Shown here: one piece after another, positions 1 to 64,000 of the stretch
Layout of the letters: each line of letters opens with the position of its first letter
Numbering within the stretch: the first letter of the stretch is position 1
Source: Watersipora subatra
Taxonomy: Eukaryota > Bryozoa > Gymnolaemata > Cheilostomatida > Watersiporidae
Reading direction: 5' to 3'
Assembly (NCBI RefSeq): GCF_963576615.1
Contig: NC_088708.1
Coordinates: 66,380,672 to 66,444,671, forward strand
DNA length: 64,000 nt
Program-made: the position numbers and the translations under genes
The notes under the pieces: model-generated
What the model was told of the DNA's origin: nothing
Seen by the model: the letters and a program-made list of their open reading frames with translations, nothing else
The model's database searches: none

Positions 1-286
1 AACCCGAAGTGTTTGTCATAAACTAGTACTACGATAAGTTTTATACTGAGCTTTTTATTGGCCTTTCAATTCACGTGAGAAAATACGTGACAAGACGATA
101 ACCAAATTTCGTGGTTACGTCATCGAAATAAAGAGATTCCGATCTACGGCGGCTTTTCGTTTTTGAGCTTTTAAGAGCTTGTAATCCCATTTCCACACAT
201 TTTGCACCTACAACACAACAGAGTAAGACATGGTGAATCTTTTGATACCAAATAACTGTAATGTGAATTTTGTTGCAAGTCAACCT
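1..286 (+). mobile_element. Right end of a Kolobok-type DNA transposon (cut by window edge)
   Basis: This stretch is nearly identical to 4065-4350, the right end of the complete element next door. It ends in GCAAGTCAACCT, the inverse of the left terminus AGGTTGACTTGC at 291. The TTAA at 287-290 follows directly and is shared with the next element. TTAA target duplication is characteristic of Kolobok and piggyBac; the neighbour's transposase points to Kolobok. The rest of this copy lies outside the window. Confidence 0.8.
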
Positions 287-917
287 TTAAAGGTTGACTT
301 GCAACAAAATTCACATTACAGTTATTTGGTATCAAAAGATTCGCCATGTTTTACTCTATTGTGTTGTAGGTGCTAAATATGTGGGAATGTGATTAAAAGC
401 TCGTAAAAGCTAAAAAACGAACAGAAAATTGCAGCCACACGAGACCGCCCTAGTTTGGATTCGTTTTCCAAAACGGCTAAAATGTGACGTATGTGTGCTA
501 AAACGGCTAAAATGTGTGCGAGATAGTTTATGTTTACACTTTCATGCATCCTTATTCGTCGAACTATTTTCACAAATATACTTCACGCTTGCGATAAAAA
601 CCATGTCTATTGTTCTTACGCGTCTGTTTTATCGGCATCGTAATGCTGCAACTTTGAGCACTGATATCTCAAAACATAGCATAAAAATATGTTTAATTTT
701 TTAAGCTTAGTTTGAACGATTGCATATCATCCTCTGATAAAAATGATGAGCCTTTTGGTCCGCTATGATGGTTGAAAAATGCTGTAGAAATTTTTCGCGC
801 CATATAGCGGGAATTGTAAGTCACGTGACCAGATAATGTTAGTTTCAGTTCAAGTTTGATCTATCGCAAATAGCAAACACGCTTTCTCATATTCAACTTG
901 TTTATTTCAATTCGTCA

Positions 918-2889
918 TAATGTCTAACGCGCCACAGTGTTTGTGCAGCTGCCAAGCTGAGAAGCACCTTTTTTTTGGCCAAGAGCTGAGAAAAGACCAG
1001 ACCTCCACCGGGCGTGGAGCAACTGGGTGAAGCTGGATGTGACAAACTTTATTTATTCGCCTGCTTACTCTTACCTTTGTTTTCGCCAGTTCAAAGACGA
1101 CATGTTTTCTAACCTGTTTGCATACTCCACATGTCACCAAAGCACGTGAGTAATTTAATTTATGAACTACTTGTATTAGTAGTTGTAACTCGGGTTATTT
1201 TCTAGTATTCTCCTAATAGTACTGTATTAATCTATATTTAATATAACAATATTAATGTCATTTAATTGTAATATTATATTATTAGTATTTTATCTTTTTA
1301 ATTACATGTATTATTCTTATTATAATAACAAAACTAATTCATACTGCATATCTATCTGTAAAACGTAATATATTAATATATAATTGATAAAATAATGTTG
1401 TTTCACGATTAATTTCGCCAAATTTCTTAACCCCACTCACTTATAGATATGTTATATAAAATAGTTATTGTCATTTTCTGGTATCATCGTTAATAGCATA
1501 TTAATATTATTAGTTGATTATTATTAGTATTAGATGAAGAATTTGTGCCAACCACTGAAGACTGGGAAGAGTTTGAGCGCTATGTTGGCCAGCGTCAAAC
1601 GCTCTCCAATTACATGTAAGATAGAGCTGAACTAAACCAAACTTGACAAAATATAAAAAATATCCATAGAGTTATTACTCACATTTTATGTTTACAATAT
1701 CATGGATTCTGATAGGGTTTTGTAAAATCTGTGTCATGATTGCATGGCTATATATTTATTCTTTTTCTGATCAAGCAAATATGATATAATAACAGGAAAT
1801 GATGTTGTACAAATCTTATTGCAAGTCAACTATTGTGTTGTGATTTCAGACCCGAATCCTCCTTCAAAGAGGAGAAAATAATAGTAAGTGTGACAGCACT
1901 CCAGCGACTATTTCACTGTCACACCTGCGCCCTCCCCTGCTCATTCACGATGGTGCGAGAAGGCGGATGGGTAGAGTTCAAGGTTACATGTGCCTCCTGT
2001 CACCGATCGTACACTTGGGAAACAACTGCCAGGGTGAACAGAGCTCACGTCATCAACCCCCTGCTGGCAGCTACATCACTCTTTTCTGGCGGATGCCTTA
2101 CGCAGAACCTCCGTTTTCTGTCGCTCCTGAACATCGCAATACCAAGCCACAGCGTTGGCCTCTACCAACAAAGAGAATACTTACATGGTGTGAGTGTTAA
2201 TATTTACTCATAAACTTGGAAAATGTGAGTAAAAGCTTGGCACACTAATTGAATAACGACATTTAGAAACAATTTTTTTCTTGAAATGAAAATATGTCAT
2301 CCTTCAAGCAAAATATATTATAATTCAAAATTCTGATTCTTCATCATAATATAGCACAAAAAGGGGGAAGAGGATTCTACATTCTTAGACTAATGATAAT
2401 GATACAAATTAATCTTGTATAATGAAGTTTTACAATATTTTACAGTGTATTGCTGAGCAGTACACCCTGCATAACGAGGGATTGATGGCAGCAATCGATT
2501 GGGAGCTTGATTTGGCAGGTGACGGTAGATGCGATAGTCCGGGGCATTGCGCACTATACGGAGCCTACACTATGATGGATCAGAGCTGCGGTTTAATAGT
2601 CAGCAGCCATCTTGTCAAGGTAAAATTTTGACAGTTTTTACTTCACAGCCTGACAAAAACCCAAATTTTTTAGTAGTTATCAATACATAAACATGAAGTT
2701 GCTCATCTAGCTAAATAGTTCATTCAAATAATGTGAAAGTAATTGTTGGTCGTAACTTTCTTTACTTTGCAGTCAACAGAGTCCACCAGCTCTAACACCA
2801 TGGAGCTGGAAGGCTTCAAGCGATGCCAGTCCGATCTAATTTCCCACGGCCTGAGAGTGAGGTCCATTACAACGGATGATGTTACAAAG
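918..2889 (+). pseudogene. Decayed THAP/Kolobok-type transposase
   Basis: Five segments can be joined: 918-1145, 1534-1615, 1850-2189, 2446-2619 and 2773-2889, each bounded by usable GT/AG sites. The first begins MSNAPQCLCSC and reads as a THAP zinc-finger exon only if the frame changes at the T-run near 970. After the shift it holds DLHRAWSNWVKLD, and the usual C-x-x-H is CFRQ, with His replaced by Gln. The third segment holds cysteine pairs and NPLLAATSLFSGG; the fourth holds LAGDGRCDSPGHCALYGAY; the fifth holds SSNTMELEGFKRC and ITTDD, where relatives have TTDRH. These last motifs belong to a widespread metazoan transposase-like family. The open frame is then lost in an inverted duplication at 2886, and the C-terminal third is missing. 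Kolobok assignment rests on the TTAA ends plus these motifs; the family match is from memory. Confidence 0.65.
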
Positions 2890-3088
2890 GTTGTGTGCAT
2901 ACTGCAAGCTTGTGTTTTGGCTTATGCCGCAAATTTGTCGCCGTGAGCGACGGCCTCTACCTGCCTGCTTGGTGTCTAAGATTCGGGCTCTTTTCCCACC
3001 AACGGATGATGAAGAAGAGTTTGCAGACTTGCAAACAAGATTTGCGGCATAAACCAAAACACAAGATTGCGGTATGCACACAACCTTT
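2886..3088. repeat. Inverted repeat, two ~50-bp arms around a ~100-bp loop
   Basis: The arm at about 2886-2936 is the reverse complement of 3036-3088 with a handful of mismatches; both include GGTTGTGTGCATAC and its inverse. Read on the minus strand, the right arm encodes RLCAYRNLVFW, which resembles the CAYR...W segment of the P2X7 ballast domain. The left arm is therefore probably an inverted copy of that exon, and it interrupts the transposase frame. A short independent foldback insertion is the alternative. Confidence 0.65.
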
Positions 3089-3343
3089 TCCGAGCATTTG
3101 GCGATGGCTCTCCAAATGGGAATAGATTATCTACCAAAACAATTATTGAAAAACAATAATTGCTGATCATCAAAATAATCTCGATCTTTATATAATAAAA
3201 TCATAAAACTAATACACTCTCTACTGTAGTAAGTGTACAAGCCAAATATACCAGTTCTCCTTGTGTTCCACGAGTTCAGAATATGTGTGTTTAACTGATG
3301 CATTAAATGTGTAACACAAGAATTTTAGATAATGCTTGACACA

Positions 3344-3964
3344 TTAGCATAGCCTTGGTGTTGTTGGCATTAAATGAATACCCAACTCACTATGATATCG
3401 TAGGTAATTATTCCACCTCAACTCAAGGGGTGCAGACGCCACAAATTCGTTTACACCAGGATGCATACACAGGCATTCATGCTCCCCTCGGTCAAGGAGA
3501 CAATGCGCAAACTCAGCATAATGGCAGCACAAACATTCAGGAAGAGATGGCATGTCTTGACAACGCTTGCAGGCACACCACTCTGTAGCCGTTGGTATTA
3601 GCTCCTAAAGAAATGAACAGATATGTCTATGCAACCATAGCTAATACATCAGGTCGATGTTATCCAACAGTATATCAGTGCAGCGCTAGATTTAAATATT
3701 AAAATTGTTAATGTTGTCATTCGAGAAAAATCTGTAATTATTTTTTCGCAATATTGAAGCGATAATTATCATCATTAAAATCATATATAATAATATTCGT
3801 TCTATCACTCTCAAGCTAAAACTATTACTACTAGCTAGCTTGGCACATAAGAGCTGGCTAGTGGCGATGCTTACTTGCTGGGAGGTTTGATTCTGTTGAG
3901 GATCTTCTTCAGATAGAGCGTCAGGCTCGTAACGCCAGGGTCTTAACTTTTCAGAATTTGACAT
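3344..3964 (-). CDS. P2X7-ballast-like cysteine-rich protein carried by the transposon
   Basis: Exon 1 is 3875-3964 (ATG at 3964, 30 codons, donor CAA|GTAAG). Exon 2 is 3344-3604 (acceptor TTTCTTTAG), in phase, with a stop at 3344. Exon 1 holds LRPWRYEPDALSEED, like the acidic lead-in found in invertebrate relatives. Exon 2 holds TEWCACKRCQDMPSLPECLC and HECLCMHPGVNEFV, matching the W-C-x-C-x2-C...CC...C-I-T spacing of the human P2X7 cytoplasmic ballast domain, which binds zinc and guanine nucleotide in P2X7. A further piece with RLCAYRNLVFW lies near 3045-3140 on the same strand; it may be a later exon joined through the internal GAG|GTGGAA donor. No P2X channel domain is present. Its role in the element is unknown. 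Confidence 0.5.
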
Positions 3965-4354
3965 TTTTTATGATCGCAACTCGGACATGAATAGTCGAAC
4001 GGAATGGCCAAGCCGAAACTGTAAAGTAGCGAGCATCTATATTTGATACGGGGTCTTAGGTAAAACCCGAAGTGTTTATCATAAACTATTGCTACGATAA
4101 GTTTGATATTGAGTTTTTTATTGGCCTTTCAATTCACGCGAGAACATCACGTGACAAGACAATAACCATACAGCGCGGATACGTCATCGAAATCAAGAGA
4201 TTCCAATCTACGGCGGCTTTTTGTTTTTGAGCTTTTAAGAGCTTTTAATCACATTTCCACATATTTGGCACCTACCACACAACAGAGTAAGACATGGCGA
4301 ATCTTTTGATACCAAATAACTGTAATGTGAATTTTGTTGCAAGTCAACCTTTAA

Positions 4355-4778
4355 GGAAAAATGTGACAGCTAACGAATGATTTGCAAAAATATTTAACGA
4401 ACGCAATTTATTTTCATCTTTTCTAATTACAAGATGAACATTGTTTACTTTACATACCTATTTACCTGACTACATAGAATAGGTAAAATTTTAAAGGTAC
4501 ACTGTAAACTTGTATACATTTTAAATTGAACACTGTAAACTGTGTTCAAGTAAAAAGATCTGTTAACATCACATTTTGCGGCAGAGCGTTTTTCCCTAGC
4601 ATGACTCAACTTAAGGCTATTTGAAGCATTTCCTAAGTATAACTGGTTAAACTGTACACGCGTGTATATCCACATCCAACAACCGTGGCTCAAACACTAA
4701 TTCTTCTAAATTTCTAACAACCATAATCTATTTTTGGAACAATTATCCCTTTTTACAATTAGTAAGCTGTGTCATTTT
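4355..4778. other. Unassigned AT-rich sequence
   Basis: I see no exon, repeat or terminal repeat here. It lies between the transposon and the 37-bp minisatellite, in what should be SUB1 intron sequence. Confidence 0.5.
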
Positions 4779-5050
4779 CAACTGTAGTTAGAAATGACAG
4801 TACAAGGGAACAACACAACTGTAGTTGGGAACAGCAGTACAAGGGAACAACACAACTATAGTTGGGAACAGCAGTACAAGGGAACAACAACTGTAATTGG
4901 GAACAGCAGTACAAGGGAACAACACAACTATAGTTGAGAACAGCAGTACAAGAGAACAACACAGCTGTAGTTGGGAGCAGCAGTACAAGGGAACAACACA
5001 ACTATAGTTGGGAACAGCAGTACAAGGGAACAACAACTGTAATTGGGAAA
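4779..5050. repeat. Minisatellite, ~37-bp unit, about seven copies
   Basis: The unit reads roughly GGGAACAACACAACTATAG followed by TTGGGAACAGCAGTACAA. Copies vary by point changes, and some lack a few bases. It abuts the 3' side of SUB1 exon 2, so it is intronic. Open frames on the minus strand here are a by-product of the repeat. Confidence 0.9.
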
Positions 5051-5070
5051 AACGCATACTAGGCACTTAC

Positions 5071-5602
5071 CGGATACATGACCTCTCCATCTTCACCTCT
5101 CACACCTGTGCTCGCTGCACTCTTTGTGGAACTTGACTTCTCCTTTGATTTGTCTTTCTTTGCCTTCTTAGGCTTTGGGTCTGACTGATACAGATAACGA
5201 GTAATATGGTAGATAGATACATACATGAATTGAGTAATACTATAATAAGTCAGCATTAGCTCCTACTTTGAGTCTCTTACCTTACACATACGAACAGACA
5301 CAGAATGTGTCACTTGTATGTGGGAGGTACAAAATCTATGTCCATGACTGTATTCACAGTCATTCACATAGACCGAAATTTTCAACAATTACAGTCTATA
5401 TGAAGGTTAAAGAATTCATATTGAGTTGATGGTACGCAGAGGTTTGACTATACACCGCGTATGCAATATTAAAAAGCATGTCAAACACAGTAAAATAAAT
5501 GCTGAAATAATGAACATCAAATCAAATGCAAAAGATAATAAGGAGTGTACATACGGCATCCGAGTCACTGTCAGAGCTGATGAGCTCCTTAGATTTAGGC
5601 AT
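5071..5602 (-). CDS. SUB1: SUB1/PC4 transcriptional coactivator, 5' coding exons (gene runs off the window)
   Basis: Exon 1 is 5555-5602 and encodes MPKSKELISSDSDSDA, almost the same as the start of human PC4 (MPKSKEL..SS..SDSD). It ends at donor GCC|GTATGT. Exon 2 is 5071-5184 (acceptor TATCAG, donor CCG|GTAAGT), 38 codons, starting SDPKPKKAKKDKSKEKSSS and ending GEDGEVMYP. This is the lysine/serine-rich regulatory region. PC4 is a nuclear single-strand DNA-binding cofactor for RNA polymerase II. The DNA-binding core (usually RYVSVREFKGK...) is not between 4355 and 5070, so it should lie beyond the transposons, off the left edge. The Kolobok cluster would then sit in a SUB1 intron. The call rests on the N-terminus and the Lys/Ser-rich stretch. 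Confidence 0.8.
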
Positions 5603-5783
5603 GATTCTACAGCAAAGGATGATCATATGAGCCATCAAGCTTGCATATACCGAATGACATTAGTCAACAGAAGTACCGACTGACACGTTTCATGTCTCCA
5701 AGAGCGCAATATCAATTGAATTTTAACAGTATGTGAACCTCAAGGTCAACGATGAGGGTAATAATTAGTGGCATTTCTGTAGG

Positions 5784-5866
5784 TCTAACATGGGCAACTA
5801 TAGCTGCCCATGTTAGAGTTTGTTGGTTTAGTGATCATGGTCTAACATGATCACTAAACCAACAAA
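5784..5866. repeat. Two adjacent near-perfect hairpins upstream of SUB1
   Basis: CTAACATGGGCA...TGCCCATGTTAG (about 5785-5817) is followed at once by TTTGTTGGTTTAGTGATCATG...CATGATCACTAAACCAACAAA in inverted form (about 5819-5866). Loops are only 6-9 bases. The word GTCTAACATG occurs at the start of the first and in the loop of the second. Confidence 0.85.
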
Positions 5867-5977
5867 ATCTGGGGTTTGAGGCTTGAGGACAAAGGTTAAT
5901 ATTGCCATTACCGACAACTTCCTTCGTGTTTGAGATGTAATGTAGGCAACATAATTTTAATACAATTTGGCGTCAAT

Positions 5978-6973
5978 TAGTGCTGCAAGATAAAGCGATA
6001 TAATTCAATGTGACGATATATTTCAGTGGATATTGGGTCAGTTTTCAAATCGATATGAATATCGAAGCCGATATTTAATCGAAATATCTGCCTAGTTTAT
6101 TTTGCAAAACTGGAGTTGTCCATTCTCCTTATTGTAAAGAGGGGACAACTCCTGTTTTTTAATCGATATTAACTAATATCTTTTTATATCGTTTGTGTTA
6201 AAGCCTAGCCTGTCTTGACAAGCTGTTGTTTTTGCGTAGTTGTCCCCCCGTCGAGCGGCGAGCAACAACAGCTTGTCACAAGACGTTCTGCACCTGATGC
6301 ATCAGCTGCACTTATAAGGAGTTGTTCTCTTCCGTCTACGCGGCTTGGCTGCGATATTATTCCGGTCGCTCCATTGGTAATCATAACTGATTTCTCGCAA
6401 AAATTTATGTAGAAAAATTAAGATAAGAACGTGTAACTGGCGACCCCTCTCTGCAGTAAACTTTATTAGAATTTGAGAACTTAGGCAACAACAGCGACTA
6501 AACATGTCGTTATTTGTGCGCTCAGTCAGTTTTATTTCTATTTTTGTATCAGTCAGTTTTATTTGTTCTAATGGATTTTATTTTAAGTTTATTTTATTCT
6601 TAAGTTCTACTAAAGTTTATCGCAAAAACTGGTCTTTGGTTAAACGTTGTAATCTTGTTTTTTTCTACATAAATTTTTGCGTGAAATCCGTTATGATTAC
6701 CAATGGAGCGACCGACATAACATCGCGGCCAAGCCGCGTAGACGGAAGAGAACAACTCCCTACAAGTGCAGCTGATGCATCAGGTGCAGTACGTCTTGTG
6801 ACAAGCTGTTGTTGCTCGCCGCTCGACGGGGGGACAACTACGCAAAAACAACAGCTTGTCAAGACAGGCTAGTTAAAGCCTAACACTATACATCGAAAAA
6901 AGACAACTCCAATGTTCGATATATTTAGAGACCAAATAATCAAATGTACATGCAAACATATTGTGCAGCACTA
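5978..6973. mobile_element. hAT-like non-autonomous transposon
   Basis: The termini are TAGTGCTGCAAGAT at the left and the inverse of TAGTGCTGCACAAT at the right. They are flanked by GCGTCAAT (5970-5977) and ATGTCAAT (6974-6981), an 8-bp duplication with two differences. The interior is rich in CGATAT words like the element at 9879. No transposase frame is visible. A second element is inserted in it (6207-6870). Confidence 0.6.
6207..6870. mobile_element. Foldback MITE with ~210-bp terminal inverted repeats, nested in the hAT-like element
   Basis: Positions 6207-6418 are the inverse of about 6657-6870 with few differences, beginning AGCCTGTCTTGACAAGCTG. The direct repeat TTAAAGCCT (6198-6206 and 6873-6881) looks like a 9-bp target duplication. 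Long inverted repeats plus 9 bp fit Mutator-like elements. Each arm itself starts and ends with AACAACAGCTTGTC-type inverted words. Open frames across the arms are mirror images of each other and not genes. Confidence 0.8.
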
Positions 6974-7265
6974 ATGTCAATAAAAGAACAGGCATGTATG
7001 AAGAATACAACTACATGCTCCCAAATTAATTGTTTTTTTGAAAGGCATTTTACATGTAACTGAAAACTTGATATTGGAGATAGTTTATTGTTATTAAAAA
7101 TATCTATAAAAAAACCTGTTCATACTATTATGAACAAGTTAAGAAAAAACTCTGGTGAAACTGTGCAGTCGGTGCTGCTTGTGGTTATTATGCCAGCTAA
7201 CTCCCTCATCATTACTTACAGAATCTTGATTGCATAGCTTATTGTTTGCATCACATCATATAATA

Positions 7266-7526
7266 TCAACTTTGAAGTTTTCCATATTTATGAGTAATAC
7301 ATTTTGTTTGTTTTGGGTAAAGATACTTCATGAGAGTTGAAATTGGAGAAGAGTTAATTAGCTCTTCAAGGTAGCCCATAGGAATACTTTGTATCCCAGA
7401 TTGCAAGACAGGATTGCATCTACAGGAAATGTTTTTCAATAAAACACGCAATGACTTTTTGTGCCTGAATGATAGATCAGCCATACTAATCCATGAAGTC
7501 ATAACCAGTACATCTTCTATGAACAC
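7266..7526 (-). CDS. Possible terminal exon of an unidentified gene
   Basis: An 86-codon open frame runs to a stop at 7266. It includes MADLSFRHKKSLRVLLKNIS and SIPMGYLEELINSSPIS. The composition is protein-like rather than low complexity, and long open frames are rare by chance in this AT-rich DNA. No family is recognised. It could be the 3' exon of the gene suggested by the stretch at 8190-8359 on the same strand, but I could not join the two with a clean in-phase splice. Chance is possible. Confidence 0.3.
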   Translation of the reverse strand: MFIEDVLVMTSWISMADLSFRHKKSLRVLLKNISCRCNPVLQSGIQSIPMGYLEELINSSPISTLMKYLYPKQTKCITHKYGKLQS

Positions 7527-8189
7527 TTGAACTCATGAGTTAAACTTGACAGAAAGCAACGTATATGCAAACTTTTTTTAGTAGATATAAAAATCTATAT
7601 AAATCTCAAACTACTAGAACCTGTTCAACACTTGCATATCCCTATGCAGCTTCCCCTACACACTCCTGTTGCCATACTAGATGCTCAAGACTTAATTCAG
7701 AATAGGCTTGATACAGTGATTAGCAGATTCATTACTTCTCAAAGTTTATGTTGCAATATCTTAAGATGATTATAAACTCCATAAAAGCTACATATACCAT
7801 CATGAAAGCAAAATAGTACACGAACACTAAAATTTATTTTTCGATTAGGTACCTCGCCTGTTTCGAAAAACTACAGATGCTTCAAAATTTCAAACTAGCT
7901 AAATTTAGCAATAATTTTTTTGAACAAACACTGTTAGAATATTGCATTGTGGTGAGGCATTAGAATTGCACTGTCATTGCAGTGCACAGTATTTATGCAG
8001 CACATTACAACTTCCAATACGCAGTGGATATTTACTGCAACTGTACTTCTACCACAAATTGCCCGACGCGATTTACTTCCATGACGCATTACCTGAAACG
8101 AAGCAATTCATACATACTGCAAATGAGCATTCTTCAACAATTGAAACTGCAACTTTGCATTAGTATGAAGCTGATACTGCAGACTAATT

Positions 8190-8359
8190 AACACTCCTGG
8201 CTTTCCAAGCATTCGTGCGGCATCGTACAAAACTATCAGATGCTGTTTAAAAAGCTCATGAGCTTGCGTCCTAACCCTCATATCATTTGGAAAAAGGTAG
8301 CCATTATCACCATTCTGATCGATGAAAATAAGGTCTTTGTATTGTATTCTCATCAACAT
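8190..8359 (-). CDS. Possible exon of an unidentified gene
   Basis: An open stretch on the minus strand encodes IDQNGDNGYLFPNDMRVRTQ and ELFKQHLIVLYDAARMLGKP before running into CTGCA-rich sequence. The mixed polar and hydrophobic composition looks coding. No family is recognised, the exon limits are not fixed, and the left end is a guess at the GGA|GTGTTA donor. Confidence 0.3.
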
Positions 8360-9878
8360 TACATTTTAATGTGCTCAATTTGTTATAAACCGTGCTCAAT
8401 TTGTTATAAACTATGCTTAAATTTGAGCAGCATCCACATCGTGCAATTGTGTTGTACTCAATACTTGATTATGTTTTGAGTTTTCATGAAAATGTGCTGT
8501 GAATGTGTGTACAGTGTAATGCCAAAGTTCCTACTGCATCTAATACTGCGGAATGCGCACTAGCAACACTCTCATGGCATTCAGCACTGCACACTGTGCA
8601 GTAGGCAATACTGCTACTGCACCAGTACTGCACATTAATAAATAGTTATACTACATGTATACTCGGGTAGGATTTTTCCGGGAATTATTGAATTTATCTC
8701 GTTCAGTTGAGAAAATTTGGTATTTACCAGTAAATACCGTGGGGAAAAATAGGAAAAAGTGGTAACTTGTATTTTTATAAGAAAAACAGGCAAATTTCAG
8801 TTTCACAGGACAAATATGGGTTTGAGTTGTTTATCAACCTTTAAGGAAATTAAACTGTAAACAATTTTGTCAGTTCTCTGCCACCAAGTAAACACATGTT
8901 TCACAACTTAGAACAACCAAAAGACCTACACTCATTCTGTACTTCGAAGTTTAGCTCATCCTACCAACCCAGATAACAAAGATTGGATTTATTGTTACAA
9001 CTAGCCTGCATTTTACTAAAGTATTTCGTTCAATTCAAATATTGGTTGAAAAGAATTTTACTTGAATGAAGATTTAATGCCTCCAATTTAATGCTAATAG
9101 GATGTCTAGCTATGATCTGTAATAAAGTGATAATCCTATTTGTAAACAAGAGACAATAGCTTCAAAGTGAAATGCCCAAGACTAGTTATTTCATTATTCA
9201 ACTACAAACATATACAATTTGGATATAAAAGTTTTGAGAAGAGAACAAAATTTGCGTCACCATTTACTTGGAATTGCATCTTGCCTCCCACTTGTGCTCG
9301 AGTGTTATATATTGAGGCTTAACTCGACTTGAACATTCTTTGACTATGACTAGTGGAATAATAGTAGCTTATAACAGCTTGGTAAAATGCTTTCCTTGCT
9401 CTTAGTTTCAATGGAAACAAGTTAGTTAGACCAGAGAGAGACAGCGAGAAGGACAATAATTGAATTTGTTGCTTTATTTCGACTTTTGATATCTCCCCAA
9501 TTTATCCAGGGCGATTCAAGTCGGATGGTAAAAACTTTATTTATCCCAGTGGTATTTACTGCTGCAGGAAAATCCTGGCAGCCTTGATGTATACTGCGTA
9601 CTGTACAGTATAAAAGTATGAAATGCAATTATACTGCAAGACTGTGACATGCTAAGTTGCTAACTACTGCTACTGCACTGCTAATGCAACTACATAGCTA
9701 TCTAGACAAAGTTTTACAGCAATTGCAAGGGCATCAGGAAGTACATAGCAATGCGCAGTTGTGATTTGTTTTGTAAATTTAAATGTACCAATTCAAATAT
9801 TGTTTTGCAATCAGGTCATTAGCAATTGTCTGTTGTGCAGCTGGATCCATTTTTAAACCAGAGCTGACAGATGCATAC

Positions 9879-10874
9879 TAGGGTTGCACAATAACTCGAT
9901 AGTGATAGTCGATAGTTGTCTTCTCGATATGAATATGGTTGCCTATTTTTAGCCTATCGAAACATCCGAAACTAATATATCGTTATCGAATAATAAAAAA
10001 TAGTATAACCCGATAGTTATCGCCCTCGGATAGCTCGAACGAATGGTTAACTTGAACAGATTTGTTTGGTCTGTTCCCACACAATGATAAATTGCTTTAG
10101 ATAACTCGACCTCAACTTGGTTAACGCGAACAGTTTTTTGCCCAAGGGCTACTGCGACGGTTGTTATCGCTTTAGAATATCACTTTATTCCAAACCATAG
10201 AGATAAACCATCAACTTTTAGTACGTAGTTCTCAGGCGTCATTATTACCATCGGCAAAATATTTTCGTTAACGGCTTTTCTAAAGGTTTGCAAAAATCAA
10301 ATTTTCCCAAATATCCGCTTAGCGATGGCCCTCCGAAAGCTAGGAAAAGTGAGCTAACCTTCGAATAAAAATCGGCAAACTTGATCTTGGTTAAAATGCT
10401 TGAAAGAATAAGATGTATTTTCTTCTGAGCATTTCAACAGCGATCAAGTTTTGCCAATTTTAATCTGAAAACGTCCTGGCAATCACATCACCTAAAACAA
10501 CAAACTAATCTCCAAGTGATAGAAAAGTCTATGCTTTCTAATAAAATTTGTTAAACTTTACACTAGAAGCCTTTTAATTTGCAACAAGCCATCTATGCGT
10601 TTGATTTATATATAGTTTGTATATGTACATTTATCTATTAATAAATACATAGACTTGTGACAGTGCTCTGATAACTCGAACACCTTTTCTTATCCCTTCC
10701 CACAATCCTCGATCTTTTCAGGCACGATAATACGATAGTTTTACTGACTGCCAAGTCACGCGATAACTATCGGTGAACTCTGTCAGTTCATTAATAATTC
10801 GATACTATCACTATTGGTGGGACAACTCCAACGATAGTCGATAACACCTTTTCAAACAACAAATGCCATCCCTA
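9879..10874. mobile_element. hAT-like non-autonomous transposon, ~1 kb
   Basis: It starts TAGGGTTGCACAATAAC and ends GCCATCCCTA, a short imperfect inverted terminus typical of hAT. ATGCATAC is perfectly duplicated on both sides (9871-9878 and 10875-10882). The subterminal regions repeat GATAGTCGATA in both orientations. There is no open frame for a transposase. A diverged fragment of the same interior (GGCAATCACATCACCTAAAACA at about 10480 versus GACAATGAGATCGCCTAACAC) lies near 36236. Confidence 0.8.
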
Positions 10875-11055
10875 ATGCATACATATACATTGTTTATGAA
10901 ATTTCAGTCCAAGTTCTAATCACGATCTATTTCCAGCACATTAATTGCTTTTATCAACAAAGCAGCGCTAAGTTAATATTAACACTACAGGACGTAGCGG
11001 AAAAAGATTGTTATTTGACTATGAATGACCCAGCTGACCAAACACCACAAGCATA

Positions 11056-11753
11056 AAGTCATACCATGACATACGAGTGTCCCAAAATACAAGGAATTTA
11101 AAATGTGCATAAATTCGTTGGAAAACTACCAGCAAATTTTTGTTTCAAGATATGAGCCAAATTTGAAACATGAGCAAGCGAAAAGGTTTTCGATGCATAC
11201 GCTAGGTGGCCGAGTACTCGAGAGGTTGCCTACAAGAAGAACACTGAGTGGTCATTTTCGTCAAATCAATTTGAAAAAGTTTTAAAACTGGCTAGAAGTG
11301 AAGGTGAAAGCGAGTCAAAAATTGAGACAAAAAGAGCCAAGACGGAAGAAAAAAGTGAACATCTAAAAATGAACACAAAATTACAATTAAGTTTAGTGTG
11401 ACAATAAAGAAGTTAACGATAAAGCTTATGTCATGCTGTGTCAGAAAAGTGTAGTATCATTTGTACATGATAATGTTATATTGTTATATTTTATTGCAGA
11501 GCATAACCACTAGATGGGTATTTTTTATTTTGTAAGTGTAGGTGGTGAATTAGAACGATTAAAACACATTTTTTACATTGTACCATTCGGTTATAGGTGG
11601 TGTTTTTTAAAAATGGGAACGGATTAATATGTATCTAGCTATTTTTATACAAAACATTGATTTGAGATGCGAGAGAACTGACATACGAGCTCGGTCCCTA
11701 ATGTATTGAGCTCGGTCCCTAATGTATTGAGCTCGTATGTAGAGGTATGACTA
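11056..11753. mobile_element. Tigger-like (Tc1/mariner) MITE
   Basis: The left end reads AGTCATACCATGACATACG and the right end CGTATGTAGAGGTATGACT, inverse to each other and to the ends of 18093-18871. A 21-bp unit GAGCTCGGTCCCTAATGTATT is duplicated near the right end (about 11688-11730). The TIR form resembles Tigger/pogo elements of other animals. No transposase remains. Confidence 0.65.
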
Positions 11754-11756
11754 TAT

Positions 11757-12925
11757 ACAACTTTTTGAGTCTCCAAAGTCACCGAAGAGGTATACCGTTT
11801 GAAAGACTCAGCGGTGCTGCTGGGGGAACAGCACTTGGATACAGCACTGGTGACTTGGATACAGCACTGGCTCCTGGACCGCACATTCTGTGTCATAGTT
11901 AACGGTAAAACATCTCCACCTACCCAGGTAACATCAGGTGTGCCCCAGGGGTCGGTGCTTGGACCCTTGCTTTTTCTTTTATATATCAATGACCTTCCAG
12001 AGTCTCTGAACTGTCCAAAGACATCCATACGTTTATTTGCGGATGATGCCATACTTTTTAGACCAATAGAATGTGCGTCCGACAGCCTTCTGCTACAGGA
12101 CCAACTGTGCAGAGTGGCTGCATGGGCTGAGTCGTGGCAGTTGAGATTTAATGCTAATAAATGCACATCTACATCTGTGGAACCAGTTAGATTTTCACAT
12201 ATATACAACTATTGCGGTACATCTCTTATATCCTCGCAATCCTTTTTATACTTGGGTATACTTGTTTCTAGCACCCTCAATTTTAATGAACACATAAATC
12301 GCATCATACGTAAGGCTAACGGCACTCTTTTTATGCTTATGCGGACCCTTAAGAAAACATCTCCTAATGTCAAAAGGACAGCATACTATAGTGTGTGTCG
12401 TCCACTGCTAGAGTACGCTTCGGAAATCTGGAGTCCACATTTTGATTATAGTATACAAGATTTAGAGTCCATTAACCGAAAAGCTTTTAGGTGGGCCAAC
12501 AATTTAAGAAAATTTGATAGTATATCATCAGAAATGGTGAAAATGGGATGGCAAACACTTGCAGAGAGAAGACGCATCAAGGACGAAAGCACACTGCAAA
12601 AAATTTTAAGCCAAGACCTAATGGTCGATTTTAATAGATTTGTAATTAAGAACTCATCCTATTTTACTCGAGGCTCCAATATCAGACACACAATCAATAC
12701 AAGTGCAATGAAACACTCTTTTTTTAACCGTGCGATGAAATTTTAACATCTGATTCTCTTATAACTAGACCAAGCGATCTTATACTTTTATCCTTCAGTC
12801 TTAGATAAATAAGTCTATGCTTATTTGTGATCTTATTTTTATGCCTAATGCACCATTTTATTTCTACAGGCCTAGCGGCCACTTGAAATATTTTACAGAG
12901 ATAGATAGAGATAGATAGAAAAGTG
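11757..12925 (+). mobile_element. 5'-truncated non-LTR retrotransposon (jockey/CR1-like)
   Basis: Reverse-transcriptase coding sequence begins mid-domain right beside the Tigger-like MITE and runs to a TAA at 12744. About 150 bp of 3' UTR follow, ending in a short GATA/GATAGA repeat (12896-12920). 5' truncation and a simple-sequence 3' tail are usual for this class. No endonuclease domain is present, and no target-site duplication was identified. Confidence 0.75.
11799..12746 (+). pseudogene. Reverse transcriptase, C-terminal portion
   Basis: The 315-codon open frame holds SGVPQGSVLGPLLFLLYIND (about residues 46-65) and the catalytic box FADD (residues 80-83). Thumb-region sequence follows, with FLYLGILVSS and YYSVCRPLLEYASEIWSPH. 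This order is that of jockey/CR1-group retrotransposons. The N-terminal fingers and endonuclease are absent. The segment TTGGATACAGCACTGG is duplicated just upstream of the conserved core. Because the copy is truncated, it is a dead insertion even though this frame is intact. Confidence 0.85.
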
Positions 12926-13604
12926 ACTATCGCTGATGCCTTACAAATCAGGCAGCAGGACAAATTTCAATGATGTCATTCGACTAGAAAATTCTGTTAA
13001 AGCCAGTAGAAAAAAACAAATTCTTACCGAAGGGGCTCGATAATTGCTAAATGATCATACCCTTTTGTAAGAATCGGTTCGAGAAATCGAGCATGAGTAA
13101 TAAATAGCAGAGGTTTCCACAATTTGCGCGCGACAAAGCTTAGCGGGGTTGAGACGACTCTGTCTTTGGCTTACTGAAAAGGTTAACACAGGCTAGTGGT
13201 CAGTACAACAACTGAAGTTTGGCACTTTGTAAGGCAGAAAGGCCGATACGGAATTTATATACAGTATTCTAAGCGACATATCTTATGATCTCGACGTTTC
13301 TTATCGCGTTTATTCGATGTGTACATTAATAATTGTTGTTCATTTCAAGATCAATTTTCACGATTTTTAAAGAGTTTTTTAAATTCACAACATTAGAAAT
13401 ACTCCACAGTGAGACTCAAGTTTATCTTTAAGATAAAAAGGATTGTTTCATCGTTTTGCCTCGTAGATTTCTTCTCGTAGATTAAACCACCTAGGGATGT
13501 GAAAGACGTGCCTCAGATAAATGTCAGTACAAACAATTTTAGGTCAGGTTTATAAAAGCTAGATTAATACTTCGCATTTATTCAGACCAGTACTCAATTC
13601 AGAC
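12926..13604. other. Unassigned intergenic sequence
   Basis: I see no exon or structured repeat in this stretch between the retrotransposon and the small hAT MITE. Confidence 0.5.
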
Positions 13605-13782
13605 CAGACCTGCCAACCCAAGAGTGGGGTAATGCGTGAGATTTGGTTTTGGGGCAATTGATGTATCAATGATAGTATATATAAAATTGTGGAAATTGGG
13701 GCAAAAATCTCACGCATTTCCCCTTTTTCTTTGGGGCGATTGCGTGAGTCTTACGCCCAATGCGTGAGAGTTGGCAGGTATG
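13605..13782. mobile_element. Small hAT-like MITE (178 bp)
   Basis: The ends are CAGACCTGCCAAC and the inverse of CATACCTGCCAAC. ATTCAGAC is duplicated at 13597-13604 and 13783-13790 (8 bp, perfect). The body repeats GCGTGAG and TCACGC words. An inverted-orientation copy is at 39170-39349. Confidence 0.85.
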
Positions 13783-13982
13783 ATTCAGACCAGGATTCAG
13801 CACGTGTCTTGTGTGAAAGTGTAGCGCACTGCTGCTCTGTGTGACTGTTTTTTGTTTTACTGGTTTCTCTGAGCTCTTTGTTTTTTTTTGTTAAAAATCT
13901 ATTGTGATAGAGTTTACTGTTTGTGGGTTGGCCTAGACACTGACCCCTAGTCTTGATAAAGTTGTCTGGTCGATTCATAATT

Positions 13983-14156
13983 TCATCGTATGACTTTGTT
14001 AGAGCAGGATGGGGTCTCTTTTCTGCTGATGATTCTCATTAGCAGTCGCTGTTGCCTTTGTTGAAACAGGATAATATCAAGTTTTTCCATGGTATCAATG
14101 ATTCCTCTAATTTCTGAGTTAGCTTCCCAAAACTTACAGCAGATACAGCTATTGGT
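13983..14156 (-). CDS. Possible 3' exon of an unidentified gene
   Basis: The minus strand is open for 57 codons before a TGA at 13983. It includes EIRGIIDTMEKLDIILFQQ and RLLMRIISRKE, a plausible amphipathic helix. A second frame here, starting after a CTGTAG acceptor near 14166, is also open, so the frame is not settled. No family is recognised. It could belong with the candidate first exon at 16072-16254. Confidence 0.25.
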   Translation of the reverse strand, partial: TNSCICCKFWEANSEIRGIIDTMEKLDIILFQQRQQRLLMRIISRKETPSCSNKVIR

Positions 14157-16071
14157 TCACTACAGGAAAGGAGAAAATTAATTAGTCCATAATCTCTTCA
14201 CGAAAGTACAACAATCTGGTTCGATTCCATCTGGTATTGTAGAATCTGATCACTTTTATAACATAAGACAACAACATTGTCTCTATTTACCTGCAATAGG
14301 AATCTCAGTATATTCCTATTCATTTTTTCTAAAACTATAAGAGAATTGCATGAAATCATTTCATAACCACTATGCAAAAAATAAAAAAAGGAAAAATGGG
14401 GTTTTTCTAATAACGTAGGAGTTCTCTCAGCCTGTTATCCCTTCTAGGAGTATTCGAAAAAAAATCGAGAATTACAATCAAATATTTCAGTGTAAATTCT
14501 GCAAGTCATTTTGTACAGATTCGGCCAATATATCTGATAGTATCAGGTGAAAACACTATCTTTTTATGTACTGCTTTACCTGTACAAACTGCTTTTCTGC
14601 ATTACCAATAGTGTTTGTTTTGGCACAGTTTAGCTATGGTGAAATGCTAATGCTATAGCGAAAAATACAACAGCAGACAGTTTTAAATCCTATTCTATGA
14701 TTGAGGGGAATGTAGTAGATCCATTGCTGTATATCTAGTGGTATCTCAAATAGTTGCAAAACATTGTATGAATAGCTATTGAATGTAGTGGTTTAAAAAC
14801 ACTGCAAACACTGATAGTTCCTAAAGTTATAATTCTTTAAAAGTTACGCATTTGTTTCATATCACCAATCATTAGAAGTTTTGCTAGGTTTAATCATCAT
14901 CACAGTTATTATCAGCAACTATTGTTTGTTTGTCACTATGAAGTTTTTCATAAAATGGTTGGTTAATATTCTGTCAATCGAGGTTTTAATGTTTTATCTC
15001 AATGATTAGAACTACCCTTAAAAAGTCACTAAGTAATCTTGCCTTATTTTTAGTTTTAAAGCTTTTACTTGGATAAAATTGGTTTGATATGTGACAATAT
15101 GAAAAAAAGAAGAAAAAGAGGAAATAAAAAGGATATAATAACAGAACCATGTTATTATCTTTTAGTAAATATAATGAAAGACTGAAAACATTTTGTGGCA
15201 AATTATCTTATTAATCAACCCTAGAAGCGTTTCCTAGACAATTGTAGACATTCTGAAGTTCTGTACATATTGCAATCCTGAGTAATATTTTGTGATCAGA
15301 TCAAGTGTTGTTAAATATTTTTGGTGGGCTAAATGGTAATTTAGTTCTATTCAAAGCAGAATCATCATAAAGAACGGTTCATAGTCTAATTAGATCGTCA
15401 AGTTTTTGTGACATTTTGGCATGTCATGCAATAGGTTGAAATAATTTTTATGATTATCGGATACTTAGCTATACCTTAACTGCTTTGTAATAACAGGCAC
15501 ACTAGCTAGATATTTCAGACTATCAATGTAAGTGGCTTTCAGGTGTTCTTCTATGTGTTTTTTTAATTAAGTTTAGATTGTGTGGTGGAAGTTCATCACT
15601 GCTGTCCAAGGCAAACTTTTTGGTCATTAGTAGTCATACAGTAGTAGTTGCCAGCTACTTGTTCCGTTGTTCTTTTTGATCGAATGGAAAAATGGACCGC
15701 TAGAATGGCTTATTGCTAAGCAGATCACTAGCAATTACTAGTGAGTTGTAGTAGTATTACTTATATAACAATTTTTCTCATATTTATTAATTTGAAGAAA
15801 TGTGCAGACAGCACAATATTTTGGCTTTTTACACTCATAAAAAAGTTAAGTATACTATGTACAAATTCTCTAAGTTGTGTATTAATAACAGGCAACAGCT
15901 TTGTGTACAATGCTCACGGTATGTTTATGTCATTTTTATGTTGCGTAGTGTCGGTTCAACTACACCCGTAACATGGAGATTATTTCTTTTGAATAGTTCT
16001 GTGTGTTAATATTTTAGTTGGTACATAAAACTAACAATGTATTGAATAATTTGCTGTATTATAGGAATTAA

Positions 16072-16254
16072 TTAACTCACCCATGTATTTTGTGAATAGT
16101 AGACTCCATTTTTTTCGACATGCGAATTATTTTCATGCAACCAAACTTGATGGTTTTTTATTTGTGTGTCGTCCAGATAACAATCTGTCAAATTTTGTTT
16201 GTTTGTGGCAACTAACATGTCAGCAGTAAATTTTTGGTAAAAGTTTTTGGACAT
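16072..16254 (-). CDS. Possible first coding exon of an unidentified gene
   Basis: ATG at 16254 opens MSKNFYQKFTADMLVATNKQ. The frame stays open to SQNTW, where TGG|GTGAGT at about 16078 is a consensus splice donor. The stretch is rich in Asn and Lys and matches no family I know. The exact coincidence of a clean donor with the end of the open frame is the main support. It lies on the same strand as 13983-14156. Confidence 0.35.
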   Translation of the reverse strand: MSKNFYQKFTADMLVATNKQNLTDCYLDDTQIKNHQVWLHENNSHVEKNGVYYSQNTWVS

Positions 16255-18092
16255 TTTAAAAAGACAACAATTAGATTTATATAATATATGCAGCCATTTA
16301 ATTTACACCATCAATTGAAGACCTTATATATAAAGAACAGTGTGTATTATTAAAGGTACGTTTGAGTTGGTAGTTTAAAAAACTTCCTAGTACATTGAAG
16401 AAAATCCCAAAGCTAACGTATTCAACTCAATCTTTATTGCCGATAGCCTTATATTTTCCAAAAAATTGAAGTAACATATATCTAATTAGGTATGTTCAAA
16501 AAACTTTTTAACTCAATAACTAGACCAGTCTTTTAAACATTGAGACTGTGAATATTTTCTCAAGCAAACAATTTATAGCAAAAAGCAAGTATAGCTGAAA
16601 TGACAGTAGCCAAGAAATAAGATGCTGAATTTGTTTTTTAATTCACATACTAAATAATGATCTAACTACAGGATATTCTTAAATACACTGTGTAGCATCT
16701 ATCACTGATATGTAGCCAACAGTATCAATCAACTTTATGCCAATTCACATCTTTTACTGCTTTTTGGCACTCTACACTAGCTAATAACTGCAAAAATCAC
16801 TGGGCACAAAATAGGTAGCAGCTGAGTTTTATAGCGCATCATCTCATCTCTGATTATATTTATGATTTTCTGCTTGAGTTACAGCATTGATTTAGAGGTT
16901 TGCATAATAAATCTATTTTCACTATAAAATACTCTATTATGTATATCGAAAGAATTAACTCAATACCAGATGCGGCTATTCTTGATTTTACTGAAGTCTT
17001 TAAAACTCTAAATATATGCTACGAATGTTATTCAGACTTTGAAGGGTTGGTATTTAGTGGTAAAGCTCATGAATTGTAGTCTTGTTTAGGTTGCCAAACA
17101 ATAATAAAGTAAAGTTTCTTAATTCTACATGGCTCTGCTAGGGTGTACTTTTTAGGAAACTTCTCCTGTTTGATGCTGTGTCCATTCTTGATTTTCGATT
17201 TGTCATGATATAATCACCCAACCTATCAATTAAGTAGAACACTAACAATAACTTTAACGTTTTACTGATCCAAATATATAATGAGTCTGAAATTACAGCT
17301 TTCAAACATATCTTATGAACAGGCACAGATTGAACAAATTCTGGTTCGAGTGTTAAAAAATAATGCATGGGTAAAAATACATTTGATAATAAAGAAAAAG
17401 TATGTACTAAAGAATTGGCTACTTATCCCAAATATTTAGTTAAATGCTGTATCTAGGAAATGGAGCACTAGCTACTGATCCAAAGTATTCTTGTGTGTGT
17501 AACATTGTTTATTTGATAATTGTGTATTTCACCCACATTCTAGGAAGCTTGTATTTGCTACAGTCCCAAGATTGTTTTCACACGTAACTCTGCTACATCG
17601 TGTCATCACTGGTGGAGTTTAACAATTATCTCAAAAGTAAAGTGCAACTAAATTAAACAACTCGGATCTTGTTTAATTTGAACCTTGACCATAACAAGTT
17701 GTTTCCCAGTTTCATCTAAAATTTCGAGTACGAATACTAGGTAATGTAAACTAGTCAAGTACAAATTATATTTCTGCTAAAATAAACAAATGACAAGTTG
17801 TACTGCAAAACCAGCAGTAACTTACCATGCTGCCAACTTCATCTCAAACCAACCAATTACAAATAGGAATGAATGTATGTGAATAAGATTAAGAACAGCA
17901 AAGTGAAATACCAGGTTGTGATTCCAGGAATATTACTCAGCACTATAATAGTTCGGTCCTTGGTAGAAAATATGGGACTAATAATTAATTTTCATTGGGG
18001 CTGAAAGCTTCGAGACACTATTCATGCGATTTTTTTATTCATTGTATTTTTGTTGGTAGGTCATATTGGAAAAACATATTGCAATTATAATA

Positions 18093-18871
18093 CAGTCATA
18101 CCTTGACATATAAGTGTCCCAACATATGAAAAACTTGAGATGCGAGCAAAATTTCAAGCAATTGTTTGCCAGGATATTCAGCACAAATTTGAGATACGAT
18201 ATGATGTTCAATGCGGCCGCTAGTTAGTCGACTATGAAAGAGGCCACTTTTGTGACCGGCATCGCTAGATATTGTCGGATCAATTTAAACATGGCCAGCT
18301 AAAAGTGATGATGAAAAAAGTCAAAGAAAGTCGAGTCAAAAAGCAAGGCACAAAAAACCAAGCCGGAAGAAGAAAGGTAAAAGATTGAAAATGAAACCCA
18401 AGTTAGTATTAAGTTTAGTGCAAGTGAGATTAGAGCTTATTTTTAAGTGTGTGCCTAGTAAGCTAAGTTCATTTAGGGTAAGTTAAATTTAAAGTTTATT
18501 ATGTTACATACTGTCACAAAAGTGTAGCTTGCCGAATGTGTTGCCATCCAGTCTATCTCATAACGCCTTTAGCCGCTATTGTCTGTCCCGAAGGTAAGAA
18601 ATCCATGCAGTAATATACAAAATAATGTTATATTTTAATGCAGATCAAAACCACTATAATTGGTATTTTGTAAGTGTAGGTAGTGAATTAAAACAATTAA
18701 AACACGTCTTTCCATAGTAATATTCTGTTTTTAGGTGGTTTTTCAGAAGGTGGGAACGAATTAATTTGTATTTAGTTATTTTATATAGGAAAATTGGATT
18801 TGGGATACATGGGAACTGACAAATGAGCTCAGTCCTGAAACGCATTAAGCTCGTATGTCGAGGTGTGACTG
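18093..18871. mobile_element. Tigger-like MITE, 779 bp
   Basis: It begins CAGTCATACCTTGACATA after TA and ends CGTATGTCGAGGTGTGACTG. The ends are inverse to each other and shared with copies at 11056, 32391 and 33046. Internal words (GAGCTCAGTCCTGAAACGC) match the 32391 copy in reverse. Confidence 0.75.
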
Positions 18872-19194
18872 ATTATTCACAATGAGTCCAATTATATTTG
18901 GGATACGACACAGTAATAAAAAACACACGTTGATTAATGATGAAGAAGTTTAGCATATAGGTAAGAGATATTTAGATGTGTACTGATAGGATAACTATGG
19001 CTGGCAGTAAATTTTCCTGAACACTAGAAATCTTGAAAATAGGATCATTCTCGGTGTTTTTAAATGTTGCAATACGGTAGCCTATACCCTTGTGTGCAGA
19101 ATTGGGAATATTAACTCTCGATTTGTCAACTACAGCTGTATAGTCGCAAAATACTTCAGTGTTCTATTTTTTGTTGTCATGTTGTAGAAACAGA
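18872..19194. promoter_or_regulatory. Upstream region of ZNF511
   Basis: This is the 5' flank between the MITE and the ZNF511 start codon. An AG just before (GTTGTAG at 19181-19187) would be a possible acceptor for an upstream non-coding exon. No core promoter element can be assigned with confidence. Confidence 0.3.
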
Positions 19195-22100
19195 ATGTCG
19201 AAACCCAAAAAAAGACGGTTTGAGCCAGGTATGTTTGGAATAATTTCGTTCGTCGGTGGCTCATTTTCACGAATGCTGCTAAAAAGTCTTGGTACCACAT
19301 TGCAAGCAGTATTTATGTCTGCTGCTAACACACTTTATAAAATAACTATATATATATATGTATGTCACCAGGTAAAGTCGACAGCCTTGTTGATGTGGTA
19401 ATTAAAGTATATTTTGCTCTTCATGTTCATGATTGTTCTGCTCTTAAAAAGAAGGTACAAGACCTCACTTGCGAGGTGTTGGCTTCTTGTGTGGTTCCTG
19501 CCGTTTGTTGTTTTCTCCTATAGAATATCGCCTTTCACAGTGAACTATTTATTCTTGTGTAGTGGGTTAATTGGCTCAAACTGCTGACTTCTAGTGCACC
19601 CCAGCTATAGTTCATCCAACACAACACAGATATGATCAATCAGTATTGATGACTGGTTTCGTTATTTTTAATAGCTGAAATTGATAAGTAGAGGTAGAGA
19701 CTGTGCTAGTAAATTAAGGAGACTAGTTGACCAATACTGTCAACCCAGGCTATTATAGTTTGGATACCAGAACAAGAACTATCGTAATGACTGCTCTTTG
19801 TGTAACGGTTTACACTATTTGTCCTTGGAACAAAAAGCCCAATGTTACTAAACTTAGCATTATGGCATGATGTCATGATTGTACTGTTACCAAAGGTGAA
19901 TTTGTGCTGCTGCTATTAGGTCAGCGGAGAATTGTTCTCTCCTTACAGATGCTGCCTTCTTTGAGCAGGGTAGTATTATATGTCGTCTGCTCCAGGAGAC
20001 GCTCGTACCTTTGAGCTCGCTGAAGTCTGATGGAGTTGTTATGGATGAAGATGTGCAAGTGATAGACTGTCAGCTGCAGGGTTGTTATCAACAGTTTTCT
20101 TCATTGTACAGGTTAGCTTTTGTTGGTGGTGTTAGCTTAATTCCTTCATATTCTTTTTGCGCCTTATGAAGTCTCATTCCATGAGTTCTACTGCTATCAA
20201 ACATTTTCACCTTCACTAAAGGCTCAAGCATCTGCTGAGTTAGACAGTATTAGACTTTTTAAGCAAGTGAAATTCAATCCTGTACAGATCTAGGTGTTTT
20301 GTTCTATTTCTACTTCGTTCTACTATAAATATTAAATTGACATTCTTAATTTTAGCATTCTAAGCATTGTGTTATTTCTTTTTAAACTTGACGCCAAGAC
20401 TGGTCGTGCTACTAGCGTATTGCCTTTGCCTAACTTTGAATTTAAAAAATTTTTCAGTTCAAATAATTTTAGGCATTAATAGAGCAAGAAAAAATTATTT
20501 TATACAAGTAAAAATTTAATATGACCACCTGGTTTTGGCAGTGTTTAATATTGTAAAACTTCCAGTAAATTTTATTTAGCAAATTTTGTGCTTTTTCACA
20601 TGACAAAATAATCCTAAATTTTACTACAGAGAAAGAATGTGCAGGATTTTTTCTCAACATTATGCGTAGTTTTACCTTGAGTACGCTATCAATTTATCGT
20701 TAATTCTAAATTGATGAATAAATATTTTGGTAGTAGGCTCCAATTTCACTTTGCTGCCTAAGGTTGCCACTAACTATATTAGGTCATTTGGTAGTTATTC
20801 AATTGTTCTGTGGCTAGGAGCTGCAGTAGAATAGTTGTTTTAAAGCATTTTTGACAAGTGTAGAAATTGCCTCCACCCACAAACACAGAAGTTTGTGAAA
20901 ACAACTCCTCTTAATCATCAGGATTGTTTCTTTGCTTCTTCCTGGCAAGTTTTCACAATAATTTCTTCACCCTAACATATCGAATGTAAATTACGTATAA
21001 ATTGTGCCAATTATTGCCTATCTAACACAAATTCTAGACTCCTTAACTATTAATACATATTTCTGCCACCAATCACCCAGTTCTATCACTAATCATGCCT
21101 CAACATTTTACGGAATGAATGTGGTTTGTTGGAAATTTCCTTCATCGTATATTCAGATGAAGAAGGCAATATCTATTTGTATGTCAACCGAGTTTTTAGA
21201 CGTGTTGTAGGCACTAGGTTCATCTTATAGCATGCTAACTCACTTTATCTTCTAACTCATGGTAAGGTAGGTAGGTAGGTAGGTAAGGTTCTCTGTTAAA
21301 GTGAGCTACTTTGAAAATGAAGTATTTATAAGAAATAGTAACTGTATACGTATTTATTTTTAGTTATGAAGAACATTATGCCACGAGACATCGGAATGTC
21401 TGCCGAGAGTGTGGAAAGATTTTACCGACTACAAGACTTTTAGATCTTCACATCGATGAGCTGCACAACCCTCTGTTCGATATGCAGTCTAAAAAGTCAC
21501 CAATGGTTGGTTTTTGATGTTTCCCAAGTCTATGCAGTAGCAAGGAAAGCTAATGTTCTTCTTTATCATAGACATCGCTGAGGTAACTTGGTTGAATGAG
21601 GTAGCGGTGTCCCCTCTGCAATGTTCATATATGCGCCTAGCTTTTTAGTTTCAGTGTCTTATCTCTGGCTGTGCAGAGACATTCATGTCATCCAAGATTA
21701 GGAGAAAACATCTGATAGAAGTGCACAAATATCCATCATCCTTTCGATTTGAGAGAGCAGCACTATCAAAATGGTAAGACAGTAGGACTATGTTGCTGTA
21801 TTAGATGCTTCACTTGCAATCTGCCTGCATGCATTTTAGATAGTAATACCATTCGTTGCTTGCATAATTGAAGTAAGACATCACAGAAGAATAAGAAAGA
21901 TGATAAGAGTTCAGAGAAAATGGACATAACCAGCCAGAATAACTCGTCTCAGGGATCTAGATACAAATACAATTGCAAGTATGTTCTAAAATTGCTCGGA
22001 TACTGCCATATAGAATATAATAAAGGGAGAGCCTCAAATGATTGTAGCAATTACTACAGAGCTATCATTTAGTCCCATAAACAGTGGTTTATTTGGCCTA

Positions 22101-23793
22101 TCGATGCTACAGACTTTGGAGGCCTGGTGTTTAGGGCCAGCGTTGGTATGATCGTAGATGTATGACAAAGTCAGTACTTCGTACATTTTGAGAAATTTAT
22201 GTATAGAATATAGAATATAATAAAGGGAGAGCCTCAAATGATTGTAGCAATTACTACAGAGCTATCATTTAGTCCCATAAACAGTGGTTTATTTGGCCTA
22301 TCGATGCTACAGACTTTGGAGGCCTGGTGTTTAGGGCCAGCGTTGGTATGATCATAGATGTATGACAAAGTCAGTACTTCGTACATTTTGAGAAATTTCA
22401 ATTTACATCTGCAGAGGTATACAGCTGAATAACATTTACTGCTTCGAAGTCCCTACCAAAAAATAAATAATTATCATTGTTTTTATATATAGTGTTATTG
22501 TCAAAATAACACATCCTCATTGTGTTATTTGGAAACACTTTGTTTTTCTCCAAAGTGCTGCCAGCTGGAACATTTAGTTTAAAATCTTATCACAAATGTG
22601 TGTTGTGGGCTGTAACAAAGGTCTGCTATTTTGGTTATTATGAAGAATCTCACAATTTCATTTTTGCCAAATTGTGCTAAAGACATCCCATTTGCATTGG
22701 ATATGAATGAATTTTATATCAGCAATACCTAATTGCGCATTTTATGTCAATTGAGAAATAGCTGCAGTAACACAAATGGTCACAGTAGAGTGTTATAAAA
22801 ATCTACATCATGCTCTAAAATGTGAATAAAAAGTTTTTTTTATCTATAACTATTTATTATTTGCCATGTATGAAGGCAAACTCGTTTCATTTGCTGTTGG
22901 TCAGTTCAAGTAAAAGGGCCATTTACCAGAATGTTCTTAACTCAGGTATCAAGCAGGTTGTGGCAATAAGGGTTAATCTGATGATACGCGTCGTGTGACT
23001 CAAATCAGTTAGGAGATGGAACTCCTACCAGGTTTTCAATTCAAAAGTGGAAGGTGTACATAATTCATGCTTTATATGCAACTGAGTGCAACTACCAAAC
23101 ACTTGGCTTGTAAGTTAATAAAAGCCATGATTACTGTAGCCAAGTTTGTTATACACATCTATGTACACTTGCATGTATGTAAACTCACAAAATATAAATG
23201 TCTTACGACTTCATGATGGAAAGTGTGGCAGTTGTCTGCTAGTAATAACTGATATTTTGTATGCATTTATGCTAAGTATGTACTCATCAAATTTGTATTG
23301 CTAATATGCACAATATATCAAAAGAATGTGTTTATACGTGATAAATGCTGTTTCTAAAATTCCTGCATGGGAGAGAACTAGTATAAATTTCTGTTTCATT
23401 TAATATAAAACCACCAAACACTGCCTGATGGACAATTGAGTTTAGTCATCAGCTAGTCTGGTGCAGAGAATTGAGACTGAAGCTATAATCGGAGTAGCGT
23501 ATTGAGTCTCAGCTAAGCCAGTAAATGACGAGAATTGAAGTTGAATTGAATATTTTTATCTTTCCTCATGACTCGAGCGTAGGCATGAAAAAGTTAGTGC
23601 GCACGCTCAATGAGTAATATTTCCTTTCAGAGTCCCAGCTTCCTTTTCCTTCGGTCAGGGAGTACAAAAAGGTTTCGTGAGACGAAAACGACCTAAGGGC
23701 AATCACTTAATAAAGATGGGAGCTGTTCAATCACAGAATGTTACTATTGAAGACGTTGACATGAAAGATCTGGCTACGGCTTTAGAACAGTAA
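19195..23793 (+). CDS. ZNF511: Zinc finger protein 511, six exons, 243 aa
   Basis: Exons are 19195-19228, 19949-20111, 21364-21505, 21649-21773, 21874-21978 and 23631-23793; all junctions keep phase. The protein starts MSKPKKRRFEP, then FFEQGS (human ZNF511 has a similar FFEDG). Three C2H2 fingers follow: C52/C57/H70/H75, C79/C82/H95/H100 and C116/C121/H134/H139. FRFERA comes after finger 3, then a Lys/Ser-rich segment, then SFSFGQGVQKGF, matching the FGQGAARGF near the end of human ZNF511. Length is close to the human protein. The family is conserved in animals and its molecular role is poorly defined, presumably nuclear. Exon 5's acceptor (TTGAAG|T) is the least certain, chosen because other AGs give an immediate stop. 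Candidate poly(A) signals AATAAA lie at 24173 and 24331. It is convergent with ARCN1. Confidence 0.9.
21264..21290. repeat. (AGGT)n microsatellite
   Basis: A short perfect run of GTAG/AGGT units in ZNF511 intron 2, about 70 bp upstream of exon 3. Confidence 0.9.
22011..22398. repeat. Tandem duplication, period 200 bp, two copies
   Basis: 22011-22198 and 22211-22398 are the same except for one base (G at 22154, A at 22354). A 12-bp junction containing ATAGAATAT lies between them. It sits in ZNF511 intron 5. Near identity implies a recent duplication. Confidence 0.95.
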
Positions 23794-25323
23794 GACCAGA
23801 TTCAGCGACAATGAAAGGTGGCTGAATTGGTTGTTAAAAGCATGTAGTGTAATATGACTACAGACAATACTACTAAACTTTATTTGCGGTTATGCTCATA
23901 CAGAATGTGGAATAGCTATATAATAATTTGAAATATGGATAAGTATACAAATGTCGAAGATGAATTATCCTTTTGCCACACAACCAAAAGCTGATACTGT
24001 AATATGTACATTGCACTGATATACAATGGCTGGTTAACTATCTGGCTTCATAGGATCATGCATGACTAAAGATAACCTCGCTGCATTGTACTGTTGGTAT
24101 GCGGCAGCACAGAGTACTGTTGGTATACGGCAGCAGAGACTAGTCTCATCGATACACTTTCTTGCTAAATACAATAAATATGTGTCAGACCATCAAGAGA
24201 AAATTCTAACAATGAGAAATGCGGTCAGCGAAGGCAGCCTAGACAATATCGTACCGCTCTGGGTAGAGGACGGTCTCGGTAGAGAACTTAAGACTCTTGC
24301 CGTCAGCAGACTTGACACCAACCGCCTGCAAATAAAGTGTATGATTACAAAGTAGTGTTTTTCTAGCACAAAACATGATCTGTTAAAGCGCAAGTTTAGT
24401 GTAAATAGTAGAATGCTCATGTCCTTGTTTCACAAGGCTTTCTCTTGACAAGCCATAAGAATTAAAATTCAAAATCACGATTTAATCTGTACATGGGGGA
24501 AGTAAACTGTTTTAATGTCTAATAACTTTCCTACTGGATTATAATAACGTTTATAAGCTAAGCATCTATGGAAAGCAATTGGGAAAATGAGTAAAATCAA
24601 AAATAATTTTCATGCAAGTATTTTGACAACAAAGAACTTTACATTATAGTTTAGTTGGTTTTTATTATTGAAAACCTAAACAGAGCTCGTGTATGATAAG
24701 ACTTGCAGCTATATCGCTATAGTATTATCATTCAAAGGAACTTTGGTATTGCACTGCATCCTTTAAAATCTCCAAACGCATTGCAACAATATATTTGGAA
24801 CAAGCTCTTCTGAGAACTAATTGAGTCATCATATTACTTTATACGAATCAAATACAATACGAAGATTGCAATAAGGTTGGTAATCCAATAATGCGCCAAT
24901 AGGACTTTGAACACAGCTAAAATGTAAGAGATCAAAGACAAGTGAACAATTTTCACGAAAAACTAATTACTCAAATCTCAATTTCTAATAACATGAAAAT
25001 AAATGAAATGTTTCCTGGTGCAATATTACAACTATCAAAACAAACTATCAACTATCAATGCTTAGCCTGTCACTTGAATAAAATATAAATCATTCATAAG
25101 CCACTGTTGCTTATTTTGTTTATAATACAACATCAATCAAATGTTTTTTTCTATTTTGGTCATTTGAAGTGGCTGCTCATGGAAATGGTAATGACAGTTT
25201 GACTGTTGTATAGCTTTGGAGATGACTATTTACCTCCACTTTAAATTGGTTTTACTAATCTACTTTTAAACGAATTGCGAAGAGTTACCAAATACACAAA
25301 AGTGATTGTTATCGTCTATATAT
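23794..25323. other. Intergenic region between convergent ZNF511 and ARCN1
   Basis: It contains the ZNF511 3' UTR with AATAAA at 24173-24178 and 24331-24336. A plus-strand open frame at 24062-24355 has no recognisable content. The last ARCN1 exon was expected here on the minus strand but I could not find it. Confidence 0.5.
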
Positions 25324-25347
25324 TCATAAAAATGGAAGATTGCTCAC

Positions 25348-28300
25348 CGAGATATCGAAGAAAGACTTCTTGCTGACAAATGAAACGGATACAGGAAAGA
25401 AGTCATCCTCATTTCCGGCTATGCTAAATTCTACGGTGCCGATTGCATTAGATTCATCTATGACCGGCATTGTCCACTCTAATAGGTTACGTCTGCTGTC
25501 ATAGTTGTAGTCTCCATCGCATTGGGATACTCGGGGACCCCCAACCCCTCCTCTTTTAAAATATAAGAAATATGCAGAATACATGCATACATGACACAAA
25601 GGTCAAGCAAAGATGTAATTAATATTTAGATAAATCAATGGCAAGACATAGGTAGTAATGAAATTTCGTTGAAACCTCTTTTTAGTTTGTGGAACATAAA
25701 TTGTACGCCAACCGCAATAGTTATTATCGAATGAGAGACAAGCATGAGCCGACACCTTATGTTTGGTTGTTGTTTGGTAATGGTATGCCTGGTTATGTTA
25801 TGTTTGGTTATTTTATGTTTGGTTACCGCATTCCAAATTCTCAAAAACAAGCCGAGATAATTGATAAAACAGTTGCAAGCCAGAGTTACTCGTGTCAACT
25901 AATATTCAAGTGTGTACAAGTGCCCCTTCCTATGACTTGTAAACAAAGAATAACATAGCAACATATTTGAAGTGGTTGAAGAGGCCAGATGATACTTTTT
26001 AGTTTCTTTGGTCAAATTTTGGTTTACTGTGACATACAGTCTTGTGTAGCATTACCTCTGTAGTCTAATCACTGCTCAAGTTGCAAACACCTGTTAGCAG
26101 TTTCATAACCGCTGCTCATACCATCATCCAAGTGTTAGAGATGGTGATTGAAGATATGATCACCGGATTGTGAAGTTACATACATATGTCCATAAATTTG
26201 CTGTAATTGGATTACAAAACCGAAATGTTGTTCATTCGAAATTTTATGACACAAATAATGAAGGCATGAAAACCATTGCTTTTTTAATCACTGGTAACGT
26301 GTTGCATAAAAGCTTACTTTCAAGCACAGTGGAACCTCTACTTATAGAAGACTCAACAAACGAAATTTTTAAGTTACAGAATGCCCTTTAGTAAGAATTT
26401 TGCTTCGGTTTTTGAAATATATTTTTTGATACAAAAGGATGAATAGCCTTTCATACATTGGCTCATTTGTTTCACATCTTGACCCGTTTGTTTCGCATAT
26501 TGGCCGGTTTGAATGTTCCGTGACCCTATTATTTGTTTCATATCTTGGTTCGTTTGTTTCCCATATGCATGATGTAAAAAAACTTTGAAGCTGTTTTGTT
26601 TGCTAACGAATATCAGTAAACAAATCTTGTTTTTGTTTGTATAATTTGGAGTTATCATTTATCACACACAGAGTGGGACAACTTTCCATTTCCATGTTTT
26701 TTAATTGACATACTGTAGTTTTCCAGCTCATGCTGACATAAATAAATCTTTCTACATTCTTACATCATTCTCAATAAAAACAGTCATTCTGAGCAAAACA
26801 AAACCAAGACAACAATACAACACTCATCTCTTCTCCAGCCATCCTCTCACTACCTGTGGTCTTCATTTAGCTTTGGTTCAATGACTAACACCGAAGGTGA
26901 ACAAACAAACCGTTCGTAGTTTTTATTCGTTATTTCCCAGTTCTTTTATTAATGTGTACTCTATATATTTATGTGATAATATAATTTTAATCTGTATTTG
27001 TTGAACGTTTTTACCATTACATGCATTTATAATTCATACAAAGGTTATGTCCGGGTTTTGTGGGGCTGGGAATGGGATAGGGCATTTATATTGTAAAAAT
27101 GAGTTTCTACATAGGAAATTTTCTTCTTACAAAACAGCTTTCGGAACGAATCAACTCGACAAGTACAGGTTCCATTGCGCTTACAAATCTGAGATGTGTG
27201 AGTAGTTACAGATAATATTGACATTCTTTATTGAACATACCTCATTAATTTTTCCAGTATTATTTTCTGTCACTGTTGCCGCAATGGTTGGAAGAGTTGA
27301 TAAAAAAAACTTTGCAATTGTACCTAATTTCCATTGTCTAGAATTCTAGATCGTTAGTCTAGTATTTGGCAGCTTCATGAGAAATCTTGTACTACCACGA
27401 TTAATCAACATTTTCAACAAATAGTTCTGATACAGCATTCACACCTGAAAGTGAACTATAGCATATTAAACAATAAGCTGTGCTTTAGAATTTGCATGCA
27501 AATACCTCCAGTCAGTGGCAGTGATGTATTCAGTATACCGATATATATCTAATGAATGGATAGCTAGTGTATAGGTGCGCAGGTTTAATACAGTTGCTGT
27601 ACATAAGAGAAAAGCAAATTACTTACGGGAGGGGTATAGAGATGACAACATCTTCTAGCTCTAGGTTTGTGGCTTGCAGCTCATATTCTATGTTCACATC
27701 ACACCCACTGCTGGTAACGTTAGGCCAGCAATTGACTACAAGTGCATCAGTTGGCATGAATAAAAGAGAGCCCCAAGTAACAAGTGAGAAGTCTAGTTAT
27801 CGCTAGCCCGAGCTAAATGAGGCTCAGGCTAGTCTGGTGGAACTCTTACTTGTGAGAGGCATGACGGATTCATCTGTAGTTTGAAGTCTCCACCTCACGA
27901 CTCCAACCTGCTGCTTCAAAGGAAATGGTTTGTTCTTGTCCCTTGGGGCTATAATTGACTGTGACTGGAAAAGCTTCTTGTCTATGCTTGGATTTGTCTG
28001 AAAGAAAATTCACAGGATAATTGGGCAATGCAACTCATGAATACAGCTTGAGGAGTCATTACAGACCACAAAACGCAGTAGATTTAGTAGGTCAAGACAA
28101 ACCATTGTATATCCATTGAATAAAGAAGAAAAAGAAATACAACACAAATATGGGCTCAGCGAGGAGGCTCAACAATCACAGATAGCGACATAGAAAAATA
28201 AGGGTGAAGCAAAATTCATATCGTTAAGAGAGAGAACCAAAATGAGACAGTATAAGCCAGAAAGGCACAATTAATTCTAAACTACAAATAGGTACTTGAA

Positions 28301-31300
28301 GATATGAGAAAATTCACAACTTATAGTTGATTTGAATCTATGTGCATATTCAGTTTATGTGAAAAGCCATTTAAAGGTTAACTGACAGCACAAAATATCA
28401 TTACATTGACAGCAGATATTTGAAATTTCCAATTTATGTAAAGAATCTCTTGCTAGTGCACTCAACAAGATCATAAGCACACGCCTATTGATATGACTAT
28501 AACATTCATTTACTTAACCTTTAACCTATCAGTGTGCATGTATGGTAGTTGTGTTCTTTCATTTCTCTAGTGTCTCGTTTGTTATAGCTAAATGTTGGTT
28601 TCTGACAAATGGTTAATGTTCTGCTACCGAGATAAATTTTGTTAGTTGCTAATTTCCTAAAGCTTGAGTGCTGCTGTGAATGTCAGAACATTTTGATAAC
28701 CACCAGAGTAGAACTCATCCATGGTTGGTCATTAAAATGCAATATCATGCATACATCTTTACATATAATATATTAAATATATATGTATATACATTATATA
28801 AATAATATATATATATATCATTTGATGTTCACATTGACATTCACATGAATACGTGTATTCATGTGAACGTCAATGTGCTTTGATGCCATAAAACCAAAAA
28901 ACAACTCAATATATTACATATTGTCACATAAATTCTTATCCATTTTAGTAAAATCAATTTTACTTACTCTAAATATATATCTAGAATTATTAAATTTGAT
29001 TTTACTGAAATGATTTGATTTCATTTCGTGATTTTGCAATCATCTATATTAATAAAGCCCCCTTTGCCATCGCGTGTACTTTAGCTGGCATAAATGCTAT
29101 GCGTTTTTACATTTTTTAGTCGATTTCATCCAAACCTCGCACGCATATGCCTAGTGCCTTTCGCCAGGTCGCTAAAAATATTTGCTTTTGAAACTCTGTC
29201 TGGTTCCTTAGAATCAGCCCCTCAAACACCCACCTACAGGGTATCTCATTGATAATGAAAGAGATCCCTCGCAATGCAGGGAACAATGCCTACCGCTAGC
29301 CAGCAATATATATTGCTTGATATATATTGCTGTATATATCAAGCAATATATATGATGGTTTCAACATATATTAGAGCGGAGTAACTTCACATGCTGACGT
29401 CTGACTAGATAGATATTTGTTCAGCAATGGTACTGTTTCGGGATATCATGGTAATAAAACTACAATGGGCATTACTCTCAATTATTGACTCAGGAGAAGG
29501 TCTCACTTACGACTAGATAACCAAACAAAAAACTCGACATTTACTCATGATACAATCTGATCACGTCCTTAGCTTTGGATACTCTGAAAGTGTATCATTA
29601 CACGTGCATTACCAACCATATATATTGAATAAAATGGGGCAAGAAAATACACATAGCGAGTGAAACATAGACTCCATTAAAAAGACTTGCAGCACTTCCA
29701 TAGCAACCAGAATGTCATGATAGCTTACTGTGAATTGTGCCTGTTTGTTGTCACATAGTTTGATGGCAATATTGTCATTTGAGCTGTCTGACAAATACAG
29801 AAATAGGGTGCCATTGATCTCTAAGTTCTCTAATGCACCAGTTCGTGATGAAACACAAACGATCTTTTCTTCGATCTTCGTATGTACGCTGAAAATAAAC
29901 ATCAATCTCTAAACCACTATTAATATATCAGATATATGAACTCGGACAAAACAGACAAAAGAATTCGAAAACGTGCAGAAGAGTGGATACAAGCACTATG
30001 TACCTTTCCTTGTTTATCTCGGGAATAGCAGCGACCTTTGCCACTGCACTCTTTCTTGCGGCTGCGGAAGGCATGCTCTCCACCCGCTCCCCCTCCGAGG
30101 TCAACTGATCAACAAACTGATTAACATCTTTGCTCTTTCCGAGCAATTTCATGCCTGTGCCAGTTGGACGCTTGGGTGCCGAGTAGCTTGACGGGGCTGG
30201 CTCCGTAGGTGTGCTGCTGGTGATCATGGATGAGCTCGAGCTAGCAGAGGAAATGCTGCCACCCCCAATGCCATTGCTGTAATATTAACCAATAATGCGT
30301 CATTGCTGATACCTTCTCTCGTCCGAGCGTCCAGCATATTCTTGCCACGATGAGATACCAAGCTATATCAATAATTACTCATAACTGCATTTTTATACTT
30401 GTAAGAATGGAAATACACAAAAGCCTAAAGATTTTATCTTCCAAAGGAACTTTTGTACAATGTTCATTCTTCCAAGAGCAGATCCTTTGAATGATCATGC
30501 AAAGATGTGGACCTCTAGCAGTTATATTTAGTTTTTATAATAGACCTCAAGCTGCAATTGGTACCAATACTTTGCATAACAGCTTCCCAGAACATTTAAT
30601 CTAACCTTGAAAATCACAATTACCGATCACTGCTAAGCAATTAGATACATTGCACCTTAAAGTTCATATTTAAATTGATCTCCAGTTGCAACAAACTAGC
30701 CGTTGCGCAAGATGTGTCAGATAATCTATTAGTTCATGAACCTAAGTTGGTTCCTACAATACAAAGAACGAGAACTTATTAAATTTTGCCACACAACCCA
30801 TTCTACTAGTATGGAAATCTGCCAGTAACCATTTTTTTCAAACAAATAGAGATATCCAGAAAGGATAACGTTGAAGCAATGACCTACCGTTCATTGTATT
30901 TTATTACGCAATCTTATAGCTGTTCATAAGAAGTTCAGAAGTTCTACTAAAGCAAATCATAGATATATGGAAGACTCGAAGAAGGGCATCGCTATATAAT
31001 GAGCTCACCTGTACGGATTTCCGCCATGTCTTTGCTTTTCCTTTCTCATTCTATCAAACTCCTTCTGTTTCTCTCTCATGGCTTGTTTAGCTTCGCGCTC
31101 TTGTGTCTAAATAATACAAATGCTGACAAGTGTGAGTATGCGAGGTCATCAGTGATAATATGGTCATGTCGGTAGAGAGTAGTATGGTACTGCGCTAGAC
31201 CAATGCTTAATACACCCTACATCCCTCAATCATCCCTGCATCCTATCTTTGCAATATTACATCAGAGCCAAAATTGCAAACATTGCGCAAACTTTGATTA

Positions 31301-34300
31301 GGAAGCGGAATAACGCTATTAGCTATCAAAGTTTCCGAGTTATAAATTTGAGAAGAAAAATAACGATTACATTTATGATCTTTGGCAGCCTGCTAAAATA
31401 AGCTGCGTAGTGACTGAAAAATAAGAAATGAACAGTGAATTGAGTCGGACAGAAATAATGGACACAGAGTGGTGGCTGTGACAGGAAAATTAAAAAAGAG
31501 AGAATAATTATAGAAGATAAAAGAGAGAAAGTTGGATAAAAGAGAGGAAGTTTGAGAAGCATAACGTGAGTCTACCAGGTACTGCTACTTCTGAGAATAT
31601 GATGGAGCGAAACCCTCAATCTTAAATGTTATTACAAAATGGTCATGGATGCCTTCACGAACACCAAACCTAGTGTTGCATGATATCAAGAGATGATTGT
31701 AAAATAAAGGGTATTAAGGTACAATCATAGGTAGGTGTTAAAACAAACCTCACGCAAGGCGATGGCCACCTTCTCTTCATGCGAGTCCATCTGAATGAAT
31801 GTGTTTATTTGAGCCAAATTTACACTCTCCCGGTAGCCCAGTGCAACTATTTCGTCAAACGCAAATATAATTTGGAATGAGTTTTCTTGTATTTCAGACT
31901 CATCTAACGACCTTCCGTACTCCGGCACCTGAAAGTAAAATGAAAGGTGCTCTACTTCAGTGGGCAGTGAGAGATGATGATGTCACAGACAGGGAGACAG
32001 CTTATTAGAACTAAAAATGTAGACATCCTGAAACGTAGGATAATAGCTAAATATTTGCTATCCATGATAATAGAAACAATGACAGGAACTAAATGATATT
32101 CGTAGAACAAGACTCACGACTCGTGCAAATAGCCTCAGCGTCTCCAAATCTTCCAGAATATTGCTTGCTTTGGTCGTGATGAGAACGACGAAGAGCTGTT
32201 CCAATGCCTGGTAGACATAGCGCACACTATCTGTCTCCACAAATGTGTGTTGTTTACCAGAATTCATCAGCTTGGGAAATGCAGCTAACAGACCTTCGAT
32301 CCTTGCACGGGTCATTTCGACAAACTGACGGGAGACCAAGACTGTAAACAGATACAGATGACAATTACAAGTTTTTTTCCAAGAATGGAATTATGTCCTA
32401 CCTCGACATACGAGCTCAATGCGTTCTGGGACTGAACTCAATGTCAATTTTCTGAATCTCAAAGCAATATTTCTCATATGAAATAATTAAATACAAATTA
32501 TTCTGTTCCCATACTATAGAAGACCGCCTAAAAACAGGATATTACGATGTAAAAACGTGTTTTTAATTGCTGTAATTCACTACATATACTTACAAAGTGA
32601 AAAAATACCTATTTAATGGATATGATCTGTAATAAATGTAACATTACCATACCATGTACAGTAAGGTATGGAGTTCATACATTTGAGACAGACGTAGTGG
32701 CTTATGGTAGCGAGAAGGAACAGCAAAGTTGACTTGACAGCAATGCATTCAGTACACTAGACTTTTGTGACGCTATGTAACAAACTTTGAACTTACCTTG
32801 AATGAATTTAGCTTACTAAACACGCCATTTATTTTAACGTTGTTTTTAATTTATCGTTATCATTTTCCTATTTGGCGCTTTTTACCTCGCTTTCAAACTT
32901 TTTCGGCGAAAATGACTGAGTGATGCTGTTCTCAAAAGCAGCACACTAGCATATTTGGGCACTTAGTAGCCGCATGGTGAACCAGCTCGTATCTCCAAGT
33001 TTTGTTGTATCTCATGGAAAAAAAATGCCTGACATTTTGCCCGTACAGTGGACCCTCGCCATACGATTTTAATTCATTTCAGTGTTCGAATCGTAAGACA
33101 ATTTTGTATAGAGGGGTACAGCAACCTATAGTGAATATCTAATGCAAACACCACCAGATAAATATCATCAAAATTTTACATACATATTGTAAATATTAAA
33201 AATTAGTAACAAAATAAGGTTAACCTTTGTAACTATAGTTACCTACAGTAATTTTAGTGTGTTTAGTGGTTATGATCAGCAAAAAAATTTAACATTACAA
33301 TGCACTATGTGCAGTACACACCGTAGGGAGTTCTTACCTTTGAGGCAGATGTATAAGAAAAAAGGCAGACGTATAAGAAAAAAGTTGCCTTAAACTTAAA
33401 TGAATTTAGCTTACTAAACATATACTTGAAGCTAAGTTTTAGTATATATTTTAAACTATTTTACTGAACTTCAACTTTTTCATCGGCTAAAATTTTATCT
33501 CCTATCTGTTTCAAGTTGATTTTCACAATAACTAACAACGCCGAACTGAGAGAGATCGAGCATCGTATTTCTTTCGTGCTTTGTGTGAAGGACTTCGGCA
33601 AATTTCGGTAGATTTGTTATTTACATTTTTAACACGAAGACTGTCAAACATGAATTTCAAGCGAATTTCTTGTTGACATCGTATGCCAAAAAATGTTTCG
33701 CATGAAGAAGGCGAAAAAGCATTGTGTTCTACATCCAAGGACAAATTGTATAATGGGGTCATTGTAAACCGAGGGTGCACTAAAACTCGATTTTCTCGTG
33801 TGTTGGGGGGCACTCGTATGTTGAGGTATGACTGTATTATTAGTCTTAAAGATGTGGTTGCGTCAAAAAAGTTGATTTAATGAAATTAAGACTAATAAAA
33901 GGCTAAAACGTCAGCTCAAATTGATGTCATTTTTGTCTTTGTAGACTAACCCTGTTCAGAGATATATGCGTTTGAATGAGACCATCTTTTAAAAAGCTCA
34001 GATTCCAGCGGGTGCTTCATTCGTGATGTAACGAGTGATACATCTGAAAAGAGTCAACGAGCGATAAAAATAAGATCGCTTTATTAGCCAATCATCAGCA
34101 CGGAATTTTTATATAGGTCATAATAAATGTTACCACACGCAAAATGCGTTGTCTGTGATCTCAAATTTTGGGATTTTACTCTATTATCAGATCGCATCGA
34201 CATCGATATTTACTAAATTAATTAACATCATTACTTTAATTAATTACTCGATCGACACATTTTATTGACGATCAACAGAATTGTAAAAATGCTCCAGTTC

Positions 34301-37300
34301 CTGCGAAGGTGACTCTGAGTTTTCTGAGCATCAAGTGGTCAATGTTTGTGGCAGACAGCTTATAGTTAGAGCTGACAGGCGTCAGCAGCGTTATGCTACA
34401 GCAGAAGATAGGAGAATGGAGGTAAATTTATCTTTTACTCTGAATCTCCCATAGATATACTGTTGTGTTTACATTCAGATTATAATTTTCTGTTTGAGGC
34501 TATAATGTAATTTCCTGTGCGCGCGTGCGAAATATGGATGCACAATGAGTTCTTGACAGCTTCTTTTTAATCGATAGCATCTAGCAATACAATGGCTTAG
34601 ATTGGTGAATATACTAAAGGTTATATATTTAGTACTCATAAATACATTTACTAATTAATAGAATTATAACTTTTTGCTATCACCAATCATCGTTTTATAA
34701 TTTTTTATAGTTTCACCTAGCTACATTTCCTTCAAATTTTCTATGGCAGTTATAGCTAGCAAATTATATTTATAATTAGACTTTAGATGTTCACTTCTCA
34801 CTTGTAGAAAGTGAGAAAAATCGATTGATCAATGCACATCTTTAACTTTTAGAATCAAAGCTTCGAATCATTGGCTTGGCGTACTTATGCTTTTGTCAAA
34901 CATTTATTCATTTTTTAGATCATACTCGCAATTTATCTAACTCTCAATTTGAAAGCTTTCAGTAGGTACGCGTTAAAATGACATATCTATGAATGACATA
35001 AATTTATTGCATTTGTTTTATTGATTACAGAATGTTTATGTGGTCCCTCCGGCGAAGCAGCTTTATCAATGTGGAAACTGCCATAAATGGGAAAGAAAGA
35101 CACGAATGTGTGCTGCATAAACCATGATGTTTTGTTTGAGTTTGCTGCAGTAGATGAATTTGTCCTATTGTATGAGCTGAAACTATGTGAGTGGCCACGA
35201 CTTGGATGAATATTTTTAATAAAAGTTTATGCCGAGACAAAAATTTGTTTGCTTGTAAAGATTATATAATAAAATAATATTGTTGAAGATAATGCAAAAA
35301 AGATTTGCAGAACATATTGAATACATTATAGCCCTGTTATCATCTGTGCTGAAATCTTCTCTGAAAGATGGATTTATGAAGTGTAATCAGAGCTGTATTG
35401 GCAGGTACTTCTGCATAGCTCGACTCAATTCCAGGGGACCAAATTTAAGTTCAAACAATATTATGCTCCAACCTACGAAGTGGAAACAGCTGAGTCCACA
35501 AACCGCCAACCAGGTGCAATAATGGTTTTATTAATCCGTTACCGGAATCGGTTGGGTTAATCGATTTCAACGAACTTGACATTGTTTTGCGTTCACTATT
35601 TCGGTAAACTCATAAAGCCGTTCATTTTGTACTTGAATTAATTTATCGAATGGATCAGTAAAATTTTCTACAAATTGATACCAATAATGACTAGATAACG
35701 TAGACTATGCATGACTATTTGGGATGCAGTTGGTTTCGCCATATATTCGAACATATTATTTTCAAAGATGGCGACGTGCGTATTTTATTTAGTAGCTAGT
35801 TTCCGATGTGCGTGTAGCAACTGAGAACTTAGCTGATACAAAGGCCGTGATGAAATAAGCTAACTTGACGACCTAATTACCGTAGACCGGTAGAATTGGT
35901 AATCGGTACTCAAATGTTTACACAGCATTTAGAGGAAGTTAATATGACAAGTTTTCAATTTCGCTTATTTGAGGCGTTTGAAAGACTCATAATAATGTAT
36001 CTGTAGCTGGATTTAAAATTTTATTCTAGCCAACATGAGCAAATACAAAATAAAATATATGCCAATAGAGCCGCGCAGAACTGGACTTTTATCGCATTAG
36101 CCGATGTGAATAAGAGAGATAGAGACAAATTGTATCACGCATTACATCATTTTGGGCAAGTCTGGGCATGTTTTTTTGGATTGAGCGTTTTCACCGCGAT
36201 CGACTTTTTTCGATTTTAATCTTCAAATATCTTGACAATGAGATCGCCTAACACAACAAACAACATATCAACTGATAGACAAAAAAATACTTTCTTTGAA
36301 AATTAACTCAAATTTGACGCAACCAAATCTTTAAAGGTTGACTTGCAGCAAAATTCACATTACAGTTATTTGATATAAAAAGATTTACCATGTCTTACTC
36401 TGTTGTGTTGTAGGTGCAAAGTATGTGGAAATGTGACTACAAGCTCTTAAAAGCTAAAAAGCGAACAGTTAATCGCAGCCACATGGGACCGCCGTAGTTT
36501 GGATTCTCTTTCCAAAACGGCTCAATTGTGACGTAGTTGTGAGAGATGGTTTCTGTTTACACTTTCATGCAACCTTATTCGTCGAAATATTTTCACAAAT
36601 ATACTTCACGCATTCAATAAAACCATGTCTATTGTTCTTACGCGTCTGTTTTATCGTCATTGTAATGCTGTCACTTTTAGCAGCGATATCTTATAACTTA
36701 CCATAAAAATTCGTTTAATTTTTTAGCCTTAGCTTGAAGGAGTACATATCATTGTCTGATAATCACGACGAGCCTGTTGGTCACTTGTGATAATCGAAAA
36801 GTGCTGCAGAAATTATTTGCAAAGTATTGGGTCACATGATCAGATTACGACTTGCCGATTAGACCAAACCGAAACCAAACTGTAAAGTAGCAAGCATCTA
36901 TATTTAATATGGGGTCTTCGGTAAAACCCGAAGTGTTTGTCATAAACTAGTGCTATGATAAGTTTTATATTGAGGTTTTTATTGGCCTTTCAATTCACGT
37001 GAGGACATCACATGACAAGACAATAAATAAATCCCGTGACTACGTTAGAGAAATAAAGAGATTCCAATCTATGGCGGCTTTTCGTTTTTGAGCTTTTAAG
37101 AGCTTGTAATCACATTTCCACATATTTGGAACCTACAAAACAACATAGTAAGAGATGGTGAATCTTTTGATACCAAATCCCTGTAATGTGAATTTTGTTG
37201 CAAATCAACCTTCAAGTTTTCTTTAATGCCAGTTTTGGTTGGCAATCAGTTCTTTGAAGATCTGGCTAAGGCATAGCGGATGATTAGTATCACTCATGTG

Positions 37301-37471
37301 AATATTTAAAATAGAGAAGTTGTGGTAAGTCGAACAGTGAAGAATTTAGTGCACTGTGCCAGATGAGCTTTGCCAAGAACACAGCCAAATTAGGGTTTTA
37401 CATTTTAAAGCCAAATAAATCTGCAACTTACCCTTTCCTGACTTGTTGCATACTGCTGCTGCTAAAAGCAC
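25348..37471 (-). CDS. ARCN1: Coatomer subunit delta (delta-COP/archain), nine exons located, both tips missing
   Basis: Exons in transcript order are 37432-37471, 32118-32341, 31749-31928, 31009-31106, 30004-30276, 29729-29888, 27850-27997, 27627-27735 and 25348-25552, all in phase. The first starts [13 protein letters not shown] right after a GTTGTAG acceptor, so the initiator ATG must be on an upstream exon. The longin-like N-terminus includes [20 protein letters not shown] and [11 protein letters not shown]; then [13 protein letters not shown] and MDSHEEKV. A charged helix and Ser/Pro linker lead into the mu-homology domain (from about residue 270: [52 protein letters not shown]). About 480 codons are accounted for against 511 in human; the final ~30 (usually ...STETTFLVDKYEIL) are not found. 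Delta-COP is part of the COPI coat for Golgi-to-ER transport. Confidence 0.93.
28745..28877. repeat. AT-dinucleotide tract followed by a perfect-stem hairpin
   Basis: TA/AT repeats (28760-28820) precede CACATTGACATTCACATGAAT and its inverse, with no loop, at 28830-28877. It lies in an ARCN1 intron. Confidence 0.8.
29307..29352. repeat. AT-rich palindrome
   Basis: ATATATTGCTTGATATATA is followed after four bases by its inverse TGTATATATCAAGCAATATAT. It lies in an ARCN1 intron. Confidence 0.8.
32391..33045. mobile_element. Tigger-like MITE, reverse orientation, broken by a second insertion
   Basis: CCTCGACATACGAGCTCAATG at the left end is the inverse of the right end of the 18093 element, and AACTCAATGTC follows as in that copy. 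The other end is degraded (GCTCGTATCTCCAAGTTTT near 32986) and abuts the next element at a TA. It lies in the ARCN1 intron between exons 37432-37471 and 32118-32341. Confidence 0.6.
33046..33834. mobile_element. Tigger-like MITE, 789 bp, with TA target duplication
   Basis: It starts CAGTGGACCCTCGCCATACGA after TA (33044-33045) and ends CGTATGTTGAGGTATGACTG before TA (33835-33836). It belongs to the same broad family as 18093 but a different subfamily (CAGTGGACC versus CAGTCATACC at one end). Confidence 0.75.
34298..35120 (+). CDS. Possible two-exon C-terminus of an unidentified gene, opposite strand to ARCN1
   Basis: Candidate exon 34298-34421 encodes [20 protein letters not shown] and ends ATGGAG|GTAAAT. 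Candidate exon 35031-35120 follows a TTGATTACAG acceptor in phase and encodes [20 protein letters not shown], then RKTRMCAA and stop. The two CxxC-like cysteine groups look protein-like. No start codon or family is recognised, and it lies within an ARCN1 intron. It may be a small nested gene or chance. Confidence 0.25.
36335..37211. mobile_element. Internally deleted Kolobok-type element (877 bp)
   Basis: The left terminus AGGTTGACTTGCAGC follows TTAA (36331-36334). The right terminus ends CAAATCAACCT, followed by TCAA (37212-37215), a mutated TTAA. The left ~530 bp match 291-880 and the right ~320 bp match about 4030-4350 of the complete element; everything coding is deleted. It lies 220 bp from an ARCN1 exon, inside its intron. 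Confidence 0.85.
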
Positions 37472-39160
37472 CTACAACGTGAAGCGCATTGTGTACAGAT
37501 ATATTATTGATAGCCAATGCTGAATTTTTGTGCAAGATGCAATGCTTCGACAAAATAAAATAACAATTCCACCAGCTCTTCAAATGATTGCTTAGAAATC
37601 TATGTTCTAGTTGCTAGCAAAAGAGTCAGTGCCATTTTGTATGGCTCAAATATCCAACTGGCAGTATATCATACTGGCTATAATTAGCAATTTGAAAATA
37701 ATTATAAACTTTATTTATTACCGTGTCGGTAACTAGAATGCATATTGTGACAAGAATATATTAGCCTATGCAAAATGTGTTCAAAAATAAAAGATTTTTA
37801 GATTTCATAGAGTGAAAAGACTAGTTAAAAATTTTTGCAGAATACAAACCATGTTTCTCACGAACAACCAAGTAGCTTGTCAGTCAGTCTTCTCCTTCGC
37901 TTAAGAGATAAAGTAATATTTATTGAAGTCTAGTCTGCAAAAGATACTCATAATTAATTAGCTATAATACAACCTGAGGCTTATAAGATTGCTATGTGAA
38001 AACGGAGCAAAAATGATCTTGAATACAACAATGCTACGATTTATATCTCGTACTATACGATTTTATAAGTTTACAAGAGTGGAATGTCAATAACTTTTCG
38101 AAAGGTAAATACATTGTAAATCAGTTTTTAGAATGTTTTTGTGAAAGCAAAAAATAAACTAACAATTTTTGCAAATGTAACAGTTGAACTTGTTAGGTAA
38201 TTGCAAAATACGGCGGCCGGTTAATACTACAAACTTCGCAAAGCCACAAAAATCATCTACTACTTCGTAGCAAACACCACCGCACAGCAGGATGAGCAAT
38301 TAAAAACTCTTAATCATGTGTCTCATAATGACCACTTACTTGATAACAAAATCAAAACCACCAAAGAGAGCAAGTGTACTGCTATTTACTAGTCATAAAT
38401 GGCAAAACATTGTATGCTAACGTTGGCGAATCAAACGTTTTTCATTCCACCTCAGCATAAACATGGCTCCACGTCCATTTCCTGTTTGGTTTACACGCCC
38501 ATACATTGAAAAGCACTATATTATAGGCCCGCCTACACTAAGACGTAAAAAGCAAGTATTATGACCTTCAGTTTTAAAGTACCACTCTCGAGATCTATTA
38601 CCAACAAGTTCTTAGACATTCTTCATTGATTTCGTATACACGTTACAACACGATGAAGCATGAATTCGTATATATGTCTATGACAACGCATTTCCTATCC
38701 GGCGTTTCAAAATAGCAGCTGCCATATCGTAATTGGGTAATGATTAGTCGGTATACAAGAACTATCAGAATGAAAATCAATGATGGAAGGTTCATTGAGT
38801 AAGAAAGTAGAAGGCTATGCACCACAAATGCCAATGGAATAGGGTTCTACTATTTATATGTGGGTGTAATGTTTAGTTGAGAGCGCCCAAGGAGAGTCTG
38901 AGGGGAGTCTGAGACATGCTCCGTAAAACCTATTGTGTTGCTAGCGAGTGTTTCCAGCCCGTTTCCAGAGACAGCCTGGACAACAGCAATGCCATCTAAA
39001 GTACATGCTTACAATAAGAATGTCAGAAATCAGTCAGATGTTTCATAGTGGTTTGGCCAGTAAGGCAGATCTCCTTTTGCTATAGAGGAGCTCTGCCGGA
39101 GTTGAAGATACACATAGGTAAACTTACTAAAGAAATTTACTGCAAGGTTGGCATTATGGT
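37472..39160. other. Region upstream of the first located ARCN1 exon
   Basis: It should hold the ARCN1 5' UTR exon with its ATG, and the promoter. An ATG|GTTTGT at 37852 on the minus strand is the only ATG directly followed by GT that I noticed, and it is a weak donor. No other gene seen. Confidence 0.35.
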
Positions 39161-39169
39161 TCTCATAAG

Positions 39170-39349
39170 CAGGCCTGCCAGCTTTCACGCATTGGGCATT
39201 AGACTCACACAATCACACCAAAGAAAAAGCGAAAATGAGTGAGAAATGCGTGAGATTTTTGCCCCAATTTTATATATACTATCATTGATACATCAATTGC
39301 CCCAAAACCAAATCTCAAGCATTGCCCCACTCTTGGGTTGGCAGGCCTG
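39170..39349. mobile_element. Small hAT-like MITE (180 bp), second copy
   Basis: The ends are CAGGCCTGCCA and TGGCAGGCCTG. CTCATAAG is duplicated at 39162-39169 and 39350-39357. The body is the reverse complement of 13605-13782 with moderate divergence. Confidence 0.88.
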
Positions 39350-39829
39350 CTCATAAGAGTTGAGATTTGAATGTCGGTTTAGCTGTTCAGCAGTAAAACA
39401 TAATAGGCCTATTAGCCTATATTGTGTTGATTTTTTTTAGTCATGAAGTTTTGGTTTAGCCATTTTGGCACATTGAAGCTTGAGTTGCGAGTTTAACGAA
39501 GAGTTGACATGTGCTTTGTTACTTATCAGTAGCAATCGACTTTATGCCCCTTTTGTCTGCTAAGACAACAATTCTACAGTTGCTCATCCTTTACATCACA
39601 GACTGACGCACTGGGCTTGGTCATTCCAAATCTGGCCTGTTCTTTATCAATATTTTTTATAAAGATTGATAGTTCATCTGCATTGCATCTACTCTTCAAC
39701 TGCGCTGCTCTTATATTGTCGGTTTTTAGGATGGCTATTTTAATACCATCTTTTTATCACAAAAAATAATCCTGATTGAGTAATAACTCAATATAGATTG
39801 TGCTGATAATTCATCAGCTAGCTGAAGCT

Positions 39830-39900
39830 ACATAGCCAGCTATGTCGCATAGCCAGCTATGTAGCTATAGCTGGCTATGCTATAAATGTAGCTAGTCTTC
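39830..39900. repeat. Short inverted and direct repeats of AGCCAGCTATG
   Basis: CATAGCCAGCTATGTCGCAT, AGCCAGCTATGTAGC and AGCTGGCTATGCT occur side by side and can fold on themselves. Confidence 0.7.
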
Positions 39901-40049
39901 TGAAACTCATCGAACCTGACATAAGTACTGGCATTGTCCCTTCTCATTTATTGATAGCGTGGATTGTGGCTTTATTTTTAACCAGTGATGCGCATGTACA
40001 AGTAGTTCCAGTTAGCTATATACAATTCTCTATGCTAACTGACAGAGCA

Positions 40050-40916
40050 TTAACTACTAAATCGCTGCAGTGGTAAGATCACGATAAGAATTATTGTATC
40101 ATGCTATGTTCTTCATGTACTGCTATACCTACCTATTATCCACATGCAGCATTTTCTAGCATATTTTTCAGTATATATATATATATATTCATGCATTTGT
40201 TTTCCTTATTGTGTCTCATAAAAAGGCTATCATGTTGGCGTTATGTTTTATTATTGTAAGGTGCTAATGCTGTATCTGCCTTGACATCATACTGTTTGTG
40301 CTGTTATACATGTAAATTTTACTGATATATTTTATTAACACAACCACATTACTGCAGTACTGTTTGTATATACCATGTCAAAAGACAGGCTATAGACGGA
40401 GAACTGGTGAGCCATGATTAGTGTTAGAAGTCTCCATTCGATGTAGAACTGTAGAAGTCATGTATAGTGCATGTAGATGTCTCCATTCAATAAATGCTGG
40501 CGATAGCTCAGCAGTGCAATAGCAAAATATTTTGTAGAATTTCTTAAAACATGCACAATTTTTCAATACTGCCAGTTTGAACAACATCCGTTTGCCTAGC
40601 ACTGTCAATTTTTTATCAGTTCTCTGTACAAAAATAGGACAACTCCCATTTTGGTGGTTTGAGACTGATGCATTGTAGACTAGCTGTAAAACACATTGCA
40701 GATTTCCATTGTTCTCCCCAAAATGATTGACATGTATGACTGCGTATGCTGTCTGATCAACCCAACAATTTCAGTAGACTGCATAGTTGGAGTTGTTTTA
40801 CAGTATGAAAGACAACTCTCAATAAACCTCTTGCTGTACGTAAGTCTGTTCCCGTTGACGGGTAATGCAGCTAGTTAACTACTAAATCATTGCAGTGGTA
40901 AGATCACGATAAGAAT
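40050..40916. repeat. 42-bp direct repeat, copies 825 bp apart
   Basis: TTAACTACTAAATCGCTGCA plus GTGGTAAGATCACGATAAGAAT at 40050-40091 recurs at 40875-40916 with two substitutions. The intervening sequence has no visible gene. These may be ends of an unrecognised element. Confidence 0.75.
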
Positions 40917-41539
40917 ACACGTATGCTAATCTGTAGCCTCACATTTAAAATATGATCTCCATACCGGTGTAGAACATAGATTAGTGTGGTGAAAATAAGG
41001 AACTATGGCATAGAAGGTGTACATGTACCTGTCAGATGAGGCATTAACTCAAAATAAACAGCCAAGTACTGAGACTCAAATAATTTATTTCTATATTTTA
41101 ATTTGTTACAGCCATTAATTTCCTCACACCCTCTTTTGACCACCCTCTTTTTATGACGTTGCTGTAACAATCTGTTACATCTTCATTTTTAAAGTCATAA
41201 AGTTGAATGATTGTAATAGTATGGGTACTACTTCTAAATAAACTGAGATTAAAATCTCCTTGTCAAAGTATTTGCATGAAGATTACTTTGGAAGGAAATA
41301 AAAATTAAAACGACCATCACACCCAGAATGCATTACACACTAGATATAAATATAGAATTTCATTGTTTGAGTTCATGATAGAGAAGCCAGTTTTAGGCTA
41401 GGCAACTTAGGTTAGCTGTTGCATTAAATAATTTCAACTACAACAGTCATTAGCTAAAAGCTGATATCATGAGTCCCTCTGCTCCTTACTGCGTTGATAA
41501 GCCATTTTCTTTTCATTTCATGACAATGGTTTATGTCAT

Positions 41540-44500
41540 TTACAAGTTGGGCGTCTCATAGTTGTCTCCTGTGATTAGGTTAGAGTATCTGTGAGATGAA
41601 TCTGTAGCAGTCAGATATTCTGCATCTAAATGGCAGCCGTAATGAATATTGTTATGGTTAGGTGAATACTGTGATAACAATTGCACGCATAAACTTATTT
41701 ATTAAAAACACTCCAACACTAAAAAATAGAAAATGGACGAAGATAAGTATTAATTACCTTGAGTCGGTAAACCGGTCACTGGTATTTCTGATTGGCTTAC
41801 GCCTCTGGTTATTTGAGGTTGGCTCACCCTTGGAAGCGCAGACTGTGGTAATAATGGTGGCACTGGTGCTATGCTAGTAGAAGTACCTGTTAAAACAGTG
41901 AAAAGGAGTATAGCTCACTTTTTCTCATCTGACCTTCACAAGAACTGATCAAATAGCACTGGTAAAAATCTATCAGTTTAATAAAAATTCCGACTGCTTT
42001 TAGTAATTTTGTAGCAAAATTATTGGCCGATTCTTTTTCTCCCAATACATTTCCCTCTTTCTCTCTCCCTCTTTTCCTTCTCTTGTTTTCTTCCTTTATC
42101 TCTCTCTTACTTTCTTTCTCCCTTCTCTTCTCTCACCCCTCTTTCTTAACCCCTCCTTTTTAACTTCCTTCTCGCTCTCCTCTCTCACTTGCTTTGTTTC
42201 TCTCCTTTTTTACGCCTTCTCTCACCCCCAACTTTCACCCTTTGCTTTCTCACCCCATCTCTCTCATCCTTTTCCCTGTTTTTTTCAGTTTTAAACTAAC
42301 AATCTCAATAACATACAAAAAAGATTTTGCACTCACTACTCACCTTCTCGAGTCAGTTGATGCATTGTTAAGTACTCATAGTTGCCCTTCTCTTTTGTAC
42401 TTTTTCGGCTTAGTAAGATTATGTATACTACAATAGCTATTAGGACTGCTACCAACAAAGCAATGACTAAAAGCAAAGGAAGGAGCCAAGCTGGTGCTTT
42501 CCACGTTGTTGTAGGTGTTGTTGTAGCTACCTCTATTGAAGAATTAAAATCATTAAAACATTGGCAGCTTGTAGTGCATTCAGAGACAGGCGAGACATCC
42601 AATTTCCCGCCGAGATAAAACTGGGGCTGGTCTTTTTCGACGATCACTCCATCATTTACTGAGTATACATGATTGTACAGTGCAGAGTCTTGGGCCTTGA
42701 TGATGTTATATACTTTGTAATTTACTTTACCATCACCAGAAGGTAAATAAGGAAGGTATGATTTAATACTACTGCCCACCTGCTCAGGTACTTTCGTATT
42801 TTGGAGATATCGAAAAAAATTTAAGCGTCCATCAGTTGTGTCAAACAAAGGAGAGCAGTCAATATGCTTATCATTGATAATACATTGATTTTCTCCAAAA
42901 ACTGCTTCACGCAAGGAATATGCAACAGACAGACCAGCGATAACCACTTGCTTTCCTACAACATCTTCATAGTCGAGTTGCGTTAATTCTGCACCTTTTT
43001 TATCCAGACTGTAGTCTTCTTCACACCGTGTTACTTTTGATGGCAGTGAGTTCTGTGGAAGATAGCAGTCAAAATATTGCTGCCAGAAGTGTATGAATGG
43101 GCGATTATCGAGATTGTTGTCTGGTCTTTGCGTGGCTAAATAATTTTTAAAATGGTTGTTACCATTCACAGTCCAAGAATAAGTATCATCACTAAAAGCA
43201 AAAGTGAGGGAGCCATAAACAAACTTTTCAACACCTTCTATCACGTTTGTCAATTTATTCCAACTTTCACTACCAATGAGGATATTTCCTCTCTCGTTCC
43301 ATTGTGGATCAGTTAATTGTATTCTCCGCAAAAAGTCTGCTATTAGTCTTTCCTCTGCGAATATGACAATGACTCTTGGCAGTTCGCTTTTCATCGCAGT
43401 AATTCGAGTGCTATCTGCCAGTTCATTAATAGATTCTTGTGAACCATTGATGATCTTGTGATACGAAACACATATTTCAGCTTTGCTAGCATATTTCAAA
43501 ACAAGGTTGCCTCCTGTTTGGCCGTAAACAGTATTAGACTGAATTAACCCGATATTGCTCCAATCATTCTGCTGCAAGATATCAACCATTAGTCTTGCCT
43601 GTTCTTCATCACTAGGAACCGTTCGCAAAAACATTGGATACCGAAAAGAGTCACTCAACCAGATGCTTGTGCTTCTGTAAGAGATTTGAGGAATGTTGAA
43701 AAGACTAAGGTAGGTTTGCAATACCAGAGACACTCCACTGGATGCATCCCCTATGAATACCACAAAATCGGTTGGTTTGATGGCCCATTCCTTATTATTT
43801 GTATCAGTCAAGTAAGCTGTGTCGGTTTCTCTAAATATGCTACTCATAATAGCCTGTGTGCCTAATGTAGCATAGCAAGTATCAATGAAAAGTGTGCTGA
43901 ATTCCATCCCAGTTATATCGTGAATCTGTTGCACAGCATAGTAAAATGACTCCATCATAATGAATCCATTTGGAGTTACCTCTTGGCCACACTGTAGCTC
44001 GTCCATTATATCAGTAACAGCTGCTGTACCTGCAATTATATAGCGGGAATTTTCATTTCGCCTGTAAATGTATGGAGCTGCTTCTTTTAAACAAGAGTAG
44101 CAGTCTGAGATGCATCTTGAGCTGTATTCAGCAATCATCTGGCCATCGTCATATGTCCATGAATCATTGTGGTGATATAAGCCTATAGGCTGATATGTCC
44201 ATGCCTGTTCTGAATCGGTTGCTAGATTGAGAGTAAATGCTGGAAATCTTTTTTGATTGTCAATGTCACCATTGAGATCATAGCTGAATGCAATGTCCAG
44301 ATCACTTATGTTCGCTTGAATTGATGCCGTCAAAAGGGTGTTCATCATAGCTGAATAAAAGAGAGGGCTGTTGCCAAGGTCTGAACAAAGACCTGGGCCA
44401 CCTTGGCATAAACGGTTCTGTGTCTCTTTAAATGCGTACAACAGAGAAACAATCGAGTCTATAGTTTGTTGAGTCCCATCGGAAGCTTTTAGCAGACTGT

Positions 44501-47440
44501 CTTGTGAGCAGCCTTGGCTTTCGCTACATCTTTGAAGAAACTCTTCTATCAGTGCATCCGTTTTTTTTGCACCAGACCTATTGTCAATTCTTTCTTGAAT
44601 ATAACTCTCCAAAGGGGTTTGCTCATTGTAAGGAGCTAGCGTAAAAAATTCCAGTTCACCATTGCTTGAACTTAACACCTCGAGAAGTTTGGGACTTTTT
44701 CCAACACCTTCGGACGAAAGTATTAATTTCTTATCATCTGCAGAGCGTATAAGATCTAACAGATTTTCCATCAGTGTAATGGCTACAAAAGGTAAGCGAT
44801 AGTCTGATGGTGCTATGAAAACTAAGACAACAGGATAAAGCCATGTGATAAGACTACATCACACAAACTTACCCACTGTTTCAGCTCCAAAGAATATTAC
44901 AGTTCTGGCAGGATCCGATTTGATTTGTTTGCTTATCTCATCGTAGTAGGTTAGAGGATCATCTGACTCTATCTTGACTTCAAGTGTATCAGAAAAACAA
45001 ATTCCTTTCAGCTCAGCATATGAACTAACAGTCTCAGCACCTTTCCTCCCATATTCATCATCTGTGTGCACGAGTAGCACATATGACCACTCAAACTTGA
45101 GTGCTACCTCCACAATTGCCTGTCAGAAACAAACATCCATTGTTCTAATAGCGACGAGTCATATCAAACCATGTACAGAGACTAACTCATCAGATGGATT
45201 GGTTAGTTGTGTATATTGCCATTTTGACTGGCTGTCATCTAGTATTGTTTTTTCTTAGCAACAACAGCTGCTTGAAAATGTCGGCTTTTGGAGCTAAGTT
45301 TAATCAGGGTCAGCTTACAACCAATTTTTTAAACAATAACTTAACTAGTTTGTCGGCCCATGGGCTACAAAGGTGCAGTAGACATCCATCCCTATAATGC
45401 AAATCTCATTTTACATAAATTTCACGTATGTAAATGATATACTATAAGTAAAAATTTTGCGTCGCGTTACAAACAAATTTCGTAAAGCGTCAAGTTGGTG
45501 CAAGCTCTCAAATTCACTTTGAATGACGAGAGTCTCATAGCCTTAAAAGTATGACACTAATTTTCTCATATTTTTTCTCTTGCCGTTTGTGGAAGAGAAA
45601 ACTATGCAAGGTGTATCTAGGTTATATATTATATATATTTATAATATTATATATATCTTCTTACTTTATTTTAGACATGTACATGTACAATCTTTTCTCT
45701 TTGCAGCAAAGACCTGGGTGTAGAGAAACCAAGTTGAAAGAAGTCAATTTAAATTGATATTGAAGGTGTGCTCTCGCCTTAACTTAGCGTAAAGTTACTG
45801 TACATTGTAATTTTCTTGGTTCGTTCCAGAGTCCAAAGAACAATTATTTGAGTAATTGTACCTCAAGGTATGACTGAACAAACCCGAGTTAGTAAGTCGC
45901 AGATCTACTTATTTGGTTTGAAGCATTTTCACCCGTTAAATCTTCTCTACAGCCGAAACATTTATGATGACTTCTTAATTAAGGCCGCCAGTGATTACAA
46001 TGCATCAAATGCATCATATAAAATAATGTAGAATACTACATTATTCAGAAAAAAACTAAATTAATAAAATATTTATTTTCATTGTTACTGTATCTTAGAC
46101 ATATATGAAAGGAAGTGTAGGCTCATCGAAGCTTGGTTCAGATAGAGTGGTATTAGTATAGATTTGTGCCATAGTTCACTCCAACTTCTACTACTACACA
46201 GAATTTCAAATTATATAGCTTATACACTTTCAACTGGGTTTGTATTTTTTTTAATATCATTTTGGCCTTTCCAGCCTCTCCAGTTTTACTCACAAAACTG
46301 TAATGTTTTAAAAAACTTCATGCAGTGTTTGATGAAAATACCTTACGGTGTCGAGTCTAATATCTGCTAGCATTCTACATTGTCGTTTGGAAAATTTGTA
46401 CGTTATGGCAACCTCAAGTAGAGGTTTGAGTGTATCTGCTATTCTTGAACTGTTTTCTAACAGAGTTTTCTTGTAATATTTGTTCTCTTGACAAAACAGT
46501 TTCACTCTGCAAAGGATCTGTGAAGCTGCTGGCATAATTTGACTAAAAAAATAGCAAACAGGCAAGAGTCTACCTTGCTTTGTTTTTCATCAGAAATGGC
46601 GGTTCTAAAAAGAGAATTGTACTTCTGCTTGTCACTCAGTTCAGCTAGAGTAGCGGATGGCGTTATCAGAGGAATATTTGTGTTGTTGAGAAACTCTGCT
46701 GCATATTTGGCATTTGAAGAGTAGGCTGGCCCTATGAATCCTTCAAAAGAAAAACTGGAAAATAATCATATTTTCAATCAAACCATCGTATGAACTGGCA
46801 TTGTATGACCTGTTATTGCGTATTAATCGAAGCCTACAGAAATAGTATTTTGGTTTGCATTCTAAGAGTTGTGCTAGGAGTTATATTTGTAATATCTAGC
46901 CTCAAGAATAGAGACGTTTTTGATAACGTTTCAATCCACATTCAGGTTTCAAGCACTGCAACCTTGTAACTTGATACAAGGTTTTTCAGATTACAGTGAG
47001 TACAGGTTTGTTGGCAGCCAAGAACATCAGCTGTGAATTAGAAAAAAAGTTTACCAACTAAAGCCAAATATATTGCATGGTCTCACGGTATATTTGTTGG
47101 TACTTGTTCACGTCTTTTAGCAATTGTCAGCAGTCTTATTTGAACAACTGCAAGTTTGATGTTCTTTGGTAAATTTACTCGCACAGAAGTCATTTTTATC
47201 TGCCATTCATATTGTAAATATAAATGGCAAAAAATATGTCTTTCCGATATGCTTTTCCAACACGTCCATATGTCCAGTCTAGTATATCTTGAAAACATCG
47301 GACATAATACAGGTTGAAAAGACCTGGTGTAATGCAGCATGGAAATACCTACCGCAATCTGGCATGAAAACATGTAAGTATAACTAGAGATATAATTTTA
47401 TTTCATCCTAGTTATACTTACTATAATAGAGAATAGGTTC

Positions 47441-47498
<58 letters not shown>

Positions 47499-50400
47499 GG
47501 TCAATAGAAAAGGGAATAGCTATACCTATAGGTAACTAGTTATAGTTTATTCCCATTTTCTATAGACCTCACTAGCGGCTATCATTGCATCATACTTGAG
47601 ATGTGCATTTTAAAGACAATCAACAGAAATATTTTTCTGACTGAATAAGGTGAATGCATTTAACCTTCCACGATTGCATAGCAGCTGCACAGTCAAGCAT
47701 GGCAAGTACAACACAGTCAAGCATGGCAAGTACAACACAGTCAAGCATGGCAAGTACAACACAGTCAAGCATGGCAAGTACAACACAGTCAAGCATGGCA
47801 AGTACAACACAGTCAAGCATGGCAAGTACAACACAGTCAAGCATGACAAGTACAACACAGTCAAGCATGACAAGTACAACACAGTCAAGCATGGCAAGTA
47901 CAACACAGTCAAGCATGACAAGTACAACACAGTCAAGCATGGCAAGTACAACACAGTCAAGCATGGCAAGTGCAACACAGTCAAGCATGGCAAGCACAAC
48001 ACAGTCAAGCATGGCAAGTACAACACAGTCAAGCATGACAAGTACAACACAGTCAAGCATGACAAGTACAACACAGTCAAGCATGGCAAGTACAACACAG
48101 TCAAGCATGGCAAGTACAACACAGTCAAGCATGGCAAGTACAACACAGTCAAGCATGGCAAGTACAACACAGTCAAGCATGGCAAGTACAACACAGTCAA
48201 GCATGGCAAGTACAACACAGTCAAGCATGGCAAGTACAACACAGTCAAGCATGGCAAGTACAACACAGTCAAGCATGGCAAGCACAACACAGTCAAGCAT
48301 GGCAAGTACAACACAGTCAAGCATGACAAGTACAACACAGTCAAGCATGACAAGTACAACACAGTCAAGCATGGCAAGTACAACACAGTCAAGCATGGCA
48401 AGTACAACACAGTCAAGCATGGCAAGTACAACACAGTCAAGCATGGCAAGTACAACACAGTCAAGCATGGCAAGCTCAACACAGAAAAAGCGTTGCAGAC
48501 TTTCTGAACTTTGTATCTGAAGAACATAACCAGTCTGACTCAGTTTAAACTGTTTAGGTTAACTGAGTTAATGAGTTTAGTTATTTAGTCAATTCTCTGC
48601 TTGCCAAGTGCAATGGGAAAGCAGCTTGAATCATGACAGCACTGCTTTAAACATCAGGTTACATTCGATGAATTACTGGTGTTTACCTAGCAGTAGGGAT
48701 CCTTGCTCTGTCATGTTTTGTGTCTCATGCAGGCATACACGCTGCTCAGTCCAAACTGACTCTGGTATACTCAGAGCAGCTTTTCTGGTGGCAAAACTTC
48801 TATTTCTGCAAATATTCTCAAGCACGAAGTCTGAAAAAAAGCATTTTAGCAATTAATTATGTCAACTTTCATGCTATTACATTTCAAATGTTGCTTTTAC
48901 TGCAGTCACTGAGAAATTTTTTTATTTATCTGTTACCCAAATAACAAGCTCATAACTGTACCAGAATTCAAAATATCAGTTATACTTTGTACAGCCTGTG
49001 CAAAAGCATGAGAAGAGACCTGAGGAGACTAAATGACTTTCCAAACTAAACCCTAATACAGTACTAAGTTTCCATTTAGCTATAGTGTAGTGACACGGTG
49101 CACCTGGTGCGTCAGTGCCAAAGTGCTTTGTCCGGCCGACAAGCAAGTCATGTTTCATATGGTGCTATAGTAGAACGATGGTTACGTGACGCCTCGTGTT
49201 AACGTTTCACCTTTTTGAAGTTTCAATAAAATTATTCTTGGCTAGCAATTTCGACGTCTTTATATACAAACCTAAGTTTTAGTGCCTTCTGCTAACTAAG
49301 ATTCTGTAAGTGTCGTACTCAGTCAGGTAGTCAAGGGATGTTTCGATTTCAGGGTTGGTTCATACAGCCTACTCTTCTACCATTTTCGGTTTCAAGTAAA
49401 AACAGATAGGTTGAAGACTTCAACAACAAAAGTTTCTGTATATGAAACAACATGAAAGCAAGACCATGCGCTCGCAACTGCGACCCCGTTGGTCGCTAAG
49501 GCCATTTCCATGGCATAAAGATGGCGCATGATATGGGCGGTTTGCTTTCAAACAGTAACGCTGAATCAAGGGAGAATCAGGGTGGCACGGCTGTTTCCAT
49601 GATGACATTTCAGCGCCATATGGGGATGTGTCGCTACGCTATTGCTTTATGAAAACTTCTCCACAACTTGGGAGAAAATTTCTGTTCTCAAATGTCAGGT
49701 AACTTATTCCAATCTACTTGTCAACCGAATCATGTCATCTGGTCTCGAAACTACAGATGGACTTTATAATCAATTCTAAAGGGCACATTACAGGTACTAG
49801 CAAGTACCTACCATACTGTACGCCTGGCACAGAAAGCGCAGAGTTTGTGCCATTTACTAAGTCTATGATGTATTCCGCTGCTAGCGCCAATGACAACCCA
49901 AATATTGATAGATCTTCATTAGCATCACATGTCGAGGTTGGGGATATTTCAAGTAGTCCCACAATATGCACTCTGTTTATGGGATCTGAGCCTACAACAA
50001 ATTAAAAACTGGCTTACCGGAAATGTAGCGGGATTGATTGCAGCACATCAGCTTCACGAAGTTTTTAAATTTTTCAGTAGTAGAAACAAATTCTATCAAG
50101 ATGTAAAAAAGTAAATATAAACAATGGATATACAAGGTATCATTGGCAGCTGCATAAGCTATGTAAAGGAAACATTGGAGTTTATCGAAAAGACATTGAG
50201 TGTTCAGAAATGACCTGTTCTTTGCTCGAGCATAGCTTATAGGCAACAGGGTCTACAAAAAACTTGTGCAGAAATGACCACAAAATGAACACCGCTGTTC
50301 AAAGAGAAAAGTTCTTACGCTTACCTAACACTGCCTCTCACCCTATTATTAGCCTTTGCTCTTAACTTATTGGTATTAGTTAGCGTTTTTAGAGAAGGCT

Positions 50401-50797
50401 GAGATTGTTTATATAAGGCTTAAGTGGAACACTAATAATTTTATAGACACTGAAAGATGTGGAGCGATACGTGAAGTAGCCATCTTGTCTGTCCCCAAAA
50501 CTTTTTTGTAGATTGTCTATACACTTATATCTTGTTATCATTCTGAAAACCCTCCTGTCATGCTTGTTAATGCTTTGTAGCTGATATGGTGACTGAAAAT
50601 ATTCTTTTTATACAGTTAGCTCAAAATGGGTTAACATTTTAGCAGCCAATGGGAGCAGCCGCTCGGAGTTGATTTCACAAAATGGCTTTTAGTAATTTAT
50701 CAAGCATTTAGAACTTACCAGAACACGGCGCTGTTGCCTCAGCTGATCGCATATCCTGTATCACTAGAAAAACAAGTAAAATAAAATACCAAGCCAT
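41540..50797 (-). CDS. Single-pass receptor with tandem Venus-flytrap domains and tyrosine-motif tail, eight exons, 1169 aa
   Basis: Exons are 50719-50797, 49812-49991, 48687-48830, 46574-46740, 44873-45119, 42344-44821, 41758-41886 and 41540-41625; every junction keeps phase. Residues 1-19 (MAWYFILLVFLVIQDMRSA) form a signal peptide. VFT domain 1 (about 28-510) has VHIVGLLEISP, GFIGPAYSSNAKYAAEFL, PSATLAELSDK and HTDDEYGRKGAE. Domain 2 (about 530-1000) has FIGDASSGVSLVLQ, RSTSIWLSD, FLRTVPSDEEQA and VYGQTGG. Both carry the class C receptor/ANF-receptor signatures. PVSECTTSC near the end recalls the class C PxSxCSxxC linker. One transmembrane helix (about 1051-1076) and a 93-residue tail follow. 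No 7TM, guanylate cyclase or kinase domain follows; a stop ends exon 8 at 41540. Tail motifs are Y1089LTM, Y1155SNL, Y1164ETP and PVPPLLP. It is probably a ligand receptor signalling through SH2 proteins (inference). A poly(A) signal may lie at 41084-41089. Confidence 0.88.
42040..42290. repeat. Pyrimidine-rich tract in a receptor intron
   Basis: Almost unbroken C/T runs (CTCTCTCCCTC, CTTCTCTCACCCC) on the plus strand. It lies just downstream of the TM exon in transcript order, so the RNA is purine-rich. A similar tract lies at about 51570-51760. Confidence 0.85.
47444..47499. repeat. (TAA)n microsatellite
   Basis: About 17 uninterrupted ATA/TAA units in the receptor intron, bordering a dispersed repeat copy. 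Confidence 0.95.
47500..47691. repeat. Dispersed repeat, copy A
   Basis: CTCACTAGCGGCTATCATTG through GATTGCATAGCAGCTGCACAG closely matches 51112-51258 in the same orientation. The copy runs straight into the 24-bp minisatellite. Its inner part (AATAGAAAAGGGAATAGC... and the inverse) forms a hairpin. Confidence 0.8.
47692..48486. repeat. Minisatellite, 24-bp unit, about 33 copies
   Basis: The unit is CAGTCAAGCATGGCAAGTAC plus AACA. Main variants are GGCAAG/GACAAG and TACAAC/CACAAC. The pattern of variants around the CACAAC unit at about 47983 recurs at about 48271, exactly 12 units later, so a block was duplicated. It lies in the receptor intron between exons 48687-48830 and 46574-46740. Since 24 is a multiple of three and the unit has few stop words, four frames stay open over 850 bp; none is part of the receptor. 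Confidence 0.97.
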
Positions 50798-52374
50798 GAC
50801 TGCCACACTTCCTCGATGAAGCGGCAACTTGTGAATGTTGATATTTACTATAACGATGTGTCACAGATATCAATCACAACACCAGATATCTCGAACCTGT
50901 CACATTGCATCACCACTTTGTGACACGATGGCTATGGCAAGCAGCTTGATTCACGGTGGCTAACTAAATATCAACGATATGCAGTTCATTGCACTGGATT
51001 GAATAGAAATAATTCTTTTAAAAGGAAGCAAACATTCTTAACAAACCATAGTTGAAAAGGGTGAGTCACGTTAACACTCCATGGCTTTTACAAGCGCCAG
51101 GCAGGGAAGGGGATAATTCCCTTTGCTATTGGCCTTACTAGTGGCTATCATTGCATCATCCTTGAGATGTGCATTTAAAGACAATCAACAGAAATATTCC
51201 TTTAACTGACCAAAGGGAATGCAATTAACCTTCCGTGATTGCATAGCAGCTTCACAGAAGCATATAGGCTTTTTTATTGGCAGTGGATTCCCGAAAATTT
51301 GTAGATTTGCTAAACTCCTTAAGAGCTTACTGAAACACTGAACTTTCAAGTCTTAACTATGTGTACAACATCGCTTTTTCACTTGTTGGTGGAAAACTTG
51401 CTAATGAGGAAGTCAGATCAAGAAAATAATTATTATCAGCACAAATTGAAAACATCTCCACAATTACTATCTTAACTAATCAATTGTGGAAAGTCAACCT
51501 ATTCCATTGTAAGACCACACCGTTTTTTTTGTTCACTACGATGGCAATATTTTAGAATTTTTTTCCATTCATTCGCCTTACACTTCCCCTCCTATTGTTT
51601 TCTGTCCCTCTCTCTTATTCTCATTGCCCAATTCTAGTATTCCTTCCTAAAACTGCTTCTCTTTCTCTCATGACTATTTTCTTTTTCCTATCATTTTCTT
51701 TCACTAACATTTCTTTTCCCCCCTCCCCTACCTCTTTCTTTGCCCATCTCTCATTGTTCATTCCCTGTTCAAATATTAATATGCCAAATATGAAAGCTGA
51801 GGGTGCTTTTGCAGACGTATCATGATATTGACCATGACATCATATTACCGATCTATTAAAGATAGACAATATAGATTTAGATGTAATACTATAGATCTAA
51901 ATTTAGACCAATAGATCTAAATCTATATTGTTTATCTATAGATCTATAAACTATAGACAATAGATTTATTTTTATAGTCACCAACTAGCTTCAACAGTGA
52001 CCCACTATCTTAATGTAATAGGCACAAATTGAGGGCAAGATTCTTGAGAAATCTCTATAAAACAGAGACCATGTGGTGTTTGTATTTAAAAAAACGAAAG
52101 GAGCTCGACAATATAACAATTATTGACAATTGAAGTAAAAGAAGCAATACTACTTGCATCTTGCTTTTTTGAGTAGCATAGACCATAAATTATTCATCAA
52201 CAAGAGAAATAAATGGTGAAAAGATCAACGATATACTGGCATTTCTGGAAATGCTGGGCAGCAAATAAACAAGTTCTAAGATGAGTGAAACTACAAAGAG
52301 AATAGCATGGGGTTCGCAGTAAACATAATTAGCTGCAAAACAGAGCGAAAAGAGTCAAAAACAGAGGTAGAAAA
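50798..52374. other. Intergenic region between the receptor and HDAC3
   Basis: This is the receptor promoter side and the HDAC3 3' UTR. It contains dispersed repeat copy B (51112-51258), a pyrimidine-rich tract (51570-51760) and repeated TAGATCTAAATC/TATAGAC words at 51850-51970. AATAAA on the minus strand at 51965-51970 is a candidate HDAC3 poly(A) signal. No gene seen. Confidence 0.6.
51112..51258. repeat. Dispersed repeat, copy B
   Basis: It has the same order of words as copy A: GTGGCTATCATTGCATCAT, GAGATGTGCATTTAAAGACA and GATTGCATAGCAGCTTCACAG. Flanks differ, so this is a mobile or duplicated unit of unknown class. Confidence 0.8.
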
Positions 52375-62610
<10,236 letters not shown>

Positions 62611-64000
62611 CCCTCCGATGGATCCCGTCAAACAGCTGATAATTTAAACAAACCGATGAATGCCAGGTTAGAGGCAGCTGAGCAAGGACACAGAGACGGT
62701 GTAAGGATGTAGACAGTAATTTAGTTATTCACATCCACTAACAAAAAAGCACTCTCTCTTCAAGCTGAGCTCTAACCGACAGACTCAATGTTTCTATGAG
62801 AGCGTAATCTGCTTAAAAGTGTCACAAAGGTGCCACCTGCTTAAACCTGTCAAAGCAATAAATAATCATTAATAATGCTTTTGCACAAACACTTATATAT
62901 ATGTAGTTTTCTTCTGCATAGTTCATACAAAGCTGTTTAAAGTAGTCTTGAGAGTTGTGGCTATTAAAGGCTGAAAAGAAAATGACAAAGGATTGAGACT
63001 TACAATTTCCTGTTGGCTCTTTGAATGAAATATAAAAACTCATCGTAGTTATAAAAACTAAAACAAATACTTTCCGTAACGATTAATGATTTAAACTGAA
63101 TTTTCACAGAAAAACCAAGTTAATGAGCTTGTTATGTCCCAAAGGTAAAAACCATAAAGTTTTGTACATGTGAAGCAAACTGTCCGTACGCAAAAAGAAC
63201 CGTTGAAAAATACATGGCAGCAACTGTTTTCCAAGTACACGGTAAACATAACTTTGATGGTTGCATTTCTCCAGGTAATTCAGTCTAGCCTAAATGATTG
63301 AAAATTCCATTTAAGCAGGTGAGGAGAAATTTGTAGCAAAACATCATGTCACGAGTTTTGTGGTACAATATTGGGTATCAATTTAGGTATCAATATCTAT
63401 TTAGTAGAAAGTTCTTAGCACTAGTGTAAACATTAAAATACATAAAAAAGTTTGATATTGTTTCTAGTATTACCAGATGTGTGCATATTTGAAGCTAGTG
63501 CTCAACCAAAACAGATCAAATATGATTAAGGTGCTCCACGTTGATTAACATTATGAGCCAATTCTACATTGAGGTTAGTTGGCATTGAACCGATAGGACG
63601 ATGGCGAAATTCTAATGGAATTGTCCAGCGTTTGAGCCCTTGAGCTCACACACACTAAATGAGTGATACTATAAATACAAATTGTGAAACAGTAATCGGG
63701 CTCATGTTGAAAACATTAAAAACTTCACACAAAAAAATTCGACAAGCTGCATGAAATACTCTCTTTCATTGGAGGATAAAACTTCAAAGTTGTAGGAGCC
63801 GATGCAACTCTATGACTGTTTGATGTGCATCTACTACTGGGGTGGTCACTGCTAAAAAATAGTGTTGGCGTCCGAGCTTTATTTATGACAATCTTATAAG
63901 ACAAGGTTGACCGACACATTGCCAAGTATGATAAAAATGTCATGTGCTCTTGTTCTTGTAATAACATTGTATGATAAGATAGATGCTCGAACACCAGAAG
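62611..64000. promoter_or_regulatory. Upstream region of HDAC3
   Basis: This is the 5' flank of HDAC3 on the minus strand. No TATA box or initiator can be chosen reliably. A minus-strand open frame at 63725-63994 (containing KIVINKARTPTLFFSSD) runs to the window edge and could be an exon of the next gene, but it has no recognisable family. Confidence 0.35.

What the first reader, a model, noticed from the sequence alone, without database searches (positions are those of the whole stretch)
41540..50797. Receptor with two tandem Venus-flytrap domains, one TM helix and no 7TM or kinase domain
Eight exons join in phase into one 1169-residue protein: signal peptide, VFT, VFT, a PxSxC..C linker remnant, a single TM and a short tail. 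Class C GPCRs have one VFT plus 7TM, natriuretic receptors have one VFT plus TM plus cyclase, and Venus kinase receptors have one VFT plus TM plus kinase. A dual-VFT, single-pass, enzyme-free receptor is an architecture I do not know as a named family.
Basis: partly seen in the sequence, partly recalled or inferred. Interest (0 to 1): 0.85.

Follow-up and report, generated by a model that had tools for sequence, protein, structure and literature searches.

The report
Single-pass receptor with two flytrap domains
What looks like an animal gene encodes a cell-surface receptor with two amino-acid-sensing "Venus flytrap" domains in a row, one membrane anchor and no enzyme or seven-helix part, an arrangement for which I found no named family and whose tail may recruit signalling proteins through phosphorylated tyrosines.

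Summary
Eight minus-strand exons join in phase into signal peptide, VFT1, VFT2, stalk, one TM and a short tail. One 2.4-kb open exon carries the back of VFT1, all of VFT2, the TM and the start of the tail, so that linkage does not depend on splicing. Corrections: I get 1166 residues, not 1169, and a better acceptor (44782) gives 1156. Both VFTs are of the class C GPCR type and end in the S-x-C-x-x-x-C start of an otherwise missing cysteine-rich domain. Both keep four of five mGlu1 amino-acid contacts (the fifth is E in VFT2), but not the Arg78 that reads glutamate. VFT2 keeps a hydrophobic helix-C face; VFT1 has a glycosylation sequon there. Three of five tail tyrosines lie in YxxM, YxN and YxxP. 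No 7TM, kinase or cyclase match in the next 7.5 kb. Best reading: a two-sensor, single-pass amino-acid receptor signalling through recruited tyrosine kinases and adaptors; ligand and coupling are inferred. No transcripts or eukaryote collections were available, so expression and taxonomic spread are untested.

The parts
50719..50797 (-). Exon 1: start codon (G at -3 and +4) and likely signal peptide MAWYFILLVFLVIQDMRSAEA
   Evidence: splice and translation; signal peptide by eye
49812..49991 (-). Exon 2: start of VFT1 lobe 1
   Evidence: aligned to T1R3
48687..48830 (-). Exon 3: VFT1 lobe 1
   Evidence: donor rank 42 of 630
46574..46740 (-). Exon 4: VFT1, FIGPAYSS...ITPSATLAELSD (contact residues S142, T165, D185; sequon N153-N154-T155 in helix C)
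   Evidence: acceptor 46740 keeps phase, 46754 does not
44873..45119 (-). Exon 5: VFT1 lobe 2, Y213 and lobe-2 cysteine C231
42344..44782 (-). Exon 6 (acceptor 44782 preferred; 44812 also keeps phase): VFT1 C-half, SxCxxxCxxC, whole VFT2, PxSxCxxxCxC, stalk, TM, start of tail in one open frame
42549..44081 (-). VFT2 with its linker cysteines (residues 507-1017 of the 1156-aa model): class C GPCR type, contacts S621, T644, D664, Y692, E778
   Evidence: Pfam 8e-32; mGluR4 8.3e-31 with alignment
42399..42488 (-). Single TM helix with following RKS (residues 1038-1067)
   Evidence: hydropathy up to 3.5; 10-residue pLDDT means 86-95 in an otherwise poor AF2 model
41758..41886 (-). Exon 7: proline-rich part of the cytoplasmic tail
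41540..41625 (-). Exon 8: tail end with AEYLTAT, HRYSNLI, NYETPNL and TAA stop
41084..41089 (-). AATAAA, possible polyadenylation signal about 450 bp after the stop
   Evidence: pattern only; such sites are frequent in this AT-rich region

Best explanation
An animal single-pass receptor with two class C GPCR-type Venus flytraps. Shown from sequence: the order VFT1-VFT2-stalk-TM-tail, amino-acid-type contact residues in both VFTs, no Arg78 equivalent in either, and no enzyme or 7TM match. Inferred: VFT2 makes the usual lobe-1 homodimer next to the membrane and VFT1 sits outside as a second sensor; an amino acid or amino-acid-like ligand closes the flytraps and resets the dimer as in mGluRs and Venus kinase receptors; instead of an own kinase, the tail is phosphorylated by a cytoplasmic tyrosine kinase and its YxxM, YxN and YxxP sites recruit SH2 proteins (PI3K-, GRB2- and CRK-type), as cytokine and ITAM receptors do. 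Ligand, dimer and kinase coupling are not shown.
For: Gene model in phase; two ANF_receptor stretches. VFT2 aligns with mGluR4 through the first cysteines of its cysteine-rich domain, VFT1 with T1R3. The mGlu1 S165/T188/D208/Y236 positions are identical in VFT2 (printed alignment with mGluR4; transfer from mGluR4 to mGlu1 numbering recalled) and in VFT1 (same columns as VFT2); D318 is E in VFT2. PMC2680970 (passages) uses these five residues and reports L-arginine activation of a VKR. The Arg78 position is M548 in VFT2 and L61 in VFT1; in mGluR class IV Arg78 and Lys409 are replaced and a fly member did not respond to glutamate (PMC6307864, passages). VFT2 helix C reads TYLSLF, VFT1 EFLNNT with a sequon. 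Three distinct SH2-type motif classes in the tail are reached by 0.41% of 20,000 tail shuffles (motifs chosen after seeing the tail).
Against: No homologue was available, so conservation of the tail tyrosines is untested. Short tyrosine motifs arise easily: the looser count (4 of 5 Y) is reached by 3.5% of shuffles. The fifth contact in VFT1 (E297) rests on my reading of a motif; MAFFT and HMMER align that stretch otherwise. A lysine near the Lys409 position of VFT2 is one column off, so its loss is not certain. The AF2 model was poor (mean pLDDT 36.3), so fold, interface and disulphides could not be checked.
Confidence: 0.45

Rival explanations
1. A 7TM-less partner subunit: it pairs through VFT2 with a true class C GPCR and tunes its ligand response, the tail serving trafficking only.
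For: VFT2 keeps a hydrophobic helix-C face and the first cysteines of the cysteine-rich domain; GABAB is an obligate heterodimer of two subunits (PMC12499500, start of abstract in the listing).
Against: Only the start of the cysteine-rich domain is present, which in mGluR/CaSR dimers passes the signal on (recalled); three SH2-type motif classes in the tail are more than most shuffles give.
Confidence: 0.2
2. A clearance, uptake or decoy receptor like NPR-C: it binds an amino-acid-like ligand or peptide and removes it, tail tyrosines being endocytic Yxx-phi signals.
For: Enzyme-free single-pass VFT receptor like NPR-C (recalled); YSNL, YEYL and YLTM of the tail fit Yxx-phi (motif recalled).
Against: YETP and the proline-rich stretch go beyond sorting signals; the PDB rows shown are mGluR, CaSR and T1R chains, no natriuretic receptor (60 of 124 matches shown, 60 of 176, 52 of 52 at E up to 1e-14).
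Confidence: 0.15
3. Gene-model artefact or decayed gene: the true transcript differs in the N-terminal exons or the tail, or the locus is a pseudogene cut off from a 7TM part.
For: No transcripts; two mediocre donors; exons 1, 7 and 8 are not covered by any homology match; several tandem or dispersed repeats lie in the introns.
Against: 2.4-kb open exon; the junctions of exons 2/3, 3/4, 4/5 and 5/6 fall in ungapped stretches of the T1R3 alignment; no 7TM match in three minus-strand frames of 34.0-41.5 kb (unspliced frames, so a 7TM broken by introns could be missed).
Confidence: 0.12

Closest known systems
Class C GPCRs (mGluR, CaSR, T1R)
   Same: VFT type, amino-acid contact residues, start of the cysteine-rich domain
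   Different: Two VFTs in one chain; cysteine-rich domain cut to its first cysteines; no 7TM
Venus kinase receptors
   Same: VFT plus single TM; amino-acid contact residues (PMC2680970, PMC3703292, passages)
   Different: One VFT and an own tyrosine kinase there; two VFTs and no kinase match here. The VKR VFT is reported close to GABAB
Trypanosomatid receptor adenylate cyclases
   Same: Two VFTs followed by one TM (PMC6027212, passages)
   Different: Cytoplasmic cyclase, protozoan; sequence relation not tested
NPR-C (natriuretic clearance receptor; recalled)
   Same: Enzyme-free, single-pass, short tail
   Different: One VFT of another type
Ionotropic glutamate receptors (recalled)
   Same: Two bilobed domains in one chain
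   Different: The second is of another fold class and split by a channel pore

Membership tests
Class C GPCR (glutamate family) | VFT (ANF_receptor) ligand domain | tested here: met
Class C GPCR (glutamate family) | 7TM domain (PF00003) | tested here: not met
   no match in the protein at E up to 0.1 nor in three unspliced minus-strand frames of 34.0-41.5 kb at E up to 1
Class C GPCR (glutamate family) | Cysteine-rich domain (NCD3G) after the VFT | tested here: not met
   no Pfam match at E up to 0.1; only SxCxxxC remains
Venus kinase receptor | Intracellular tyrosine kinase domain | tested here: not met
   no match
Venus kinase receptor | One VFT with conserved amino-acid contacts | tested here: not met
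   contacts present, but two VFTs
Receptor guanylate/adenylate cyclase | Cytoplasmic cyclase domain | tested here: not met
   no match
NPR-C-type clearance receptor | Single natriuretic-receptor-type VFT with short tail | tested here: not met
   two VFTs; PDB rows shown are mGluR, CaSR and T1R
Tyrosine-motif (cytokine/ITAM-like) signalling receptor | Tail tyrosines phosphorylated and bound by SH2 proteins | not testable with these tools
   motifs only
mGluR class IV | Amino-acid backbone contacts kept, Arg78 and Lys409 replaced | tested here: inconclusive
   contacts kept, Arg78 position M548 (VFT2) and L61 (VFT1); Lys409 position unsettled; no tree made

The most novel reading that the evidence does not exclude
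A separate class of animal receptor: two amino-acid flytraps in tandem read two ligands (or one ligand over a wide range) and drive phosphotyrosine signalling through recruited kinases and SH2 adaptors, a route by which the class C ligand module was coupled to tyrosine signalling without fusing to a kinase.
Probability: 0.35. Interest if true: 0.75.

Novelty: new variant of a known kind. Interest (0 to 1): 0.52.

Why it matters
If real and conserved, it would be a further way, besides 7TM, kinase and cyclase fusions, in which cells use the flytrap ligand module, with two sensors on one chain, and would make testable how amino-acid sensing was wired to phosphotyrosine signalling in animals.

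Tried and rejected
Rejected: exon-3 and exon-4 borders that break the frame; acceptor 44812 as preferred site, because 44782 fits the family better. Further VFT genes in the window by tblastn: none convincing outside this gene, the lowest E being 0.26 over 31 residues. Relatives in viral contigs: no pattern hit; in genome contigs: 11 stretches matched a pattern, 0 were relatives. Those collections are of viruses and of bacteria and archaea, so this says nothing about spread among animals. No whole genome is held. Pfam scans of unspliced frames also gave sub-threshold matches that I take as chance: WH_GDS1 0.048, S1FA 0.097, Cypo_polyhedrin 0.015 and Gp44_C 0.083. The other parts of the window were not scanned with Pfam. 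The species is not identified; neighbouring coatomer delta and HDAC3-like genes suggest an animal by inference, and the phylum was not tested.

Full report
Gene model. The gene lies on the minus strand. Exons 50797-50719, 49991-49812, 48830-48687, 46740-46574, 45119-44873, 44812 or 44782 to 42344, 41886-41758 and 41625-41540 join in phase without internal stops. The longer form has 1166 residues, the shorter 1156. I prefer the shorter: it removes a 10-residue insertion and raises the VFT1 score from 102.8 to 108.4 bits on PF01094 and from 80.8 to 86.2 bits on the best PDB chain. Residue numbers below follow the 1156 form. Exon 6 sits in an 840-codon open frame, against a 195-codon maximum in 50 mononucleotide shuffles of the window. 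It encodes the second half of VFT1, all of VFT2, the stalk, the TM and the first part of the tail, so the order VFT1(C-half)-VFT2-TM needs no splicing argument. Exons 1, 7 and 8 rest on splice sites and phase alone.

Domains. Pfam finds ANF_receptor in two stretches (1.9e-61). VFT2 matches mGluR4 (8.3e-31, 110.4 bits) from its N-terminal cysteine to the first cysteines of the cysteine-rich domain. VFT1 matches T1R3 best (2.2e-23). The two VFTs are 31% identical over 179 residues by BLASTP and 23% over the whole alignment, so the pair is not a recent copy; VFT1 is split by introns while VFT2 lies in one exon. Both units end in S-x-C-x-x-x-C (C496, C500 and C1008, C1012), each with a third cysteine (C503, C1014), and both keep a lobe-2 cysteine (C231, C710) of the kind that in mGluRs pairs with the cysteine-rich domain (pairing recalled). 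Each unit thus has four cysteines for a reduced linker; this is inference. There is no NCD3G, 7TM, kinase or cyclase match in the protein, and none in three unspliced minus-strand frames of 34.0-41.5 kb; a domain broken by introns could be missed there. The next gene found upstream is HDAC3-like, downstream coatomer delta, both on the same strand.

Ligand site. PMC2680970 (passages) names Ser165, Thr188, Asp208, Tyr236 and Asp318 of mGlu1 as the main amino-acid contacts. In VFT2 these positions are S621, T644, D664, Y692 and E778 by the printed alignment with mGluR4 (transfer from mGluR4 to mGlu1 numbering recalled). In VFT1, S142, T165, D185 and Y213 share columns with the first four. E297 is my motif reading only; the alignments place that stretch differently. 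The Arg78 position is M548 in VFT2 and L61 in VFT1. A lysine near the Lys409 position of VFT2 is one column off, so that position is open. PMC6307864 (passages) reports replacement of Arg78 and Lys409 in mGluR class IV, of which a fly member did not respond to glutamate. I infer an amino acid or amino-acid-like ligand other than glutamate.

Dimer face. The helix-C stretch that mGluRs use for dimer contact (recalled) reads TYLSLFNIP in VFT2 and EFLNNTNIP in VFT1, with the sequon N153-N154-T155. PMC2680970 notes that no VKR sequon lies in the proposed dimer face. I infer VFT2 as the dimerising unit and VFT1 as an outer sensor.

Tail. The last 94 residues, counted from the end of the TM helix, hold five tyrosines in NYEYLTM, AEYLTAT, HRYSNLI and NYETPNL, plus a proline-rich stretch. 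YxxM, YxN and YxxP are the recalled docking motifs of PI3K, GRB2 and CRK SH2 domains. All three classes appear in 0.41% of 20,000 tail shuffles, and the looser count of 4 of 5 tyrosines in 3.5%; I chose the motifs after looking.

Structure. AF2 on residues 507-1085 as a single sequence gave mean pLDDT 36.3; only the TM helix is confident. Nothing about fold or interface can be drawn from it.

Comparison and novelty. Among the rows listed by nine paper searches I saw no dual-VFT, single-pass, enzyme-free animal receptor. Several lists were cut (20 of 52; 30 of 9,482), the library lacks most subscription papers, and searches used 'ANF receptor', which misses the underscore spelling searched. The nearest precedent is the trypanosomatid receptor cyclase with two VFTs and one TM (PMC6027212, passages). 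PMC3703292 reports no vkr gene in the sponge Amphimedon (passage). The eLife 2025 survey picked glutamate receptors by the 7TM profile PF00003 (PMC12716839, passage), so receptors like this one would be missed by such screens. With no eukaryote collection held, a plain possibility stays open: proteins like this may be common and unannotated in some phylum.

Verdict. It is a new variant of the VFT-receptor kind and fails a defining feature of the class C GPCR, Venus kinase receptor, receptor cyclase and NPR-C families tested; the mGluR class IV likeness is inconclusive. The signalling model is reasoned, not shown.

Noticed in passing
47688-48484: 33-copy, 24-bp tandem array (97% matches) inside intron 3 of the receptor gene.
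   Followed up: partly
47548-47692 and 51114-51257: Two copies, 85-86% alike, of a dispersed element, one in intron 3 and one about 0.3 kb upstream of the start codon; possibly a short mobile element near the promoter.
   Followed up: no
11769-12743 (+): 325-residue open frame that reads like a non-LTR retrotransposon reverse transcriptase (named by eye, no search).
   Followed up: no
22008-22398: Two 200-bp tandem copies at 99% matches, a recent local duplication.
   Followed up: no
60326-60694: 21-bp tandem array, 17.6 copies, open in several frames.
   Followed up: no
about 55.2-58.2 kb (-) and about 25.3-32.4 kb (-): HDAC3-like and coatomer delta-like genes flank the receptor on the same strand.
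   Followed up: partly
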